Part shown: positions 1 through 64,000 of the stretch, piece after piece
How positions within the stretch are numbered: position 1 is the first letter of the stretch
How the letters are laid out: each line of letters begins with the position of its first letter
From: Truepera sp.
GTDB taxonomy: Bacteria; Deinococcota; Deinococci; Deinococcales; Trueperaceae
Direction of reading: 5' to 3'
DNA length: 64,000 bases
Assembly (NCBI GenBank): GCA_032027045.1
Contig: JAVSMU010000001.1
Location: forward strand, 2,800,783 to 2,864,782
The notes under the pieces: model-generated
Seen by the model: the letters and a program-made list of their open reading frames with translations, nothing else
Told to the model about the DNA's origin: nothing
Databases searched by the model: none
Translations under genes and position numbers: made by a program

Positions 1-768
1 CCCCGCCTCGACGAGCCGAAATCAGCTACTCCGCGCCGCCTCGACGAGCCGGAACGGGCAGCCATACCTCACGTGAACGAGCCGGAAGCAGCCACCACGC
101 CCCACCCGAAGGCGGACCACGAACCGCAAGCCGACTACGCGCCCCCGGGCACCAAGTGGTTGCGTGTGGAACTGATGGCCGGCGACCTCGACGTCACCGT
201 AGACCCGAGCCTCTCCATGCCGATCGCCACCTCCGACGCGGGCAACGTCGCGCTGGAGCCCACCGACGACGGTTACCGGCTGGCCTCCCGGTCGGGCCAG
301 GGTGGCCTAGGGGGCCTGCTCGGCAAGGTGCGCGCCGGGAACTTCAAGGTGGTGCTGCCGGACGGCTACGGGTTGGAGTTAGCGAAGATGGTCGGCGACA
401 TCGACCTGAAGGACGTCCCGTACTTGAGGGGCACCCTGTCCGCGGGCGACATCGACGCCCACGGCCTCCGCGGCGTCGACTTCACGACCCTCGCGGGCGA
501 CGTCTACCTGAGCCTCAAGCCGCAGCCGGGCCGACACCAGGTGCGGGCCAAGGTCGGGGACATCGAGGCCGTCCTCTTGCCCGGTTCCGACGTGACGGTG
601 AAGGGCAACGTCTCCATGGGCGACATCACCGCTTCGGAGCCGTTCAAGACCGAGCGGAACCTCGTGAGCGAGAACGTCACGGGCACGCTAGGCACCGGTC
701 GCGCCACGCTCGACTTATGGGTTACGGCAGGCAGCATCGAGGTCAGGAGTGGCGAGGAACATGAGTGA
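1..768 (+). CDS. DUF4097-type adhesin-like protein, 5' end open
   Basis: The C-terminal ~190 residues are a repetitive beta-strand protein with recurring G-D-I/V-D/E-A steps (AGDLD, VGDID, SAGDID, LAGDVY, VGDIEA, MGDITA), typical of DUF4097 beta-helix proteins. A GTG at 73 could start a 231-residue protein, but the frame stays open to the window edge and an 11-residue repeat (L/V-D/N-E-P-E/K) runs through that GTG. The true start is therefore probably upstream. No signal peptide is visible in the part present. It overlaps the next gene (ATG at 761), so the SHOCT-like and DUF2089 genes are likely co-transcribed, as DUF4097/SHOCT genes are in the yvlB type of cluster. The molecular function is not known. 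Confidence 0.7.
   Translation, partial: PRLDEPKSATPRRLDEPERAAIPHVNEPEAATTPHPKADHEPQADYAPPGTKWLRVELMAGDLDVTVDPSLSMPIATSDAGNVALEPTDDGYRLASRSGQGGLGGLLGKVRAGNFKVVLPDGYGLELAKMVGDIDLKDVPYLRGTLSAGDIDAHGLRGVDFTTLAGDVYLSLKPQPGRHQVRAKVGDIEAVLLPGSDVTVKGNVSMGDITASEPFKTERNLVSENVTGTLGTGRATLDLWVTAGSIEVRSGEEHE
7..105 (+). repeat. 33-bp in-frame tandem repeat, three copies
   Basis: Units at 7-39, 40-72 and 73-105 share the core CTCGACGAGCCG or its variant GTGAACGAGCCG. Each encodes eleven residues starting L/V-D/N-E-P. The array touches the window edge region and probably continues upstream. Confidence 0.65.
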
Positions 769-1180
769 CGAAGGAGCCCGCAAGCGCATCCTCGACATGC
801 TGGCCGCGGGCCACATCACGGTGGACGCGGCGACGGACCTCCTGAAGGCCGTGGGCGCACAGGCGCCGCGGCCCGCCGGCGAGCTCCCTCCCGCCAAGGC
901 AAGGGGAAGCGCGAGGATCCTGCGCATCTCGATAGACGCGCCGGGAAACGGTGAGGAGAACGCCGCGAAGGTGCGCGTGAACGTCCCACTGGCACTCGCG
1001 AAGTACGCCAGCCGCTTCCTGCCCGCCGACGCCAGCGCCGAACTGTCCATGCAAGGCATCGACCTGGCGCAGCTGCTCAAGGACCTGGGCGACGACGTGC
1101 CCGACGGCCGCCTCGTGGACGTGGAGGCCGACGACGGAGTGGGCGGGCGCAAGACCAGCATCGTCGTGGAGATCGTATGA
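761..1180 (+). CDS. SHOCT-like domain protein
   Basis: This 139-residue soluble protein opens with a short helical module (EGARKRILDMLAAGHITVDAA) of the SHOCT-like kind found at the ends of DUF4097 proteins. A charged linker and a C-terminal domain of unknown fold follow. ATG 761 is chosen over GTG 749 because GAGGAAC lies just upstream and the ATG overlaps the stop of the preceding gene, which suggests translational coupling. The same EIDAEEA(S/T)xxL-type helix recurs at the end of the next gene's product. It probably forms part of an envelope-stress-type regulatory trio, but its biochemical role is unknown. Confidence 0.7.
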   Translation: MSDEGARKRILDMLAAGHITVDAATDLLKAVGAQAPRPAGELPPAKARGSARILRISIDAPGNGEENAAKVRVNVPLALAKYASRFLPADASAELSMQGIDLAQLLKDLGDDVPDGRLVDVEADDGVGGRKTSIVVEIV

Positions 1181-1274
1181 GTTGCGCCTCGGCGGCATCC
1201 TCTCAGCTTGCAGCGTTCGTGGCGATGCCCCGCCGAGGCCGCGGGACGGCACCAAGCCAGACGGAGTTCAAGCC

Positions 1275-1661
1275 ATGACCATGAAGAGACTGCCCATGCC
1301 CACGTCGTGTCCAGTGACGGGCGGGCCGTTGACCGTCACGCGCCTGGAGTGCGAAGACAGCGGCGTCGTGATCGAGGGGCGCTTCACGCCCAACGAGTTC
1401 GCGTTGCTGGCGAGCGATCAGCTCGAGTTCATGCGCATCTTCGTGAAGGTCCGCGGCAACCTCAAGGAGGTCGAGCGCGTCCTCGGCCTTAGTTACCCCA
1501 CGGTACGGTTGCGCTTCGAGAAGCTGCTGCTTGCGCTCGGCTACGAGGTCGCGTCCGACGCTGCGGAGCAGAGAGCCAGCATCCTGGACATGCTCGAGTC
1601 GGGCGAGATCGACGCCGAAGAGGCCTCCAAGCGCCTGCAGGCGGTGGCCAAGAAGGGCTGA
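1275..1661 (+). CDS. DUF2089 family protein
   Basis: The 128-residue protein matches DUF2089: a PVTGGPL opening, the F(A)LLASDQLEF segment, then a helix-turn-helix-like stretch VERVLGLSYPTVRLRFEKLL (about residues 60-85). It ends in a SHOCT-like tail (ILDMLESGEIDAEEASKRLQ). The N-terminal zinc-binding cysteines seen in longer members are reduced to one Cys before PVTGG and one after. Start 1275 is preceded by GGAG eight bases upstream; the open frame back to 1182 has no such site. Clustered with DUF4097 and SHOCT genes, it is probably a DNA-binding regulator of this cluster. Confidence 0.75.
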   Translation: MTMKRLPMPTSCPVTGGPLTVTRLECEDSGVVIEGRFTPNEFALLASDQLEFMRIFVKVRGNLKEVERVLGLSYPTVRLRFEKLLLALGYEVASDAAEQRASILDMLESGEIDAEEASKRLQAVAKKG

Positions 1662-1738
1662 GCGTCCACTGAGCTCCGGTCGGGCGCCGGTCGAGCCCAC
1701 ATGCAACTTGCGCCGCAAGGCGCGCGGGAAGGCTCCGG

Positions 1739-1744
1739 TATACT
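1739..1744 (+). promoter_or_regulatory. -10 box TATACT upstream of dnaJ
   Basis: A consensus-like TATACT lies nine bases before the dnaJ ATG and no Shine-Dalgarno sequence is present, so the transcript is probably leaderless or nearly so. Confidence 0.5.
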
Positions 1745-1753
1745 TACCGCCGC

Positions 1754-2926
1754 ATGCCCGATTACTACGCCATCCTCGAGGTCCCACAAGACGCCGACGC
1801 CAAGACGATAAAGGCCGCCTATCGCAAGCTCGCCCTCGCGTACCACCCCGACCGCAACCCGGGTGACAAGGCGGCCGAGGACAAGTTCAAGTCGATAAAC
1901 GAGGCCTACGCCGTGTTGTCCGACGAGTCGAAGCGCGCCCGCTACGACCGCTTCGGCAGCGTCGACGAGGGGCTACCGATGGGCGGCGACATCTTCGACA
2001 TCTTCGCCTCGGTGTTCGGAACCAACGTTTCAGCGGGCCGCAACCGCGCACATGGACACCCGGGCGAGGACCTCGAAGCCGAGCTCATGGTCACGCTCGA
2101 GCAGGCGCGCGACGGGGCCACGGTGGAGCTCGAGGTCGAGCGCCTCGTCGCCTGCCATCACTGTCACGGCGACCGCGCCGAACCTGGCTCGGGCGGCAAG
2201 TCGACCTGCCCCCGCTGCAACGGTAGCGGCCAGGTGAGGGTGCAGGCGCAGTCGATATTCGGCTCCGTCATCACGGCCCGCAGCTGCCCCGACTGTTACG
2301 GCGAGGGCCAGATCATCACCACGCCCTGCAAGGTCTGCAACGGCCGAGGCAGGGAGCGCAGCCGCGACACCGTCTCGGTCCCGCTCCCCAAGGGCATCGA
2401 CGGCGGCTACCGCCTGCGCGTGCCGCGCGAGGGCAACGCCGGCCTCGACGGCGCGCCGGCGGGCGACCTCTACCTCTACCTCCAGATGGAGCCGCACCCC
2501 TTCCTGGAACGGGCCGGCGACGACCTTCATTTCACGCTCGAGGTCGGCCTGGCGCAGGCCGCACTGGGCGGCACCTTCGAAGTGCCCACCATCGACGGCA
2601 GCGAGAAGGTCGACGTCCCCGCCGGCACCCAACCCGGCAGCGAGTTCCGGTTGCGGGGCAAGGGCATGCCCCGGCTACGGCAGTCCGGCAGCGGCGACGA
2701 GGTCGTGAAGGTGAAACTCGTCGTGCCGAGCAAGCTCTCGCCGGCGGCGCGCGAGCACCTGGAGGCCTACGCGGCCGAGGTCGGTGAGACCATCGCGGAC
2801 ACCGAGACGGTCGTCGAGAAGGTGCGCGACTTCTTCAAAGGTAAGCGGCGCGGGCGCGGCAAGCCCCAAGCCGACGAGGCCGGTGATCGCGAGAAGGAAC
2901 CGGAAGACAAGGCGGTCTCGGCCTGA
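1754..2926 (+). CDS. dnaJ: Chaperone DnaJ
   Basis: DnaJ is the Hsp40 co-chaperone that delivers unfolded proteins to DnaK and stimulates its ATPase. The J domain (residues ~1-70) carries the essential HPD in YHPDRNPGDK. A short, poorly G/F-rich linker follows. The zinc-finger region (~130-200) has CHHCHGD, CPRCNGSG, CPDCYGEG and CKVCNGRG. The first repeat has lost the usual GxG ending but keeps both cysteines. The C-terminal substrate-binding domains carry VPLPKGID and GDLYLYL. At 390 residues it is of normal length. The ATG lacks a ribosome binding site and follows a TATACT box. No dnaK or grpE is next to it. Confidence 0.95.
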   Translation: MPDYYAILEVPQDADAKTIKAAYRKLALAYHPDRNPGDKAAEDKFKSINEAYAVLSDESKRARYDRFGSVDEGLPMGGDIFDIFASVFGTNVSAGRNRAHGHPGEDLEAELMVTLEQARDGATVELEVERLVACHHCHGDRAEPGSGGKSTCPRCNGSGQVRVQAQSIFGSVITARSCPDCYGEGQIITTPCKVCNGRGRERSRDTVSVPLPKGIDGGYRLRVPREGNAGLDGAPAGDLYLYLQMEPHPFLERAGDDLHFTLEVGLAQAALGGTFEVPTIDGSEKVDVPAGTQPGSEFRLRGKGMPRLRQSGSGDEVVKVKLVVPSKLSPAAREHLEAYAAEVGETIADTETVVEKVRDFFKGKRRGRGKPQADEAGDREKEPEDKAVSA

Positions 2927-3033
2927 GCACTGTTCAGGTTGAGCAAGGGCCACGCTGAGCAAGGTCCAGGTGGAGCCGGGTTCGGGCTAAATTGCGGCCC
3001 GAGGTTGAGCTGGGCGTCAGCGCCGAACGAGGC

Positions 3034-4107
3034 TCAGGGCCGCTCCGTCAGCCACGCCCGCAATCGCTCGTAGGCGTCTTCCCCGGTGCTCATCAACCGC
3101 AGTTCCGGCGCCTCGGCGCCGAACCACGTGCGTTGACGCTTGGCGTAACGGGTCGTCGCGGCCGTCACCGCCGCACGCGCCTCGGCCTCGGTGGCCTCGC
3201 CGCGCACGTGAGCCACGACCTCCTTGTAGCCGATCGCCTGGAGCGCCGTCGGCTGCTCCGGGTAGCGGGCCAGGAGCCCTTCCACCTCGGCCACCAGTCC
3301 CATCTCGAACATGCGTGCGGTGCGTTCACGGATCCGCGGTCGCAGCACGTCCATGCCCGGAGCGAGGTACGCCGCGCGGTAGGCGAAGCGCGGTGGCCTG
3401 ACCGGGAACGCGCTGGGTGGGCGCCCCGTCGCGCGCAGCACCTCGAGGCTACGCACCAACCGACGCGGGTTCATGGCGGCGCGCTCCGCGTCCGCGGGCG
3501 ACGCGGCGCGCAGCTCCGCATCGAGTTCCGCCAGCCGGCCCGCGGCGACCGCCTCCCACAGGGGCGCCTGCTTCGAGGGGTCGGCGGTCGGCAGCGTGGA
3601 GAGCCCCTCGCGCAAGGCCCTGAGGTAGAAGCCGGTGCCGCCGACCACGATGGGCGTGCCGCCCCGCCCGAGAACGTCTGCGATGGCGTTCTCGGCCAAC
3701 TCCACGTACGTGGCCACGGAGAAGGGCTCCGAGGGATCTACGACGTCGAGCAGGTGATGCGGGACCGCCGCACGCTCCTCGGGCGTGGCCTTGGCCGTTC
3801 CCACGTCCATGCCGCGGTAGACCTGCATGGCGTCGGCCGACACTATCTCGAGCCCATACTCGCTGGCGAGGCGCATGGCCACGCCGCTCTTCCCCGACGC
3901 CGTGGGGCCCGCCAACTGCGGCACGACCAGCCCCGCGCCGCCGGCCGGTCCCAGGGACCCACCGCCGGGCGACGCCCCTGGCTCTAGGCCGCCTCCGCCT
4001 GGATCACCTGCCTGCAGCACACTTACATCTTCACCGGCCGATGCCCAGGCCCCGGTGCCACAATCCGCTTGACCCGAGTTCTCGTTCCGGACGGCGAATA
4101 TCGGCAT
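3034..4107 (-). CDS. miaA: tRNA dimethylallyltransferase MiaA
   Basis: MiaA transfers a dimethylallyl group to N6 of A37 in tRNAs reading UNN codons. The P-loop GPTASGKS is at residues 67-74, followed by SADAMQVYRGMDVGTAK and VVGGTGFYLRAL, both diagnostic. The protein is 357 residues, about 50 longer than usual, because of a Gly/Pro/Ser-rich N-terminal extension of ~60 residues. An internal GTG at 3924 would give a standard length. However, the upstream ATG has TAGCGT exactly six bases before it, matching the leaderless promoters used elsewhere here, which supports the long form. It is divergent from hsp20. Confidence 0.93.
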   Translation of the reverse strand: MPIFAVRNENSGQADCGTGAWASAGEDVSVLQAGDPGGGGLEPGASPGGGSLGPAGGAGLVVPQLAGPTASGKSGVAMRLASEYGLEIVSADAMQVYRGMDVGTAKATPEERAAVPHHLLDVVDPSEPFSVATYVELAENAIADVLGRGGTPIVVGGTGFYLRALREGLSTLPTADPSKQAPLWEAVAAGRLAELDAELRAASPADAERAAMNPRRLVRSLEVLRATGRPPSAFPVRPPRFAYRAAYLAPGMDVLRPRIRERTARMFEMGLVAEVEGLLARYPEQPTALQAIGYKEVVAHVRGEATEAEARAAVTAATTRYAKRQRTWFGAEAPELRLMSTGEDAYERLRAWLTERP

Positions 4108-4113
4108 GGTGCA

Positions 4114-4119
4114 ACGCTA
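4114..4119 (-). promoter_or_regulatory. Leaderless-type -10 box TAGCGT of miaA
   Basis: TAGCGT on the minus strand, then six bases, then the miaA ATG (4107). There is no Shine-Dalgarno. It supports the long miaA start. Confidence 0.5.
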
Positions 4120-4142
4120 ACAGACGTCCCATTCTCGGGTGC

Positions 4143-4148
4143 TAGACT
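4143..4148 (+). promoter_or_regulatory. Leaderless-type -10 box TAGACT of hsp20
   Basis: TAGACT, six bases, then ATG 4155. It is back-to-back with the miaA -10 box, with 23 bp between the two boxes, so the two promoters share a very small divergent region. Confidence 0.55.
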
Positions 4149-4154
4149 CGCGCC

Positions 4155-4547
4155 ATGAAGCTCGAGAAGTACGGCACCGCGGGCGACGTTCAGGAGCTGC
4201 TGGCGGTCCGGGATCACATCGACGAACTGGCCGTCCGCACGAGTGCCACCGCGAGCAGCCAGCCGCGTGCAGACATGATCGACCGCGGAGACGCGTTCCA
4301 GGTTCACCTCGAGGTGCCGGGCGTAAGCCAGGCCGACCTGGAGATAGCGGTCGAGGACGGCGAGCTGTTGATCGCCGGGTTGCGCGAACCGCCCTTCGCT
4401 GGTGGCCGCACGATCTTCTCCGAGCGCAGCGTGGGCCCGTTCCAGCGCACGTTCCCGCTCCCGGGCCCCGTCGACCCCGAGCAGGCGACTGCCCACCTGG
4501 CGGCGGGAGTACTGGTCGTGACGCTCCCGAAGCTGGCCGAAGGCTGA
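4155..4547 (+). CDS. Hsp20/alpha-crystallin small heat shock protein
   Basis: Small heat shock proteins hold unfolding proteins in a refoldable state without ATP. The 130-residue protein has a short N-terminal arm, then the alpha-crystallin domain (~45-130) with FQVHLEVPGVSQADLEIAVEDGEL and the closing A-x-L-A-A-G-V-L-V-V-T-L-P motif (family consensus A-x-x-x-n-G-v-L-x-v-x-x-P). It ends two residues after LPKLA and so lacks the C-terminal IxI/V tail used in oligomer assembly by many family members. It is transcribed from a leaderless-type promoter divergent from miaA. Confidence 0.9.
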   Translation: MKLEKYGTAGDVQELLAVRDHIDELAVRTSATASSQPRADMIDRGDAFQVHLEVPGVSQADLEIAVEDGELLIAGLREPPFAGGRTIFSERSVGPFQRTFPLPGPVDPEQATAHLAAGVLVVTLPKLAEG

Positions 4548-4554
4548 GCGAGGA

Positions 4555-5421
4555 TCAATCCAGGTCTATTTCCAGCTCGCCCGTGACGTTGCCGATGACG
4601 ACCACGTCGCTGGTGTCCAGGTAGTAAAGCAACCGCTGCCCGGTGAGGACGTCGTTGCCCTTCACACTACGCGCCGGGTTGCCCGTCAGCACCGCGGTGC
4701 CGGCGTCCTCGTCCAGTTCCAGCCGCTCACCCGTGGTCTTGCGGTCGGCGTCCACCACCACGACGTTACCCGTGAGGGTAGCCTTCTGCTCGCCGACGGC
4801 GAACTCCATCGCGTCGGCCGTCGCGCGCAGCGGTTCCTTGCCCTCCTCTGCCCCGCGCTCCAGAGTGATCGGGCCGGTCATCTCGCCCAAGTCCGTCTCG
4901 CGGTCCAGGTAGAAGCGCGTGCCCACGACGGTCGTCTTGCCCTGCTCGAGGGTCACCGCCGGGGCCTGCGGCGGCGTGCGGTCCTCGATGCACCCGGGGC
5001 GAGAGAACGTGACGTCGTCGCCGGTGAGCTCCAGGGTCTCCTCCCCGGAATGCTCCGCGGCGTCGTCGGGCGTGGTGATCACGGCCAAGCGCGAGGTCAG
5101 GAGCGCGTCCTCCACCCGCGTCTCGACGTGGCCGGGGGCCGGCCCGTAGACGATGGTCATGCGCTCGCCCTCGACGCAGTTGCGGTTGTTGCCGATGGTG
5201 CGGGCGCCGTCTGCCGCCTTGGCGAGGTTCGTGACGACCATCTCGGTGTCCTCGCGCTTGATCGTGAAGGTCGTGCTCGTCTGCGCCACGACCACGCCGC
5301 CGGCGGCCACGGCCAGGGCGATGAGCAGCGCCGCGCGGCGCGCACTTGGCCCGCGCGGTGCACGCGGCGTGCGGCTGACGCGGCGACTGGCACTACCTGG
5401 GTCGCCGCGCCTGAGTTTCAC
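4555..5421 (-). CDS. OstA/LptA-like envelope protein, third gene of lpt-type operon
   Basis: The product has one N-terminal membrane/signal segment (AALLIALAVAAGGVVVAQ, ~30-47), then repetitive beta-strand units such as ATADAMEFAVGEQKATLTGNVVVVDADRKTTGERLELDEDAGTAVLTG cut into short strands. This is the pattern of LptA/OstA beta-jellyroll proteins that form a periplasmic lipid bridge. Its GTG start overlaps the stop of the preceding ostA-like gene (GTGA), so it is translationally coupled. Two OstA-like genes in a row after an LptC-like gene suggests an envelope lipid or polysaccharide export bridge. The substrate in this lineage is not evident. Confidence 0.72.
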   Translation of the reverse strand: MKLRRGDPGSASRRVSRTPRAPRGPSARRAALLIALAVAAGGVVVAQTSTTFTIKREDTEMVVTNLAKAADGARTIGNNRNCVEGERMTIVYGPAPGHVETRVEDALLTSRLAVITTPDDAAEHSGEETLELTGDDVTFSRPGCIEDRTPPQAPAVTLEQGKTTVVGTRFYLDRETDLGEMTGPITLERGAEEGKEPLRATADAMEFAVGEQKATLTGNVVVVDADRKTTGERLELDEDAGTAVLTGNPARSVKGNDVLTGQRLLYYLDTSDVVVIGNVTGELEIDLD

Positions 5422-6392
5422 TCCGAGGTGTGCTCCGTCAGCTCGAAGTCACTCACGTCGTAGGTGCTGGGCAGCGAGGCGTCGATGGCCTCGAAGAAGT
5501 CGTACTCGACGTCCTGTTGGATGCGGTCGGTGACGAGCGTGGCGCCCGAGTCGGCGTCGACGGCCCGCGCGGGAGTGTCCTTGGTGCCGATGACCTCGGC
5601 GATGCCCGAGTGGTCGTCGAAGAAGACCTCGTTGCCGCTGCTCGTGATGTGCCCGTCCACCACGGTCACGTCGCCGCGGGCGTAGAGCAGCTTGGAGCCC
5701 GTGAGCACGCGGATCTCGTCGGCGGTGATGACCGTGAGGCTGCCGTCGTCGTCGACGCGCGTGATGCTCACCTGGCCACCCTCGCTCGTGAGGACCCCCA
5801 GCTCGCGGTCCTCCTCGTAGATGAGCTGGTCGGCCTCGGCCGACTGGCTGCCGTTCACGAGCTCGACGTTGCCCCTGCTCGTCGAGCGGTCGGTGTCGAC
5901 GTAGAACGCCACCTCGTCGGCGCCGATCTGAACCTCGTCGCCCCCGTCCTTCTCGGGTGCCACGATCACCTCGGCGCGTCCCGCCAGCACGCCCAGGCCC
6001 GTGGCCTCGCTGTACTCGAGGCCCGGCCCGGTCGCGGTGAGGCGGCCGCGTTCCACGCGCACCCCGCCCGTGAACGCCGCGACGCGCTCGCCGCCCTTGG
6101 TGATCGAGGTGCCGGCGGGCGCCGTGAGCTCGGCATGGTGGCCGAGGATCTTGAGGGTCGAGACGGTGGCCTTGATGCCGTAAGGCTCCGGGTGATCGTA
6201 GATGATGGGACCGGCCCGCAGGTTGCCGCTCTGCGTACCGCCCGAACCGTCGATGGTGATGATGCGGCGCTCGCTGGGGGCCTCGGCCTGGCCTTCCTGC
6301 GCCAACGCCGGCACCGCCATCCACGCGACGACGATTAGCAGTAGGAGCAGCTGGCACGGCGCGCCGCAGCGCACGCGGAACGGTCTGATCAA
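5418..6392 (-). CDS. OstA/LptA-like envelope protein, second gene of lpt-type operon
   Basis: The protein is 324 residues with a cleavable signal (LLLLLIVVAWMAVPALAQ, ~14-31). Many OstA-type strand repeats follow, for example GDEVQIGADEVAFYVD, RSTSRGNVELVNGSQSAEA, ITADEIRVLTGSKLLYARGDVTVV. Each alternates a 'marked' strand with a G-(N/D)-V turn. The length implies more jellyroll turns than the ~180-residue LptA. It overlaps both neighbours by four bases (ATGA upstream, GTGA downstream), so the three genes form one coupled operon. It is probably periplasmic. Confidence 0.75.
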   Translation of the reverse strand: MIRPFRVRCGAPCQLLLLLIVVAWMAVPALAQEGQAEAPSERRIITIDGSGGTQSGNLRAGPIIYDHPEPYGIKATVSTLKILGHHAELTAPAGTSITKGGERVAAFTGGVRVERGRLTATGPGLEYSEATGLGVLAGRAEVIVAPEKDGGDEVQIGADEVAFYVDTDRSTSRGNVELVNGSQSAEADQLIYEEDRELGVLTSEGGQVSITRVDDDGSLTVITADEIRVLTGSKLLYARGDVTVVDGHITSSGNEVFFDDHSGIAEVIGTKDTPARAVDADSGATLVTDRIQQDVEYDFFEAIDASLPSTYDVSDFELTEHTSE

Positions 6393-6955
6393 GGGTTCCT
6401 CCCGGGAGAGTCGACGACGAACTGAGCGTAGCCGACGGTCCCAGGACCTCCGGCGGAGAAGTCGGTGAAATCGAAGCTGATGCGCATGTCCTCGAAGACA
6501 CTATCACCGAGGTCGGGGCCCGACATCACGGCGTGCGGCACCTCGAAGCGCCCCGCGCGTTGGTTGATGAGGACCAGCCGCGAGCCCTTCCCCGTCATGT
6601 CGAGGTCCAGGTCGTCCTCGACCAGGTGGGCGTGCATGTGCTCGCCCCTCAGGTCGTCGTTGCGATCGATGGTGACGCTCTCGGCGGTGAGGGTGAAGTC
6701 GGTGACGCCGTCGACGGTGCGGCGGCCGTCGTCGACCTTGACGAGGGTCGTCTCCTGGCGGTCGGGGAAGTATTCGGCTTCAGGGGCGGAGAAGTACCAG
6801 ACGGCGGTCGGGTCGGACTGCGGGTAAAGGGTGAGGGCCGCCGACTGCAACTCGATGGCCGCGTCCGGCACGGCCGTCTCGCGACCGGGCAACAGCGCGA
6901 CGACGACGAGCACCATCACCACCACTGCGAACGAGATCGTCGCCCAACGCACCAT
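6389..6955 (-). CDS. LptC-like membrane-anchored protein, first gene of lpt-type operon
   Basis: A 188-residue protein with one N-terminal transmembrane helix (SFAVVVMVLVVVALLPG, ~8-24) and a beta-rich periplasmic domain. It has the LptC-like features Y-P-Q-S-D-P and WYFSAPEAEYFPDRQETTLVKVDDGRR. LptC anchors the LptA bridge to the inner-membrane ABC exporter. Here it is followed directly by two OstA/LptA-like genes. No lptB, F or G lies in the window. The start has TAGATT exactly six bases upstream and no ribosome binding site, indicating a leaderless operon mRNA. Confidence 0.72.
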   Translation of the reverse strand: MVRWATISFAVVVMVLVVVALLPGRETAVPDAAIELQSAALTLYPQSDPTAVWYFSAPEAEYFPDRQETTLVKVDDGRRTVDGVTDFTLTAESVTIDRNDDLRGEHMHAHLVEDDLDLDMTGKGSRLVLINQRAGRFEVPHAVMSGPDLGDSVFEDMRISFDFTDFSAGGPGTVGYAQFVVDSPGRNP

Positions 6956-6961
6956 GAAGCG

Positions 6962-6967
6962 AATCTA
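6962..6967 (-). promoter_or_regulatory. Leaderless-type -10 box TAGATT of lptC-ostA-ostA operon
   Basis: TAGATT on the minus strand, six bases (CGCTTC), then ATG 6955. Confidence 0.55.
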
Positions 6968-7061
6968 TCAGCGCGAGGCACTGAGAAACGTGACTCCGGC
7001 GCTTACGGAACGCTAACGGACCGCCACCGCCGTTGCACGCTGGCGGGCCTACGCGTTTGGC

Positions 7062-7538
7062 TCAGTCGAAAGAAACGGCCAGCACCTGGTAGACGGCGGC
7101 CCCGCGTGGCATCTGCACCGTCACCGAGTCACCCGCGCGGCGGCCGACGAGGCTCATGCCGAGCGGCGACTCGTCGCTGACGCGACCCTCGAGGATGTCG
7201 GCCTCGTGGGTGCCGACCAGGTGGAACACGACGTTCTCACCCTCCTGCGACTGCAGGGTGAGGGAGGCGCCCAGGCGGGCGACGGCTTCGGCCCCGACCT
7301 CGGGCTCCACCACGACGGCGCGGTGGACGAGCTCCTCCAGGTCGGCGATGCGAGCCTCGTTGGCACTCTGGAGCAGCCGGGCCTCGTCGTACGCGGCGCT
7401 CTCGCGCAGGTCACCGTCGGCCAGGGCGGCGCCCATGTACTCGGATAGCTCCTGGCGCTTGTCTTCTTTCAGGTAACGGAGTTCTTCCTTCAGCTTCTCT
7501 AGACCGCGAGCGGTCATCCGGATCGGTTCCTTTGCCAC
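7062..7538 (-). CDS. greA: Transcription elongation factor GreA
   Basis: GreA rescues backtracked RNA polymerase by stimulating transcript cleavage through the secondary channel. The N-terminal coiled coil (~5-75) includes KEPIRMTARGLEKLKEELRYLK. The tip loop keeps the acidic pair in ALADGDLRESAAYDEA, which positions magnesium. The C-terminal FKBP-like domain has SLVGRRAGDSVTVQMPRG. I chose GTG 7538 (AGGGAG four bases upstream) because it gives 158 residues and the family's usual start V/M-AKEPI. The open frame extends further upstream to 7625 without family resemblance. Confidence 0.93.
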   Translation of the reverse strand: MAKEPIRMTARGLEKLKEELRYLKEDKRQELSEYMGAALADGDLRESAAYDEARLLQSANEARIADLEELVHRAVVVEPEVGAEAVARLGASLTLQSQEGENVVFHLVGTHEADILEGRVSDESPLGMSLVGRRAGDSVTVQMPRGAAVYQVLAVSFD

Positions 7539-7793
7539 TATGCTCCCTAACTGCGCCGGGCACGGCCGGCGCGAACGCGCCCGAAGCCGTCTCGACAGGC
7601 CGGCGAGGCGCAGAGCCTGGGCCACCGGCTGCCGCCGGGCAACGTCCGGGGAGGATTATACTGCCAGATCGGCTCGGGCCGGGCGAGCGGTGAATCGTTC
7701 GAACCGCCCCGCCAAGCGCCCACCCCTCCGGCTTGTTACAATCGACGCCGCGCGCGGCGCCGCACTCGCGTCGCCGGCGCCAAGAACGCTCTC

Positions 7794-7869
7794 GGGCCCT
7801 TAGCTCAGCGGTGAGAGCAGTCGACTCATAATCGATTGGTCGCTGGTTCGAATCCAGCAGGGCCCACCA
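7794..7869 (+). tRNA. tRNA with CAU anticodon, probably tRNA-Ile2 (lysidine type)
   Basis: A full cloverleaf: acceptor GGGCCCT pairs with AGGGCCC, the D stem is GCTC/GAGC, the anticodon stem GTCGA/TCGAT encloses loop CTCATAA, and the T stem GCTGG/CCAGC encloses TTCGAAT. CCA is encoded at 7867-7869. The sequence follows E. coli tRNA-Ile2 (CUUAGCUCAG, GCAG-CGACUCAUAAUCG, UUGGUCGCUGG, CCAGCAGGG) more closely than elongator or initiator tRNA-Met, so the C34 is probably modified to lysidine to read AUA. A TACAAT -10-like box lies at 7736-7741. It marks the left end of an accessory island. Confidence 0.9.
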
Positions 7870-8029
7870 CCTGATCACGAGTTCCGTTCACTCCATTGGA
7901 ACGACGCCTTCGCGCCTATGGAGGTCGACCGGCTAACCTGCTGATCTGCGCGGTGAGCATGGTGGTGGCACCGTCATGCTCCGGGACCTAAGACGCTGGA
8001 CGCCCACCGATAGCGAGATCCGCGCCGCG

Positions 8030-8665
8030 TCAGTAGATGGCAATGTCGTCGTAATACCTCTGCTCGTTGGAGCCGGGCCCGTTGTCGGCGCCTTCGAAGT
8101 ACAGCGTGACGGTCTTACCTGCGAACGCCGCGATTTCAGCCTCGATGGGGAACCAGTGGTACGCGTTCTCGGAGCTCGATGACGTCGACCAGTCGATCAG
8201 TACGTGCTCGACCGCGCTGTCGTCCACGAGCCGCACACGGTAAAGGCTATCGGCGCCCTTTCGGTCGTGGGCGGTAGTCAGGGCACGTAGTGTGGTCGCG
8301 CCCTGTGGGAGCTTCAGAGTGCGGTAGATCCACGCGTTCGGGTTACCCGGGTCACCCGTGCCGTCCAACTTGACGCAACCTTCGTTGCGGTCACTCCCGC
8401 ACCATGAACTCCACTCGGCGGTGCCCCAGGCCTCACCGGTGGCCACGCCGGTTTCCCAGCCATCGAGGTCTGCGTCGAACGTCCACGACAGCAAGGGAGG
8501 CGGCAGGGTTCCTGGTGGCGGTGTGGCGCAGCCTGCAAGAAGCAGCGCCAAGACGAAAAACGCCAGTGCGCCCGTCCTCGTCCTGCCAGGTGACCGGCCC
8601 CGTGGCGGGGCAGGGCGGCCGAGATGAACGTGGAAGTTGCCGGTTCGTGTCGAATCGTGTGGCAT
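8030..8665 (-). CDS. Secreted lipoprotein with carbohydrate-binding-like beta-sandwich
   Basis: The lipobox LLLAGC follows a hydrophobic segment (GALAFFVLALLLAGC), preceded by an unusually long basic N-terminus (~30 residues). After a Pro-rich spacer, the ~150-residue domain begins LLSWTFDADLDGWE, typical of jelly-roll carbohydrate-binding-like domains on secreted proteins, and ends YYDDIAIY. Start 8665 is chosen because GAGGAGG lies just upstream; the frame is open to 8746. It is monocistronic between the intact tRNA and the decayed tRNA. The ligand is unknown. Confidence 0.65.
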   Translation of the reverse strand: MPHDSTRTGNFHVHLGRPAPPRGRSPGRTRTGALAFFVLALLLAGCATPPPGTLPPPLLSWTFDADLDGWETGVATGEAWGTAEWSSWCGSDRNEGCVKLDGTGDPGNPNAWIYRTLKLPQGATTLRALTTAHDRKGADSLYRVRLVDDSAVEHVLIDWSTSSSSENAYHWFPIEAEIAAFAGKTVTLYFEGADNGPGSNEQRYYDDIAIY

Positions 8666-8853
8666 GGGCCCTCCTCGGTGTTCGTGGCGCTCACATTCGC
8701 GGTTAGCTACGTGGGTTGGATCATCGTGCGAGGTGAGGCGTGACACGAGCGTTACGCGGGGTTGGAAGCGGTGAGATGAGTGCTCGACGCCGAGCGCGCG
8801 CGGGCGATCACGCCGTACGTGGTCGATGCCCTACCGGCGCTGGGTTGACAGCC

Positions 8854-8940
8854 TCACGCTGCGTTTGCCTCCGTCAACTCCTGGCGCAGCTTTTCCTTGG
8901 TCTTCTCGAGGCCCTTGGTGGTCGGGTGGCCCGATGTCAT
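8854..8940 (-). CDS. Possible 28-residue small protein
   Basis: A short frame encoding a helical, charged peptide (KGLEKTKEKLRQELTEANAA at its end) sits in an otherwise gene-free stretch. A GTG at 8958 could extend it by six residues. No clear ribosome binding site is visible, and it may be the tail of a decayed gene. I do not recognise it. Confidence 0.2.
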   Translation of the reverse strand: MTSGHPTTKGLEKTKEKLRQELTEANAA

Positions 8941-9244
8941 CTTGGGTGGCGTCGACACGCTTCAACCCGCACTCGTGAGCATGCCCCGGGCGAACCGACC
9001 GCAGCGTCTGATTCGGGCCAGAATTGTCCACATACAGGCCGGCCACGGCCGGTAGAGCTGTAGCAGCTTCGCTGCAGGGGTGCACTTCCTGCTGGCCTAG
9101 GAGCAAGAGCGCTGACGGGCCCCCGACTCCCTACTGGGGACCGTAACCGCAAGCGCACTTCCGCGAGATGGTCGAAGGGGTCGGGGTAGCAAGCCGCGGG
9201 CCGCGCGCCGTGATCGGGGTCTCGTTGCTAGAATCGGGTCGCGC
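8941..9244. other. Gene-free stretch
   Basis: No supported reading frame on either strand. A TAGAAT box at 9230-9235 precedes the tRNA remnant. The rest looks like decayed sequence. Confidence 0.4.
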
Positions 9245-9320
9245 GGGTTCTTAGCCAAGCGGTGAGAGGGCGCCACTGGCAATCGATTGGTCGTTGGTCG
9301 AGATCCAGAAGGCCTTACCA
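9245..9320 (+). pseudogene. Decayed copy of the CAU tRNA
   Basis: The 76 bases align end to end with the intact tRNA at 7794-7869 with about 72% identity by eye. Identical blocks include AGCGGTGAGAG and AATCGATTGGTCG, which are not universal tRNA sequence. The anticodon stem no longer pairs, the loop reads CTGGCAA, the T loop is rearranged (TCGAGAT) and the acceptor has mismatches, so it is unlikely to be functional. It ends with ACCA. It may be the trace of a duplicated attachment site or an old tandem duplication. Confidence 0.7.
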
Positions 9321-9454
9321 AGTCCTAGACGGCATTTCTGCCATTACGCTACACACGTTCTTACTTCACGTGGGGACCATGGTTGCAACTTGGTGGCACC
9401 TGGCTCGCAGATTCTGCACCAATGGGGAACGGCGCCTCTAGCGCCGGCGCCCGC

Positions 9455-10384
9455 CTACGTTTCCTCGAAGTAGTCGCGGTCGAGGCGTTTGATGATATAG
9501 CGTTCTTGCTCGCTGACGCCCACGTCGTGGTCAATCATGAATTCGGCTAGGTTCTCGCCGTCGATGAGCACCACACGCAGGTCGCTAAGGCTGCTGGCGT
9601 AGTCGCGGGCTTCTTGAGTGAAGCCGCTGGTGGTGATGAACACACCTTGTTTGGCTTTTTGTCCCATGAGGCTACCGACGAAGGCTTGCACGTCGGGGCG
9701 TGATACGCGGTAATCGGGCGCTTTGCGTTTTGCTTGCACGTAGATCTTGGAGAGGCCGAGGCGGTCTTCGTTGATGACGCCGTCGACGCCACCGTCTCCG
9801 CTCTTGCGGAAGGCGTGCCCGGCGCCCGCGCGGCTACCGCCGTAACCGAGGGCCAGGAGTACGTCGACGACGATCTCTTCGAAGCGTTGCCACGTTACGT
9901 TCTGAAGCGCTTCGGCGAGCTCCAACGCAAGCGCTTGGCGGAGTTGTACGTGGGCGGCGCTGATGGCTTCCTCGGGTGTGTCCGCGTGGTCGGCCGTGAT
10001 GGGCCTAGAGGCTGCGGTTGTCGCCTCAGTTGGGCCTTTGTAGGCTTCGCGCCAGGCGCGGAACGGCTCGATTGCCATTAGCGTGTTGACGGTCACGGCC
10101 TCCGGTTTAGTGGCCATCAGTTGGTGGCCGGTGTCGGTGAGTTCGTAGACCCCGCGCTTTACGGCCCTGATCAACTCGGCTTTCGTCAGGTAGGTGCGTG
10201 CCCAGCCGACGCGGTTGTCGTAGCGCCGCTGCCGGCCGCTGGGGAGGAGTTCGTGGCGGTCGTCGCTCGTGACTCCCATGCGGTTGGCCAGCAAGTCCTT
10301 GGCTTCGGTGAGCGATACGTGGTCGCGCTCGGTGAGCAGGGTGAGTAGCGGCAAGAAGAACTCGTCGTAGGTGGGAACTGCCAT
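9455..10384 (-). CDS. mrr: Mrr-type restriction endonuclease
   Basis: Mrr enzymes are type IV restriction endonucleases that cut DNA carrying foreign methylation. Residues ~1-90 form the Mrr N-terminal winged-helix domain (VPTYDEFFLPLLTLL, then a LTKAELIRAVKRGVYELTDTG segment). The catalytic domain (~180-300) has the PD-(D/E)xK-like Mrr motif FEEIVVDVLLALGYGG, GDGGVDGVI and IYVQAKR, with acidic D and K of QAKR as presumed catalytic residues, then FVGSLMGQKAKQGVFITTSGFT. I chose ATG 10384 (MAVPTYDEF), the usual family start; the frame continues to 10471. It is a stand-alone gene in the island. Confidence 0.9.
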   Translation of the reverse strand: MAVPTYDEFFLPLLTLLTERDHVSLTEAKDLLANRMGVTSDDRHELLPSGRQRRYDNRVGWARTYLTKAELIRAVKRGVYELTDTGHQLMATKPEAVTVNTLMAIEPFRAWREAYKGPTEATTAASRPITADHADTPEEAISAAHVQLRQALALELAEALQNVTWQRFEEIVVDVLLALGYGGSRAGAGHAFRKSGDGGVDGVINEDRLGLSKIYVQAKRKAPDYRVSRPDVQAFVGSLMGQKAKQGVFITTSGFTQEARDYASSLSDLRVVLIDGENLAEFMIDHDVGVSEQERYIIKRLDRDYFEET

Positions 10385-11086
10385 GAGTGGAGTTAGGCTA
10401 ACAGACGCGTCCTCGTGAGGGAACCTGACCACGGAATAGTGGTGTACCTTGTTTGCACGCTCATGGGGCATGACGGAGCCGTGCGGGCGTCATTCTTGCG
10501 GGCATTCGGGGCGGCTGGGCCCGCACCAAGGCGGCCGTGGTACTCAGTGCATTGTCGATCCGGGCAGCGCTTTGGTCAGGGGCACGATGGCGGTGGCGGG
10601 CTGGTGGTTGGCCAGGTCTACACAGAGGATTCGGAAGCGGTCTTAGTTGTTTGAGCCCGGGTGGTCGCAGCGTGAGTTGCGGCAACAGATCTCTCCGACC
10701 ACGCCCACCAGCGCGCTGGCCGGGTGTGCTGGTATCCAGGCAAGGCTCTTGGTGAACACTCAGGTGGTGAGGCCGGCGCCGCTTTCGCAGTGGTGCACCA
10801 CTACGCCGCATTCAGCCGCCCATAGTGGGTTGGCGCCTAGAGCCGCTGGGGCGCGGTGGGCGACCTCAAGCAACTTCGGCTCGTAGGTCTGGAGCTCCGT
10901 AGTCTTGTGCTCCGCCTACCACAGGTGTCCCTCCCGTTGTTCCTGCGTTTGGCGTTGGAGTTCTTGTTGGCCCATGGTCTGAGTATCCTCACAATAGGCA
11001 ACTGAGAACGTGCCGGTCGACGGTGCTCAGGGCGGAATCCATCCCTGGCATTACTCTTGCTCTCGATATGGCGGAGGTGTTCGGTC
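10385..11086. other. Gene-free, possibly decayed stretch
   Basis: No intact gene. On the minus strand from ATG 10975 one frame reads a protein-like sequence interrupted by a TAG and several further stops (segments LLEVAHRAPAALGANPLW, VGEICCRNSRCDHPG, FRILCVDLANHQPATAIV). It may be a dead gene, but I cannot name it. Confidence 0.25.
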
Positions 11087-11347
11087 ATGGCAAAGTTTGG
11101 ACGAGGGCTAAACCGAGAGATCGTCGCGGCCGTCAACCGCGGTGAACTCCGCGAACCATTGACGGTCAGCACAATACGGGAGTTCGTTAGACGGCGTGGC
11201 TGGCCGGTGCGTGAATCCCACCTTCGCGTCACGCTGGCCAACGCCGCAAGTATTAGACACAGCCCGACATACCGCAAGTACTTCGAAGCGCTGGGCGACG
11301 GGCGCTATCAAGTGCGACGGGAGTATCGTGGTCTCGACTGGTACTAG
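11087..11347 (+). CDS. Small basic protein, winged-helix-like, unknown function
   Basis: An 86-residue basic protein. ATG 11087 follows GGAGGT nine bases upstream. The layout VSTIREFVRRRGWPVRESHLRVTLAN followed by a conserved-looking SPTYRKYFEALGDGRYQV tail suggests a winged-helix DNA-binding fold. The tail resembles small proteins found near accessory loci, but I cannot assign a family. It is the only gene on the plus strand within the island and has no operon partners. Confidence 0.55.
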   Translation: MAKFGRGLNREIVAAVNRGELREPLTVSTIREFVRRRGWPVRESHLRVTLANAASIRHSPTYRKYFEALGDGRYQVRREYRGLDWY

Positions 11348-11549
11348 CACCGTCCCAGCGAAGGCCCATGGCTTGCGTCTGGGTCTACCGATACCCGGCG
11401 GCGCCACCCTAATCCTCGACACCGTGTACGGCGCGGTCACCCCCGGCGGCGAAATGGGGTGGTTCCAAAGGTCACCGGTTTGATAGGTAGGCAAGCTCGT
11501 CTCGGTGCGCCCTTAGTGTTTCCCACTTACGAGCTCCTCCGTCCAGCGC

Positions 11550-12212
11550 CTACTTGTTTGTTTGGGGTTTGATCTCTGCGCTTGCGGCTCGTAGGTCTTT
11601 GGCAAGGATGTGTAGGGCACGTTCTTGCTCTTCGGGGCTGGCGTTCCCGAGTTTCAAGCCTAGGCGATTGCCGAGGAGCGTATATGTAAGACAGGGCTTG
11701 TGTAGATGCTGCAGCGGCACCGTGTTTTCGAAGGGTACGAGCTCCAATGCTCGCTCGAAACCGGATCGAGGCAAGACCCAATCCGTCCTGTCCGGGATGA
11801 GCGAGTTGGCCCTAACTCTGCCTGCGGCCCTAAAGAGCGCTGCCGTGACCCGCCCGGTCACCGGCTCCAGTGCGCGGAAGACCGCTGCCCCGGCCAACTC
11901 CCGCTCGCGTGAGCCGGAAGCTGCTGTGCCCGCCAGGTCCATCGCCACCTGGTCGAGAGGCCAGAGAACGACGTGCCCCAGCTCGTGCAGCCATACGCGC
12001 TCCTCGTCGCGGAACGGCCGCCGGGTCATCATTACGGGGGCGCTCTTCTCCACGATGTCCACTCATGCGTCACCGCTCTGCAACTCACGCGCGAAGTCTA
12101 CGAGCTCCACGCGGATCGACCAGTCGGAAAGCCCGAGTACGGGTTTCCGCTGCTCCAAGAGCTGAGCCAAAGCCTCCACGCCGACGGATTCGCGACGCCG
12201 ACTCGGGTACAT
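11550..12212 (-). pseudogene. ImmA/IrrE-like metallopeptidase gene interrupted by in-frame TGA
   Basis: Reading from ATG 12212, 49 codons (ending SIRVELVDFARELQSGDA) meet a TGA at 12063-12065. The same frame then continues VDIVEKSAPVMM...ERVWLHELGHVVLW to 11550. Joined, it matches the ImmA/IrrE layout: an N-terminal strand pair, G-D-A-(R)-V-D-I-V-E-K-S-A, then the zinc motif HELGH. A CGA (Arg) to TGA change would explain the stop. The distal part could be read from GTG 12062 directly after the stop, giving a 170-residue product that lacks the N-terminus. ImmA/IrrE proteases cleave or inactivate phage-type repressors. A leaderless-type promoter precedes ATG 12212. Confidence 0.6.
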
Positions 12213-12218
12213 AACTTC

Positions 12219-12224
12219 ACCATA
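12219..12224 (-). promoter_or_regulatory. Leaderless-type -10 box TATGGT of the ImmA/IrrE-like gene
   Basis: TATGGT on the minus strand, six bases, then ATG 12212. It supports 12212, not 12062, as the original start. Confidence 0.5.
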
Positions 12225-12361
12225 CCGAAGGCGCGCAGCCGTTCGCGCCTGCTGACGCCATGCCCGCCGAGACCACAGCCAGGCGTTTACTGCAGTCGTT
12301 GAGGCTCAGCAGATGCCTCGTATTCCCGAAGGCGGCCGTGGCCAACCACCCAAGCAACCAC

Positions 12362-13153
12362 TCACACCCGCTCCGGCGTCGCCCGGCTGTAGCGCTTCAG
12401 GAAGTACACCACCTGAGCCACCTCCGATTCGCTCAGCACCACCGGCTCCTTACGCAGGAACGGCCCGAACGCCTTCGGCTCCAGCACCCAGACCGGCGAG
12501 CGCTTCGCCGCCTCCGTCCTCTCCACGAACCATCCCGGGAACAAGAGCACCGGCCGCACGGCGTAATCGCGATCCAAGGCTTCCTTCAGCAAGCGCCGCA
12601 CCCACGTCGCCGCGGCCTTTACTTGCACCACCGGGTTGCGGGGCGGCACGTAACCATCCAGCGTCACGAGCTCGCCGTTGAATACCACCCGCACGTCTCG
12701 GTTCACCGGCTTCGAGATAGTCTTCGTCTCGAGTACGAAGATGCCCTGTGGGGCCACCACCACGTGATCGACGTTGAAGTTATCCCCCACGAGGTCGTGC
12801 AGCGCTCGGACGCTCGGGTCGCGCAACGTGTCCAGGTACTCTGCGACGGCCCGCTCACCTGCCTGTCCCTGCCGCAGGCGCCTCACTTGCTCCCGCGCCC
12901 GCTTCATGCGCGGGACCACGTACACCAGGCTCCCCACGAAAGAGGCTAGTGATACGAAGAACAGCACCTTCGGTGGTGTCCCAAGCAACCACTGCACGCC
13001 AGTCATCGCCGTCACGCCGGCAGTAATTGCAAGTAGCACGAAGTTGTCTCCGAGTGCAACATCGCGCACCCGCTCGATCTCTTCGGAAACCGACTGACCC
13101 GGCAAGCGAACAGGCGGTGCCCGCAATGGGGACCGCTTCTCAGCTTTATCCAC
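12362..13153 (-). CDS. Membrane-anchored NERD (nuclease-related) domain protein
   Basis: Two predicted transmembrane helices (FVLLAITAGVTAMTGVQWLL, ~38-57; VLFFVSLASFVGSLVYVV, ~63-80) are followed by the NERD domain (~95-215). Its motifs are GQAGERAVAEYL, FNVDHVVVAPQGIFVLETKT and a W-x-R-R-L-L helix. NERD is a predicted PD-(D/E)xK nuclease-like fold with D (NVDH) and E-T-K as likely active residues. The substrate is unknown. The GTG start has TAACCT six bases upstream and no ribosome binding site. It lies at the right end of the island. Confidence 0.82.
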   Translation of the reverse strand: MDKAEKRSPLRAPPVRLPGQSVSEEIERVRDVALGDNFVLLAITAGVTAMTGVQWLLGTPPKVLFFVSLASFVGSLVYVVPRMKRAREQVRRLRQGQAGERAVAEYLDTLRDPSVRALHDLVGDNFNVDHVVVAPQGIFVLETKTISKPVNRDVRVVFNGELVTLDGYVPPRNPVVQVKAAATWVRRLLKEALDRDYAVRPVLLFPGWFVERTEAAKRSPVWVLEPKAFGPFLRKEPVVLSESEVAQVVYFLKRYSRATPERV

Positions 13154-13159
13154 CAGTAC

Positions 13160-13165
13160 AGGTTA
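13160..13165 (-). promoter_or_regulatory. Leaderless-type -10 box TAACCT of the NERD gene
   Basis: TAACCT on the minus strand, six bases (GTACTG), then GTG 13153. Confidence 0.5.
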
Positions 13166-13206
13166 ATAAGGCAGCGCGGCGAGAGAGGCGATATTTCCGC
13201 CGCCGC

Positions 13207-13740
13207 TCAACCCTCGGACGCCTCCGAACCCGGCCCGCCGTGACCGTAATGCCGACGCACTGCCGGCAACATGCCCACGCCGATGATGCCGACGCCGAGC
13301 GCCAGGAGGATCGGCTGCAAGAAGAAGCGCAGGATGGTCATCTGCACCAAGATCCAGACGATGAGCGCTGCGCCGAGACCCATGGCGGCGAACCACGCGA
13401 CATTGAGGGAAACCCTCGGTGTTCGCGCCCATTTCGGCCGGAACCACAGCATCGGCACCACGAGTATGGGGCAGACCCCCAGCAGGGCGAAGAGGATCAC
13501 GCCCGGCACGAGGTAGTCATGGAACGGACTGCCGGCCAACAGTGAGACAGGCATTCCGAGCGCGTCACCGGATGGGTCGATGATCAGGCCGGCGCCACCT
13601 CCCAGTGCGCTGATGCCAAGGAGAAGCAACAGCACGATCAGTACGTGGACGGCGGCGGGTCTGCTCTTAGCGGCGGCGCGTGACGGCCGCTGCTGGTGAA
13701 CCTGACCGGGGCTCTTGCTCGGTGAACCGTTCCCTTGCAT
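13207..13740 (-). CDS. Four-helix membrane protein, unknown function
   Basis: A basic, Ser/Gln/Pro-rich cytoplasmic N-terminus (~1-28) is followed by four hydrophobic helices: AVHVLIVLLLLLGISALGG, YLVPGVILFALLGVCPILVV, AWFAAMGLGAALIVWILVQ and FLQPILLALGVGIIGVGML. A His/Gly/Ser-rich tail ends the protein. It has no catalytic motif and I do not recognise a family. AGAAGG lies about 11 bases before ATG 13740. A TATCGT further upstream could be its -10 element. Confidence 0.55.
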   Translation of the reverse strand: MQGNGSPSKSPGQVHQQRPSRAAAKSRPAAVHVLIVLLLLLGISALGGGAGLIIDPSGDALGMPVSLLAGSPFHDYLVPGVILFALLGVCPILVVPMLWFRPKWARTPRVSLNVAWFAAMGLGAALIVWILVQMTILRFFLQPILLALGVGIIGVGMLPAVRRHYGHGGPGSEASEG

Positions 13741-14036
13741 GAGGGTTGCCTTCTTTCACCTACCACGATAGAGCCGCGTGCGGACCGGCGCGTAGGGTCC
13801 ATTGCCGCTATCAACTGGAGCGTAACCGGGTTATGGAGGCGCAGAGGCTCGCTGCGTGGACGACGAGGTCGCGTGGCGACCAACGTTGGGGCCAGAGGGC
13901 CAGCACGCGGAGGGCCAACCCGGGCGATGTACCCTCGCCGTTCACAGACGAATAGCGCACAGACGAACGACGCGCCATTCTCACCTTCAACACTCACCGC
14001 CCCCTCGATTCAGCGAGCCAGAAGTCGAGAAGCCGG
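13741..14036. other. Divergent intergenic region, no gene seen
   Basis: About 300 bases between divergent genes. Frames on both strands lack start signals and family resemblance. It should contain the promoters of both neighbours. Confidence 0.4.
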
Positions 14037-14042
14037 TATCCT
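14037..14042 (+). promoter_or_regulatory. Leaderless-type -10 box TATCCT
   Basis: TATCCT, six bases (CACCCC), then ATG 14049. There is no Shine-Dalgarno. Confidence 0.55.
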
Positions 14043-14048
14043 CACCCC

Positions 14049-15182
14049 ATGACCCACCCGTGGCTGGACGCTTGGCGCTCGGCAGGCATGGAGCCTCAGC
14101 TCCTACCGTGTGGCGCCGGCCACCTCCTCACCTCCATGCGAGGAGCAAGGGCAATACCGCTCGACGAGGACGGCCGCCCGCTCCTATGGGTCTCGCCGGC
14201 GCTGCAGCCGACGCCGGCCGGGGCTCCCGGCGCAGGCGGGGCACTCACCGAGCGGGACTGGAACACGGGCGGCGAACGGCTGTGGCTGGCGCCCGAGATC
14301 CGGTTCATGATCCACGATAGGCGCGACTTCGACGGCAGTTACGAGCTGCAGCCGGCGATGGACCCTGGCGCCTGGGCCGCCGACCGGAGCGAGCCGGGCT
14401 GTTTCAGGCAGACGCTGGAGCTGGTCGCGCGCGACAGCAACGAAAGGCTGCAGCTGGACGTGGTTCAGCGCCTAGCCCCTGCCGCCGATCCCCTGCGGCG
14501 GGTGGGTCCAAGTGCCGCCGACCCCCTGCGACGGGGAGCTCCAAGTGCCGCCGATCCGCTGCGGCCACGCGCCCCAAGGCCCGTAGTCCGTCACCTGGGT
14601 TGGACGCGGGAGGTCCGGCTGCAGCGCACGGCCTCCGACGGCGGCACGGTGCCGTGCCAGGCTTGGGTCATAGCGCAGGTGCCGGCGGGCGGCGTCGCCT
14701 GGGTGCCGGGCAGCGCGGGAGCGCGGTTGACGGACTACTTCGAGCCCATCGACGACGCTCACCGTAAACGGGGTGCAGAGCACCTGTACCTCAAGGTCGA
14801 CGGGCGGCAGCGCTACAAGGTGGGCGTGCGCAGCGGTGAGCACCGCGGCCAGTTGCTCTACTGGCGTGAGGCGGATGGGCACGAGCTGGGGGAAGACCGA
14901 GCCTACCTCTACTTGCGCCGCTTCCTCGACCTGCCCTCCAGCCGTTACCTGGAACAGCCGCCGGCCCTGGCCGATCATGAAGGGGACAGCGCCTACGTCT
15001 ACAACGACGATGGCCGGCACGGCGATTTCGGTGAGCTGGAGGTCCTCGGTCGGGCGCTCGAGCCTCACCAGCCCACGGTCGCCGACTTGTTCGAGATGCA
15101 CGTCTGGTGGGGGCCGAGGAACGAAGTGGCCGAGGTCGCAAGGGCCTGGCTGGGCGCCGACTGGTACCCCACCCAGGCGTAA
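14049..15182 (+). CDS. Uncharacterised protein, possibly mutarotase-like beta-sandwich
   Basis: A 377-residue soluble protein without signal peptide, rich in Trp and beta-strand patterns. Features such as LLWVSPALQP, GGERLWLAPEIRFMIHDRRDF and a strand-rich C-terminus (DYFEPID, HLYLKVDGRQRYKVGV, LEVLGRAL) recall aldose-epimerase-like sandwiches (DUF6786-type), but I cannot confirm the family. Residues ~144-177 are a low-complexity insert made of an 11-residue repeat (SAADPLRR). It lies just before the sugar ABC/gal genes but has its own leaderless promoter. A role in sugar handling is only a guess from position. Confidence 0.6.
   Translation: MTHPWLDAWRSAGMEPQLLPCGAGHLLTSMRGARAIPLDEDGRPLLWVSPALQPTPAGAPGAGGALTERDWNTGGERLWLAPEIRFMIHDRRDFDGSYELQPAMDPGAWAADRSEPGCFRQTLELVARDSNERLQLDVVQRLAPAADPLRRVGPSAADPLRRGAPSAADPLRPRAPRPVVRHLGWTREVRLQRTASDGGTVPCQAWVIAQVPAGGVAWVPGSAGARLTDYFEPIDDAHRKRGAEHLYLKVDGRQRYKVGVRSGEHRGQLLYWREADGHELGEDRAYLYLRRFLDLPSSRYLEQPPALADHEGDSAYVYNDDGRHGDFGELEVLGRALEPHQPTVADLFEMHVWWGPRNEVAEVARAWLGADWYPTQA
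14481..14579 (+). repeat. 33-bp tandem repeat inside a coding region
   Basis: Three units (14481-14513, 14514-14546, 14547-14579), each beginning GCCGCCGAYCCSCTGCG and encoding eleven residues (AADPLRR-type). The array is in frame, so length changes would not break the gene. Confidence 0.75.
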
Positions 15183-15254
15183 TTTCTCCTTAAGGCCCGC
15201 AGTCTGAGCCGATACGGCTGTGATAAGCTTCACAACGAAGCATTAGGAGGTCGT

Positions 15255-16487
15255 ATGCGAAAGGCACTCGTCCTATTGGCGACGCTTGTACTCTCGGCAG
15301 CGTTCGCGCAGAACTCCGTCGAGATCTTCTCGTGGTGGGCCGGCGATGAAGGTCCGGCCTTGGAAGCACTGATCAAGCAGTACGAAACGGACCACCCGGG
15401 CGTCGAGGTCATCAACGCCACCGTTACCGGCGGCTCCGGCGTGAACGCCCGCGCGGTCCTCAAGACCCGGATGCTGGGGGGCGACCCGCCCGACTCCTTC
15501 CAGGTCCATGCCGGCCAGGAACTGATCGGCACGTGGGTCGTCGCCGATCGCATGGAGGACCTCACGAGCCTCTTCAAGGAGCAGGGGTGGCTGACGGCCT
15601 TCCCGCAAGGGCTCCTCGACCTCATCTCCACGGATAAGGGCATCTGGAGCGTCCCCGTCAACATCCACCGCTCGAACGTGCTGTGGTACGTGCCGGCCAA
15701 CCTCGAGAAGTGGGGCGTCACGGTTCCAGCCGACTGGAACGAGTTCGTGACCACCACGTGCCCGGCCCTACGCACGGCCGGCGTCACCCCGCTCGTGATT
15801 GGCGAGAACTGGACCGTCCAGCACCTGTGGGAGTCCGTTGCGGTCGCCGAGATGGGTCCGGACGGCTGGCGCGGCCTGTGGGACGGCTCGGTCGCCTTCG
15901 ATAGTCCCGAGGCCCAAGCGGTCTGGGAGACCTTCGACAAGGTCCTCGCTTGCACCAACGCCGACTTCACCGGCCTCTCCTGGCAGCAGGCCACGGACCG
16001 CGTGGCTAACGGCCAGGCGGCCTTCAACGTGATGGGCGACTGGGCGGCCGGCTACATGGCCACCACGCTCGGCCTCGAGCCCGGCACGGGCTTCGCCTGG
16101 GCCGCCTCGCCCGGCACCGACGGGGTGTTCATACTGCTCGCAGACTCCTTCGGCCTGCCGAAGGGCGCCCCCGACCGCGACAACGCCTTGGCCTGGCTCG
16201 AGCTGGTCGGCTCGAAGAAGGGGCAAGACATCTTCAACCCCCTCAAGGGCTCCATCTCGCCGCGCCTCGATAGCGACCTCTCGAAGTACAACGCCTACGG
16301 CAAGTCTGCGGCCGCCGACTACCAGAGCGACACCCAGGTGGGCTCGCTCGTGCACGGCGCCGTTGCCAACGAGACGTTCATGAGCGATTTCGCGACCGTC
16401 ATGGAGACGTTCCTGAGCAACCGTGACGCGGCCGAGGCCGCCAGCCTCGCCGCCGAGCTTGCGGGGCGTGCTCACATCGGTAACTAG
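15255..16487 (+). CDS. Sugar ABC transporter, substrate-binding protein
   Basis: A family-1 solute-binding protein, 410 residues, with signal peptide [19 protein letters not shown] and mature start about residue 20. Motifs [21 protein letters not shown] and [16 protein letters not shown] resemble the Thermus glucose/galactose-binding protein group. A strong TAGGAGGT precedes ATG 15255. It is followed by a hairpin and a tandem repeat, then two permease genes and galT-galK, so glucose/galactose is the likely ligand. No ATPase gene is adjacent; a shared MsiK-like ATPase elsewhere would be needed. Confidence 0.88.
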
Positions 16488-16513
16488 CCCGGTCCTGACG
16501 GGCTGAACTGATT

Positions 16514-16553
16514 GGTAGGGGTGGCGCGTCCTTAGGTGCGAGCCACCCCTTCC
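16514..16553 (+). terminator. Hairpin between binding-protein and permease genes
   Basis: GGGGTGGC (16518-16525) pairs with GCCACCCC (16542-16549), extendable to 9 bp and beyond with one mismatch. No U-run follows. It is probably a partial terminator or mRNA-stabilising hairpin that keeps the binding protein more abundant than the permeases. Confidence 0.55.
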
Positions 16554-16672
16554 GGTAGGGTCCAAGTACCGGTAGGGTCCAAGTACCGGTAGGGTCCGAG
16601 TACCGCGAGGGTCCGAGTACCGCGAGGGTTCGAGTACCGCTAGGGTCCAAGTTCCACGAGGGTCCAACTTCC
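16554..16672 (+). repeat. 17-bp tandem repeat, seven copies, intergenic
   Basis: Seven contiguous 17-bp units with consensus GSTAGGGTCCRAGTACC, gradually diverging toward the 3' end. The unit length is not a multiple of three and the array lies between genes, so it is not coding. It starts directly after the hairpin. Confidence 0.85.
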
Positions 16673-16723
16673 GCACCATTGCCCGCGCCACAGCGCGCGC
16701 CATGCAGAAACGAGGGGTAGGAC

Positions 16724-17842
16724 GTGAAGCTCCACGGCGACCGCGTGACGGCTTTCCTGATGCTCTTGCCCTCGCTCATCTTGTTGGCGATCTTCGTTTA
16801 CGGCTTCATCGGGCGCACCGCCTACGTGTCGACCACCGACTGGGGCAGCAACCCGGCGCAGGCGCTCGCCCTCGAGCCGCAACTCGAGCCCGTCGGCGCG
16901 GCCAACTACGTGGGGCTCTTCACCTCGCGCTTCAACGCGCGGTTCCGCCAGGACCTCGTCAACACCTTCTTTTTCACGCTGTTCTTCCTCGTCGGCTGCC
17001 TCGGCCTCGGCCTCGGCCTCGCCATCCTGCTCGACCAGCGGGTGCGCGGGGAGGCCGTGTTCCGCACCATCTTCCTATTTCCATTCGCCCTGGCGTTCAT
17101 CGTCACGGGCACCATCTGGCGCTGGATGCTCCAGCCGCAGGGCGGCCTGAACGTCCTGCCGACGCTCGTCGGGCTGCCTAAGCTCGAGCTGCCGTGGCTC
17201 ACCACCAGGCAACAGGTGTGGCGCTTCGACTGGCGGCACCTCCCCGCCTACCTCGCCGTGATCGTCGCGCTGGTGTTGCTGATCTTCGCCTGGCGGGCGT
17301 GGCGCAACCAGCGCCGCGGGCGCGGGGCGACCCTCGGCGTGGTGGCGCTGGCGCTCGGCGTCTGGGGCGGCTTCGGGGCCCCCGGCCTCACGTTCCTGCC
17401 TTACAGCGAGCTGCATGGCTTCAACGTCGCGTTCATAGGCATCGTGTTGGCGGCGGTGTGGCAGATGTCCGGTTACACGATGGCGCTCTACTTGGCGGGC
17501 CTGCGCGGCGTGCCCGAGGAGCTGCGCGAGGCGGCGCGGAGCGACGGCGCCAGCGAGTGGCAGCTCTACCGCCACGTCATCCTCCCGCTGCTAGGGCCCA
17601 TCACGCTGTCGGCAATGATCATCCTGGGCCACATCAGCCTCAAGATCTTCGACCTCATCTGGGCCATGGCGGGTTCCGACAACGCCGTCACCGACGTGCC
17701 CGCGCTGCTCATGTACCTCCGCACCTTCCGCGGCAACCAGTTCGCCGAGGGCGCGGCCATCGCCATGGTGCTGCTGGTCATGGTGGCGGCCGTCATCGTG
17801 CCGTACCTGTGGACGAGCCTGCGGAGCGAGGTGCGGCGATGA
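16724..17842 (+). CDS. Sugar ABC transporter permease (MalF-type)
   Basis: Integral membrane permease, 372 residues. The first helix is [21 protein letters not shown]. The EAA loop carries the G at [28 protein letters not shown] (~265-292), the ATPase-coupling motif. A ~60-residue hydrophobic insertion in the middle ([17 protein letters not shown] and [12 protein letters not shown]) makes it longer than usual. The start is GTG 16724. It overlaps the next permease by four bases (ATGA). Confidence 0.88.
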
Positions 17843-18687
17843 GCCTCACCACGCTGCCCCGGATCCAGAAGCGCCGCAGCCCCTGGCGGCCCGTCGTCTA
17901 CCTCCTCCTCGTGTTGGCGACCATCTTCTACCTCCTGCCCATCTACCTCGTGCTGGTGACGGCCCTCAAGGAGGCTACCGACATCCAACTCGCGACCACC
18001 TGGAACCTGCCCAACCCCTGGAGCTGGGGCAGCTTCGTCACCGCCTGGCAGGCGTTCGCCCCGAAGCTGCGGAACTCGCTGGTGCTGGCCGTCTTCGCGA
18101 CGGTCGGCTCCGCCATGCTGGGCTCCTTGAACGGCTACGTGCTCTCTAAGTGGCGCTTCCCCGGCGCCGGCATCGTCTTCCCTCTCATGCTCTTCGGCAT
18201 GTTCATCCCCTACCAGGCGATCCTCATCCCGCTCTTCCAGTTCCTCAAGAGCGTGGGGCTCTACGGGAGCATCTGGGGCCTCATCCTCACCCATATCGTC
18301 TACGGCCTGCCGATCACGACCCTCATCTTCCGCAACTTCTACGCCGAGATCCCCGACGAGATGCTCGAGGCCGCCAAGATCGACGGGTCGGGCTTCTTCG
18401 GCATCTACGCCCGCATCATGTTCCCGCTGTCGGTGTCGGGCTTCGTGGTGGTGATCATCTGGCAGTTCACCCAGATCTGGAACGAGTTCCTGTTCGCCGT
18501 CACGCTCACGAACCAGGCGTCGCAGCCGATCACCGTGGCGCTCGCGCAGCTTGCGGGGGGCGAGGCGGTGAAGTGGAACCTGCCCATGGCCGGGGCGATC
18601 CTGGCGGCCCTACCGACCCTCCTCATCTACATCGTGCTGGGCCGCTACTTCATCCGCGGGCTCCTGGCGGGCTCGGTGAAGGGATGA
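17839..18687 (+). CDS. Sugar ABC transporter permease (MalG-type)
   Basis: A 282-residue permease with six predicted helices and the EAA motif [25 protein letters not shown] (~175-200). It ends [13 protein letters not shown], the common MalG-type C-terminus that docks on the ATPase. ATG 17839 overlaps the upstream stop (ATGA), so translation is coupled to the MalF-type partner. galT follows after 6 bases. Confidence 0.9.
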
Positions 18688-18693
18688 GGGCGC

Positions 18694-19751
18694 TTGGCTG
18701 ACCCGACGCTCGAGCCGGCGAGGTTCGACCTCGAGAAACATCCGCACCGCCGCTACAACGCGCTCTCGGGTGACTGGGTGCTCGTCTCGCCGCACCGCAC
18801 AGAGCGGCCCTGGCAGGGCAAGGTAGCCGCGGCCGGCGAGCGGCGCCCCGAGTACGACCCGACCTGTTACCTCTGCCCGGGCAACGAGCGGGCGGGGGGC
18901 GTGAGGAACCCACAGTACACCGAGACGTTCGTCTTCGAGAACGACTTCGCGGCCCTGCTGCCGGACACGCCCGCCGCCCGCGCTGACGGGCTCCTCCGGT
19001 TCGAGTCGGTGCGGGGCGAGTGCCGCGTCCTGTGCTTCTCGCCGCGCCACGACCTCACGCTCGCCCTCATGAACCCGTCCCAGCTACGCACCGTCGTCGA
19101 CCTCTGGGTGGCGCAGCAGCGCGAGCTGCAGGAGCGCTGGCGCTGGGTGCAGATCTTCGAGAGCAAGGGCGAGATCGTGGGGGCAAGCAACCCACACCCG
19201 CACGGGCAGATCTGGGCGAGTGACTTCCTACCGGTGGAGGTGGCCAAGGAGGACGACCGGCAACGGCGCTACTTCGAGGCGCACGGCTCGCCGCTGCTCA
19301 TCGACTACGCGCGGCTCGAGGCCGAGCGCGGCGAGCGGGTGGTGACCCAGAACGAGCACTGGTTGGTCGTCGTTCCCTTCTGGGCCTACTGGCCCTTCGA
19401 GGCGTTGGTGCTGCCGCGCAGGGCGGTGGCGCGCCTCACCGACCTCTCCGACGAGGAGCGGGACGCCCTCGCGAGCGTCCTGAAGATCATGTTCGTCAAG
19501 TTCGACAACCTTTTCGAGACGTCGTTCCCCTACTGCTCCGGCTGGCACGGCGCGCCGTCGGGTACGGGTGGGGCGCACTGGCAGCTCCACGCTCACTACT
19601 ACCCGCCCCTGTTGCGAAGCGCCAGCGTCCAGAAGTTCGTCGCGTCTTACGAGTGGCTGGCGGAGGCGCAGCGCGACCTCACCCCCGAGGGTGCCGCGGC
19701 CAGGCTCCGCGAGCAATCGGGGCGGCACTACCTCGAGGCGCCGGCGGGCCG

Positions 19752-19755
<4 letters not shown>
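18694..19755 (+). CDS. galT: Galactose-1-phosphate uridylyltransferase
   Basis: GalT exchanges UMP between UDP-glucose and galactose-1-phosphate in the Leloir pathway. The active site NPHPHGQIW (~164-172, nucleophilic His in HPH) is intact, and the N-terminal [16 protein letters not shown] and the zinc-site CYLCPGN (~55-61) are typical. It is 353 residues long. The start is probably TTG 18694, with GAGG five bases upstream inside the end of the permease gene region; no ATG gives a longer family match. It overlaps galK by four bases (ATGA at 19752). Confidence 0.93.
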
Positions 19756-20884
<1,129 letters not shown>

Positions 20885-20902
20885 CCGGCCGCCCGCGGCC
20901 GG
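20885..20902 (+). terminator. GC hairpin after galK
   Basis: CCGGCCGC (20885-20892) and GCGGCCGG (20895-20902) form an 8-bp stem between convergent genes. No U-tract is present, so terminator strength is uncertain. Confidence 0.4.
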
Positions 20903-20912
20903 GGCGGCAAGC

Positions 20913-21419
20913 CTAGAAGTTGATCGAGATGCAACTCAAGTTGCGCAGGGCATCGGTTCCACCCGTCACGTCAAAGTTGTAGGTCAGTTGGTTCCCAGCC
21001 ACGCCCATGGCCCGAACCTCGAGCCTTGCGCCATCCACGAGGCCGGCCAGGAAGTGCCCGAGCGCATCGCCGCTGAAGAAGACTGCATCTTTACTGACTG
21101 CAACGCTCAGCAGTTCCGTAACGGCTGCCTCGGAATCGAACTGCCACGTCGTCGCCGCGTACCAGAAGGTGGCGCTATCAGGCTCTTTTTGCTCGGTCCT
21201 CGATATGTGTAGTTCGGCAGTGGTGACGTACATCTCCAGCCAGTCGCCTCCGTCACACCTGACGACGACGTTGCCGTCTTCGGAGTTCTCGGACCTCAGC
21301 AGGACGTAACTCGTGTCCTTGTCGCGGGCGTCGTCATGCCTTTCGACGAAGTTCCATCCGCCGGCGAACCCTACCGACAGCACCGCAAGCGCGAATATCG
21401 CAACGACCACCTGTTTCAT
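20913..21419 (-). CDS. Secreted or membrane-anchored protein of unknown function
   Basis: The 168-residue product starts MKQVVVAIFALAVLSVGFAGG, an N-terminal signal or anchor helix, then a ~140-residue beta-rich domain with two cysteines (VVRCDGGDW and LSCISINF) that could form a disulfide. Start 21419 is chosen because GGAGAGG is about ten bases upstream; the frame is open to 21572. It is single, convergent with galK. No family recognised. Confidence 0.55.
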   Translation of the reverse strand: MKQVVVAIFALAVLSVGFAGGWNFVERHDDARDKDTSYVLLRSENSEDGNVVVRCDGGDWLEMYVTTAELHISRTEQKEPDSATFWYAATTWQFDSEAAVTELLSVAVSKDAVFFSGDALGHFLAGLVDGARLEVRAMGVAGNQLTYNFDVTGGTDALRNLSCISINF

Positions 21420-21650
21420 TTCGTGCTGCCTCTCCGGGGCTCGGAGCCACCGATATAGGTGCTCGTCATCGCCTGCCCTCCCAAACGGTCTTTCCCGTAG
21501 CCGATGCCCCCGCACGCAAGATGGGCGGCGTCCCAACCTAGGAACGTCAACAATCCTGTGGATCTCATGCATCGAGGTTACGGAAAGCCGCTTAATTTCC
21601 CCTTAAGCGGGGGCCTTCGAGGGAGGCCGGGGTTCGAGCGTTGCGCCCCT

Positions 21651-21656
21651 TATAGT
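21651..21656 (+). promoter_or_regulatory. Leaderless-type -10 box TATAGT of the YcaQ-type gene
   Basis: TATAGT, six bases (GCCGCC), then ATG 21663. Confidence 0.55.
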
Positions 21657-21662
21657 GCCGCC

Positions 21663-22928
21663 ATGCCCGCAGACCCCCTCGTGATCCCCGAGCCCGTTGC
21701 TCGCCGCTTCATCCTCGGCCGCCAGGGCTTGTGGCCGGGGCGCCGTTGGGCTGGTCGCAGCGGCACGGAGCAGGCGATGCGCGCCGTCGAGCACCTGCAG
21801 CTCGACCCGCTGAACATCACGGCGCGCAGCCAGGACCTGATGCTGCACGCCCGCGTGGCCGATTACGCGCCGGAGAGTTGGCAGCAGCCGACCTACGACG
21901 AGCGCAAGTTCTTCGATTGGGGTGGTTGGCTGGCCGTGCGTCCCATGGAGGAGCTGCCTTACTTCCGTCACTACATGGTGGAGGCCGCACAGGAGCCGCA
22001 ACATACCGACTGGGCCAAGGCGCACGCCGCCCTGCTGGCAGAGATGCGGGCCGTGGTGCGCGAGGAGGGCCCAGTGAGCAACCGCGACTTCGCCATGGCC
22101 TCGCGCAACCGCGTGAACAGCTACCGCGGCCGCAAGGACAGCGCGCTGGCGCTCTACCACCTGTGGCGCACGGGCGAGGTGATGATCCACGGCCGCGAGC
22201 GCTTCGAGCGCAGTTACGACCTGACCGAGCGCATCGCACCGGCCGAGCTCATCTGCGAGGCGCCGGCGCACGAGGCCGAGCGGTTCATGATGCTCAAGCG
22301 CGTGGCTTTCGAGGGTCTGCACGACCGGGGCGGCAGCGCCTTCCCCATTCCCGGCGCCTACCGCGTGGGGGAGGTCCGCGAACTCCTCGACGAACTGACC
22401 CATGACGGGCTACTCGTTGCCGTTCAAGTGGAGGGCCGGCGCGGCAAGCAGCACCTGCTGGCAACCGACTTGCCTCTGCTCGAGGCTTTACTTTCAGGGC
22501 GAGTACCCGAGGCCTGGCAGCCGGTGGGCCTCACCACTAGCGACGCCGTGACTTTCCTCGCCCCGCTCGACCCGGTGTCGGCGCGCGGCCGAGCCGCCAA
22601 GGTCTTCGGTTTCGATTACGTGTGGGAGGTTTACAAGCCCGTCGACAAGCGCAAGTGGGGCTACTACGTCCTACCCATCCTCTGGGGCGACGCGCTGGTG
22701 GCACGCGCCGACCTGAAGCTCGACCGCTCGACCAACACGCTACAGGTGCTTGGCTTCTGGCTCGAGGAGCCCGCCACCGGCAAGGACGCGGCCTTCGCTA
22801 CCGCCTTGGGGCGGGGCTTCGCCAACCTCCGGCGTTTCTTGGCGGCCGAGAGGCTGGACGTGAGTGCCATCCGCCCCGTCGCCTTGCGCAAGGAGGTGCG
22901 CAAGGTGGCCGCCTCGTCGGGGGAGTGA
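21663..22928 (+). CDS. YcaQ-type winged-helix DNA glycosylase (HTH_42)
   Basis: Proteins of this superfamily unhook bulky or crosslinked alkyl-guanine lesions in DNA. The 421-residue protein has the superfamily start RRFILGRQGLWPGRRW, the catalytic-type Q-phi-D motif in LQLDPLNITARSQDLMLHAR (~42-61), and YDERKFFDWGGWLAVRPMEELPYFRHYM. The C-terminal part has LAPLDPVSARGRAAKVFGFDYVWEVYKP and KRKWGYYVLPILWGD, both highly typical. Q-x-D rather than Q-x-Q places it with YcaQ-like rather than AlkZ-like members, as I recall the family. The start is fixed by a leaderless-type promoter. Confidence 0.88.
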   Translation: MPADPLVIPEPVARRFILGRQGLWPGRRWAGRSGTEQAMRAVEHLQLDPLNITARSQDLMLHARVADYAPESWQQPTYDERKFFDWGGWLAVRPMEELPYFRHYMVEAAQEPQHTDWAKAHAALLAEMRAVVREEGPVSNRDFAMASRNRVNSYRGRKDSALALYHLWRTGEVMIHGRERFERSYDLTERIAPAELICEAPAHEAERFMMLKRVAFEGLHDRGGSAFPIPGAYRVGEVRELLDELTHDGLLVAVQVEGRRGKQHLLATDLPLLEALLSGRVPEAWQPVGLTTSDAVTFLAPLDPVSARGRAAKVFGFDYVWEVYKPVDKRKWGYYVLPILWGDALVARADLKLDRSTNTLQVLGFWLEEPATGKDAAFATALGRGFANLRRFLAAERLDVSAIRPVALRKEVRKVAASSGE

Positions 22929-22950
22929 TCGGGTCAACGGTCGTGCGGGG

Positions 22951-23316
22951 CTACGGCAGCGCTTGGTCGAAGCGCTGCACCTCCACCAGGTAGCCGTGCG
23001 GGTCGCGCACGAGGAAGCGGGTGATGCCGAACGCCGCCACGTGTTCGACGGGCGTGCTGGGCCGAGCGCCGCGCGCGGTGAGCTCGTCGTACGCGGCTTG
23101 CACATCGCGCACCAATAGGGTGAGGAACACGCGGTGCTGTCCCGGGATGACGGGACTCCCGAGGCAGAAGCCTACGTAGGCGCCTTCCCGCACGCGGTAG
23201 ATGCGGCACGTCCCCTGATCGCGGACGAGTTCGAGGCCGAGGACGCCCCGGTAGAAGCCGTCGGCGGCGTCGAGGTCGTGCGTGGGCAGGAAGGTGAGGA
23301 ACGCGTCGGGCTGCAT
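22951..23316 (-). CDS. VOC/glyoxalase-family protein
   Basis: A single vicinal-oxygen-chelate domain of 121 residues: two beta-alpha-beta-beta-beta modules beginning FLPTHDLDAADGFYRGVLGLELV and VFLTLLVRDVQAAYDEL, ending LVRDPHGYLVEVQRFD, where the D-P-x-G-x-x-x-E Glu is a metal ligand in many members. The first-module His (PTHD) is present. The substrate is unknown; resistance-type and dioxygenase-type relatives share this fold. ATG 23316 is preceded by GAGG; the frame extends to 23337. Confidence 0.8.
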   Translation of the reverse strand: MQPDAFLTFLPTHDLDAADGFYRGVLGLELVRDQGTCRIYRVREGAYVGFCLGSPVIPGQHRVFLTLLVRDVQAAYDELTARGARPSTPVEHVAAFGITRFLVRDPHGYLVEVQRFDQALP

Positions 23317-23359
23317 GAGGCCCTCAGGATGGCACATGGAACGGCTGGACCGCGGCGGG

Positions 23360-23475
23360 GACGGTGATTACCCCGGCGTGGTTGCGCCCGACGGGGATTA
23401 CCCCGGTGTGTCTGCCGCGACGGTGATTGCCCCGGTGCGAACGCGGTTACGGTGGTTGCCCGGTGCGATCGCGGC
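23360..23475 (+). repeat. ~30-bp imperfect tandem repeat, 3-4 copies, intergenic
   Basis: Units start GACGGTGATTACCCCGG (23360), GACGGGGATTACCCCGG (23390), GACGGTGATTGCCCCGG (23419), then a degenerate ACGGTGGTTGCCCGG (23449). They lie between divergent genes. Confidence 0.65.
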
Positions 23476-23528
23476 GAGGGTGCCTGTTGCACCGATGCCC
23501 TTCGCCTTCTGGCGCGATGTCGGGCGTC

Positions 23529-23548
23529 ATGTGATATAAACATCACAT
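23529..23548. promoter_or_regulatory. Palindromic operator over promoter and start codon of the ArsR-SRPBCC gene
   Basis: Perfect inverted repeat ATGTGAT-N6-ATCACAT. It contains the TATAAA -10 box (23535-23540) and overlaps the ATG (23547), six bases downstream of the box. This position fits autorepression by the encoded ArsR-type protein. Confidence 0.65.
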
Positions 23549-24419
23549 GTCCAGCAGTCTCGTGGCCGCGAACGCCGCCGCTTCTCCTTACGCGGGCGGA
23601 CTCACCGGCGCCACGCGGGCCGAACCTAGCCGATCCGCCGACCCAGACCGAGCCGCAGACGCCTTCTGGAAAGCGCTCGCCAGCCCCTGGCGCCGCCAGA
23701 TCCTCGACGCCCTAAGGGGCGGCCCCCTGACCACAGGCGAGCTGGCTGAGCACCTGCCGAAGCTCTCCCGCTTCGCCGTCATGCAGCACTTGGACGTGCT
23801 CACGGACGCCGGCATCGTTCTGGTAGAGCGTCGCGGCCGGCACCGCTTCAACCACATCAATGCGGCCCCGCTGCGTGGGTTCTACGAACGTTGGGTCGGC
23901 CGCTTCGCGGACGCGGCCGCGAGCGAGATGACCGCCCTGAAGCGGCATCTGGAGGAGGAGGCCATGGCGAACGAATCGGTGAGGGTCATACGAATGGAGA
24001 ACGAGCTCGGCTTCGCCGCGCCGCCCGAGCGCGTGTTCGCGGCGCTGACCGACGCAGAGCAGGTCTTGAAGTGGTTCCCGTACACGTACGGGGAGAAGCG
24101 CGTGCAGCGCGTGGTGCTCGAGCCGCGCGTCGGTGGGGCGCAGTACGAGGATTGGGGCGACGGGCGCGGCTACTTCTACGGCCACGTGACCGAATGGGAC
24201 CCGCCGCGCCGCTACGCGGTCCGTTCGCGCCTTCATGCCGGCACCGTGATGGACACGGCCCTTGCCATCGAAGCCACCGAGGCGGGTTCGGTGTTGCGGT
24301 CGTCCAGGGTAATCGTCGGACCCATCGACGACGAGCAGGAGCGGGGCATCAGGTTCCACGGCGACCTCGGCCGCTTCGAGGAGGCAATCCGCAAGGTGGT
24401 GGAGGGAGAGCGAGCATGA
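23547..24419 (+). CDS. ArsR-family HTH fused to SRPBCC (AHSA1) domain
   Basis: Residues ~35-125 are an ArsR winged helix ([32 protein letters not shown], then [30 protein letters not shown]). No metal-binding cysteines are visible. A helical linker leads to an AHSA1-type START/SRPBCC domain (~145-290; [24 protein letters not shown]), which binds hydrophobic ligands in other proteins. Normally these are two adjacent genes; here they are one polypeptide of 290 residues. It is likely a ligand-sensing autorepressor. It overlaps the next gene by four bases (ATGA) and is leaderless. Confidence 0.88.
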
Positions 24420-24988
24420 CCGACAAGGCCAGCAAGTACGTACGGACCGCCACCGCGAACGTCGAGGCCCAGACGGGCATGTCCGTCGAGGAGATCTTCG
24501 AGATGATGGGTGGCTGGGGCACGTTGAAACACGGCGAGCTAGTGTCACGCTTGAAGGAGAAGCTCGGCCTCGGCCACGGCCACGCCAACATGCTGGTGCA
24601 CGACTTCCGGGAGCGTCTCGAGGCCGCAACCGGCGTCGCCGCCTCGCCCGCCGATCCTCTTGACGCAATCTACGCCGGTAAGAAGGCAGAACTGCGGCCG
24701 CTGCACGAGGCCGTTCTCGCGCGGCTGCAGGGCATGGGCCAGTTCGAAGTGGCGCCCAAGAAGGCGTACGTCAGCCTCCGCCGGGCGAAGCAGTTCGCCA
24801 CGGTGGGCCCCGGCTCGCGTGGCCGGCTCGAGGTGGGCATCAACCACCGCGGCGCCGCGACGACAGAGCGTTTGGAGTCGCTCCCGGCCGGGCAGATGTG
24901 CACGCACCGCGTGTACCTGACGTCGGCGGACGAGGCGGACGACGAGTTCGTGGGGTACGTGCGGGCGGCGTACGAAGCGGCCGCGTGA
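24416..24988 (+). CDS. DUF4287/DUF5655 domain protein
   Basis: A 190-residue soluble protein. The N-terminal DUF4287-like helical part ([39 protein letters not shown], ~21-60) and a C-terminal DUF5655-like part ([30 protein letters not shown], ~110-150) match the common two-domain arrangement. The function is unknown. ATG 24416 overlaps the end of the ArsR-SRPBCC gene, so the two are co-translated and presumably act in the same response. Confidence 0.8.
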
Positions 24989-25122
24989 AGCCGCGCTGAC
25001 GCGCCGATGGGTGCGGGGCGCGCTTGGGGGCGAGGCTGGAGGCCCCGAGGCTCACCATGCCGGCGCGTTCTTTCCTGGGCGCAAGTGGTGGCGAGGCGTA
25101 CGCCCACCGATGTCTAAGATAC

Positions 25123-25163
25123 TTGACATGAAGTCGCCTGTTCTTTACACTCCTGATGTAAAG
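25123..25163 (+). promoter_or_regulatory. Sigma-70 promoter with operator-like inverted repeat
   Basis: TTGACA (25123-25128), 17-bp spacer, TACACT (25146-25151). The inverted repeat CTTTACA-N7-TGTAAAG (25143-25163) covers the -10 box, a likely site for the XRE repressor encoded downstream. Confidence 0.65.
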
Positions 25164-25204
25164 GATGTTTGACGCCAAGGGCCCCGGCCCTCGAGGAGGC
25201 GACG

Positions 25205-25657
25205 ATGTCGCAAGAAGAGAGAACGACGTGGGTGAGTGGCGTAGTCACGCTGTTGGCGGCGGCCTGGTACGGCTGGACCGCGTTCGGTGGGTTCGGCCGG
25301 GTCCCCGTGGACCAGATCGCGTATCAGCGGCCGCTGATCATCGCCGTGGTCGCGATGATCGTCGGCAACATCGTGGGTGCCGTCGTGCTCACGGCTGGTG
25401 CGGCGATCAGGGCCGAGGTGACCAGTAGCGGCTCGGCGAAGGCCATCGACCGCAAGGACGAGCGCGACGCTTCCATCGGGGCGCGCGGCGACCGCGCGGG
25501 GTTCTACGTGGTGTCGTCGCTGACGGTCGGCGTGCTGGCCCTGGCCATGCTGGAGGTGCCGCACTTCTGGATCGCCAACGGCGCGTTCGCGGCGCTGGTC
25601 TTGAGTGGGCTGGTGAGCGCCGTGGTCAGGCTCGTCGCGTACCGCCGGGGGTTCTAG
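25205..25657 (+). CDS. Four-helix membrane protein paired with XRE regulator
   Basis: A 150-residue protein with helices VSGVVTLLAAAWYGWTAFGG, PLIIAVVAMIVGNIVGAVVL, VVSSLTVGVLALAML and IANGAFAALVLSGLVSAVVRL. A cytoplasmic loop carries KDERDASIGARGDRAG, resembling the E-R-D/E loop of DUF2178-type proteins. Such proteins are often encoded next to a small XRE regulator, as here. GAGGAGG precedes ATG 25205. It is probably under control of the operator at 25143-25163. The physiological role is unknown. Confidence 0.7.
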   Translation: MSQEERTTWVSGVVTLLAAAWYGWTAFGGFGRVPVDQIAYQRPLIIAVVAMIVGNIVGAVVLTAGAAIRAEVTSSGSAKAIDRKDERDASIGARGDRAGFYVVSSLTVGVLALAMLEVPHFWIANGAFAALVLSGLVSAVVRLVAYRRGF

Positions 25658-25659
25658 CC

Positions 25660-25881
25660 ATGACCAAGCCGACGCGGGTGACGAACGACATCCGCGCGCT
25701 GCGCTTCGCCGCCGGCGAGATGACGCAGGCGGAGCTGGCCGACCGGGTCGGGTTGACGCGCCAGACCATCATCGCCATCGAGCAGGGTCGCTACTCCCCT
25801 TCGCTCGAGGTGGCCTTCAAGATCGCGCGTGCGTTCGGCGTTCCGCTGGAGCGGGTGTTCGGCTACCCGGAGGAGGAGTAG
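25660..25881 (+). CDS. XRE-family transcriptional regulator (YozG-like, 73 aa)
   Basis: An HTH_3 protein consisting only of the DNA-binding domain: NDIRALRFAAGEMTQAELADRVGLTRQTIIAIEQGRYSPSLEVAFKIARAFGVPLERVF. The recognition helix is near TRQTIIAIE. This is the small, single-domain type found with four-helix membrane partners. It starts two bases after the membrane gene ends, so the pair is one operon, and it probably represses the promoter at 25123-25151. Confidence 0.88.
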   Translation: MTKPTRVTNDIRALRFAAGEMTQAELADRVGLTRQTIIAIEQGRYSPSLEVAFKIARAFGVPLERVFGYPEEE

Positions 25882-25948
25882 TAACGGCCTCCGACACCCC
25901 GCGCACCGGCGTCTCGCTGCTTCGCGCCACCGGCCGGGCAAGACGAGC

Positions 25949-26056
25949 ATGGCGAACGTCGCCCGGTTCATGGCCGAGCTCACGGCTGACCCAGCGACCC
26001 GGCGGCGTTGGCGCGGACAGATGCCCGTGATCGTGAACGAGACGCAAGGCAGATAG
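25949..26056 (+). CDS. Possible 35-residue small protein
   Basis: ATG 25949 opens MANVARFMAELTADPATRRRW, which resembles N-terminal helices of small Nif11-like or leader-type peptides, then stops after 35 codons. A weak AGACGAG lies just upstream. It could be a truncated gene. Low confidence. Confidence 0.3.
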   Translation: MANVARFMAELTADPATRRRWRGQMPVIVNETQGR

Positions 26057-26139
26057 CGTAGTGATGTCGATCGGGTGGAAGCGGTGGGAGCGCCGCTACT
26101 AACTTTGGCTGGCTCACGACGCCCCCAAAGCGCAGGCGC

Positions 26140-26817
26140 TCAGTCTTCGTTAGTCGCGTATCCCTCGATGATCTCCCCACCGGCCAAGACCGCGTCGTAC
26201 TCGACGAACGGCTCGGACATCACGTTTCCGTCCCTGTTCGCCTCACCCGCGGCGTGATAGGTGCCCGTGATACGAAAGCCCTCTTTGTCGATCAGGTCCC
26301 AGTCGTCGGTCGTGCCAGTCACCTCGATGGCGCCGAAGAACATGCGGAACCAGTTGTTGCTGTACAAGACGACCATGCTGCCCCCGGTTATCTTCTCGCG
26401 CTCGGGCGTGCCGTCATAAACGCCGAACTCGCCGTCCCACCTGCCCGATGCCCGTAACGCGGTGGTCTTGACGGCCACGCTCGCGGTATTGGGCCCACCC
26501 GCGAGCCCGGTTGCGGTGGCGGTGATGGTGTGACTACCCGGCGCAGGCGCCGCCAGTTCCGCCGACCACGCGCGCCTACCGGCCGAGGCGGCGGCGAGAG
26601 TGGCCGTGACCGGCGCTCCTCCACCGACGGTAACCTTGACACCGGCGCCGTCCACCACGCTTCCCTCGACGAGGATGGCGCTACCTGCGACGAACTCCTG
26701 GTCGGGTTGCGGTGAGGTGATCACCACTTCGGCCTGCGGCTGAGGTTGGGGTTGGGCGCCGCATGCCGAGAGGAGGGCGACCGTGAGGGCTAGGGCTAGC
26801 AGTCCAGTGGTTCTCAT
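26140..26817 (-). CDS. Secreted lipoprotein with Ig-like domain
   Basis: Signal peptide MRTTGLLALALTVALLSAC with lipobox LLSAC, followed by a QPQPQPQ spacer. Residues ~30-115 form an Ig-like/big-domain sandwich (VVITSPQPDQEFVAGSAILVEG, then SHTITATATGLAG). The C-terminal ~100 residues (RWDGEFGVYDG..FRITGTYHAAGE) look like a lipocalin-type beta barrel. It is monocistronic with a leaderless-type promoter. The substrate is unknown. Confidence 0.7.
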   Translation of the reverse strand: MRTTGLLALALTVALLSACGAQPQPQPQAEVVITSPQPDQEFVAGSAILVEGSVVDGAGVKVTVGGGAPVTATLAAASAGRRAWSAELAAPAPGSHTITATATGLAGGPNTASVAVKTTALRASGRWDGEFGVYDGTPEREKITGGSMVVLYSNNWFRMFFGAIEVTGTTDDWDLIDKEGFRITGTYHAAGEANRDGNVMSEPFVEYDAVLAGGEIIEGYATNED

Positions 26818-26823
26818 GTGCCG

Positions 26824-26829
26824 AAGTTA
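26824..26829 (-). promoter_or_regulatory. Leaderless-type -10 box TAACTT of the lipoprotein gene
   Basis: TAACTT on the minus strand, six bases (CGGCAC), then ATG 26817. A CTTAAA-N5-TTTAAG inverted repeat (26841-26857) just upstream could bind a regulator. Confidence 0.5.
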
Positions 26830-26859
26830 CTGGCGAGCTCTTAAATCTGGTTTAAGTGA

Positions 26860-27043
26860 AGTCCGCCGAGGCGCTGACTGGCGGCGGCTCGGGCGAGAAC
26901 GCGCCGGCCGGCGTGATGAGCGGCATGCCGACGTGGGTTTGGCGGTGGATAACGTCGCGGCCGGTCGTCCCACACGAAGCGGGCGCGGCCGAGCACGCTC
27001 GCGTTGCGGCGCTGGGGCGCTGGGTCCTGGCGTTCGTGAAGCC
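26860..27043. other. Gene-free stretch beside hipA remnant
   Basis: A 63-codon plus-strand frame (GTG 26856 to 27047) has no ribosome binding site and no recognisable features; nothing else is seen on either strand. Confidence 0.3.
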
Positions 27044-27322
27044 CTAGCCGCCCATCCCCACCAGGGCCGAGCGCTTCGCCATCCCTGTGGCTATCGCGTC
27101 AAGAAGCGCCGTGGCTTCATGAGCGTGCCCTGCAGGGGTGACGGCTTGGATCGCAGTAGGAACCTTCGCGGCGACGTCCGCCATCCATTCCCGAGCAAGG
27201 GTTTCGTCGATGCCGGCGCGGTTCGCCGTCTGTACGAAGTGCCTCGGAACGATGTCGTTCACACGGTCGTCTCGGCGCAGCGCCCGCAGCCGCACGCCCT
27301 TGACCCAAGTCAAGGCACTCAA
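27044..27322 (-). pseudogene. Remnant of a hipA-type toxin kinase gene (C-terminal end)
   Basis: The 92-residue frame ends with IVPRHFVQTANRAGIDETLAREWMADVAAKVPTAI and LLDAIATGMAKRSA, which match the helical C-terminal end of HipA-family Ser/Thr kinases. The kinase core (ATP-binding and catalytic segments) is absent upstream, where a TGA closes the frame within seven codons. No hipB-like antitoxin lies next to it. It is a degraded toxin gene, not a working toxin-antitoxin pair. Confidence 0.55.
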
Positions 27323-27490
27323 CTTGCCAACCGACGTTCAATCGACGAATCGGTCCTAGAACGACCGCGAACGACTATCATGCCGAAAGCACCTCGTCCT
27401 GCGAACGTTGGTTCGCCGCTGGCTGCCACTCGTCGTTCGGGGGCCGCCGGGTGTCCGGCAGCGCCGCATGACGTGGAAACGGGAGGCAAC

Positions 27491-27553
27491 GTGATCTCTG
27501 ACTCGAGCGCGCACCAAGACCACTTTTTCGACAGGGAAGGCGGGCCCGGCTGA
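27491..27553 (+). CDS. Possible 20-residue leader ORF of the cbb3 operon
   Basis: GTG 27491 has GGGAGG four bases upstream. The frame encodes a short acidic peptide (DHFFDREGGPG at its end) and its TGA overlaps the ccoN ATG (TGATG). An alternative ATG at 27380 would give 58 residues. It may serve to couple translation into ccoN, which has no strong site of its own. Confidence 0.4.
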   Translation: MISDSSAHQDHFFDREGGPG

Positions 27554-28995
27554 TGGCGCAGAACGCCCCCGTACTCAGGGTCGGACGACCGCTAGCCATC
27601 AGCAAGACGAGCGTCGAACCGGTGGCCGACACCGACACCGCCTGGACGCGGCTCATCTACTCCTACGCGTCGTGGGCCACCGTCTGGCTCATCTGGGGCA
27701 CCCTGATCGGGCTCTACCTCAGCCTCAAGTTCGCCGCCCCCGATATGGAACACATCGCGTGGCTGTCTTACGGCCGGCTGCGTCCCGTGCACACCAACAC
27801 CGTCTTCTGGGGCTGGTCCTCGCTGGCCATGATGGCGGCGGCCCTCTACGTCGTGCCCCGCACCAGCCAGCGGCGGCTCTGGTCCTACCCGCTCGCTTGG
27901 GTCAGCCTCTGGCTCGTGAACATCGCCGTGCTGGCGGGCGACCTGCTGCTCATGGCCGGCATCAACAACGGTGGCCAGGAGTACCGCGAGTTCATCTGGC
28001 CCGTCCAGGCAGTGTTCGCCACCGGCGTCATCCTCATCGCCTACAACTTCATCCGCACCATCGCCGACCGGGGCATCGAGGAGATCTACATCTCCAACTG
28101 GTACATCATGGGCGGCCTGCTCTGGACCATCCCACTGCTGGTCATCGCCTACATACCCTTCTACCAACAGAACGCCATCAGTGAGACGGTCATCCAGGGT
28201 TACTACATGCACATGGGCGTGGGCATGTGGTTCACGCCGGTGGTGCTCGGCCTCACCTACTACGTGCTGCCGAAGTTGTTGAACAAGCCCATCTACTCGT
28301 ACTCCCTGGGCGTCCTGGCGTTCTGGACGCAGATGGTCTTCTACTCGCTCATCGGGGCGCACCACTTCGTTTTCGCGCCCACGCCGTGGTGGCTGCAGAC
28401 GGTGGCCATCATCTTCAGCGTCGGCATGATCATCACGCTTGCCGCCGGCACCGGCAACTTCCTGCTCACCATGCGTGGGAGCTTCCGCACCATCGCCCGC
28501 TCGTACAGCCTGCCGTTCATCCTGGCGGGGGTCATCTCGTACTTCCTCTTCTCCGCCCAGGGGTCGCTCGAGGCGCTCCGCAGCGTGCAGGGGCTGTGGC
28601 ACTTCACCAACTACACCGTGGCGCACTCGCACCTCACTATGTACGGCTTCGTGGTGCTGCTCATCTGGGGCGCCCTGTACGGCATCCTTCCCCGGCTTAC
28701 CGGCCACGAACCACCCCAGTTCTGGGTAGGGGTGCACTTCTGGTTCGCCGTCGTCGGCCTCGTGCTCTACGCGACGGCCCTCATGTTCGGCGGCACGATC
28801 CAGGGACTCAGCTGGATGAGCGGATCGCCGTTCATCGAGTCGGTCAAGGCCATGGCCTCGTACTGGCTCTGGCGCGCCGTGGGCGGCACGCTCATGTTCT
28901 TGAGCCACTGCATATTCGCCTACAACATGTGGACCATGCGCCCCCGTCCCGCCACCAGCCCCGCCAAGGCGCCGGTGGCCGAGGTAGCGCAGTGA
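27553..28995 (+). CDS. ccoN: cbb3-type cytochrome c oxidase subunit I
   Basis: CcoN is the catalytic core of the high-affinity cbb3 terminal oxidase. It has about 12 transmembrane helices and the expected histidines: GRLRPVHTNTVFWG (low-spin heme b), GYYMHMGVGMW (CuB region), GAHHF (CuB pair), and HFTNYTVAHSHLTMYGF (heme b3/b). It is 480 residues long. It is the first main gene of a four-gene operon and overlaps ccoO by GTGA. This oxidase allows respiration at low oxygen, consistent with the nirK genes 12 kb away. Confidence 0.95.
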   Translation: MAQNAPVLRVGRPLAISKTSVEPVADTDTAWTRLIYSYASWATVWLIWGTLIGLYLSLKFAAPDMEHIAWLSYGRLRPVHTNTVFWGWSSLAMMAAALYVVPRTSQRRLWSYPLAWVSLWLVNIAVLAGDLLLMAGINNGGQEYREFIWPVQAVFATGVILIAYNFIRTIADRGIEEIYISNWYIMGGLLWTIPLLVIAYIPFYQQNAISETVIQGYYMHMGVGMWFTPVVLGLTYYVLPKLLNKPIYSYSLGVLAFWTQMVFYSLIGAHHFVFAPTPWWLQTVAIIFSVGMIITLAAGTGNFLLTMRGSFRTIARSYSLPFILAGVISYFLFSAQGSLEALRSVQGLWHFTNYTVAHSHLTMYGFVVLLIWGALYGILPRLTGHEPPQFWVGVHFWFAVVGLVLYATALMFGGTIQGLSWMSGSPFIESVKAMASYWLWRAVGGTLMFLSHCIFAYNMWTMRPRPATSPAKAPVAEVAQ

Positions 28996-30263
28996 ACTTC
29001 CACAAGAACCACTGGTTGCTCTTCAGCGTCATTTGCTTCGGCTTCATCGGCCTGTCGCTCATCGTGGGCATCTTGCCGGCCATCTGGGTGCAGAACAACT
29101 CGGAACCGATGCCTGGGGCGCAGCCCATGACCGAGATCGTGCAGCGCGGCATCGACGTTTACGTTGCCGAAGGCTGCGTGGCGTGCCACACGCAACAGGT
29201 GCGCCCCCTCGAGATGGACGCCGTTTGGGGCCGGCCTTCCGCCCCCGGCGACTACGCCTACGTGACCCCGAGCTCATGGTGGGCGCCTTACGCCCCGGCC
29301 GTGCTCGGCAGTGAACGGACCGGACCCGACCTCACCAACGTGGGCGCCAGGCAGTCGAGCGACGTGTGGCAGTACATGCACCTCTACAACCCGCGCTCGG
29401 TGGTGCCGGACTCAGTCATGCCCGCCTACCCCTGGCTGTTCGACCGCGTGACTACGGTGCCGAGCGGCAAGACCGCGGTGCCGGTGCCCGCCCACTTCGC
29501 GCCCAAAGACGGTTCGCTGGTGGTTCCCAACGAGAAGGGCGAGGCCCTGGTGGCTTACTTGCTCTCGCTGAAGCAACCGTCCTTGACCGCCGCTCCAGTT
29601 ACCCTGGAGCCGGAGGCCGCTGAGCCGGCGCCGGCCGGCGAGCCCGAACCGGCCGGCGAGCCGCAAGCCGCGACCGAGCCGGAAGCCGCCGCCGAACCCG
29701 AACCGGCCGCCGAGCCGCAAGCCGCCGCCGAGCCAGAAGCCTCGGAAGCACCGGCCACGCCGGAGCAGCCGGAAGCCGCCCCGGCCCCAGCCGCGACGCC
29801 AGAGCCGGCCGCGCCGGCCGCCGCCGAAGAGCCGGCCGCGCCGGTCACCGCTGAAGAACCGACCACTCCCGCTCCACCCGCAGCCGAGGAGGCAACTACC
29901 CCCGCCGCAGAAGAAGCGCCGATCTCTTGGGACGAGGAGTTGGGCAGCGCCACCTACACCGCCCACTGCGCCGCCTGTCACCAGGCCACGGGGCAGGGCA
30001 TCCCGAACGCGTTCCCGCCGCTGGCGGACGACCCGGTGGTCACGGCCGACGACCCCACCGAGCACGTGACCACGGTGCTGCACGGCAAGCAGGGCTCGAC
30101 CATCAACGGCGTCACGTACGGTGCGGCCATGCCGCCGTTCGCGGCACAGCTCAGCGACGAGGAGATCGCCGCCGTCGTCAACCACGAACGGACCAGTTGG
30201 GGTAACTCGGCGCCGCTCGTGACCCCTGCGGACGTGGCCGCCCTGCGCGGAGGCGGGCAATGA
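28992..30263 (+). CDS. ccoO: cbb3 oxidase subunit II (CcoO) fused to a second cytochrome c domain
   Basis: GTG 28992 overlaps the ccoN stop. Residues ~8-33 are the membrane anchor. The CcoO heme c site is CVACH (62-66) with the typical CcoO surroundings RPLEMDAVWGRPSAPGDYAY and SERTGPDLTNVGAR. The CcoO part ends near 195 with VAYLLSLKQ. A ~110-residue Ala/Pro/Glu linker (AEPEAA repeats, ~200-310) then joins a class I cytochrome c with CAACH at 326-330 and an AAMPPF Met-ligand segment. Ordinary CcoO has ~200-240 residues and one heme; this 423-residue protein should bind two. The extra domain is a close copy of the one in the CcoP-like gene. Confidence 0.92.
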   Translation: MNFHKNHWLLFSVICFGFIGLSLIVGILPAIWVQNNSEPMPGAQPMTEIVQRGIDVYVAEGCVACHTQQVRPLEMDAVWGRPSAPGDYAYVTPSSWWAPYAPAVLGSERTGPDLTNVGARQSSDVWQYMHLYNPRSVVPDSVMPAYPWLFDRVTTVPSGKTAVPVPAHFAPKDGSLVVPNEKGEALVAYLLSLKQPSLTAAPVTLEPEAAEPAPAGEPEPAGEPQAATEPEAAAEPEPAAEPQAAAEPEASEAPATPEQPEAAPAPAATPEPAAPAAAEEPAAPVTAEEPTTPAPPAAEEATTPAAEEAPISWDEELGSATYTAHCAACHQATGQGIPNAFPPLADDPVVTADDPTEHVTTVLHGKQGSTINGVTYGAAMPPFAAQLSDEEIAAVVNHERTSWGNSAPLVTPADVAALRGGGQ

Positions 30264-30520
30264 CTACGTTCCTCAGCCTGGTTCTCACGCTTCAGAACCA
30301 GATGAACGGCCACGGAGGGACCGATCCCCTCGAGCACTTCACGCTGCTGCCGGCCGGCCACCACGTTGCCGACCCGGCGGGCAGCTACGAGTACGTCCTC
30401 GTGGTCGCGGGCGTGATCATCACGCTGCTCGTCACGTTCTTCACGATCAAGTTCTTCTTCAAACCGGGCGAAGCCGGCGCCGGCCACATCAAGCGCCGGA
30501 TCCTGCGGGACGACCGGTGA
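30260..30520 (+). CDS. Small single-helix membrane protein of the cbb3 operon (CcoQ position)
   Basis: An 86-residue protein with one transmembrane helix (YVLVVAGVIITLLVTFFTIKFFF, ~46-68), a His-containing N-terminus (GHGGTDPLEHF) and a basic C-terminal tail (HIKRRILRDDR). It sits where ccoQ usually does and overlaps ccoO by four bases (ATGA). It is longer than CcoQ and lacks clear sequence similarity, so the role is inferred from position only. Confidence 0.6.
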   Translation: MTTFLSLVLTLQNQMNGHGGTDPLEHFTLLPAGHHVADPAGSYEYVLVVAGVIITLLVTFFTIKFFFKPGEAGAGHIKRRILRDDR

Positions 30521-30533
30521 GGGGGTTTCTGCC

Positions 30534-31430
30534 ATGAGCGACGAGCGAAACGAGACCGGCGGCCTTCCGGGCGGCGTTCCAGTCGGCCCGGGCGAAAACG
30601 CCGCGTCGAGGGAAGACCTTAGCCGTATCGACGTGTACCTTGACGGCGGCACCGAGCCCATCGTCAGCTACCGGCCGCCGGTCAGCTTCGAGCTCGACTC
30701 CACGCAACTGGACGACGGAGACCACGTCCTGCGCATCGAGGCGCGCGACTCCTCCGGCACGAAAGGTGTTCGCGTCGTGCCCTTCACGGTGCGGAACGGC
30801 CCGGGGATTGCCCTACACGGCCTGACCCCGGGCGACGTCCTCGACGGGAAGGTGCAGATTCTCGTCAACGCCTACGGCGGCGCGAACGAGAAGTACTGGG
30901 AACCGTCGCGCGCCGAGACCCCGGCGCCCATCCCCACCTGGACTTGGGTGCTCGTCTTGTTCATCGTTGCCTTCGGGGTGTTCTACGGGGTGCGTCACTG
31001 GAACCCGTCTCCCGACTTCGCGTCCACGCCCACGTTCAGTTCCACCACCGCCCAGACGAGCCAGGCTCCTGGCGCAGTCGGCGGGCCCGCCGGCGCGCCC
31101 ACGGGCCAGGGCGGTGCCAAAGGGGAGGCCCTCTACTCCAACCTTTGCGCGGCCTGCCACCAGGCCGGCGGACAGGGCCTGCCGGGCGTGTTCCCGCCGT
31201 TGGCGGGTGACCCGGTCGTGACCGCCGCCGACCCTACCGAGCACATCAGTACCGTGTTGCACGGCAAACAGGGTTCGACCATCGACGGCGTCAGCTACGC
31301 CGCGGCCATGCCGGCGTTCGCGGGACAGCTGACGGACGAGGAGGTGGCCGCCGTCGTGAACCACGAGCGCACGAGTTTCGGCAACTCGGCCCCCACCGTT
31401 ACCGCCGACCAGGTAGGCGCTTTGAGATAG
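30534..31430 (+). CDS. CcoP-like cytochrome c with N-terminal Ig-like domain
   Basis: A disordered N-terminus is followed by an Ig-like beta-sandwich (~30-90: IDVYLDGGTEPIVSY, DDGDHVLRIEARDSSG, VVPFTVRNG). A CcoP-like joining segment (EKYWEPSRAETPAPIPTWTW) leads to one transmembrane helix (136-154), a flexible linker, and one class I cytochrome c with CAACH at 205-209. Normal CcoP has two hemes c and no Ig domain; here there is one. If the heme is periplasmic, a single helix would leave the Ig domain in the cytoplasm. About three quarters of the cytochrome domain is identical to the CcoO extension. Confidence 0.85.
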   Translation: MSDERNETGGLPGGVPVGPGENAASREDLSRIDVYLDGGTEPIVSYRPPVSFELDSTQLDDGDHVLRIEARDSSGTKGVRVVPFTVRNGPGIALHGLTPGDVLDGKVQILVNAYGGANEKYWEPSRAETPAPIPTWTWVLVLFIVAFGVFYGVRHWNPSPDFASTPTFSSTTAQTSQAPGAVGGPAGAPTGQGGAKGEALYSNLCAACHQAGGQGLPGVFPPLAGDPVVTAADPTEHISTVLHGKQGSTIDGVSYAAAMPAFAGQLTDEEVAAVVNHERTSFGNSAPTVTADQVGALR

Positions 31431-31523
31431 TCGAGCAGGTGCACGCTTGCGGGGAGCGCCCAGCGCGGCGCGCCCCGCGCGGTGCGGCACGGGGCGCTCC
31501 CGGCGCCGCAGCGAACGGCGGCC

Positions 31524-31619
31524 CCCCACGCCGAACCGCACGGAGGGCCCCACCCCGAACCGAACGGCGCGCCCCACGCTGAACCCAATGGCGCGTTCTA
31601 CGCCGAGCCGAGCGGCCCC
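31524..31619 (+). repeat. 24-bp tandem repeat, four copies, intergenic
   Basis: Units at 31524, 31548, 31572 and 31596, consensus CCCCACGCYGAACCSAAYGGCGCG. The plus strand would encode an eight-residue repeat (PHAEPNGA type) but no gene start supports translation. It lies between convergent genes. Confidence 0.75.
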
Positions 31620-31624
31620 CAAGC

Positions 31625-32974
31625 TCAGCGGCCGAACACCGCGTCCGACAGTAGTACGACGTCCACGTCGGCGCCGGCCAGGTGCGCGAAGACCGACGCC
31701 AGGTCTTGGCTGAAGTACCAGGTGTCTATGTCGCTCACCTCGGGCACGATCTGATGGAACACCAGCACCAACCAGCTGTGCTCCCTGGCCGCGCGGTCGA
31801 TGGCCGCGTTGATGACCGCAGGCGTGTCGAGGAGAGAGACGCTCAGCGCGCGTAACCGGTAGGGGTCCGCCGGTGGCCAGGTCTCGAGCCCCTGTGAACG
31901 GACGATGGTTCGGCCCGCCGCGAAGTACTCATGGACGCGCGCGAGCGACGCCTCGTCGAAGCCGCCGTATGGGTAGGCGATGACGTCGGCACCGCGCCTG
32001 AAGCCATGCTCGAGTATCCACGACTTCACGCCGGCCAACTCGGACACCAGGTCCTCGTCCGAGAGGGTGTCGAGGCCACCGGACTCCAGGGGGGTCTTGT
32101 GGTGCGCGATGACCTCCCAACCCCCGAACCGCTCGGCGATCTGCAACTCCTCCAGGGTCATGAAACTCGGTTGGCCGATCAGGTCGACGATGACCGCGAT
32201 GCTCGCCTTGAGACCCAAGGCCTGCGCCAGTGGTAGGCCGAACCGGAAAGCGCCGTCTCGCGCGTCGTCGAACACCAGCGAGACCTTCCCGCGGGGCGGG
32301 CGCGGCACGGTCGCCAGCACATCGAACCAAGCCGTCACCGGACCGTCGCCCTGGTCCTTGAGGCTGAGTTGGATGTCGGTCACCCGGCTGAGGTCGATGT
32401 TCGGTGCGGTGCCACCGCTGGTCAGCCCCAAGCTGGAGGTGATCGTGAACCAGTCGTCGTCGAGGGCGTAAGTGTCGGCCTTGTCCCTACGGCCGGTAAG
32501 GACGGGGAACGCGTCGTAGGTCTCGAAGCCGTCGGTGCTCAAGTACACGTACAGGTAGTCGAGGTGCTGCACGCCGTTCAGCTTCAGGCCGAGCTTCAGG
32601 AACGCCCCACTCAGGTCGAGCGGCCCCAGGTTGCGGGCCCGGATGTTGACCTGTGCGCCGTCGCCGTCGGTCGTCACCTTCAGGGAGCGCGTGCCGATGA
32701 GAACCTCCGCGAGGTCCGCTTCCGCGCTGCCCGCGGTGCTCTGTTTGGTGAAGGCCGAGTCGAACTGGAACGCGTCGATGACCTTGCCCGGACCCAGCGG
32801 GACCGGCACGGCCACGGGCCTGAGGTCGAGTGCGGCCGGTGGCGGTGTTGGGTCGGCTGCGAAAGCGAGCGATGGCGGCAGAACAAGAAGCAACGCCAAG
32901 GTGAGAGCCGATAACGCCCGGGCATGCGCCCCCACGGCCGCGCGGCGCCGTTCAAGAGCTAGCGGTGAATGCAT
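31625..32974 (-). CDS. Secreted polysaccharide deacetylase-family protein
   Basis: Signal peptide ALSALTLALLLVLPPSLAFAA (~20-40), then a ~170-residue beta-sandwich resembling a carbohydrate-binding module (VDAFQFDSAFTKQ...; WFDVLATVPRPPRG). The NodB-type deacetylase domain (~230-445) has VSLVFDDARDG (metal Asp pair of motif 1), IAHHKTPLE (motif 2-like; H-x-x-x-S/T-P replaced by HHKTPLE), IAYPYGGFDE (motif 3) and LVLVFHQI (motif 5). The second metal motif is atypical, so activity is uncertain. It likely acts on cell-envelope or external polysaccharide. GATAAT lies six bases before the ATG. Confidence 0.8.
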   Translation of the reverse strand: MHSPLALERRRAAVGAHARALSALTLALLLVLPPSLAFAADPTPPPAALDLRPVAVPVPLGPGKVIDAFQFDSAFTKQSTAGSAEADLAEVLIGTRSLKVTTDGDGAQVNIRARNLGPLDLSGAFLKLGLKLNGVQHLDYLYVYLSTDGFETYDAFPVLTGRRDKADTYALDDDWFTITSSLGLTSGGTAPNIDLSRVTDIQLSLKDQGDGPVTAWFDVLATVPRPPRGKVSLVFDDARDGAFRFGLPLAQALGLKASIAVIVDLIGQPSFMTLEELQIAERFGGWEVIAHHKTPLESGGLDTLSDEDLVSELAGVKSWILEHGFRRGADVIAYPYGGFDEASLARVHEYFAAGRTIVRSQGLETWPPADPYRLRALSVSLLDTPAVINAAIDRAAREHSWLVLVFHQIVPEVSDIDTWYFSQDLASVFAHLAGADVDVVLLSDAVFGR

Positions 32975-33000
32975 CAGGTCATTATCACCGCAACGCCGCG

Positions 33001-33672
33001 TCAGGACGGGCGGGCTTCGTCAAGCGAGGCCAACGCGGCGAACGCGCAGCTGCCCTCGCCGTCCGCCATGCAGGACGTGAGCCGCACCTCGGTTCCCAAT
33101 AGGAGCGAGATCAACCGTTCGTCGAAGCGGCAAACGGCGCGCGTCTCCTGGGCAACGCGGTGGTAGATGCAGTTGATTGCCTCGATGGACTCGCCGTCCG
33201 CCGCGAGGCGCGCGTGGTATCCGAGTTCGTTCATCTTCTCGATCACTGCCGCGCGCCTGGACGGTGCGTCGAGTCTCTCGAGCGCGGGCAACAGCTCGGC
33301 GGCCAGGTCGTCCGCCATGGTAGCGAGAACCGACTCGGCGGTTTCGTCCCCGAGGCGGTCCCGGAGCGCCCGGAGCATGCCCAGCGACAGCATGTCGTAG
33401 CGGCGTGGGAACGTCTCCCGGCCCCGCTCGGTCATCCCGTAGGTCCGGCTCGGCCTGCGACCGCTGGGCCTCAGGCCGATCGGGGCCACCAGCCCGTCGC
33501 GCTCCAGGGCCGTTACCTGCTGGCGCACGGCGTTGCGCGTGACGCCCAGCAGGGCCGCGAGTTCGTCGAGGGTCAGGCCCTCCGGCTTGGTGTGGAGCAG
33601 TTGCTGCAGGAGCGCCTCGCGAGTGCTAGGAGGCGGTTGCTGCGCTGCCGTAGGAACCTTTCCTTGCGTCAC
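33001..33672 (-). CDS. SufR-like iron-sulfur transcriptional regulator
   Basis: An N-terminal winged helix (~18-85; LTLDELAALLGVTRNAVRQQVTALERDGLV) is joined to a sensor domain with four C-terminal cysteines, C168, C181, C201 and C209, in the pattern of SufR-type [Fe-S] repressors. SufR controls iron-sulfur cluster assembly genes; no suf genes are in this window, so the targets are unknown. GTG 33672 has AAGGAG eight bases upstream. The palindrome at 33691-33706 lies just upstream of this site. Confidence 0.82.
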   Translation of the reverse strand: MTQGKVPTAAQQPPPSTREALLQQLLHTKPEGLTLDELAALLGVTRNAVRQQVTALERDGLVAPIGLRPSGRRPSRTYGMTERGRETFPRRYDMLSLGMLRALRDRLGDETAESVLATMADDLAAELLPALERLDAPSRRAAVIEKMNELGYHARLAADGESIEAINCIYHRVAQETRAVCRFDERLISLLLGTEVRLTSCMADGEGSCAFAALASLDEARPS

Positions 33673-33690
33673 GGACTCACTCCTTCCCGA

Positions 33691-33706
33691 TGTTTCACGT
33701 GAAACA
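33691..33706. promoter_or_regulatory. parS-like centromere site
   Basis: TGTTTCACGTGAAACA, a perfect 16-bp palindrome identical to the widespread bacterial parS consensus bound by ParB/Spo0J. It lies in the intergenic region between the SufR-like gene and the TTHB210-like gene. No parA/parB genes are in the window. Chromosomal parS sites usually cluster near the replication origin. Confidence 0.8.
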
Positions 33707-33767
33707 TTACCCCGGCGGCTGGGCCTTTCACGGAGACACGCCCGGCGCTAGGCCTGAACAATAACAT

Positions 33768-33780
33768 ATGTACCTTACAT
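33768..33780. promoter_or_regulatory. Small palindrome ATGTA-N3-TACAT
   Basis: An inverted repeat upstream of the secreted TTHB210-like gene, ahead of a TAATCT box (33798-33803). It is a possible regulator site; the bound protein is unknown. Confidence 0.35.
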
Positions 33781-33865
33781 TAGTGATTTTGGGTGCTAAT
33801 CTCGTCGAGGTGAACGAGCGCCCTGCTGAGCGTCCGTGCGACCAAGAACATCGAAGGGAGAGGTC

Positions 33866-34342
33866 ATGAATTACCACCAAGAAGTCAGCTCGAGAGGTTC
33901 GTTCGGTCGTCGCCTGGTTGGCGGCCTGGCGGTCCTCGCCCTCTTCGTCCTACCGTTCGCCGCTGCCCAGGATGCAGAACTAGCCAAGTCGCCGCCTCCG
34001 GCCCCGTACGTGAGTGTGTCGACGCTGCTTCCCCTGCCGGACTTCATCCCGGGCGTGGGCGCCCTGTTCATCGACCCGGCGAACGCACCCGTCGGCCCCT
34101 GGCTCTCGTACGGCTCGGACGGTAGCCTCGTCGAAGTCCTCTTCATGGTGCCCATCAGCGCCATGCAGACGGCGACCAACTGGTCCGACTTGGCCACGGG
34201 CGTGCTGGCCAAGACGGGCAAGACAGTCGACCACGTGGAGATCACCTACAACGGCGGGCACCCCGGCATGGCCGAACCGCACTACCACATCAGGCTCGTG
34301 CTCGTTGACGCGGCTACGGACCAGAAGCTCCTGAACCCGTAA
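33866..34342 (+). CDS. Secreted TTHB210-like (DUF5602-type) protein
   Basis: Signal peptide LVGGLAVLALFVLPFAAAQ after a 15-residue basic N-terminus; mature part ~120 residues. The C-terminal HPGMAEPHYHIRLVLVD carries the HPG-x4-PHYH pattern I associate with the TTHB210-like family from Thermus, with clustered histidines that could bind metal. ATG 33866 follows GGGAGAGG, which decides the start over the upstream frame to 33836. The function is unknown. It ends at a strong bidirectional terminator. Confidence 0.7.
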   Translation: MNYHQEVSSRGSFGRRLVGGLAVLALFVLPFAAAQDAELAKSPPPAPYVSVSTLLPLPDFIPGVGALFIDPANAPVGPWLSYGSDGSLVEVLFMVPISAMQTATNWSDLATGVLAKTGKTVDHVEITYNGGHPGMAEPHYHIRLVLVDAATDQKLLNP

Positions 34343-34422
34343 CGGATAAGGAGTTCCAGAACCCGAAACGACCCGAGCGCCGCGCCTGACCGAATGGTCG
34401 GCCGACGGCACAAGCAAGCAGA

Positions 34423-34460
34423 ACGGATAGCGCCACGTTTCCAAACGTGGCGCTATCCGT
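34423..34460. terminator. Strong bidirectional hairpin terminator
   Basis: A perfect 18-bp stem: ACGGATAGCGCCACGTTT (34423-34440), two-base loop, then its exact complement (34443-34460). It lies between convergent genes and serves both. Confidence 0.8.
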
Positions 34461-34480
34461 CCTGACAGAGTCTGGAACGG

Positions 34481-36490
34481 CTACGGAACCTGCGTCACCA
34501 CTACGTTGACCAGGTTCAAGGGCGGTTCGGACGTGCCGAGGGCCACAGTGATGGTCTGCTCGCCGTACCACTCACCGCTTTCACCCAGCACGCCGTTGCC
34601 GTTGTCGTCGCTCCCGACCTCGATCTTGAGGGGTCCCGGCAGTGCGTCTATGAGCGTGAACTTGCGGTCGGCGTCCAGCAAGGCGTCCGGATAGCCGGGA
34701 ACGCGCAGCATCAGATCGAGAACGGGCGCGGGGGGAGGCGGCGGAGTGCCGATCAGCGCGTTGTAGGCGGCTGCCGGGTTGATGAAGCCCCAACCGTACT
34801 CCGGGTCGCGGCCCGTGGTGCCCTTGTCCACCGCCGTGGTGGCGATGGCGTCGGCGATCTGCGCGGCGCTCGCCCCCGGGTCGGCGCTGCGCAGCATGGC
34901 GATCACGCCTGCCACGGCGGGGGACGCCATGCTGGTGCCCGACATGGTGCCGTAGTCGGGTCCCGCCAGGCGGCCCTGGGCGTCGAAGATGGCGATGGTG
35001 CTGAGGATCATCTCCGCCGGCGTGCCGCCGGGGGCCGCGATGAACATCTCACTTCCCATGTGGCTGTAACAGGCGCGCTGCTCGTCTGGGCCGGTTGCGG
35101 CCACGGCCAGCACTTCCGGGTAGGCGGCCGGGTAGGAGACGGGTTTGGTGGTGAAATTGTCGGGGCAACTGTATTTGTCGTTGCCCGCCGCCGCAACCAG
35201 GCTGATGCCGAGGCCGGCCGCTGCCTTGATCGCGTCATGGACCGCGTTCCCGAGGTCGCCGCTACCTCCAAGGCTCATGTTGATGACGTCCGCCAGCGGC
35301 TCGCCGCCGTTGGCCACGTAATCCAAGGCCTTGACGAGGGCCGTCGTGCTCATGGTGCAATCGCTAGTGGCGTCGTCGCCAAGGTTCACGAGCAGCAGCC
35401 TGGCGTACGGCGCCACGCCTGCCACGCCGAGGCCGTTGTTGGCGACCGCCGCGGCGATGCCCGCCACGTGGGTGCCGTGAGTCTCGCACGCCGCCCTGGT
35501 GACCGTGATGTCGCTTCCGCCCCTGACAGCGTCGTAGGTCCCGGCCACGTTGTCCCGCAGGTCGGGGTGCGACGGGAGGAAGCCCTGGTCGAGGATGGCG
35601 ATGGTCACCCCGGCCCCGCCCGCGTCGCCCCACATGGGCTCCACGCCCAACAGGTCGAGGTTCCACTGTTGCGACCGGAGCGGGTCGGTGCTTGCGGGAT
35701 ACAGCCGCCGCGGGAACTCCACGTAGCGGACCCCTGGCGTGGCGCGCAGGGCCTCCGCCACGCGAACGGCGTCGGCGGTGGGCACGTCCACCAGGGTGAG
35801 GCGGGCCGCGTCGAACGAGTCGGTGGAAGCCGCCAGGCCCAGGCTCCCGAGGGTGGAGGCGACCGCCAGCTTGGCCGCCGCGAGGGGCGCGCCGGCCACG
35901 CCGTCCTGGCCGAGCACGAGGCCCTCGGACCCCAGTCCGACCATCAGCGTGGTGACCGGGGCCGAGGCGAGGGCCTCGTCGGTGGAGGGCTCGAACGCCG
36001 CGGTGGACAGGGTGTCCGGGGCCGATTCCGCGACGCCAAGCGCCGAGCTGGCCGGTCCGCCCACCGCCTGACCCGTGACCTCGGGGAAGGAGAAGGTGAA
36101 GTATTGGCTCATGACCACGATGTCCGGGCCGCGCCACTTGGCAGTGAGCTTCAGCCTGAACCCGACGTCCACGCGGGGCATGCGGGAGGGATCGACGGTG
36201 ACCGTCACGTAGGCGTCCCCGTTACCCTGGCTGGGCGAGACGACGATCGCGCCATCGGCGGCCAAGTTGTCCGGAACGACCTCCAGCTCCCAGTCGCCCG
36301 AACCTATGACCTGCGCCGTCGCTTGGGTGAAGCCGTTCATCTCGAGCGTCGGGGTCTTCAGCCGCACATCGGGGCGCGGCCCCAGTTGCACACAGCCGGC
36401 CAAGACCACGAGGGCGGCCGTGCCGAGCAGCGCGAGGAGGACCCACCTGCGGGCGGACGGACGAGGGGTGGGGTTGGCGTCCCTCTTCAT
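34481..36490 (-). CDS. Subtilisin-like serine protease, lipoprotein
   Basis: A peptidase S8 protein anchored by a lipobox (VVLAGC, Cys33). An N-terminal ~250 residues hold a beta-sandwich and a propeptide-like region (VPTADAVRVAEALRATPGVRYVEFPRRLYPA). The catalytic triad is D301 (AILDQG), H338 (ETHGTHVAG) and S520 (SGTSMASPAVAG), with oxyanion Asn in AAAGNDKYSC. A C-terminal ~80-residue beta domain ends the protein. It is exported and tethered to the cell surface, probably degrading proteins for nutrition. The start has ACGGAG upstream. A single gene. Confidence 0.93.
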   Translation of the reverse strand: MKRDANPTPRPSARRWVLLALLGTAALVVLAGCVQLGPRPDVRLKTPTLEMNGFTQATAQVIGSGDWELEVVPDNLAADGAIVVSPSQGNGDAYVTVTVDPSRMPRVDVGFRLKLTAKWRGPDIVVMSQYFTFSFPEVTGQAVGGPASSALGVAESAPDTLSTAAFEPSTDEALASAPVTTLMVGLGSEGLVLGQDGVAGAPLAAAKLAVASTLGSLGLAASTDSFDAARLTLVDVPTADAVRVAEALRATPGVRYVEFPRRLYPASTDPLRSQQWNLDLLGVEPMWGDAGGAGVTIAILDQGFLPSHPDLRDNVAGTYDAVRGGSDITVTRAACETHGTHVAGIAAAVANNGLGVAGVAPYARLLLVNLGDDATSDCTMSTTALVKALDYVANGGEPLADVINMSLGGSGDLGNAVHDAIKAAAGLGISLVAAAGNDKYSCPDNFTTKPVSYPAAYPEVLAVAATGPDEQRACYSHMGSEMFIAAPGGTPAEMILSTIAIFDAQGRLAGPDYGTMSGTSMASPAVAGVIAMLRSADPGASAAQIADAIATTAVDKGTTGRDPEYGWGFINPAAAYNALIGTPPPPPAPVLDLMLRVPGYPDALLDADRKFTLIDALPGPLKIEVGSDDNGNGVLGESGEWYGEQTITVALGTSEPPLNLVNVVVTQVP

Positions 36491-36617
36491 GTGAACTCCG
36501 TTCGTGCCACGCCCACTGACAAGGAAGTCCGGGCGCCGGCGGCTATCACCTTAGATATCGCACTCGCCGGCCCGTTCCGTGACAAGCGCGTGAAGCGAGC
36601 CTTCATCCAACGTTCTG

Positions 36618-38273
36618 TCAGCTACTGCGCAACTCCCCGATGTGTGCCAGCAGGCCGCTGGTAGACGCGTCGTGCGCGCCGGGCTTCGCGGCGCCCGCAC
36701 GGACCTCGCTCAAGAGGTTCGTTGCGAGTTCCTTGCCGAGCTCCACGCCCATCTGGTCGAAGCTGTTGACGTCCCAGACTACGCCTTGAGTGAAGATCGC
36801 GTGCTCGTAAAGCGCTATCAGGTTGCCCAGCGCGTGCGGCGTTAGCTGCGGCATGAGGATGGAGGTGGTCGGCCGGTTGCCGCGGAACGACTTCGCGGCC
36901 GTCAGGAGCTCGAGGCGCTCGGCGGGCGCGCCCTGCTCGACGAGCATCGCGCGCGTCTCGTCCGGGGTGCGGCCGAGCATGAGGGCCTCGGTCTGGGCGA
37001 GGAAGTTGGAGAGGAGGATGTCGTGATGCTCGACCAGCGGGTGCAGGGGCTTCGCGGGCGCGATGAAATCGGCCGGGATGAGCTTGGTGCCCTGGTGGAG
37101 GAGCTGGTAGTACGCGTGCTGGCCGTCGGTCCCGGGCGAGCCCCAGATTATGGCGCCCGTCTGCCAAGTCACCGGGTTTCCAGCGCGGTCCACGTCCTTG
37201 CCGTTCGACTCCATGAACGCCTGCTGTAAGTAACTCGGTAGGTAGCGCAACGACTCGTCGTAGGGCAGCACGGCGGCGCTCTGCGCGCCGAAGAAGTTGC
37301 CGTACCACACGCCCAGCAGGCCCATGAGCATGGGCGCGTTCCGGGCCGGCTCAGCGTTGAGGAAGTGCTGGTCCATCTCGTGGGCGCCCTCGAGCAACTC
37401 CACGAAGCGCCGGAACCCCACGGCCAAGGCGATCGACAGGCCGATGGCCGACCAGAGCGAGTAGCGCCCGCCAACCCAGTCCCAGAAGGCGAACACGTTC
37501 TCCTTGGCGATGCCGAACTCGGCCACCTTCGCGAGGTTCGTGGACACGGCCACGAAGTGCCTCGCCACCGCCTCCTCGCTCTTGAGGTGTTCGACGAGCC
37601 AGCGGCGCGCCGTGTGGGCGTTCGTCATCGTCTCCTGCGTGGTGAAGGTCTTTGACGAGATGATGAACAGCGTGGTCTCGGGCCGCAGCCCCGCCAGCAC
37701 GTCGGTCATCGCCGCTCCGTCGATGTTCGAAATGAAGTGTGCCCGCAGGGCTTCCGTGGTGAAGGGGTGCAGCGCGGTGACGGCCATCTGCGGCCCCAAG
37801 TGCGAGCCGCCTATGCCCACGTTCACGACGTCGGTGATGCGCTCGCCCGTGTACCCGCGCCACTCACCGCCGCGCACGGCGCCTGCGAAGCGCTCCATCT
37901 GCGCCAGGACGGCGTTCACCTCGGGCATGACGTCGTGGCCGTCCACGTAGATCGGGGTGTTGGAGCGGTTGCGCAGCGCCACGTGAAGCACGGGGCGGTC
38001 CTCGGTCAGGTTGATGTGCTCGCCCTCGAACATGGCGCGCTTGCGCTCGTCCACGCCGCTCGCCGCCGCCAGTTCGAGGAGCAGCTTCACGGTCTCGCTC
38101 GTGATGCGGTTCTTGCTGAGGTCTATGAAGAGCTCGCCGGCCTGCAGCGAGAACGCCTCGAAGCGCTTGGCGTCGCCGGCGAACAGGTCCTCGAGCTGCA
38201 CGTCCTTCATCTGCTGCTGGTGGCGGCCCACCGCCTCCCAGGCGTCGGCGTTACGATCCGGATGGCGCTTCAC
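36618..38273 (-). CDS. pgi: Glucose-6-phosphate isomerase
   Basis: It interconverts glucose-6-phosphate and fructose-6-phosphate. It is 551 residues, the long form of the enzyme. Motifs: [14 protein letters not shown] (phosphate binding), [36 protein letters not shown] (signature 1) and TNLLSEV near the end. The substrate-handling segment SNGKDVD and [18 protein letters not shown] are intact. GTG 38273 has a strong AGGAGGT five bases upstream, which decides the start; the frame is open much further but without similarity. It begins two bases after the aldo/keto reductase stop. Confidence 0.95.
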
Positions 38274-38275
38274 GC

Positions 38276-39334
38276 TTACCTCCTTTGTGCCGGCGGCTCG
38301 CCGCCCGCCTCGCTCGAGCGCCGCCAGATGTTGATGTTCCCCTCGACCGCTAGGCCTTCGATCTCCTCCAGTTCGGAGTCGCTGAACTCGAGGTTGGCGA
38401 GCGCGCCGACGTTCTCCTCGAGCTGGGCCACGCTGGAGGCGCCGATGAGGACGGAGGTCACGCGCGGGTCGCGCAGGCACCAGGCGAGCGCGAGTTGGGC
38501 GAGCGTCTGGCCGCGCCTCTTGGCTATGTCGGCCAGGGCGTGGACCCGCTCGAGCGCCTCGGGCGTGAGCATCTTGGGCTTGAAGGAGTCGGCGCGGCTG
38601 GCGCGCGAGTCGGCGGGCAGCGTGTGCTCCACGTCGCTGGGTTCGACCCGCAGGTAGCGCGAGGTGAGCAGCCCCTGTGCGAGGGGCGAGAACACTATGC
38701 AACCCACGCCCTCGTCGCCCAGCACGTCGAGCAGCCCGTGCTCTATCCAGCGGTTGAACATGGAGTAAGACGGCTGATGGATGAGCAGGGGCGCGCCGGC
38801 CTCACGGAGGATCTTGACCGCCTCGCGGGTCTTCTCCGCCGAGTATGACGAGATGCCCGCGTACAGCGCCTTGCCCTGGTGCACTGCGCTCGCGACGGCG
38901 CCGAGCGTCTCCTCGAGCGGCGTGTCGGGGTCGAACCGGTGGCTGTAGAAGATGTCTACCCAGTCGAGCCGCATGCGCTTCAGGCTCTCCTCCAGACTCG
39001 AAAGGAGATACTTGCGCGAGCCCCACTCGCCGTAGGGGCCGGGCCACATGTCGTAGCCCGCCTTGGTGGAGATCACCAACCGGTTACGTAGGCCGGCGAA
39101 GTCGGTGGCGAGGATCTTGCCGAAGTTGCTCTCGGCGGACCCCGCGGGCGGTCCGTAGTTGTTCGCCAGGTCGAAGTGCGTTATGCCCAACTCGAAGGCA
39201 CGCATGAGGATGTCGCTCATGGTCTTGAGCGGCCGATCGTAGCCGAAGTTGTGCCAGAGTCCTAGTGAGACCTTGGGTAGCAGAAGGCCGGAACGGCCGG
39301 TGCGGGCGTAAGTCATCGTCGGGGCGTCGTTCAT
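38276..39334 (-). CDS. Aldo/keto reductase, YghZ/GPR-like
   Basis: An NADPH-dependent (beta/alpha)8-barrel reductase of 352 residues. Tetrad residues appear as D (HFDLANNYG), Tyr in the same segment, Lys ([24 protein letters not shown]) and His ([15 protein letters not shown]). The K-A-G-Y-x-M-W-P-G-P-Y-G-x-x-G-S-R-K segment is typical of YghZ-like L-glyceraldehyde-3-phosphate reductases. The C-terminal cofactor motif is [16 protein letters not shown]. It is transcribed with pgi, so a role in detoxifying triose by-products is plausible. TAACCT lies five bases before the ATG. Confidence 0.9.
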
Positions 39335-39356
39335 GCCCCAGGTTAGCCCTTACCCG

Positions 39357-39848
39357 TCAGGCCTCCGCGCTCATGCGCCCGTTGCCTGCCTTGGCGCTGC
39401 CGAGCGCCGGGGTCTCGCTGTCGTCGATGAGCTGCGATAGCTGCACCCCGTCAAGCACTTCGCGGATGGCAAGCGAGGTGCCGATCCATGCCACGTTCAG
39501 GCGGCAGTGACCCTTGCGTTGCTGCGTGGGGCACCGGGTCTTGGTCTGGCACGTGTCTACTATGAGCGGTCCCGACACGGTCTCGATGACGTCGAGGAGC
39601 GAGACCTTGGACGGGTCGATGTTGAGGGTCACGCCGCCGTTCCGCCCCTGGCGGTTCAGCACGTACTCGGCCTGAGCGAGGCGCCTCAAGACCTTGGCCA
39701 GGAACGCCGCGGGCATGTGGAGGTCGCGAGCGATCTTGGCGGCAGCGGCCCCGGGGTTCTCCGCGGCGTAGATGAGCGCGTGGATCGCGTAGCTCTCCTC
39801 CTTGCGAAGGATGGTCCGAAAGGGTGAGTCAACGGCGGTCTGGGCCAC
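39357..39848 (-). CDS. Rrf2-family [Fe-S] regulator, NsrR-like
   Basis: The winged-helix Rrf2 domain (ESYAIHALIYAAENPGAAAAKIARDLHMPAAFLAKVLRRLAQA) is followed by three cysteines, C100, C106 and C115, in the place of the NsrR/IscR cluster ligands. NsrR-type proteins release DNA when nitric oxide attacks their cluster. The gene is divergent from nirK, so it probably controls the nirK-nirV-sco genes. The GTG start has TACCGT exactly six bases upstream and no ribosome binding site. Confidence 0.85.
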   Translation of the reverse strand: MAQTAVDSPFRTILRKEESYAIHALIYAAENPGAAAAKIARDLHMPAAFLAKVLRRLAQAEYVLNRQGRNGGVTLNIDPSKVSLLDVIETVSGPLIVDTCQTKTRCPTQQRKGHCRLNVAWIGTSLAIREVLDGVQLSQLIDDSETPALGSAKAGNGRMSAEA

Positions 39849-39854
39849 GTCTAA

Positions 39855-39860
39855 ACGGTA
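39855..39860 (-). promoter_or_regulatory. Leaderless-type -10 box TACCGT of the Rrf2 gene
   Basis: TACCGT on the minus strand, six bases (TTAGAC), then GTG 39848. Confidence 0.5.
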
Positions 39861-39952
39861 GCAGGAAACGCGGATGTATGTGTCCAGTTATGCCCGCAGG
39901 TATAGGCGTCGTCCAGGAGCGTGGTTAATCGGCTAACCTGAGCCCGGCAATC

Positions 39953-39966
39953 AGGACATCTGTCCT
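39953..39966. promoter_or_regulatory. Palindrome AGGACA-TC-TGTCCT in nirK promoter region
   Basis: A perfect 14-bp palindrome about 100 bases before the nirK start, between the divergent Rrf2 and nirK genes. It is a candidate site for the adjacent NsrR-like protein or another regulator of nitrite reduction. Confidence 0.5.
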
Positions 39967-40067
39967 TAGTCAAGCGCCAGGGCGAGAGCTAACTTGGAGT
40001 CAGACATCCGTGTTTGATGGTGCCCCTCACCATCGAACTTAGAGAACGCACGACGGAGGAGCAAGAC

Positions 40068-41237
40068 ATGCGAGACAAGCGCGGAAACGTCCACTTCGGA
40101 GCGATCTACGGCATCGCTGCCATCATCGTTGCCCTTGCCGCTGGAATAGCGCTATTCGGCAATCGCGCGGATGCGGCCACCACCTCGAACGCCGGCACGG
40201 GCCATTCCCATGACCTGACGATCAACCAGCCCAACACCTTGCACGTGTCGTTGACCGACCCCGAGGACCTCGTCCCGGTCGACGAACTGCCCGTGGTGAA
40301 GGGCGTTCTAGGCTTCGCGCCGAACGCGGCGCCCGCCCCCGACCGCGACTACCGCGCGCACGTCGAGGTCGTCCTCGACGTGACCGAAAAGGTCATGCGG
40401 CTGGCCGACGGCGTCGAGTACCGCTTCTGGACCTTCGGTGACACCGTTCCGGGCCCCATGATCCGGGTTCGCCATGGTGACTACGTGACCTTCACGCTGC
40501 GCAATCACCCCGACAGCCTCATGCCGCACAACATCGACCTGCACGCGGTGACGGGCCAGGGCGGCGGCGCCGAGGCGACGCTCATCTCCCCTGGCCAGCA
40601 GGCCACGTTCTCCTTCACCGCGCTGCACCCGGGCGTGTACATCTACCACTGCGCCACGGCGCCGGTCGGCATGCACATCGCTAACGGCATGTACGGCCTC
40701 ATAGTGGTCGAACCGAAGGAGGGCTTCAAGCCCGTCGACAAGGAGTTCTACGTCGTGCAGGGCGACTTCTACACGAAGGGCGACTTCGGCGAGCGCGGCC
40801 TCCAGGACTTCGACATTCAGCGCGCCATCAAGGAAGACGCCGCCTACGTCGTCTTCAACGGCTCGGTCGGTTCGCTGGTGGGCGAGAACGCGCTCTTCGC
40901 GGACGTCGGCGACGATGTGCGCATCTTCTTCGGCAACGGTGGTCCCAACCTGACCAGCTCGTTCCACGTGATCGGTGAGATCTTCGACACGGTGAACGTC
41001 GAGGGTGGGCGCCTGGTGAACCACGACGTGCAGACCACGTCGGTTCCCGCAGGCGGAGCCGTGATGGTCGAGTTCAAGGTGAACGTGCCCGGCACCTACA
41101 ACCTCGTCGATCACGCGATCTTCAGGGCGTTCAACAAGGGTGCGGTGGGTCAGCTGGTCGTCGTCGGCGACAAGGACCCCTCGATCTTCACCGAACGCAC
41201 CGACATCCGCCCCTTCGACCCCGCTTCCGAACAGTAA
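40068..41237 (+). CDS. nirK: Copper-containing nitrite reductase
   Basis: NirK reduces nitrite to nitric oxide. Two cupredoxin domains follow an N-terminal helix (AIYGIAAIIVALAAGIALFG). Type 1 copper ligands: H154, C195, H203, M208. Type 2: H159, H194 and H349 (LVDHAIFRAFNKG). Catalytic Asp157 (HNIDLH) and His300 (SSFHVIGE) are present, so the site is complete. ATG 40068 follows GGAGGAG. It is the first gene of nirK-nirV-sco and is divergent from an NsrR-like regulator. The N-terminal helix suggests membrane anchoring rather than a soluble periplasmic enzyme. Confidence 0.95.
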   Translation: MRDKRGNVHFGAIYGIAAIIVALAAGIALFGNRADAATTSNAGTGHSHDLTINQPNTLHVSLTDPEDLVPVDELPVVKGVLGFAPNAAPAPDRDYRAHVEVVLDVTEKVMRLADGVEYRFWTFGDTVPGPMIRVRHGDYVTFTLRNHPDSLMPHNIDLHAVTGQGGGAEATLISPGQQATFSFTALHPGVYIYHCATAPVGMHIANGMYGLIVVEPKEGFKPVDKEFYVVQGDFYTKGDFGERGLQDFDIQRAIKEDAAYVVFNGSVGSLVGENALFADVGDDVRIFFGNGGPNLTSSFHVIGEIFDTVNVEGGRLVNHDVQTTSVPAGGAVMVEFKVNVPGTYNLVDHAIFRAFNKGAVGQLVVVGDKDPSIFTERTDIRPFDPASEQ

Positions 41238-41249
41238 CGTCCGCCTGGT

Positions 41250-41273
41250 GGCGGCCGCCCGTTAGCGGCCGCC
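41250..41273 (+). terminator. Hairpin after nirK
   Basis: GGCGGCCGC (41250-41258) pairs with GCGGCCGCC (41265-41273); a larger GTGGCGG...CCGCCAC pairing is an alternative. It is probably a partial terminator between nirK and nirV. Confidence 0.5.
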
Positions 41274-41317
41274 TGCAAGCGGCCGACCGCCACTTCCCCG
41301 AACGGTAGGCACCGAGC

Positions 41318-42100
41318 ATGACGAGTACCGCGAGAACACTGAGCCGCACGCTTAGGCTGGTGGTTGCCATCGCGACGGCCTGGCTCGTGGGCTCGGCCGC
41401 GGCCGCGCCGAACATGGTCAGCGTCAAGGGGGGCGACGTCGAGCTCCTCTTCCCCGTCGCCGACGAGGGGCCGACCCTGGTCGCCCCGTTCAGCATCGAC
41501 GTGGTTCCCGTGACGAACGCCGATTTCCTCCGCTTCCTCGAGGCCCACCCCGAATGGCAACGGGGCAACGTGCCCGAGGTGTTCGCAAACGAGAACTACC
41601 TCGCCGCCTGGCCCGCCGAACTCGGTTTGGGCGACCTCGATCCGGCTGCCCCCGTAACGGGCGTGTCCTGGTTCGCGGCGGCAGCCTATTGCGAGGCCAG
41701 GGGCGGCCGGCTCCCGACCGAGGCCGAGTGGGAGTTCGTCGCCAACGCCGGCTACCAAGGCCCGCGCGGGCGCGACGAGCCCGGCTTCAACGAGCGCATC
41801 TTAGTCCTCACCGCCAACCGTAGCCACCAACCCGGGCCCGTGGGGCAGGGCGACGCCAACTTCTACGGCGTCAAGAACCTGCACGGCCTGGTTTGGGAGT
41901 GGGTCTTCGACATCGGCTCGAGCTTCAACACGGGCGACAGTCGGAGCGAAGGCGACCGCCGGCTACAACTCGTGTGCGGCGGCGGCAGCGCCGGCGCCAT
42001 TGACAAGAGCGACTACGCCGCCTTCCTCCGCTACGCGTTCAGGGCGGGGCTGAACGGCGCCTATTCCAGCGGCGGCCTGGGTTTCCGCTGCGCCGTTTGA
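41318..42100 (+). CDS. nirV: NirV-like formylglycine-generating-enzyme-fold protein
   Basis: Signal peptide LVVAIATAWLVGSAAAA, then an FGE-sulfatase (SUMF1) fold: PVTNADFLRFLEAHPEW, PVTGVSWFAAAAYCEARGGRLPTEAEWEFVANA (~105-137), NLHGLVWEWVFD, and LGFRCAV at the end. NirV proteins with this fold are encoded after nirK in many denitrifiers and are thought to act on nitrite reductase, but the exact role is not established. It ends where the Sco gene begins. The 76-base gap to nirK holds a hairpin. Confidence 0.85.
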   Translation: MTSTARTLSRTLRLVVAIATAWLVGSAAAAPNMVSVKGGDVELLFPVADEGPTLVAPFSIDVVPVTNADFLRFLEAHPEWQRGNVPEVFANENYLAAWPAELGLGDLDPAAPVTGVSWFAAAAYCEARGGRLPTEAEWEFVANAGYQGPRGRDEPGFNERILVLTANRSHQPGPVGQGDANFYGVKNLHGLVWEWVFDIGSSFNTGDSRSEGDRRLQLVCGGGSAGAIDKSDYAAFLRYAFRAGLNGAYSSGGLGFRCAV

Positions 42101-42111
42101 GGGGGTACCTA

Positions 42112-43155
42112 GTGCGCCTCACCGCCGCGTCCAACCGGATCTTCGAGAAGCTGTCGGCGGCAAAGCCGTCTGCCGCAAAGCCGTCTGCCGCAAAGCCGTC
42201 TGCCGGAAGGCCGTCTGCCGGAAGGCCGTCTGCCGGAAGGCTGTCGCTGGCAACGCTTGCGGTGCTGCTCGCGCTCTCGCTCGCCGCTTGTGGGGGAGAG
42301 GACAAGGGCGGGACGGCGCCGAGCGCGGCCGCCACGCCTAATGCGGCCACTGCGCCGAGTGTTGCGGCCGCGACTGCCACGCCAGCGGCCGCTGTCTCTG
42401 CCACCACCACCGCTGCCACGACCACTGTGGGCACCAACGCCGCTCCCACCAACGCCGCGGCGACGCCCACCACTGCCAGCTCGGCCGAACCCCACACGCC
42501 CGACATGCACACGACCGACCCCGAAGCTGCGCGCGCGACCGACCCCCACGCCGCGCACGCGACCGACCCGCACACGACCGACCCCCACGCCGCGCACGCG
42601 ACCGACCCGTACACGACCGACCCACACGCCGCGCACGCGGCGCCCCTCGCGGCCACCAAGCTACCCGGCACCTCGCTCTTCCACCTGGGCGGCACGTTCA
42701 AGGGCCAGGACGGCGCCGAGTTCCGGCTCGGAGAACTGCGGGGCCGGCCTACCGTGATCGTGATGTTCTACGGCGATTGCACGACGGCCTGCCCGCTGCT
42801 CGTGAAGTCGGCGCAGGACATCGAGGCGGCGCTTCCCCCCGAAGTGGCCGAGCAGACGCAGTTCGTGATGGTGTCGTTCGACACGGCGCGCGACACGCCC
42901 GCCAAGCTCCGCGCTTACGCCCAGGAGCGGGGCCTCGACAAGGGCCGCTGGCACTGGTTGGTGGGCAGCCCGCTTCTCACGCGCCAACTCGCGACCCTAT
43001 TGGGCGTGCAGTACCGTGACGCGGGCAACGGGATGTTCGCCCACAGCAACCTCGTGACCGTGTTGGACGAGCAGGGCGTGCCCGAGGCTCGCATCGAGGG
43101 GCTCGGCGCGGCGCTCGACCCGGCGGTCGACGCCATCCGCGCCTTCAGGAACTGA
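42112..43155 (+). CDS. SCO1/SenC-family copper chaperone, lipoprotein
   Basis: SCO proteins deliver copper to, or reduce thiols in, copper enzymes. The thioredoxin-like domain (~180-345) has the copper-binding C-x3-C (GDCTTACPLL) and distal His (GMFAHSN), all present. A lipobox LSLAAC is preceded by an unusual ~30-residue leader of five-residue repeats (SAAKP, SAGRP) and followed by a long Ala/Thr/His/Asp linker (HTTDPHAAHATDP). GTG 42112 (GAGGGGG upstream) is preferred; TTG 42097 is possible. As the third gene of the nirK operon, it probably serves NirK or the cbb3 oxidase. Confidence 0.88.
   Translation: MRLTAASNRIFEKLSAAKPSAAKPSAAKPSAGRPSAGRPSAGRLSLATLAVLLALSLAACGGEDKGGTAPSAAATPNAATAPSVAAATATPAAAVSATTTAATTTVGTNAAPTNAAATPTTASSAEPHTPDMHTTDPEAARATDPHAAHATDPHTTDPHAAHATDPYTTDPHAAHAAPLAATKLPGTSLFHLGGTFKGQDGAEFRLGELRGRPTVIVMFYGDCTTACPLLVKSAQDIEAALPPEVAEQTQFVMVSFDTARDTPAKLRAYAQERGLDKGRWHWLVGSPLLTRQLATLLGVQYRDAGNGMFAHSNLVTVLDEQGVPEARIEGLGAALDPAVDAIRAFRN
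42151..42255 (+). repeat. 15-bp in-frame tandem repeat, seven copies
   Basis: Units CCGTCTGCCGCAAAG or CCGTCTGCCGGAAGG, with diverged first and last copies. They encode the five-residue leader repeats of the SCO-family lipoprotein, upstream of its hydrophobic signal core. Confidence 0.85.
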
Positions 43156-43163
43156 CGCCGGGG

Positions 43164-44114
43164 CTACTGCGCGCCCAAGCTGCGCAGCGCCTCGCGCACG
43201 TTGTCGTCGTGTTCTTCCAGCGCCAGGGCCGCTCTCTCCGAGCTCACGCCTGCCTTGCAAGCGACGATGGCGTTGCGGATGTCGCCGCCGGCCGCCTCCA
43301 GCGCTTTCGCGGCCACCGCCTCGCTGACGTTCGCCCCCTGGGACACGATCATCACGGCTCGCGCGCGCAGCTTCGCGTTCACGGCGCGCATACCCACCAT
43401 GAGGTTCTCGTAGGCGCCGCCGAGGCGCACCAACACGGTGGTGGAGAGGGCGTTGAGCGCTACCTTCTGCGCCGTGCCGGCCGCCAGCCGCGTGCTACCG
43501 GCCAGAACCTCCGGACCCGTTTCGAGCAATACCCCGACGTGGGCCACCTCCAGGAGGGGGGCGCCCGGGTTGTTGGCGATGCCCACGGTGAAGGCCCCCA
43601 GCTCGCGGGCGCGCTTGAGGGCGGCGATGGTGTAAGGCGTGCCGCCGCTCGCGGCCACGCCGATCATCGCGTCGTTACCGCTCACGCGTAAAGCGTCCAC
43701 CTCGCGGGCCGCGGCCGCCTCGTCGTCCTCCGCACCCTCTTGCGCCGTGCTCTGCGCCGAGGCGCCGCCCGCCAACAGGGTGACGGCGCGGTCGAAGCCG
43801 AACGTCGGCGCCAGCTCCGCCGCGTCTTGCAGGCCAAGGCGCCCCGAGGTCCCGGCTCCCACGTACACCAGGCGGCCGCCGCGCTGCAGTTGCCGCTCGA
43901 CGCCGGCCGTCGCCCGCTCCAGGTCGGGGAGCGCCCGCGCTACTGCCTCGACCGCGCGCCGGTTAGAGTCGACGATGGCCGCGAGGATGTCGGACGCCGG
44001 CCAGGCATCGAGGCCGGAGTAGTCGGCGACGGCGGCCTCGGTGGTGCTTGGCAGGGGAGTGGCGTCGGAGTCGCCAGGCCGCATGTTCGCTTCCTCCTCG
44101 CCCGGAGCCGTCAC
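43164..44114 (-). CDS. murQ: N-acetylmuramic acid 6-phosphate etherase
   Basis: MurQ splits the lactyl ether of MurNAc-6-phosphate to GlcNAc-6-phosphate during cell-wall recycling. The SIS-domain hallmarks are VYVGAGTSGRLGLQDAAELAPTFG (~83-106; E in AELAPT is catalytic), GVAASGGTPYTIAAL, and TRLAAGTAQKVALNALST. The C-terminal helical region is complete. Its GTG start overlaps the GNAT stop (GTGA). It is the third gene of gntR-GNAT-murQ, opposite a peptide ABC/nagZ operon with related function. Confidence 0.93.
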   Translation of the reverse strand: MTAPGEEEANMRPGDSDATPLPSTTEAAVADYSGLDAWPASDILAAIVDSNRRAVEAVARALPDLERATAGVERQLQRGGRLVYVGAGTSGRLGLQDAAELAPTFGFDRAVTLLAGGASAQSTAQEGAEDDEAAAAREVDALRVSGNDAMIGVAASGGTPYTIAALKRARELGAFTVGIANNPGAPLLEVAHVGVLLETGPEVLAGSTRLAAGTAQKVALNALSTTVLVRLGGAYENLMVGMRAVNAKLRARAVMIVSQGANVSEAVAAKALEAAGGDIRNAIVACKAGVSSERAALALEEHDDNVREALRSLGAQ

Positions 44115-45112
44115 AGTGGGCCCTCGGCGCGCTGGTAGGTGCGCCAGACCCTGGCGCCGAGCTTGCCGTAGAAGGTAGTGAGCGTGGTCCAGTTGATGAG
44201 CAGGTCGGTGGCGCCGCGGTCCTGCAGCCAGGCCGCGCCCGCGCGCACCAGGCTCAGCCCGAGGCCGAGCCCACGGGCCGACTCCGACACACCCAGGGGC
44301 CCCATGCCCGCCACGTTGGCCGCCCCACCGTTCGCGGCGACGGCCCTGCGCCAGTAGAGGCTGGGGGCGACCAGGGCCTCGTCGCCCTGGAACAAAGCGC
44401 AGAAGCCCTCGGCCAGGGCCGAAGGGCCGGTGCCTCCCGGGCTTGCCTTCGCTAGGGTGAGGACGGTCGCCCCCGCCCCCAGGTAGGCCTCCACCTCGTG
44501 GGCCCAGCGGCCGGGGAAGGCGCGCGCCACGAACTCGAGGGCGGCCGCGGGTTCGTCGGCGCGCACCGTCCAGCCCGGCGGCAACGGGGCTGGGGGCAGC
44601 GGCAGGCGCAGGTCGACGTGCAGGTCGTGCTCGGACGCGAGGAACCGCGCGCCCGCACGCCGCGCCAGGCGCCAGAGGGCCGCGAACGATTCCTGCGGTG
44701 GGCCTGGAAGGAGGTGGTTGGCGTCGCTACCGAGGCGGAAGCGCTTGGCGCCACCGGCGCGCAAACGTGCGAGGAGTTCGGACAGGAGCCGGCCCCCCAC
44801 GCCGCTGCCCTGCCATGGCCCCGCCACGGCCAGCAGGGAGACCCACCCGACGTCGGCCGGCAGCCACGCCACCCCGTCAGGGAGACGGCCATAGGCAGCG
44901 CCCACCAGGTGCTCGTCCGCGAAGGCGCCTATGAGCAGTTCGGGCTGGTGGTGGCGCGCAAGGCGTTCGCGCCACACGCGGTCCTCGAGCGGGTAGGGCT
45001 CGCGCCCCAGGCCCTCCCAGGCGGAGCGCCATACTTCCGGCACCAAGGCCACGGCGGCGCCGTTCAGGGTGCGCAGCGTCACTTCCTCAGCGTTGGGCGC
45101 GGCCGCGGTCAC
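44111..45112 (-). CDS. Tandem GNAT acetyltransferase
   Basis: A 333-residue protein with two GNAT-like domains. The first (~10-150) has the acetyl-CoA loop AVAGPWQGSGVGGRLLSELLARL; the second (~180-330) has a degenerate loop GVSESARGLGLGLSLVRAGAAWLQ and ends LINWTTLTTFYGKLGARVWRTYQ. Only the first shows the full R/Q-x-x-G-x-G/A. The gene lies between gntR and murQ with four-base overlaps on both sides, so a role in acetylating amino sugars or muropeptides is plausible. The substrate is unknown. Confidence 0.8.
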   Translation of the reverse strand: MTAAAPNAEEVTLRTLNGAAVALVPEVWRSAWEGLGREPYPLEDRVWRERLARHHQPELLIGAFADEHLVGAAYGRLPDGVAWLPADVGWVSLLAVAGPWQGSGVGGRLLSELLARLRAGGAKRFRLGSDANHLLPGPPQESFAALWRLARRAGARFLASEHDLHVDLRLPLPPAPLPPGWTVRADEPAAALEFVARAFPGRWAHEVEAYLGAGATVLTLAKASPGGTGPSALAEGFCALFQGDEALVAPSLYWRRAVAANGGAANVAGMGPLGVSESARGLGLGLSLVRAGAAWLQDRGATDLLINWTTLTTFYGKLGARVWRTYQRAEGPL

Positions 45113-45855
45113 TGGGCCCTCAGGTCGAGGGCCATGCGGTAGAGGTCGCCGCGGTACGCGCTGCGCACGTACTCGAAAGGGCGCTCGTCGGCGTCGTAGG
45201 TGGTGCGCTCGAGCGCGAGCACGGGCACTTCGCGGCCGATGCCCAGGACCTTCGCCTCGTGCCTGGTGGGCAGGCGGGCGCTGATGGTCTGCCGCGCGCG
45301 CCGCGGCCTGATGCCGAACTGCCGTTCCAGCGTCTTGTAAAGCGACCCGGAGCGTTCCAGTTCCTCGATCGAGATCTCGAGCAGGTGGGTGGGGAGGTAG
45401 GCGTCCTGCAGGGCGAGCGGCTCGCCATCGGCAGTGCGGAGGCGGCTGACGCACAAGACGGTCTCACCCGGCCGCACGCCCAGCGCGGCCGCGGCCTGAT
45501 CGTCCGCGGCCACCGCCTTGGCCCCGAGCAGCCTCGAGCCGGGCCGCAGCCCCAAGTGCCGCGCCTCGTCCGTGAAGCCGACGACCCGGTCGATGATCTG
45601 CAGGAGGGGCTGGCCCTTGACGTAGGTGCCGGAGCCCTGCCGCTGCTGAACGAGGCCGGCCTCCTCCAGCTCCTTGAAGGCGCGCCTGGTGGTCATGCGC
45701 GAGAGCCCGAGGGACGAAGCGAGGCTCCTCTCGGAGGGCAGGGCGCTGCCGGGGCGCAGCAGGCCGAGTTCGATCGCGCGTGCCAGGCGCTCCTTGAGTT
45801 GGAGGTACGCGGGTGTAGGCAGCGTTCTATCGATCTCGATGTCGCTGAGCTTCAT
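45109..45855 (-). CDS. GntR/UTRA-family regulator (NagR/DasR type)
   Basis: An N-terminal GntR winged helix (YLQLKERLARAIELGLLRPGSALPSERSLASSLGLSRMTTRRAFKELEEAGLV) and a C-terminal UTRA effector domain (~90-245; ends ERPFEYVRSAYRGDLYRMAL). NagR/DasR members bind GlcN-6-P or GlcNAc-6-P, the product line of the MurQ pathway. It is the first gene of gntR-GNAT-murQ and faces the ABC operon across an intergenic region holding two arrays of GTGGT half-sites. It probably controls both operons. AGAGG precedes the ATG. Confidence 0.9.
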   Translation of the reverse strand: MKLSDIEIDRTLPTPAYLQLKERLARAIELGLLRPGSALPSERSLASSLGLSRMTTRRAFKELEEAGLVQQRQGSGTYVKGQPLLQIIDRVVGFTDEARHLGLRPGSRLLGAKAVAADDQAAAALGVRPGETVLCVSRLRTADGEPLALQDAYLPTHLLEISIEELERSGSLYKTLERQFGIRPRRARQTISARLPTRHEAKVLGIGREVPVLALERTTYDADERPFEYVRSAYRGDLYRMALDLRAQ

Positions 45856-45918
45856 GGCCTCTGACGGTCCCTTCCGGCGCGCGGCGCCCGAGCGGGTACA
45901 TTAAGACGCACCTATATG

Positions 45919-45936
45919 TACCACTCCTATACCACT
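45919..45936 (-). promoter_or_regulatory. GTGGT half-site pair, 11-bp phased, facing gntR
   Basis: TACCACT at 45919-45925 and 45930-45936 (AGTGGTA on the minus strand), exactly 11 bp apart. The same half-site occurs on the other strand upstream of the ABC operon. It is a likely GntR/NagR operator. Confidence 0.6.
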
Positions 45937-46000
45937 GGGTCAACGAGGCGGCCCGGCGCCGTCAGGGCGTTTCCCGGCGCCGTGCGCCGCGTCTCATCCG

Positions 46001-46037
46001 AGTGGTCTTGCAGTGGTCTACTCTGGTGGCGCATACT
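46001..46037 (+). promoter_or_regulatory. GTGGT half-site array and promoter of the ABC operon
   Basis: AGTGGTCT at 46001-46008 and 46012-46019, 11 bp apart, with a weaker CTGGTGGC at 46023. They overlap a promoter TTGCAG (46008-46013), 18-bp spacer, CATACT (46032-46037). It fits repression by the GntR-family protein encoded opposite. Confidence 0.6.
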
Positions 46038-46063
46038 GAAGACGTTCGACAGAGGAGGCACGA

Positions 46064-47830
46064 ATGGCTCGTAAGACGATAGTCACGCTAGTCCTGGCCG
46101 CCGCTTTGGCCGTTGCCGGGGCTGCTTTCGCGCAGCCGAAGACGGTCGACTACCCCGGCCTCGGCATGACCCCGGGCAAGGTCGGGGGCACGTTGACCCT
46201 TGGGCTGGCCGACTCGCCGCCTACTTTCTTGTATTACGGTCAGATCGACAACAACACGCAGACGCTGACGGGCGTGGTGTTCGACCCGCTCGTGGAGTTC
46301 AACCTCGAGACTTACGCCATCGAGCCCGCCCTCGCCGCCAGTTGGGACGTCAGCCCCGACGGCACCGTGTACACCTTCCACCTCCGGCAGGGCGTCACGT
46401 GGCACGACGGCACGCCCTTCACCTCCGCCGACGTGGTCTTCACGTACACCCAGATCATCGCCAACCCCGAGGCCCGCGCCGGTGACGCCGCCGCGTTCGT
46501 CTTCACGGTCGACGGCGAGCAGCGCCCCGTTACCTTCGCCGCGCCCGACGACAACACCGTGGTCATGACCCTGCCGGCACCGGCGGCGGCGTTCCTCCTG
46601 CAGCAGCGCTTCCCCATGCTGCCGAAGCACAAGCTCCTGCCCTTCTCGGTCGAGGGCGGCGCGGAGCAGGCCGATATCAACAACGCCTGGTCGACCGCCA
46701 CCCCGCTCTCCGACGTCGTCGGCACCGGGCCCTTCATGTACGACACTTACGTGCCGGGCCAGAAGGTCGGCCTCGTTCGCAACCCCAACTACTGGAAGGT
46801 CGATGCGGCCGGCACCTCCCTGCCCTACGCAGACCGGCTCGACTACCTCATCGTGCGTGGCAACGAGGCGCAGGCCGCCCAGTTCCTCGCGGGCAACCTG
46901 GCCACACTCAACATCTCGGGCGCCCAGTTCCCCGACTTCAAGAGCCGCGAGGTGGCCGGCGCCGACTTCCGCGTGGTGACTAGCCCCGCCCTCTTCGGCT
47001 CGCCGCCTCACCTCGCCTTCAACTTCGATGACCCCGAGTTCAGCGCCGTGTTCTCCGACGTGGCCTTCCGCCGCGCCATGGAGCGCGCGGTAGACCGCCA
47101 GCGCATCATCGACGACGTCTACAACGGCCTCGCCGAGATACCCGGCACCCCGACGGCACCGGCCGACGGCACCTTCTACGAGGACACCAAGAGCCTCATG
47201 CTGCCGTTCGACCTCACCGAGGCGGGCGCGGCCCTCGACGCCCTCGGCATCAAGGACACCGACGGCAACGGCGTGCGCAACGTGCCCTCGGGCAAGGACC
47301 TCGAGTTCTCGCTCACCTACAACTCCGACTCGAGCACCTACACCGACATGGCCACCATCTTGCAGAACGACTTCTCCAAGATCGGCGTGAAGGCCAACCT
47401 CGTCGGCGTTCAGGGCTCGGCGCTCCTCTCCACCGGCCTCGCCGGCGACTACCAGGCCATCATCATCGCGCTCGGCAACCAGCCCGACCCCGAGCTGCGC
47501 AAGCCCATCTGGCAGCCTGGCGGCTCGCTGTACTACTGGCACCGCTCCACGCAACCCGCCGAGCCGGGCGGCCCGCCCAACTTCGCCGCCATGGCCGACT
47601 GGGAGAAGCGCATCTACGACATCTTCGACCAGGGCACCACCCTCGTCGACCGCGACGCGCGCGTGGCCCTCTACAAGGAGTGGCAGCGCATCAACGCCGA
47701 GAAGGTGCCGGTCATCATGATCGCCAAGCCGGCCAACATCGCGGCCGTGCACAACAGCGTGGGCAACTTCGTCTACAACCTGGGCGTCATCCCGGGCTAC
47801 AACCCCGTGCCGCTCTACTTCGTCAAGTAG
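46064..47830 (+). CDS. Peptide-type ABC transporter substrate-binding protein (family 5)
   Basis: Signal peptide VTLVLAAALAVAGAAFAQ, mature start ~residue 24. The family-5 signature YTFHLRQGVTWHDGTPFTSADVVFTY is present, then FMYDTYVPGQKVGLVRNPNYW and VAFRRAMERAVDRQRIIDDVYNG. At 588 residues it is a full-length DppA/OppA-like protein. GAGGAGG precedes ATG 46064. The surrounding genes (GntR of the NagR type, MurQ, NagZ) suggest muropeptides or GlcNAc/MurNAc compounds as ligands rather than plain peptides. It is separated from its permeases by a terminator-like hairpin. No ATPase genes follow. Confidence 0.9.
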   Translation: MARKTIVTLVLAAALAVAGAAFAQPKTVDYPGLGMTPGKVGGTLTLGLADSPPTFLYYGQIDNNTQTLTGVVFDPLVEFNLETYAIEPALAASWDVSPDGTVYTFHLRQGVTWHDGTPFTSADVVFTYTQIIANPEARAGDAAAFVFTVDGEQRPVTFAAPDDNTVVMTLPAPAAAFLLQQRFPMLPKHKLLPFSVEGGAEQADINNAWSTATPLSDVVGTGPFMYDTYVPGQKVGLVRNPNYWKVDAAGTSLPYADRLDYLIVRGNEAQAAQFLAGNLATLNISGAQFPDFKSREVAGADFRVVTSPALFGSPPHLAFNFDDPEFSAVFSDVAFRRAMERAVDRQRIIDDVYNGLAEIPGTPTAPADGTFYEDTKSLMLPFDLTEAGAALDALGIKDTDGNGVRNVPSGKDLEFSLTYNSDSSTYTDMATILQNDFSKIGVKANLVGVQGSALLSTGLAGDYQAIIIALGNQPDPELRKPIWQPGGSLYYWHRSTQPAEPGGPPNFAAMADWEKRIYDIFDQGTTLVDRDARVALYKEWQRINAEKVPVIMIAKPANIAAVHNSVGNFVYNLGVIPGYNPVPLYFVK

Positions 47831-47852
47831 CGGCAGCGAGACAAGCAGCGCT

Positions 47853-47883
47853 CCGGGCCGGCACGCACTTTGTGCCGGCCCGG
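47853..47883 (+). terminator. Hairpin between binding-protein and permease genes
   Basis: CCGGGCCGGCAC (47853-47864) pairs with GTGCCGGCCCGG (47872-47883), a 12-bp stem with 7-base loop. It probably attenuates transcription into the permeases. Confidence 0.7.
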
Positions 47884-47907
47884 TCCATCTAGACTGGGGA
47901 CCAGCCG

Positions 47908-48879
47908 ATGTTCGCCTACCTGCTCAGGCGCGTGCTCATGATGCTGCCGACGATCCTGCTCGTGTCGGTGGTGTGCTTCGTGGTCATCCAGGCGGCGCCG
48001 GGCTCCTTCACCGACCGTTACCTGGAGGACCCGCGCATGGGCCCCGACGCGGTGGCGCGCATCAACGCCCAGCTCGGCCTCGACAGGCCCCTCTACGAGC
48101 AGTACCTCCGCTGGGTGGGCGGCATCGTCACGCGCCTCGACTTCGGCTACAGCTTCTTCGCCAACCGCCCCGTATCGACCGTGATCGGCGAGAGGCTCTT
48201 CTGGACCATCGTCGTGGCCGGCATCACCATGCTGTTCTCGTGGCTGGTGGCCGTGCCCCTCGGCATCTTCACGGCCCTGAGGCGCAACGGCTTCACGGAC
48301 GCCATCGCGAGCTTCATCGGCTACGTGGGCCTAGCCGTGCCCGACTTCCTCATCGCCCTGCTCCTGATAGCCCTGGTGCTCCAGACCGGCGGCACGCAGG
48401 TGGGCGGGCTCTTCAGCCCCAAGTACATAGGCGCGGCGTGGAGCTGGGACAAGTTCCTCGACTTCCTCAACCACATGTGGATCCCGATCCTCGCCATCGG
48501 CACCTCGGGCGTGGCCTCGGTAATGCGGCAGATGCGCGCCAACCTCTTGGACGTCCTGAACGCCGACTACGTCCGCACCGCACGCTCCAAGGGGCTGTCG
48601 GAGCGGCGCGTCATCAACCGCCACGCGGTGCGCACCGCCATCAACCCGCTCGTCTCGATGCTCGGCCTGAGCCTGCCCGAACTCATCAACGGCACCATCA
48701 TCGCGAGCATCGTCCTCAACCTCCCCACCATCGGCCCGCTCCTTTACGACTCGCTCCTCGCCAAGGACCAGTACGTGGCCATGTCGCTCCTGCTCCTGGC
48801 CAGCGCCTTGCTCATCGTGGGCAACCTGCTCGCCGACCTGGCCCTGGCCTGGATAGACCCACGGATCCGCTATGACTGA
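47908..48879 (+). CDS. Peptide-type ABC permease (DppB-like)
   Basis: An integral membrane protein of 323 residues with N-terminal MFAYLLRRVLMMLPTILLVSVVCFVVIQAAPG, typical of DppB. The EAA loop is NADYVRTARSKGLSERRVINRHAVRTAINPLVS (~215-247). It ends IDPRIRYD, standard for the family. It overlaps the next permease by eight bases. Confidence 0.93.
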   Translation: MFAYLLRRVLMMLPTILLVSVVCFVVIQAAPGSFTDRYLEDPRMGPDAVARINAQLGLDRPLYEQYLRWVGGIVTRLDFGYSFFANRPVSTVIGERLFWTIVVAGITMLFSWLVAVPLGIFTALRRNGFTDAIASFIGYVGLAVPDFLIALLLIALVLQTGGTQVGGLFSPKYIGAAWSWDKFLDFLNHMWIPILAIGTSGVASVMRQMRANLLDVLNADYVRTARSKGLSERRVINRHAVRTAINPLVSMLGLSLPELINGTIIASIVLNLPTIGPLLYDSLLAKDQYVAMSLLLLASALLIVGNLLADLALAWIDPRIRYD

Positions 48880-49987
48880 CGCCACCGCAGCGGGCGGGCT
48901 GGTGCAGACGACCGAGTACGAGGTCGGGCCGGGCCCGTGGCGCCTGGCGTGGCGGCGCTTCTCGCGCTCCCGTACGGGCCTGCTGGGCGGGGTCATCCTG
49001 CTGGTGCTCTACTTCGTGGCCCTCACCGCGCAGTTCCTGGCCCCGTTCGAGATCACCACGCAGCACCGCGCCGTCTACCAACCCCCACAGCCCGTGAGGG
49101 TCTGGCAGGACGGGCGCCCGGCCTGGCCGCACACCTTCGTCATGCAGCAGCAGCGCGACCCCGTCACCTTCCGGCGGATCTTCGAGCCCGACTTCGACCA
49201 GCCCCTACCCCTGCGGCTCTTCGTCAAGGGCGAGAAATACAGCTTCCTGGGACTGTTCGTCACCGACCTGCACCTGTTCGGCGCCGTCGGCGGCGACTAT
49301 TACCCCCTGGGCACCGACCGCTTCGGCCGCGACCTGTTGTCGCGCATGCTGGTCGGCTCGCAGGTCTCGCTCACCGTGGGGCTCATCGGCATCATCATCT
49401 CTTTCACGATCGGCATATTGATCGGCGGCATCAGCGGCTATTACGGCGGCTGGCTGGACCAGCTGCTGCAGCGCTTCATCGAGGTGCTCCTGAGCTTCCC
49501 GCGCATCCCTATCTTGCTCGCGTTGGCCACCGTGATCCCCAGCACCTGGCCCTCTACGTACGTCTACCTAGGCATCGTGGTGGTGCTTGCCTCCATCGGC
49601 TGGGCCGGACTGGCACGCGTGGTGCGCGGCCAGGTCCTCGCCGTGCGCGAGACCGAGTTCGTCACCGCCGCCAGGGCGCTCGGGGTGCGCGACCTCAGCA
49701 TCATCGTCAAGCACGTGGTGCCCAACCTCACCTCCTACCTGGTGGTGGCGGCCACCCTCGCGCTGCCCGGCTACATCCTCGGCGAGAGCGCGCTGTCGTT
49801 CCTGGGCCTGGGCGTCAAGGAGCCCATGACCTCGTGGGGCCTGCTGCTCAAGGACGCGCAGAACTTCGAGTCGCTCAGGCTCTACCCGTGGCTGCTGGCG
49901 CCGGGGGCGCTCATCGTCGTCTCCGTGCTGGCCTTCAACTTCGTGGGCGACGCGCTGCGAGACGCCGCGGACGTCAGGTCGAGGTGA
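48872..49987 (+). CDS. Peptide-type ABC permease (DppC-like)
   Basis: A 371-residue permease with an extended periplasmic loop after the first helix (~45-130) and the DppC motif PLGTDRFGRDLLSRMLVGSQVSLTVG. The EAA loop is ETEFVTAARALGVRDLSIIVKHVVPNL (~258-284). It ends GDALRDAADVRSR. The long loop (TTQHRAVYQPPQ..FEPDFDQPLPLRLFVKGEKY) is usual for the subgroup with a 'PHP-type' insert. nagZ starts four bases after its stop. Confidence 0.93.
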   Translation: MTDATAAGGLVQTTEYEVGPGPWRLAWRRFSRSRTGLLGGVILLVLYFVALTAQFLAPFEITTQHRAVYQPPQPVRVWQDGRPAWPHTFVMQQQRDPVTFRRIFEPDFDQPLPLRLFVKGEKYSFLGLFVTDLHLFGAVGGDYYPLGTDRFGRDLLSRMLVGSQVSLTVGLIGIIISFTIGILIGGISGYYGGWLDQLLQRFIEVLLSFPRIPILLALATVIPSTWPSTYVYLGIVVVLASIGWAGLARVVRGQVLAVRETEFVTAARALGVRDLSIIVKHVVPNLTSYLVVAATLALPGYILGESALSFLGLGVKEPMTSWGLLLKDAQNFESLRLYPWLLAPGALIVVSVLAFNFVGDALRDAADVRSR

Positions 49988-49991
49988 CCCC

Positions 49992-51524
49992 GTGACGCGG
50001 CTGCCCCTCATGACGGACCTCTCGGGCACCGAGCTCACGCCCGACGAGCGCGCCTTCCTTTCCGAGCGGCGCGTGGCCGGCATCTGCCTGTTCGCTCGCA
50101 ACGTGGCGGACCGTTACCGCCTGGCCGACTACCTTGCGGAGGTGCGCCGGCTTGCGGGCGAGGACCTGATCGTGGCCGTCGACCAGGAGGGCGGCGGGGT
50201 GCTGCGCCTACTCGACGTGCCCTTCCCGCCGCCCGCCATGGCGTTGGGGGCGGCCGACGACGTGGGCCTTACCGAGGAGGTGGCCGCCGCCACCGGCCGG
50301 GCCCTGGCCGCGGTCGGCATCAACCTCGACTTCGCGCCCGTTGCCGACGTGAACTCGAACCCCGCCAACCCAGTCATAGGCGACCGCTCATTCGGCGCCG
50401 ACCCAGCCCTGGCCGCGCGCCACGTGGCAGCGTTCGTGCGCGGCCTGCAGTCGGCCGGCGTGGGCGCGACGCTCAAGCACTTCCCGGGCCACGGCGACAC
50501 GAGCACCGACTCCCACCTCGCCCTACCCGTCGTGGACCGCTCCCTGGAGGAGCTGCGCACCACCGAGTTCGTGCCGTTTCGCGCCGGGGTGGCCGCCGGT
50601 GCGGCGGCCGTGATGAGCGCGCACATCGTGCTACCGCGGCTGGACCCCGGCCTGCCCGCCACCCTCTCGCGCCGGGCAATGTACGGCCTCCTGCGCCAGG
50701 AGCTCGACTTCGAGGGCGTGAGCGTCACCGACGCGCTCGACATGCGGGCCATCGCGGAGCGTTACGACGCCGGTACGGCCGCTGTCATGGCGCTGCAGGC
50801 GGGCGTGGATCTGCCGCTCACGCTGGGGCCCGTCGACGAACATCGAAGGGTGTTGCAAAAGGTCGAAGGTGCGCTGGCTTCGGGCGAGCTCTCCGGCACC
50901 GGGCTCGCAGAGGCCCGAGCGCGGCTGGCACGCTTCGCGCTCGAGTTCCCAGCGTTGCCGACTGGCGGCCGCATGGACGAGGGGGTCGAGGCTGCCGACC
51001 GCGCTGTGATGGCCCGCGCCACCAAGACGGGGCTCGTCACGCTTGGCCGCCTGCCGCGCCTCGGCCCGGGAACGCGCGTGGCGTTCCTCTCCAGCGGTGA
51101 AGTGCGTGCCAGCGCCGCCAGCCAGGTCAGCGCCAAACCGGCCGACGAGCTGGTCGCCGAGCTGCTGCGCCGAGGGGTGGACGTCTCGCGGCTCGAGCTG
51201 GCGCCAGGCGAGACGAGCGACCCCACGCCGTGGTTGGGCGGCATGAGCCCACTGCCGCAGGTCGTCTTGTACGCCTCGACCAGCCGCACCCGCCTGGCCT
51301 CCGCGGAGGCGGCCACGGCCCGGCGCGCGGCGGCCTGGGCGCGGCACACCGGAGTGCCCTACGCGCACGTCGCGCTGTGGAACCCGTACTCGGCGGAGTT
51401 GTTGCCTGGGCCGGCGCTGCTCGCCTTCGGTTACCGGGGCAGCGCGGCGGCGGCCGTGGCGGACGCGCTCATGGGCGAGGCGACGGTGGGCACGTTACCG
51501 GCACCCATCAGCTCCCTCGCCTAG
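49992..51524 (+). CDS. nagZ: Beta-N-acetylhexosaminidase (GH3, NagZ)
   Basis: NagZ removes GlcNAc from GlcNAc-anhMurNAc muropeptides. The GH3 barrel has LIVAVDQEGGGVLRL, NLDFAPVADVNSNP, KHFPGHGDTSTDSH (catalytic His/Asp loop) and VSVTDALDMRAI (nucleophile Asp, ~248). An additional ~170-residue C-terminal domain makes it 510 residues, longer than the ~340-residue proteobacterial enzyme and like the two-domain Bacillus type. No signal peptide, so it acts in the cytoplasm on imported products. It is the last gene of the ABC operon; GAGGTGA precedes GTG 49992. Confidence 0.92.
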   Translation: MTRLPLMTDLSGTELTPDERAFLSERRVAGICLFARNVADRYRLADYLAEVRRLAGEDLIVAVDQEGGGVLRLLDVPFPPPAMALGAADDVGLTEEVAAATGRALAAVGINLDFAPVADVNSNPANPVIGDRSFGADPALAARHVAAFVRGLQSAGVGATLKHFPGHGDTSTDSHLALPVVDRSLEELRTTEFVPFRAGVAAGAAAVMSAHIVLPRLDPGLPATLSRRAMYGLLRQELDFEGVSVTDALDMRAIAERYDAGTAAVMALQAGVDLPLTLGPVDEHRRVLQKVEGALASGELSGTGLAEARARLARFALEFPALPTGGRMDEGVEAADRAVMARATKTGLVTLGRLPRLGPGTRVAFLSSGEVRASAASQVSAKPADELVAELLRRGVDVSRLELAPGETSDPTPWLGGMSPLPQVVLYASTSRTRLASAEAATARRAAAWARHTGVPYAHVALWNPYSAELLPGPALLAFGYRGSAAAAVADALMGEATVGTLPAPISSLA

Positions 51525-51667
51525 GGGCGGCGAGCGGCGCACGAACTATTGGTTCGAGAAAGAATCCCGTAAGTTTTGCATAAGGACGGCGTGAGTCCTG
51601 GACGGCTATATTCGGCGCAACGAACGCGAGCAAGCGGAATCCGCCGCTGCGTACCGAAGGAGTTGCC

Positions 51668-52438
51668 ATGAGAAAGTTAGCTTTGCTATTCAGTGTGTTG
51701 TTCGCAGGTCTACTAGTTGTTTCTTGCGGCATCAGTGAACCGGGCCTGGTACCGCGGCAAAGCGCGGTATTGAGCGTCACCCCGGACGGGATCGCCGACG
51801 GCAAGGTCGACGTCGCCTACGACTTCACGTTCAAGGCCACCAGCATCCCGGCCAGCGTGAGCCAGGTTACGTTCCAGTGGAGCTTCGGCGACGGCAAGGG
51901 CGTGGGCGCGAAGCAGGTGGACGTCGTGAACGGTGCCGCCTCCTACTCCGTTACTTACTCCTACTCCGCCAAGAACGTCTACGGCCTCACGGTGCTCGCC
52001 AAGCAGTCGGGCGGCAGCGTGCTGGCCTCGAAGTCGGTAACGGTGGGCATCGAAGCCAACCCCGAGCGCGAGCTGCCGTTCGGGTCGTGCGACGGGTGGC
52101 GTTCGAGCACCCAGGGCGGTTACGGCGTCACCGTCGACGTCTGGGACATCAGCGGCGTCCCGGTCGGCGCCGTCTTCGACATCAAGTACGACACCATCCG
52201 GATCCCTGACAAGATCGTGGTCGAGTACCCGGACGGAACCGAGGTGCTGGATACCGGCTGGCGTGGGGCCCCCAACTTCGACGGTAGCGAGCTGTACCCA
52301 GGTGGCCTCGCCGGTGGTGGCAAGGGCAGCGTCGATGCGTTCTTCAGCAAGACGGCGTCGAACGAGTTCAAGGTGACGGTCTTCGGCCCCGACCCCGCAA
52401 CCAAGTGGAGCTACGACATAAGGTGCCGCGTTCCCTGA
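51668..52438 (+). CDS. Secreted lipoprotein with PKD-like domain
   Basis: Lipobox VVSC follows LALLFSVLFAGLLVVSC. Residues ~35-125 form a PKD-type sandwich (VTFQWSFGDGKGVG is the W-x-F-G-D-G hallmark). The C-terminal ~125 residues are beta-rich (VVEYPDGTEVLDTGWRG) with conserved-looking cysteines (GSCDGW, DIRCRVP). AAGGAG precedes ATG 51668. It lies upstream of a strong hairpin and is a single gene. It probably binds a surface polymer; the ligand is unknown. Confidence 0.7.
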   Translation: MRKLALLFSVLFAGLLVVSCGISEPGLVPRQSAVLSVTPDGIADGKVDVAYDFTFKATSIPASVSQVTFQWSFGDGKGVGAKQVDVVNGAASYSVTYSYSAKNVYGLTVLAKQSGGSVLASKSVTVGIEANPERELPFGSCDGWRSSTQGGYGVTVDVWDISGVPVGAVFDIKYDTIRIPDKIVVEYPDGTEVLDTGWRGAPNFDGSELYPGGLAGGGKGSVDAFFSKTASNEFKVTVFGPDPATKWSYDIRCRVP

Positions 52439-52514
52439 ACTTCCCAGAGCGCGAAGGTCCGTGGCGGGTCTTAGCGCAAGCGAGCCGCTGAAAGCAAAAG
52501 GTTTCAACCTCCAA

Positions 52515-52547
52515 GGCCGCGTGAGACGATCAGCGTCTCACGCGGCC
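52515..52547. terminator. Strong bidirectional hairpin
   Basis: GGCCGCGTGAGACG (52515-52528), five-base loop, and its exact complement (52534-52547). It overlaps the last codons of the convergent MFS gene and ends the lipoprotein transcript. Confidence 0.75.
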
Positions 52548-53770
52548 TTCGCTACCGGCAGCCTGAGCGCCATGCTCAGCGACACGGTGGCCAACACCAT
52601 GCTCACGGCCACGGCCGGCAACAGCACGCGGTTACCGAGGAGGTCCATGATGGCGCCCACGGTGGCCGGCGCCAGGATCGCGGCCGCGGCGCCGAAAAGG
52701 TAGTACATGCCGGTGTAGAAACCCACGTGCTCGTCGCCCCCCTTGTTGACGACCAACGGGTAGGCGGGCACCAGAACGAGCGCCCAGGAGGCGCCGCCAA
52801 GGCCCAGCCAGATAGACAGGCTGGTGGGCACGGCGGTGAACGCGGCTATCAGCATCCAGAGGGCGAGCAGCGCGGCGCCCACGCGCATGACGTTGGGCTC
52901 GCCGAAGCGCCTGGCGAGCCGGCCGGCGGGCAGCGCCATCACGACGAACCCCGCAATGGTGATGCCCATGATGATCCCCGAGTCGCCTCCGGATAAGCCG
53001 AACTCCTCGGTGGCGAACGTGCTGAACTGCGCCTCGAGAGCGGAGTAGCCGAAGAACGCGAAGAACACGGCTGTCAGGATGAGCAACACGCCGCCCTGCC
53101 GCTGGCGGAAGAGGCTCGCGACGTCTTTCAGGAGGGCACCGAGCACCGGCGCATCGTCCTGAATGACGCCAGCCTCGACGTAGGCCGGGTGCGACCGCGT
53201 GGACGCCCACACGGCGAACAGCGCCGCCAGCGTGACGGCGCCGGCCACGGCGAAGGGGAACCAGAGCGCGATTTCGGCCATTGGCGCCAGGATGAGGAGC
53301 CCCAGGGCCCCGCCGACCGCCCCCAGCATGACCAGCACGGCGTTGGCCTGCGGCCGGCCGGCCGGAGCCACGTGGTCGGGCATGAGGGCCGCCAGGGGCG
53401 CCCTGAACGCTGTCATCGCCAGCAGGAAGACGACGTCCACGGCCATGAGCGTCCAGAACGAGGCCTTCGCGAAGGGCAGGGCAGCGAACAGAACGGCCGC
53501 CAGTGGCATGCTCACCAGCAGGAACGGCAGGCGCCGGCCCAGCGGCCCGTCGATCCGGTCGGACCAGACGCCGATGATGGGCACCAGGATGAGGCCCAAG
53601 ACGTTGTCGAGGCCCATGATGGCCCCGCGCATGCCGCTCGAGGCCAGGAACTCGCGCAGCAGCAGCGGCATGAAGATGTTGTAGAGGCCCCAGGTGATGG
53701 CGAGGCTGGCCGCCCCCACGCCGAGGCCGAGCAGCTGCCAGTGGTTGAGGCCCGTGTAAGGCCGCTTCAA
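52538..53770 (-). CDS. MFS transporter, SLC45/sucrose-type
   Basis: A 410-residue transporter with 12 predicted helices. The motif GVWSDRIDGPLGRRLPFLLVSMP between helices 2 and 3 resembles the W-S-D-R-x5-G-R-R-x-P motif of SLC45/plant sucrose-H+ symporters, so a disaccharide is a possible substrate. The TTG start at 53770 overlaps the mrpG stop (TTGA), which makes it the seventh gene of the mrp operon. Coupling of a sugar/proton symporter to an Mrp antiporter operon is unusual. The 3' end lies inside the bidirectional terminator hairpin. Confidence 0.8.
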   Translation of the reverse strand: MKRPYTGLNHWQLLGLGVGAASLAITWGLYNIFMPLLLREFLASSGMRGAIMGLDNVLGLILVPIIGVWSDRIDGPLGRRLPFLLVSMPLAAVLFAALPFAKASFWTLMAVDVVFLLAMTAFRAPLAALMPDHVAPAGRPQANAVLVMLGAVGGALGLLILAPMAEIALWFPFAVAGAVTLAALFAVWASTRSHPAYVEAGVIQDDAPVLGALLKDVASLFRQRQGGVLLILTAVFFAFFGYSALEAQFSTFATEEFGLSGGDSGIIMGITIAGFVVMALPAGRLARRFGEPNVMRVGAALLALWMLIAAFTAVPTSLSIWLGLGGASWALVLVPAYPLVVNKGGDEHVGFYTGMYYLFGAAAAILAPATVGAIMDLLGNRVLLPAVAVSMVLATVSLSMALRLPVAKAA

Positions 53771-54231
53771 GGGGTGTCCTCGCTGGGGTCGGGTGGCCTC
53801 GCGGCCGAGCCACGACCGGGCGGGCGCCGCGCCGCTTCCTCCATCGCCTCCGCAAGCTCCCGGGCCTTGCGCTGCTGCTCGATGTCCGCGTCCCCGACCT
53901 GCACGCGGGCGCCGAACGCCAACGAACGGTCGCGAGAGAGCGCGGCGCGTGCCAGCAGCATGGCCGTCACGGGGTTGACCAGCGGGATGAAGACCATGAC
54001 GAGCAGGGCCTTGGGCATGAACCGCCCCTCGACCAGGGAGAAGTAGACGAGGCTCGCGAGCAGGATGCTCGACGCTCCCATGGTGGGCGCGATGGTGGCG
54101 GGGTGCGCACGCTCGTAGAACGAGCGCAGCCTGAGCATGCCGAACGATCCGATCACGACTAGCATGCCGCCCAGGAGAGCAAGCGCGACCACCAGCGCGG
54201 CGGCCCACAGGGGCAGATCGGCGCCGGTCAC
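53767..54231 (-). CDS. mrpG: Na+/H+ antiporter subunit MrpG
   Basis: Small membrane subunit (154 residues) with three helices; FGMLRLRSFYERAHPATIAPTMGASSILLAS matches the MrpG/MnhG signature. The C-terminal ~50 residues are a charged tail (DIEQQRKARELAEAMEEAARR) longer than usual. GTG 54231 overlaps the mrpF stop (GTGA) and its own stop overlaps the MFS gene start (TTGA). Confidence 0.9.
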   Translation of the reverse strand: MTGADLPLWAAALVVALALLGGMLVVIGSFGMLRLRSFYERAHPATIAPTMGASSILLASLVYFSLVEGRFMPKALLVMVFIPLVNPVTAMLLARAALSRDRSLAFGARVQVGDADIEQQRKARELAEAMEEAARRPPGRGSAARPPDPSEDTP

Positions 54232-54512
54232 TCGATCACCTCGCCGCGCATGAGGAACTTGGCGAGCGCCGCGCTGCTCGCGAACCCCAGCAGGGTCATG
54301 ACCAGGGCGGCCTCGAGGTACGCCGCGTCGGACACGCGCACGCCGAACAGGACCGCCTGGAGGGCGCCGTTCAGGTACAGGGCGTCGAACGCCAACACCC
54401 GGTCCTGCGCGCGCGGCCCTCTGAACAAACGCGCCGCCGCCAACACGAACGCGACGCTCAGTAGCGCGTGCGCCACCACGAGCCCCCAGTGCAGCAGACC
54501 GGCGGCCGTCAC
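54228..54512 (-). CDS. mrpF: Na+/H+ antiporter subunit MrpF
   Basis: A 94-residue subunit with three helices; RLFRGPRAQDRVLAFDALYLNGALQAVLFG is the MrpF signature (D-R-V-x-A-x-D). The GTG start overlaps the mrpE stop (GTGA). The longer frame upstream is out of family. Confidence 0.9.
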   Translation of the reverse strand: MTAAGLLHWGLVVAHALLSVAFVLAAARLFRGPRAQDRVLAFDALYLNGALQAVLFGVRVSDAAYLEAALVMTLLGFASSAALAKFLMRGEVIE

Positions 54513-54991
54513 TCGAACACCTCGTGCAGGCAGCGTTCGTAGCGGTGCTTGATCGTGTGAACCCAAGCGTCGTGATCGAGCAGGTCCAGGACGTGGATGG
54601 TCACGACGTTCGACTGCTTGTCGTAGGCCGCCCAGAAAGTGCCAGGGGTGGCGGTGATGATGGCGGCCAGGGCCGCCAGGGCTGCCGGGCTGCTGATGTC
54701 GAGGGGCACGTTGACGAACTCCGAGCGCAGTCCGTTCCGGCTGCGGCCGAGCGTTATCGCGATGACCGCGAAGTTCGAGCGCGTGACGTCGTACAAGACG
54801 AGGAAGAGGAGCCTCAGCGCCACCAGCGGCCGCCTGATGCGAGGCGGTGCCTGGACCGCGAGGCGCGAGAGGAGCAGCCCGAGCACCAAGGCGGTGGCCA
54901 CGTCGAGGGGCGCCAACGACTCCTGCAGGAGCAGCCACGTCGCCGCCAGGCCGAGCGCCAGTAGCGGGTAGGGAACCAGGCGCCTCATCAT
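54509..54991 (-). CDS. mrpE: Na+/H+ antiporter subunit MrpE
   Basis: A 160-residue subunit: two N-terminal helices, RLLFLVLYDVTRSNFAVIAITLG, then the soluble part ITATPGTFWAAYDKQSNVVTIHVLDL, matching MrpE. The two ATG codons at 54991 and 54988 overlap the mrpD stop. Confidence 0.9.
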   Translation of the reverse strand: MMRRLVPYPLLALGLAATWLLLQESLAPLDVATALVLGLLLSRLAVQAPPRIRRPLVALRLLFLVLYDVTRSNFAVIAITLGRSRNGLRSEFVNVPLDISSPAALAALAAIITATPGTFWAAYDKQSNVVTIHVLDLLDHDAWVHTIKHRYERCLHEVFE

Positions 54992-56658
54992 GGCTCGGCA
55001 CCCGGCCGTTCGGGGCCGCCCGGCAGTCCGGGGCCGCCCGGCCGTTCGGGGCCGCCCGAGCCAAGGACGGCCTCCACGTAACCCGCGGGGCCCTGCAGGC
55101 CCGTGGCAGCGGTGTAGCGCATTGCGGGCTGGGCGAACACCGCCAGGGCCACGAGAAGCGCCACGAGGAGCGCGACCGGCACGGCCTCGAACGGGCGCAC
55201 GGCGGCGGGAGCGAGGTCGGGGTCCGCCCAGAACCGGTTGACGCCCTCGCGCATCAGGGCGATGAGCGTGGCGAAGCCTGCCAGCGTGACGACCCCGATG
55301 ACCCACCACGCCAGCGCGGCCGGCGCGTTGCCGTAGCCGCCCGCGCCGGTCTCGAGCGCCGCCTTGAAGATCGCGAACTTGGCGATGAAGCCGGAGAGGG
55401 GCGGGAGGCCCACGAGCTGCAGCGCCACGAAGAAGAAGGCCGCCCCGACCAACGTGGTGGTGAGAGGCAGCGCCACGCCGCGCTCCACCCCCTCGAACTC
55501 GTCGCGCAGTTGCGTCTCGTAATCGTCGGAGAACACCGGCTCGAACGTGGCCAAGGCCTCGCCGTGCTGGCGGGTGACCAGCTCGCACAGCAAGAAGACG
55601 ACGCCGATGCCCAGGGTGGAGCCCACGAGGTAGTAGAGCGCGCCGGAGACGACCGTGGCGTCGCCGGAGGCGATGACGGCCAGGAGCGTGCCGGACGAGA
55701 CGAGCGTGAGGTAGCCCGCGATCCGGGGCAGCTCGCGGCTCCCGAGGACACCCAGCGTGCCGAAGACCACCGTGGCGAGGCCCAGGTAGAGGAGCCACGA
55801 GCTGCCGAACAGCGCCAGCGCCTGCCCCTCCGGCCACAGCAGCGTGCTGAGGCGCAAGATGACGTACACGCCCACCTTGGTCATGACCGCGAAGATGGCC
55901 GCGACGGGCGCGGCGGCGGCGCTGTAGGTGGTGGGCAGCCAGAAGGAGAGGGGCCAGGCGCCCGACTTCACGAGGAACGCCACGCCGAGCACCGACAGCC
56001 CGGCCTTGAGGAGCAGCAGATCGTCCGCGCCCAGGGTGCTCGCCTTGACGGCGAGATCGGCCATGTTGAGGGTGCCGGTGAGCGCGTACACGAGGCTCAC
56101 GCCCACGAGGAAGGCCATGGAGGCGACCAGGTTGATGGCCACGTAGTGCAGGCCGGCCTTCACGCGGCGCTTGCCGCCGCCATGCAGGAGCAGCCCGTAG
56201 GACGCGGCCAGCAGGACCTCGAAGAAGACGTAGAGGTTGAACAGGTCCCCGGTCAGGAAGGCGCCCGAGAGCCCCATGAGCAGCAGCAGGTAGAGGGTGT
56301 GGAAGCGCGGGCCGAGCACCGCCCAACGCCCCAGCGCGTAGACCATCCCGGCGGCGCCCAGCAGGTTGGCCACCAGGACCATGAGCACGGCCAGGCGGTC
56401 CGCCACCAGGACGATGCCGAAGGGCGCGGGCCAGCTGCCGAGGCGGTAGACGACGATCTCGGGCGTCGACGGATCGCCCACCAGCAGCAGGAGGCGCACC
56501 GCGGCCGCCAGCGTCAGCAGGACGGCGGCCAGGCTGATGACGCCCTTGGCGCGGCGCCGCCGCTCGTCCAGCAGGAGCAGCAGAGCGCCCGCGACCAGCG
56601 GCAGCAGGATGGGAAGAACGGCGAGGTGCGTCTGGAGCGCGGTGGAGAGGGCGGTCAT
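54988..56658 (-). CDS. mrpD: Na+/H+ antiporter subunit MrpD
   Basis: A proton-channel subunit related to Complex I ND2/ND4/ND5, 556 residues and ~14 helices. The Proton_antipo_M domain (~130-430) includes GAWPLSFWLPTTYSAAAAPVAAIFAVMTKVGVY, with the conserved Lys. It overlaps mrpC (ATGA) and mrpE. With MrpA it forms the two antiport modules. Confidence 0.92.
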   Translation of the reverse strand: MTALSTALQTHLAVLPILLPLVAGALLLLLDERRRRAKGVISLAAVLLTLAAAVRLLLLVGDPSTPEIVVYRLGSWPAPFGIVLVADRLAVLMVLVANLLGAAGMVYALGRWAVLGPRFHTLYLLLLMGLSGAFLTGDLFNLYVFFEVLLAASYGLLLHGGGKRRVKAGLHYVAINLVASMAFLVGVSLVYALTGTLNMADLAVKASTLGADDLLLLKAGLSVLGVAFLVKSGAWPLSFWLPTTYSAAAAPVAAIFAVMTKVGVYVILRLSTLLWPEGQALALFGSSWLLYLGLATVVFGTLGVLGSRELPRIAGYLTLVSSGTLLAVIASGDATVVSGALYYLVGSTLGIGVVFLLCELVTRQHGEALATFEPVFSDDYETQLRDEFEGVERGVALPLTTTLVGAAFFFVALQLVGLPPLSGFIAKFAIFKAALETGAGGYGNAPAALAWWVIGVVTLAGFATLIALMREGVNRFWADPDLAPAAVRPFEAVPVALLVALLVALAVFAQPAMRYTAATGLQGPAGYVEAVLGSGGPERPGGPGLPGGPERPGAEP

Positions 56659-56993
56659 GCGGCGCCTTCGTCGCCATCGACGTGGTCGTTGCCGGTCAGC
56701 CCGCGGGCGGCCAGCAGCACGACGAGGAACAGCGCGGTCATGGAGAAGCTGATGACTATCGAGGTGAGCACCAGGGCCTGCGGCACGGGGTCGGCGAACT
56801 TCTCCGGGTCGGCGCCCACCGCCAGGACCGGAGCCCCTCCCACCACCACACGACCCATGGCGAGGATGAAGAGGTTGACGGCGTAGGTCAAGAGCGAGAG
56901 CCCGATGATCACCTGGAAGGTGCGCGGGCGCAGCACGAGGTAGACCCCCGCGGCGGCGAGCGCGCCGAGCCCGACCGCCACCACGACCTCCAT
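56655..56993 (-). CDS. mrpC: Na+/H+ antiporter subunit MrpC
   Basis: A 112-residue NuoK-like subunit with three helices. The signature GVYLVLRPRTFQVIIGLSLLTYAVNLFILAMGR is followed by DPVPQALVLTSIVISFSMTALFLV, typical of MrpC/MnhC. ATG 56993 overlaps the mrpAB stop (TGATG). Confidence 0.92.
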   Translation of the reverse strand: MEVVVAVGLGALAAAGVYLVLRPRTFQVIIGLSLLTYAVNLFILAMGRVVVGGAPVLAVGADPEKFADPVPQALVLTSIVISFSMTALFLVVLLAARGLTGNDHVDGDEGAA

Positions 56994-59900
56994 CAGCCGC
57001 CCCCGCCCGTGCCGTTGGCGCCGGGTGTATCGGCCGCCGCGCCGCTCGGCTCGTCGGCAGGTTCGATGACGCGCGGTTTGCGGATCGACTGGTGCGCCAA
57101 CGCGATGAGCATGAGCACGGTGGCGCCGATCACCAGAGCGAACACTCCGAGGTCGAAGAGCGTGGCCGAGGCGACGGGTAAGCGGCCCAGGTAGGGGATG
57201 TCCAGGTAGGAGTGCGCCGAGGTGAGGAACGGCCGGCCGAAGAGCCACGCGGCCACGCCCGTGGCCGCCGCGAGGAGGAGGCCCAAACCCATCCAGCGCA
57301 GCGGCAGGACCCGCAGCCGCTCCTCCACCCAGCGGGTTCCGCGCGCCATGTACTGGACGATGAAGGCGATCGCCAAGGTGACCCCGGCCGCGAAGCCCCC
57401 GCCCGGCTGGTCGTGGCCGCGCAGGAAGAGGTGGACGGCGAACAGCGCCACGAGGGGGAAGAGCAGGTGCATGACCACGCGGGGCACGAACAGGTAGTCG
57501 GTGGCCGTGTCGCCCACCTCCCGGCCCTCGAGCGCCGCATCGTGGGCCGCCTGGCGCCGCTGCTGGCGGGTGCTGCCGACGAGCTCGCGCGCGGGCCTGA
57601 AGCGCCTGAGCAGCGCGAAGACGGTCAGCGCCACCACGGCCAACACCGTGATCTCACCCAGCGTGTCGAACCCGCGGAAGTCGACGAGGATGACGTTGAC
57701 GACGTTGCGCCCGCCGCCACCCCCATAGGCGTTGGCGATGAAGAACTTGCCGATGCCGCCGTTCGCGGGCCGCGTCATGGCGGCCAGCGACAGGCCGGCC
57801 ATGCCGGCGCCGACGACGAGCGCCAGGGCGAGGTCGCGGCCACGGCGCGTGAAAGCGCGGGCGCGGCTACGGCGCGTGAAAGCGCTGGCGCGCCGGACCT
57901 CAGTGCGGGCCCCTTCGCCCACGGCCTGCGGGTCGCGCCGCGGCAACCAGCGCAGGCCCAGGAGGAGGAGCACGGTGGTCACGATCTCGACCAGCAACTG
58001 CGTGACGGCCAGGTCGGGCGCCGACAGCCACACGAACGTGAGGCACACGGCCAAGCCGGCCCCGCCCAGGAGGATGACGGCGGCGAGGCGGTGGAACTTG
58101 GCGAGGTACGCCGCGCCCACCGCGCACAAGGCGCCGAACACCCAGACCACGAGGAACGGCCAGGAGAACGCCGTCAGCGGCACCCCTCCCAGCATGGCCA
58201 CCCTCTCCGGCCCGGTGAACGCCTGGTACAAGAACGGCGCCCCGCCCGCCAGCAGCGCGGCGGCGACGACCAGGAAGAGTTGCGGCTGCAGCCGCCTGGT
58301 GCCGAGGAAGCGCACGGCGGCGGCCGAACCCACCACCAGGCCCTCCATGGCGCGGTCGAACACCTGCCGGGCCCGCGCGCGCTCCGCCCACGGGCGCTCG
58401 CGCTGCTCGCGGTTGGCGAGGCGGCGGTAGAGCGCCACGTACAGCGCCGTGCCCAACGCCATGGCCACTAGGGAGAGCAGGAAGGCGGGCGTGAAGCCGT
58501 GCCACAGCTCGAGGTGGTAGTCGGGCGTCCTGGCGCCCAGCACCGCCACCACGGCCGAGCGCAGCAGCGGCCCCACCGACATGGCGGGAAGGATCCCCAC
58601 CAGCAAGCAGACGGCGACTAGCAACTCGATGGGCAGGCGCATCCAGGCCACTGGCTCGTGCGGCCGCCTGGGCAGGTCCTTGGCCTCGGGCCCAAAGAAG
58701 ACCTGGTGGATGAACCTCACCGAGTAGAGGACGCTGAACGCGCTGCCGAGCGTGGCGAAGAGCGGCAAGAGCCGGTCGAAGACGGAGCCCGAGTGGAACT
58801 CCAGCGTCTCGGTGAGGAACATCTCCTTGGAGAGGAAGCCGTTGAGGAGGGGGATGCCGGCCATGGCCGCCGCGGCCACCATGGCCAGCGTGCCCGTCAG
58901 CGGCATGTGCCTCAGGAGGCCGCTCAGGCGCCGCACGTCGCGGGTGCCCGTCTCGTGGTCGATGACGCCCGCCGCCATGAACAGCGAGGCCTTGAACGTG
59001 GCGTGGTTGAGGGTGTGGAAGATGGCCGCGACGGCGGCGGCCGGGGTGGAGAGGCCGAGCAGGAGGGTGATGAGGCCTAAGTGGCTGATGGTCGAGTGCG
59101 CCAAGATACCCTTGAGGTCGTTCTGGAACGTGGCCCTGACGGCGCCCAGCATGAAAGTGACGAGGCCCGCCAGGCTGACGGTGTAGTACCAGGTGTCGTT
59201 CCCGGCCAGCACGGGCCACAGGCGGATCATCAGGTAGATGCCCGCCTTGACCATGGTGGCCGAGTGCAGGTAGGCCGACACGGGCGTGGGCGCCGCCATG
59301 GCGTGCGGCAGCCAGAACTGCAGCGGGAACTGCGCGCTCTTGGCGAACGCGCCCACCAGCAGGAAGAGGATGGCGGGCGTGAGCAGGGGGCTGGCCGCGA
59401 GGACGTCGCGAGAGGCCAGCACGGTGCCCACGTCGAAGCTGCCGACCACGTGGCCGATGATGAGCACGCCCACCAGCAGGAAGAAGCCGCCCAGGCCGGT
59501 GACCGCCAGGGCCATGCGGGCCCCGCCGCGAGCGTTCTCGTTGTGGTGCCAGTAGCCGATCAGGAGGAACGAGAGTAGGCTCGTGAGTTCCCAGAACAGG
59601 ACGAGCTGCACGAGGTTGCCCGACAGCACGAGCCCGAGCATCGAGCCCATGAAGGCCAGCAGGTACGAGAAGAAGCGCGGCACGGGGTCCTCGGGCGCCA
59701 TGTAGTAGCGCGCGTACAGCACCACCAGGGCGCCTATGCCCGTGATGAGCAGCACGAAAAGCCAGCTCAGGCCGTCGAGGCGCCAGGTGAGCTCGAGCCC
59801 GATGTCGGGCAGCCAGTGCCACGTCTGCTCGAGCACGCGGGCGTCGGTGACGCCCTGGTAGAGCCACGCCGCCAGGCCCACACCGGCCAGCGCGGTCGCG

Positions 59901-60013
59901 CCGGCAAGCCCCGCCGCTGCGTTGCGCGCGTGGCGCGGAAGCAGCAGGACGAGGGCGCTGACGACGAATGGCGCCAGGGCCAGCACTGGTAATAGGGTCG
60001 CGTCTACGGTCAT
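56993..60013 (-). CDS. mrpA: Na+/H+ antiporter subunit MrpA fused to MrpB
   Basis: A 1006-residue fusion. Residues ~1-780 are MrpA: ND5-like domain (AKSAQFPLQFWLPHAMAAPTPVSAYLHSATMVKAGIYLMIR, THATFKASLFMAAGVIDHETGTRD-type motifs near 340) and the DUF4040/MbhE region (VNVILVDFRGFDTLGEITVLAVVAL, ~745-770). Residues ~800-1000 are MrpB (FLRGHDQPGGGFAAGVTLAIAFIVQYMARGT). The fused A/B form is known in PhaAB-type Mrp complexes. ATG 60013 is chosen because the MTVDATLLPVLALAPF start matches the family; the frame is open to 60385. It is the first gene of mrpAB-C-D-E-F-G-MFS. Confidence 0.93.
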   Translation of the reverse strand: MTVDATLLPVLALAPFVVSALVLLLPRHARNAAAGLAGATALAGVGLAAWLYQGVTDARVLEQTWHWLPDIGLELTWRLDGLSWLFVLLITGIGALVVLYARYYMAPEDPVPRFFSYLLAFMGSMLGLVLSGNLVQLVLFWELTSLLSFLLIGYWHHNENARGGARMALAVTGLGGFFLLVGVLIIGHVVGSFDVGTVLASRDVLAASPLLTPAILFLLVGAFAKSAQFPLQFWLPHAMAAPTPVSAYLHSATMVKAGIYLMIRLWPVLAGNDTWYYTVSLAGLVTFMLGAVRATFQNDLKGILAHSTISHLGLITLLLGLSTPAAAVAAIFHTLNHATFKASLFMAAGVIDHETGTRDVRRLSGLLRHMPLTGTLAMVAAAAMAGIPLLNGFLSKEMFLTETLEFHSGSVFDRLLPLFATLGSAFSVLYSVRFIHQVFFGPEAKDLPRRPHEPVAWMRLPIELLVAVCLLVGILPAMSVGPLLRSAVVAVLGARTPDYHLELWHGFTPAFLLSLVAMALGTALYVALYRRLANREQRERPWAERARARQVFDRAMEGLVVGSAAAVRFLGTRRLQPQLFLVVAAALLAGGAPFLYQAFTGPERVAMLGGVPLTAFSWPFLVVWVFGALCAVGAAYLAKFHRLAAVILLGGAGLAVCLTFVWLSAPDLAVTQLLVEIVTTVLLLLGLRWLPRRDPQAVGEGARTEVRRASAFTRRSRARAFTRRGRDLALALVVGAGMAGLSLAAMTRPANGGIGKFFIANAYGGGGGRNVVNVILVDFRGFDTLGEITVLAVVALTVFALLRRFRPARELVGSTRQQRRQAAHDAALEGREVGDTATDYLFVPRVVMHLLFPLVALFAVHLFLRGHDQPGGGFAAGVTLAIAFIVQYMARGTRWVEERLRVLPLRWMGLGLLLAAATGVAAWLFGRPFLTSAHSYLDIPYLGRLPVASATLFDLGVFALVIGATVLMLIALAHQSIRKPRVIEPADEPSGAAADTPGANGTGGGG

Positions 60014-60128
60014 AAGGGGCGGCGGGCGCGAAACCCGGCTGCCCGGGTGCGGCGCCTCATCATAAGGGGAGGCTCCGACAACGGTGTAAGTGAAGTCCTG
60101 GCGCGGCGCGGTGGTATGTGTGAGCGCC

Positions 60129-61682
60129 ATGCCCTTCCTCCCACCCGACCTGGTAGCCACGCTCACCGACTTGGCGGACGCCACCCTCACCGGGAGCGGT
60201 GCACCCGGCCTTGGCCTCAGCGTCTTCACGCCCAGCGAGGTGGTGCTAGAGCGCGGCTTCGGCCTTCGCGACCGCGAGGCGCGCCTGCCCGTCACCCCCG
60301 GCACCATCTTCGGCGTGGCGAGCGTGACGAAGTCGTTCACCGCACTCACGGCGCTCGCGCTGCAGGAGCGCGGACTGTTGAGCATCGGCGACGACGTGCG
60401 GAGCTACTTCGACTTCGGCCGCCTCTGGTCGGAGGGCGAGGCGCCGCGTGTGGAGCACTTCTTAAGCCACACGAGTGGCCTGCCACCTACGCCCACCATG
60501 ACGTGGCTGCGCTACGCCAGCCAGGAGGACGACACCGTGGCGGCCGGGCCGACCCTGGGCGAGGCCAAGTTGACGCTGGTGCCGGGCGTGATGGGCATGG
60601 CGCCGCTGCCCACGGGGTCCCTCACGCTTGCTGGCTTGGAAGCCGCGGCGGCCGCGCTGGAAGATGGTGAGGCGCGCCGCCGCCTGGAGGCCCTCGCCGC
60701 CTTGGTTTCCGACTTCGCCGGCCTGGCGGGCTGGCTGGGGGAGAACGCGGCGCCGCTGGCGCCGCCGGGCGGGCTCTACTCCTACAGCAACGACGCCTTC
60801 TGCCTCGCGGGCGGGATCGTGGCGCGCGCCGCGGGCGCCCCCTTCGCCGCGGCCGTGGACCGCGAGGTGCTATTGCCTCTGGGGATGCGGCGCTCGCGCT
60901 TCGACCTGGGCGGCGTGCTGGCGGACGCCGATCACTCGACGCTCTACACCAAGGACGCCGCCGGCGCCGTGCGGCGCTCGCCGGCCTGGCAGACCACCGG
61001 CGTCATGCAGGGCGGGGGCATGCTCAAGTCCACGCTGGCCGACCTGCGCGTGTACGTGCGTCACCTCATGCGAGGCGGGCCCAAGGTGCGAGCCATGACA
61101 GCGCCGCGCGTGTCCAGCGCGCCAGGCGCGGCCTACGGCCTGGGCCTGGCGATCAACGAGGACCACCACGGCCTGCGGGTGGTGAAGCACGGCGGGAGCC
61201 TGAAGGGGGTGTCGAGCGCCATCGGATTCGTGCCCGAGCTGGGCGTGGGAGTGGTGGTCCTCTGCAACCTGGACGGCGTGCCGGCCGAGCAGCTCCTCAC
61301 GCGAGCGATCAACGCTTGCGCCGGGCTGCCGCTGGACGCGGCGGCCTACGAGCCCGAGCCCTTCCTGGCGGCCGCCGCCCCCGAAGCCGCCACATCGGGC
61401 CCCGACGACGGCGAGGCCACCCCGTCGGCCGCCGCCGAGCCATTCCTCGGCGAGTACCTCTCGGGCGAACCGTACGGGCGCCTGCGCCTCTACCGCACCG
61501 CGTCGGGCGAGCTGCGCGCTCAGGAAGGGTGGCCGAAGGTCGACCTTCCGGCGTTCGTGGCAGGCCCCGACGAGGTGGCGCTCGTGTATCCCGAGCGGCG
61601 CGCGCCCGTCAGACTGTTGAGGGACGAGCATGACGAGGTGTGGAGCGCCCAGGCGGGGCGCGTCATGCGGCGCCTCGGGTAA
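60129..61682 (+). CDS. Beta-lactamase-family serine hydrolase (class C/esterase type)
   Basis: A 517-residue protein with the penicillin-binding/class C fold. Catalytic S65-V-T-K68 (ASVTKSF), Y-S-N (GLYSYSNDAFC) and H-G-G (VVKHGGSLKG) are all present. A C-terminal ~90-residue domain of Ala-rich linker and small beta-barrel (EYLSGEPYGRLRLY) follows. No signal peptide is visible, so it is probably cytoplasmic and may be a peptidase or esterase rather than an antibiotic-hydrolysing enzyme. Divergent from the mrp operon. The start is taken at ATG 60129; the frame extends to 60090. Confidence 0.85.
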   Translation: MPFLPPDLVATLTDLADATLTGSGAPGLGLSVFTPSEVVLERGFGLRDREARLPVTPGTIFGVASVTKSFTALTALALQERGLLSIGDDVRSYFDFGRLWSEGEAPRVEHFLSHTSGLPPTPTMTWLRYASQEDDTVAAGPTLGEAKLTLVPGVMGMAPLPTGSLTLAGLEAAAAALEDGEARRRLEALAALVSDFAGLAGWLGENAAPLAPPGGLYSYSNDAFCLAGGIVARAAGAPFAAAVDREVLLPLGMRRSRFDLGGVLADADHSTLYTKDAAGAVRRSPAWQTTGVMQGGGMLKSTLADLRVYVRHLMRGGPKVRAMTAPRVSSAPGAAYGLGLAINEDHHGLRVVKHGGSLKGVSSAIGFVPELGVGVVVLCNLDGVPAEQLLTRAINACAGLPLDAAAYEPEPFLAAAAPEAATSGPDDGEATPSAAAEPFLGEYLSGEPYGRLRLYRTASGELRAQEGWPKVDLPAFVAGPDEVALVYPERRAPVRLLRDEHDEVWSAQAGRVMRRLG

Positions 61683-61722
61683 AGCGCGGGGCGCGCCGGC
61701 TTGGTTCGGGGGCACGCCGACC

Positions 61723-61860
61723 CGACTCCGTGCACGCCGGTCCGACTCCGTTTACTCCCGTCCGACTCCGTGCACACCGGTCCGACTCCGTGCGCTCCCG
61801 TCCGACTCCGTGCACGCCGGTCCGACTCCGTGTGCGCCAGCCCGACCCCGTGCCCGTGAC
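61723..61860 (+). repeat. 20-bp tandem repeat with 40-bp higher-order pattern, ~7 copies
   Basis: Units start CCGACTCCGT at 61723, 61743, 61763, 61783, 61803 and 61823, with a degenerate seventh. The second halves alternate between GCACGCCGGT-like and NNCTCCCGT-like forms, giving a 40-bp period. It lies between the beta-lactamase gene and the convergent secreted-protein gene. Confidence 0.8.
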
Positions 61861-62597
61861 TATTCGAACAAGCTCTCGTCGAGAGTGACGTTGTACGCGA
61901 TGGCCTCGACGTGGGTGCGGCTGATCTTCTTCCACTCGTCGCCGGTGCGAACGTAGGTGGTCGAGTCGAAGGCCATGAAGGCCTGCGTGTCGACCGGCTT
62001 GTCGTAGACCACCAGTATCTCGCCGGCGCCGACAACGCTCATGTGCACGGCCAGCACCTTGCCGTCTTGGAACAGGTACTGCGTGGTGGTCGGGTTTCCG
62101 GTCTCGTCGTGGGTGGTGTACGTCACCTGCTCGCCGGACACGATGTCGCCGTAGCTGACGACACCATCGTCGGTGGCGCCGTCGCCTGGTCCTAACACGA
62201 TGGGGTCGGCCTGGTCGAACTCCTTCGCCAGTTGCGCGGCCGCTTCAGGGGGCAGCTGCTGTTTTCCGGGCACGCCCGTCGTGGTCACGGTCGCCACACC
62301 GTTCACGAGGACGACGTGGCTGGTCATCCCGGGCATCTCGGTGGTCATCGAGAGGCGCCTGTTCTCGAAGTCGATGACGGTGGTAGCCTTCGACTCCGCG
62401 GTCTGGCCCGCGTCGAGGAACGTCGTCGTGGTCACAGACTGTTCCACGTTGCGGACCTCGGTCTTGGTGGCCGGCTGTAGTCCCTCGAGGAGGGTGCGGG
62501 CGCGATCGTCGATCTGCGCGGACGCCGTGGATAGCAACGCGGCCACGAGCAGGGTGGCGGCCAAGGCGAGCGAGGTCAGGGGGCGGCTCGGGTTCAT
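61860..62597 (-). CDS. Secreted LolA-like paralogue 1
   Basis: Signal peptide LALAATLLVAALLSTASAQ (245 residues), then IDDRARTLLEGLQP and a beta-rich body recalling LolA/LolB-type outer-membrane lipid-handling proteins (V-I-D-F-x-x-R-R-L-S-x-x-T strands). It shares signal end, start motif, C-terminal D-E-S-L-F-E and overall layout with the next gene upstream (62844-63581), so the two are tandem duplicates. The function is unknown; a hydrophobic ligand is plausible. TACACT lies five bases before ATG 62597. Confidence 0.65.
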   Translation of the reverse strand: MNPSRPLTSLALAATLLVAALLSTASAQIDDRARTLLEGLQPATKTEVRNVEQSVTTTTFLDAGQTAESKATTVIDFENRRLSMTTEMPGMTSHVVLVNGVATVTTTGVPGKQQLPPEAAAQLAKEFDQADPIVLGPGDGATDDGVVSYGDIVSGEQVTYTTHDETGNPTTTQYLFQDGKVLAVHMSVVGAGEILVVYDKPVDTQAFMAFDSTTYVRTGDEWKKISRTHVEAIAYNVTLDESLFE

Positions 62598-62634
62598 GGC
62601 AGAGTGTAGGCGGCGCCGCTGGCGTCGGCCGCTA

Positions 62635-62769
62635 GTCCGTCACCAGCCGCGGTTCCCCGCCAACTGCTCGTCCGTCACCAGCCGCAGTTCCCCGCCAACT
62701 GCTCGTCCGTCACCAGCCGCAGTCCCCCGCCAACAGCTCGTCCGTCACCAGCCGCTGGCCCGTCACCCC
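62635..62769 (+). repeat. 35-bp tandem repeat, 3.6 copies, intergenic
   Basis: Units at 62635-62669, 62670-62704 and 62705-62739, each starting GTCCGTCACCAGCCGC, then a partial fourth. It lies between the two LolA-like paralogues, just after the terminator of the upstream one. Confidence 0.85.
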
Positions 62770-62786
62770 ACCGCCGGCACGAAAAC

Positions 62787-62820
62787 GGCCCCGCGCCGGC
62801 GGATGTCCCGGCGCGGGGCC
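62787..62820 (-). terminator. Rho-independent terminator of LolA-like paralogue 2
   Basis: GGCCCCGCGCCGG (62787-62799) pairs with CCGGCGCGGGGCC (62808-62820), a 13-bp stem. On the minus strand it is followed by GTTTTC, a short T-run. Confidence 0.85.
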
Positions 62821-62843
62821 AAGGTGGCGCTAAGTGGTTCGGC

Positions 62844-63581
62844 TTACTCGAAGACGCTCTCGTCGATGGGCTCGTTGATTATCGAGTCTTCGAAGTGGAC
62901 GTGGCTCGCCTTCGTCCAGGTGCCATCTTGCAGCATGTAGGTGGTGTTGTCGAAGGCGCTGCTGGTGAACTGGCTGATGGGCGAGTCGAACACGCTGACC
63001 ATCTCCGTGCCGTCGGCCTCCATGTGCGTGCCTACGAGCTTGCCGCCGTCGAACACGTAGCCCATCGTCACCGGTTCGCTGGAGCCCGGCATCGTGGTGG
63101 TGTAGGTCACCAGCTCGCCCTTCAGCACGCCGTAGTCGACCGGGCCGTCGTACGTGGCCTTGTCGGTGTCCTTGAGGAAGACCGCCGGGGGCTTCTCGAA
63201 CGTTTCAGCGAGCGACTCGGCCACGCCGGGCGGGACGGGCAGCGCCATGGGCATGCCTGGCATGGTCATGGTCACCTTGCCGTCTTGGTAGATGGTGCGG
63301 GTCGACATGCCCGGAGCGATCTCCATGAACGAGGCCAGGCGGCGGTTCACGTAGTCGATGACGGTGCGGCTGCTCATCTCCTGCGTGGTGCCGTCCGGCA
63401 TGTAACTCGTGATCACCATGGTCTGGTCGAGGGTGTCGATCTCCTGCACGGAAGCGGGCTGGATGCCCTCGAGGAGAGCGCGAGCGCGGTCGTCGATCTG
63501 TGCAGACGCCAGCGAGAGTACCGAGGCGACGGCGAGGAAGGCCACGACCACGAGCGACGATCTGAGGTTGCGTCGTTTCAT
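62844..63581 (-). CDS. Secreted LolA-like paralogue 2
   Basis: A 245-residue exported protein: signal LVVVAFLAVASVLSLASAQ, then IDDRARALLEGIQPASVQEIDTL and a beta-rich body with MPDGTTQEMSSRTVIDYVNRRLASFME. It ends DESVFE, like paralogue 1 (DESLFE). Both have the same length and share motifs throughout, so they arose by duplication. The start is supported by TAGACT six bases upstream. It has its own strong terminator, so it is not co-transcribed with paralogue 1. Confidence 0.65.
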   Translation of the reverse strand: MKRRNLRSSLVVVAFLAVASVLSLASAQIDDRARALLEGIQPASVQEIDTLDQTMVITSYMPDGTTQEMSSRTVIDYVNRRLASFMEIAPGMSTRTIYQDGKVTMTMPGMPMALPVPPGVAESLAETFEKPPAVFLKDTDKATYDGPVDYGVLKGELVTYTTTMPGSSEPVTMGYVFDGGKLVGTHMEADGTEMVSVFDSPISQFTSSAFDNTTYMLQDGTWTKASHVHFEDSIINEPIDESVFE

Positions 63582-63587
63582 CCTAGA

Positions 63588-63593
63588 AGTCTA
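63588..63593 (-). promoter_or_regulatory. Leaderless-type -10 box TAGACT of LolA-like paralogue 2
   Basis: TAGACT on the minus strand, six bases (TCTAGG), then ATG 63581. Confidence 0.55.
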
Positions 63594-63684
63594 AGGGGCG
63601 CGCGGTCGAGGGCAGTGAGATTCTCGGCAGCGCTCCTTGAGCCGTGGTTCATGTGCCGCGGGCTACCCGTTCGCCGCCTGCCGG

Positions 63685-64000
63685 TCAGGCGTCGCGCAGG
63701 GTGGGGTCGAGCAGGTCTCTCAGGCCGTCGCCGAAGAGGTTGAACCCGAACGAGGCTAGCAGGATGGCGAGGCCGGAGAAGACCGACACCCACGGCGAGA
63801 GCAGCATGGTGCCTCGGCTCTCCGAGAGCATGAGGCCGAGCGAGGGGGTCGGGGGCTGCGTGCCCAGGCCCAGGAAGCTCAGCGAGGCCTCGACCAGGAT
63901 GGCGGTCGACAACGACAGCGTGACCTGCACGAGGATGGGCGCCATGATGTTGGGCGTCACGTGCTTGCCCAGTATGCGCCAGGCGTTGCCGCCCAGGGCG
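63685..64000 (-). CDS. Peptide-type ABC permease (DppC-like), C-terminal part
   Basis: The frame is open to the window edge. It carries the end of the EAA loop (ALGGNAWRILGKHVTPN) and the DppC-type end: ILVEASLSFLGLGTQPPTPSLGLMLSESR, WVSVFSGLAILLASFGFNLFGDGLRDLLDPTLR. The N-terminal ~190 residues lie beyond position 64000. It is not the partner of the permeases at 47.9-50 kb, which have their own DppC. Confidence 0.9.
   Translation of the reverse strand, partial: ALGGNAWRILGKHVTPNIMAPILVQVTLSLSTAILVEASLSFLGLGTQPPTPSLGLMLSESRGTMLLSPWVSVFSGLAILLASFGFNLFGDGLRDLLDPTLRDA

Follow-up and report, generated by a model that had tools for sequence, protein, structure and literature searches.

The window analyzed here is a stretch of 64,000 nucleotides from Truepera sp. 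(GCA_032027045.1, contig JAVSMU010000001.1, positions 2,800,783 to 2,864,782 of the forward strand), and it contains an oxidase operon with the gene order N-O-small TM-Ig/TM subunit, the same as in the Ig-subunit cbb3 branch considered below. The parts of the operon are listed in Table 1.

Table 1. Positions of the oxidase genes and their domains in the window
Feature	Coordinates	Strand	Basis
CcoN, catalytic subunit I of a divergent cbb3 (C-family) oxidase	27553..28995	+	Pfam COX1 262.7 bits; TIGR00780 ccoN 241.8 bits, below the cut-off of 583
CcoO (whole)	28992-30263	+	423 aa; CxxCH at residues 62 and 326
CcoO core (FixO): TM helix and first heme c	28992..29579	+	CxxCH at 29175; FixO 126 bits; helix 7-36 in the structure model
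CcoO linker, Ala/Pro/Glu-rich, predicted disordered	29580..29921	+	about 114 aa (composition); pLDDT mostly 40-50
CcoO C-terminal heme c domain	29922..30257	+	CxxCH at 29967; Cytochrom_C; likeness to the CcoP-like domain; structure model
Small one-helix protein in the CcoQ position	30260..30520	+	counterparts at the same place in relatives (tblastn)
CcoP-like subunit (whole)	30534-31430	+	298 aa; one CxxCH at residue 205
CcoP-like subunit, N-terminal Ig-like domain	30621..30887	+	strand pattern of the model; weak Big_7 matches in relatives; weak FnIII fold match
CcoP-like subunit, single TM helix of FixP_N-like (CcoP) character	30936..30995	+	helix 135-154 (model); weak FixP_N in homologues
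CcoP-like subunit, single heme c domain	31104..31427	+	CxxCH at 31146; Cytochrom_C 1.5e-12; structure model

CcoN matched Pfam COX1 with an E value of 7.9e-78, and ccoN was its best NCBIfam match though below the curated cut-off. The candidate histidine ligands of CcoN (H80, H220, H270, H271, H350, H358 and H360) are invariant within the family. The FixO core of CcoO scored 126 bits against a Pfam cut-off of 29.6, which marks it as a membrane-anchored monoheme CcoO. Pfam found FixO plus Cytochrom_C/Cytochrome_CBB3 in CcoO (Cytochrom_C for the whole protein, E 2.3e-14, best stretch at residues 316-398), and Cytochrom_C/Cytochrome_CBB3 only in the CcoP-like protein. The initial annotation had described an extra C-terminal heme c domain on CcoO, carried by a long Ala/Pro/Glu linker, and this description holds: a second CxxCH follows a linker of 114 residues (about residues 197-310) of which Ala, Pro and Glu make up 82%. 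In the structure model of CcoO, the linker is disordered with a folded part on each side, and the C-terminal heme c domain has a pLDDT of 82-98 over most of its length; the heme domains of CcoO and of the CcoP-like subunit are both folded. By its topology, the CcoP-like subunit is predicted to have its Ig domain in the cytoplasm. Pfam and NCBIfam searches gave no match for the small one-helix protein, and a PDB sequence search with the Ig part of the CcoP-like subunit returned weak, unrelated matches only.

Two other genes lie near the operon. Upstream of ccoN, on the opposite strand (26140-26817), is a small putative lipoprotein with a Big_7 Ig domain. A SufR-like winged-helix regulator with C-terminal Cys residues is encoded close to the operon at 33001-33672 (minus strand), and it may act as a sensor of Fe-S or NO status. 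A counterpart of the SufR-like gene is also present in a second genome of the genus (G091), with a short fragment match in a third (G090), and a downstream deacetylase gene is common to the window and these two genomes. The operon neighbourhood, which was examined as a clue to function, is conserved only within the genus.

The heme c domain at the C-terminus of CcoO and that of the CcoP-like subunit are identical at 75 of 101 residues without a gap, in agreement with the three quarters estimated initially. The DNA that encodes the two domains is 76% identical (blastn 209/261, E 6e-66). The third codon positions agree at only 63%, near the level given by codon usage, and the same codon is used at 50 of the 75 shared residues when 43 are expected from codon usage. 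Judged from their sequences, the two domains thus go back to a duplication that is not a recent one. Recent gene conversion between the two domains was also considered and rejected, as the third codon positions give little sign of it.

The host genome (G000) is a single contig of 2.92 Mb. It has a single FixO match and no match to FixP_N, and we therefore found no hidden two-heme CcoP; a separate two-heme ccoP elsewhere in the genome, which the initial annotation had named for relatives as a counter-case, did not turn up here. With one CxxCH in the CcoP-like protein and no FixP_N in the genome, no canonical two-heme CcoP is seen. Seventeen cytochrome c stretches were listed in the genome, which also encodes three further COX1-family oxidases. 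A search of the genome for FixG_C, the mark of the canonical assembly factor CcoG, gave no match, so the cbb3 oxidase there would have to be assembled either by a CcoG that escapes recognition or in the absence of the usual one.

To find the same fusion elsewhere in Deinococcota, we surveyed 111 genomes of the phylum. FixO was present in 12 of them, and six of the 12, all from the same family, hold this operon. The fusion layout occurs in the window genome and, as the initial annotation had suggested looking for, in two others of the same genus (G091 and G094). In the remaining three (G090 of the same genus, and G082 and G083), CcoO and the Ig subunit have a single heme motif each. Four members of the genus were thus found with this oxidase, three of them with the fusion. 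In a tree of CcoN, a group with an SH-aLRT of 85 unites the three fusion genomes, and G090 branches just outside it. Since the family relatives have two hemes c in total, the third heme c of the fusion genomes appears to have been added. Another Deinococcota family (G005-G008, operons L035-L038) has a distant cbb3-type operon with CcoN about 33% identical, a two-heme CcoO, an additional heme protein and a downstream cytochrome-b-like gene.

For the wider branch, GTDB genomes were scanned with a CcoN alignment; many are MAGs, and some taxon labels may be wrong. Operons of the branch were found in Bacteroidota, Halomonas, Thiobacillus, Sulfuricella, Ignavibacteriota, Nitrospirota and others, with CcoN 54-87% identical, and this spread over phyla suggests lateral transfer of the oxidase operon. 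Four operons (L044, L045, L046 and L047, in MAGs labelled Acidobacteria, Thiobacillus, Sulfuricella and Burkholderiaceae) have CcoN sequences 73-77% identical to that of the window, a likeness that suggests lateral transfer or mis-binning. In nearly all operons with a long enough contig, the place of CcoP is taken by a protein with an Ig-like domain and one helix. The numbers of CxxCH motifs on CcoO and the Ig subunit, readable for both in 80 operons that are dominated by Bacteroidota and do not represent independent events, were (2,0) in 66, (2,1) in 9 and (1,1) in 5. A two-heme CcoO is thus the common state of the branch: the heme-bearing C-terminus is present in 75 of the 80 operons, and the Ig subunit is heme-free in 66 of those. 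In the CcoN tree L055, a (2,0) member labelled as an uncultured proteobacterium, sits on a long branch between Bacteroidota and all others. The layout in the window had been called abnormal. The motif counts behind that claim stand (two CxxCH on CcoO, one on the CcoP-like subunit), but a heme-bearing C-terminus of CcoO is not unusual in the branch, and an NCBI model for it exists.

When the heme states were placed on a CcoN tree of 24 operons, at least seven changes were needed; by this sequence evidence, the heme module is gained on or lost from either subunit several times across the branch. No two-heme CcoP was found among the branch relatives. Of 29 homologues of the Ig subunit, 17 matched FixP_N weakly in the helix region (best E 0.0011), and a profile of heme-bearing Ig subunits aligned to CcoP chains from the helix through the heme. 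The Ig subunit is likely a CcoP derivative with an added Ig domain, the FixP_N signal being weak.

Alignment of the heme domains and a tree had been proposed as a check on the copying of the module between subunits, and we built a tree of 40 domains (about 100-113 columns). The three CcoO copies of the genus form one clade (96/90), which sits in a larger group with the Ig-subunit domains of the genus, L043_P and L044_P (93/90). Adding the flank to the alignment gave one group (82/93) that holds the CcoO copies, L044_P and every Ig-subunit domain from Deinococcota. Two short motifs also link the CcoO copies to the Ig-subunit domains of G082 and G083: the flank (W/F)D..LG.S and the tail LVTP..V occur in both sets but were absent from the CcoO domains examined outside the family; the flank motif was spotted by eye after the tree was seen and is supporting rather than independent. 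In addition, L032_O is 76% identical to L033_P and at most 67% identical to any CcoO domain from outside the family among those compared. The best trees and the flank motif thus favour, without proving, a copy from the Ig subunit to CcoO within the genus, replacing a lost ancestral domain. Of the initial proposal that a module was copied between the subunits, the duplication stands and this direction is favoured. Its other part, that the second heme of a normal two-heme CcoP had moved to CcoO with three hemes c conserved, we regard as very improbable: three heme c motifs in total with one on the CcoP-like protein would fit it, but G082, G083 and G090, the nearest relatives, have one heme per subunit and two in total, no relative in the branch with a two-heme CcoP was found, and in most of the branch the Ig subunit is heme-free.

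The main alternative, conceivable but unlikely, is that the C-terminal heme of CcoO is original, being kept in the fusion genomes and lost in G090, G082 and G083, and that its likeness to the Ig-subunit domain comes from old gene conversion or shared selection. Such retention agrees with the heme-bearing C-terminus being the commonest state of CcoO in the branch, and with the RxxGQ tails of the CcoO copies, which run past the ends of the Ig-subunit domains and resemble the tails of other CcoO domains. It is compatible with the AU test too, in which holding the CcoO copies with proteobacterial CcoO domains was not rejected (p = 0.064 without the flank, 0.22 with it), and a simple count of steps makes several losses plus gene conversion about as costly as loss plus regain. 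Against it, the CcoO copies have the Ig-subunit type of flank and cluster with Ig-subunit domains in the best trees, the third codon positions hold little trace of recent conversion, and separate losses would be required in G090 and in G082/G083. A decaying, redundant CcoO copy without function is still less probable. Between G000 and G091 the CcoO domains are 71% identical and the Ig-subunit domains 89%, so the CcoO domain is diverging faster; yet CxxCH, an MP motif that contains the likely Met ligand and an open frame are retained in all three genomes, and the model of the CcoO domain has a confident fold. An assembly or prediction artefact, a possibility raised initially, is rejected, since the genome is a single contig and the same layout recurs, with diverged sequences, in two other genomes of the genus.

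Taken together, we consider it rather probable that the window holds a member of an Ig-subunit cbb3 branch with tethered heme modules, in which the CcoO module was lost and then recopied from the Ig subunit. In the oxidases of this branch, the two-heme CcoP would have been replaced by the subunit with an Ig domain and one helix, which has a weak CcoP (FixP_N) signal. Monoheme c modules sit on flexible linkers at CcoO, the Ig subunit or both of them, and probably act as tethered electron-entry units. In the Deinococcota family the CcoO module was probably lost earlier, leaving one heme per subunit, and the Ig-subunit module would then have been copied onto CcoO, to give three hemes c, in the ancestor of the three fusion genomes among the four found in the genus with this oxidase. 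The closest solved structures to the heme module, the tethered C-terminal heme c of NirK and the cytochrome c552 of Thermus, are those of electron donors, and from this likeness we infer, as the simplest mechanism, the entry role of the modules. Electrons would then pass from a donor to the tethered heme c, the fixed heme c of CcoO, heme b and b3/CuB; the covalent attachment of heme c, this route and the function of the window oxidase are likewise predicted. A broader proposal, which we put forward tentatively and at somewhat less than an even chance, is that the entry module is exchangeable, has moved repeatedly in both directions and is tolerated at either or both anchors, the genus of the window being a case in which a lost module was recopied.

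The electron supply of cbb3 oxidases is usually pictured as a fixed path, with two hemes on CcoP and one on CcoO. Close operons of the branch differ mainly in the anchor of the heme module, and they offer a natural test of whether the site of attachment matters for electron entry. A search for CcoP that relies on the number of hemes or on the FixP_N model overlooks a large set of oxidases. In the open-licence literature we found no paper that describes an Ig-type CcoP together with a diheme CcoO, nor one on paired similar heme domains with a location that shifts across one branch. Two cbb3 subtrees (proximal and distal) that differ in subunit composition are attributed to Ducluzeau 2008, as cited in a 2022 paper (PMC8788666).

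The fusion of CcoO with a cytochrome c is itself a known type with an NCBIfam family (NF011054, PRK14486, bifunctional cbb3 subunit II/cytochrome c), which like the CcoO of the window has a C-terminal heme c in one chain. However, the window CcoO scores 132.6 bits, below the curated cut-off of 447, its linker is much longer, and its partner subunit bears a near-copy of the heme domain. With the canonical CcoNOQP of Pseudomonas stutzeri (PDB 3mk7) the window oxidase shares CcoN, the CcoO core, a small subunit in the Q position, a CcoP-like subunit and a total of three hemes c; unlike it, the window oxidase has no two-heme CcoP, has an Ig domain on the CcoP-like subunit and reverses the 2+1 split of the hemes. 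Three-domain NirK of Ralstonia pickettii, a different enzyme, has a tethered C-terminal cytochrome c that is about 41% identical to the heme module and is likewise a linker-tethered donor. The Ig-subunit cbb3 oxidases of Bacteroidota, Halomonas, Ignavibacteriota and Thiobacillus have the same gene order, the same Ig+TM subunit and CcoN 54-77% identical, but in most of them the Ig subunit is heme-free, and the placement of the heme depends on the lineage.

Follow-up and report, generated by a model that had tools for sequence, protein, structure and literature searches.

Does the perfect palindrome in front of a SufR-like regulator gene of Truepera sp. (Trueperaceae, Deinococcota) belong to the chromosome, as a parS site to which ParB would bind, or to the regulator next to it, as the operator from which the gene would be controlled? 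A sequence-only reading of this DNA had taken it for parS, and its claims could be followed up in the whole genome and in the related genomes. The palindrome was taken from the window, which here means the entire stretch of 64,000 nucleotides analysed, positions 2800783–2864782 of the single 2,919,400-bp contig (2.92 Mb) that makes up the genome called G000 below.

The palindrome and its copy near the origin

The sequence TGTTTCACGTGAAACA was confirmed letter for letter at positions 33691–33706 of the window (genome 2834473–2834488, with no strand assigned), and pattern search bore out the claimed agreement with parS, all 16 of 16 positions being identical to the 16-bp consensus TGTTNCACGTGAAACA given in the available text of PMC4409726. 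The exact palindrome around it extends to 18 bp (33690–33707) and is the sole perfect palindrome of this length in the window. Perfect palindromes of 16 bp number two in the window, the other one being ATCAGCGGCCGCTGAT at 25323–25338. The site is intergenic, as had been stated, and lies in a gap of 193 bp between the SufR-like gene on the minus strand (33001–33672) and a divergent gene on the plus strand (33866–34342). The GTG start of the SufR-like gene is 18 bp away, and the open reading frame listing contains no in-frame ATG, GTG, or TTG earlier than this GTG.

A match of this quality had been called very unlikely to arise by chance, and the numbers agree. Dinucleotide shuffles gave a mean of 0.05 expected matches with up to three mismatches in the window, and a first-order Markov model trained on 463 kb of the G000 genome predicted 9.6e-5 exact copies genome-wide and 3e-6 in the 90 kb around the origin. 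Pattern search of the whole genome, the check that the sequence-only reading had proposed, found two exact copies against the roughly 1e-4 expected, and no further site at one or two mismatches from TGTTTCACGTGAAACA. Six matches with three mismatches, one at 31255–31270 in the window and five elsewhere, were set aside as near background because the reversed pattern yielded three.

The second exact copy lies in the neighbourhood of the replication genes. DnaA is encoded at 2790041–2791351, and the gap between dnaA and a dnaN-like gene contains two exact DnaA boxes and two with one mismatch to the box consensus. On the other side of dnaA follow, in this order, an mnmG-like gene, the proximal parS copy (2794292), an rsmG-like gene, a parA-like gene, and parB, where dnaN, mnmG, rsmG, and parA were named by recognition of their sequence and by gene order rather than by family search. 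The proximal copy is situated 1.6 kb before parB and 40,181 bp from the copy in the window, which in turn is about 38 kb from the parAB locus and about 45 kb from the DnaA boxes beside dnaA. GC skew, a check that the sequence-only reading had proposed, was of no help: its values in 20 sampled stretches and in the window were weak and noisy and lacked a clear switch. The origin was therefore located from dnaA, the DnaA boxes, and parAB. With both exact copies at most about 45 kb from the region of dnaA and its boxes, the window does belong to the origin-proximal part of the chromosome, as had been predicted, and instead of being evenly scattered the two copies cluster near dnaA and parB.

ParB and the layout of parS in the family

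A chromosomal ParB that could occupy such sites is encoded at 2795868–2796683 of G000 (172.9 bits against parB_part in the profile search), and the genome also encodes an SMC protein above the profile cut-off. The best match of this ParB among solved structures is the Spo0J structure 1vz0, that of T. thermophilus. With the Caulobacter residue numbering anchored on G170–R173, ten positions named as DNA-contacting or specificity residues in the available text of PMC7383237 were compared, and G000 ParB was identical to Caulobacter ParB at all ten, including R173, T179, A184, and G201. The lack of a ParB, one of the findings that the sequence-only reading had said would speak against parS, is thus not what the genome displays; it has one with parS-type specificity residues. 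The same residues bear on whether the palindrome might be a Noc-type (nucleoid occlusion) binding site and not parS, an idea that draws on the relatedness of Noc to ParB and of their palindromes described in the accessible part of PMC7383237. The Noc set Q173, K179, K184, and R201 is not present in G000 ParB, which has R, T, A, and G at these places, and just one further ParB-like gene exceeds the cut-off (1423973); its product is divergent, and its neighbours are integrase-like and methylase-like. On the ParB residues this explanation was rejected, save for the case that the ParB-like protein encoded at 1.42 Mb bound the site, and hardly any probability at all is left to it. The second ParB-like gene (G000:C1:1423907–1424980; L096 8908–9981), whose integrase-like and large methylase-like neighbours were named by recognition, is probably part of a mobile or defence island at 1.42 Mb.

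ParB was found in all 61 genomes searched, and a parS site with at most one mismatch in at least 49 of the 61. The layout was tabulated for 36 of 37 family genomes, G026 being left out as its site and parB are on different contigs; the table counts sites on the contig of parB, and G020, G027, and G036 were entered with sites of two mismatches. In this table, a parS-type site precedes parB by no more than 4 kb in 32 of 36 family members, follows it by no more than 400 bp in 23, and is present on both sides in 19. Though common in the family, the site just after parB is missing from all six genomes of the genus (G000 to G005). By synteny, extra sites of G001 and of G009, which is outside the genus, correspond to places in the origin region of G000. 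Those of G009 are on contigs that match this region at about 2.807 Mb and, for the other, about 3 kb beyond a segment matching 2.766 Mb. In G001 a doubled site at the proximal place is accompanied by a site with two mismatches in a segment syntenic with the window.

The SufR-like neighbour and the question of an operator

The gene at 33001–33672 (minus strand) encodes a winged-helix regulator with Pfam HTH_11 and HTH_20 above cut-off. The label SufR-like given to it by the sequence-only reading is fair as a statement of likeness, and goes too far if taken to mean SufR itself, as the protein scores 47.4 bits against TIGR02702, below the equivalog cut-off of 178.8. An alignment of seven relatives has four invariant C-terminal cysteines, C168, C181, C201, and C209, spaced C-X12-C-X19-C-X7-C in all seven. 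Only the first spacing agrees with the cluster motif C-X12-C-X13-C-X14-C given for SufR in the available text of PMC8593673. By its sequence, then, the protein is to be classed as SufR-like and not as a SufR equivalog. Relatives with about 35–40% identity occur in methanotrophs, Geothrix, and others (L119–L144). All that G001 retains at the syntenic place (G001:C122; L147 12981–13082) is a match of 38 residues to the end of the protein, which looks like a remnant of the regulator gene. Cytochrome c genes are found close to the regulator gene and the palindrome. The product of the divergent gene at 33866–34342 (plus strand) is short, begins with a signal-like segment, and matches no Pfam or NCBIfam family, and the coding stretch beyond the gap is also matched in G002 to G005.

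With an exact palindrome 18 bp before a regulator gene, the resemblance to parS might be coincidental and the palindrome might be the operator through which the regulator controls its own gene and the divergent one. SufR proteins do autoregulate via palindromes according to the accessible text of PMC8593673, and the orthologue in G004 has a version with one mismatch at nearly the same offset. To examine this, 59 loci that encode relatives of the regulator were compared (L117 and L118 duplicate G002 and G005). The best site within 300 bp upstream has no mismatch for the window gene, one for the G004 orthologue, and five to nine for the others. Thus 57 of 59 loci are without any site at four or fewer mismatches, and the two with at most one mismatch are the window gene and its G004 orthologue. 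Three syntenic orthologues with about 70% identity have the palindrome in degraded form, and what is conserved there is an AT-rich block farther upstream. The palindrome moreover differs from CAAC-N6-GTTG, the operator given for cyanobacterial SufR in the available text of PMC8593673, a pattern with no match in the window, and its second perfect copy at the parAB locus has no such regulator adjoining. As a conserved feature the operator was rejected on these grounds, namely two of 59 loci, decay in sister species, and no CAAC-N6-GTTG; this answers the objection that the sequence-only reading had raised against itself, and an operator function of the palindrome is extremely unlikely. Its placement before the SufR-like gene is most likely incidental.

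The AT-rich block (about 33757–33785, given on the minus strand, upstream of the regulator gene) was recognised from invariant columns in the upstream alignment and is kept in all five genus orthologues aligned (the window gene and those in L100, L101, L102, and L104). Judged from this conservation, it is a candidate for the actual promoter or operator of the two divergent genes. A scan of 33600–33900 for consensus promoters and terminators found nothing.

Fate of the site within the genus

At the syntenic place before the SufR-like gene five genomes of the genus display the site in different states. In G004 a copy with one mismatch is found (15 of 16 positions); most of the flanking columns differ between G000 and G004 while the parS positions stay. 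In G002, G003, and G005, where the surroundings are syntenic as well, the best match has five mismatches and an offset of −34, the same as for the G000 site. Only 1, 3, and 1 positions match as well in the 8,000, 15,001, and 20,000 bases compared, respectively. Because so few positions do so and because the offset is the same, the five-mismatch sites are most likely relics of parS, and with relics in three sister species the site appears to be dispensable there. A small tree built for seven genomes on DnaA, MnmG, ParA, and ParB, with G009 as the root, places G004 outside a clade of G000 and the G002/G003/G005 group, with a support of 0.94 for the split joining G000 to the group and of 1.0 for the group. 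With this tree, one ancestral parS at this place that decayed once in the G002/G003/G005 group would fit; two independent gains are also possible.

The location of the extra parS varies between the species of the genus, being in front of the SufR-like gene in G000 and G004 and elsewhere in others. G003 has the regulator gene and the origin parS on one contig, about 77 kb apart, and its proximal site stands alone at up to two mismatches. In G002 and G005 an extra site with one mismatch was found inside the coding region, in the C-terminal part, of a gene of the GH65 family. Its coordinates are L103 8434 (G005:C10:64433) and L110 8180 (G002:C172:33179). This site is absent at up to two mismatches from G003, which has the GH65 gene, and had no match in the origin-side stretches of G000 that were compared. 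In G000 the relative of the GH65 gene is encoded at 1.21 Mb, about 1.6 Mb from the origin region; therefore closeness to the origin cannot be claimed for all extra matches in the genus. Considered as a copy that might have moved, the match in the GH65 gene could be real or could have arisen by chance in the coding sequence.

The parS site in the window is very probably genuine, and would then be the more distant of two sites that make up a centromere near the origin. In its favour are the sequence and how rare it is, two copies that are both close to the origin, the ParB residues, and the SMC gene. The relics in three sister species, the GH65 match, and a GC skew that lent the origin no independent support speak against it. 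The site might also be perfect and yet unused, a leftover that ParB no longer needs and that is under weak or no selection, in line with the relics at the orthologous spot of G002, G003, and G005 and with G003 living with one site at up to two mismatches. The retention of 16 of 16 positions here and of 15 of 16 in G004, with most flanking columns differing, argues against this, and with parS-type residues in ParB binding is expected whether the site is needed or not; a mere leftover is therefore unlikely. Another possibility is that the site is a real parS with a regulatory effect, ParB loaded on it repressing or tuning the SufR-like gene. Situated 18 bp before the start codon, the site is probably in the 5' leader, and the accessible text of PMC7022226 describes local ParB effects at parS for comCDE in S. 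pneumoniae and for genes near parS in P. aeruginosa. The same source describes genes beside parS sites of B. subtilis as unchanged on loss of Spo0J. Three of the five genus orthologues stayed in place while the site before them decayed, so that such a control is not conserved. From the position, a side effect of ParB on the SufR-like gene is possible, and as an account of the site it is quite improbable. A further-reaching idea would have ParB at parS set the expression of a cysteine-rich, possibly Fe-S-sensing regulator, so that redox or respiratory control would respond to the copy number of the origin or to its state of segregation, and the sister species would have lost this link when the site decayed; it is speculative and very improbable.

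If the site is the parS that it appears to be, ParB from the parAB locus about 38 kb away would load on it and spread to nearby DNA, and together with the proximal parS (2794292) it would form a partition complex to be moved by ParA and able to load SMC. ParB binding, spreading, segregation, and SMC loading at the window site are thus expected by analogy. In the systems studied, ParB at parS spreads, ParA moves the complex, and SMC is recruited (available text of PMC7333895), the spreading involving CTP (PMC8367383 and PMC7053999, in the parts accessible). According to PMC7333895, P. aeruginosa and Caulobacter accept additional parS sites only if these lie within about 600 kb around the native locus or the origin, a zone that fits extra sites which wander and yet mostly stay near the origin.

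With the chromosomal parS of the ParABS system the site shares the full 16-bp consensus, the origin-proximal position, and a cognate ParB with parS-type residues; it differs in standing apart, as an outlier, from its partner, the parAB-linked copy, by 40 kb. Livny et al. 2007 is reportedly the reference for such sites. In T. thermophilus, of the same phylum, ParBc binds parSc specifically in vitro (available text of PMC4409726). The parSc site of strain HB27 resembles the present case in phylum, in proximity to parAB and dnaA, and in a ParB closest to 1vz0, and differs from it in being one site, inside gidB, whereas G000 has two, the distal one between a regulator and a divergent gene. D. radiodurans, again of the same phylum, has the parS-like sites segS1–3 on chromosome I, which according to the text available of PMC7671480 follow a looser consensus and lie at 3.5, 72.9, and 231.8 degrees, whereas both copies in G000 are perfect and near the origin. 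The cyanobacterial SufR operator (PMC8593673, as far as its text is available) is likewise a palindrome before a SufR-like gene, but of another sequence that is absent from the window, and the G000 palindrome is not conserved with the gene. A literature query for Truepera and parS returned no title about parS among the matches listed, the second term also matching other words.

The site is an ordinary extra parS, with nothing in its sequence that sets it apart from known chromosomal parS, and it demonstrates that calling parS by consensus works in Trueperaceae. Why the number of parS sites varies and what keeps them clustered are named as open questions in the accessible part of a review (PMC7333895), and the genus provides a small case series on this point, in which one syntenic place holds the site intact, one mismatch off, or, in three species, as a relic with five mismatches. 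That the genus lacks the site usual for the family past parB and has an extra site varying between species is mildly interesting, a result that would be useful and unsurprising to a specialist.
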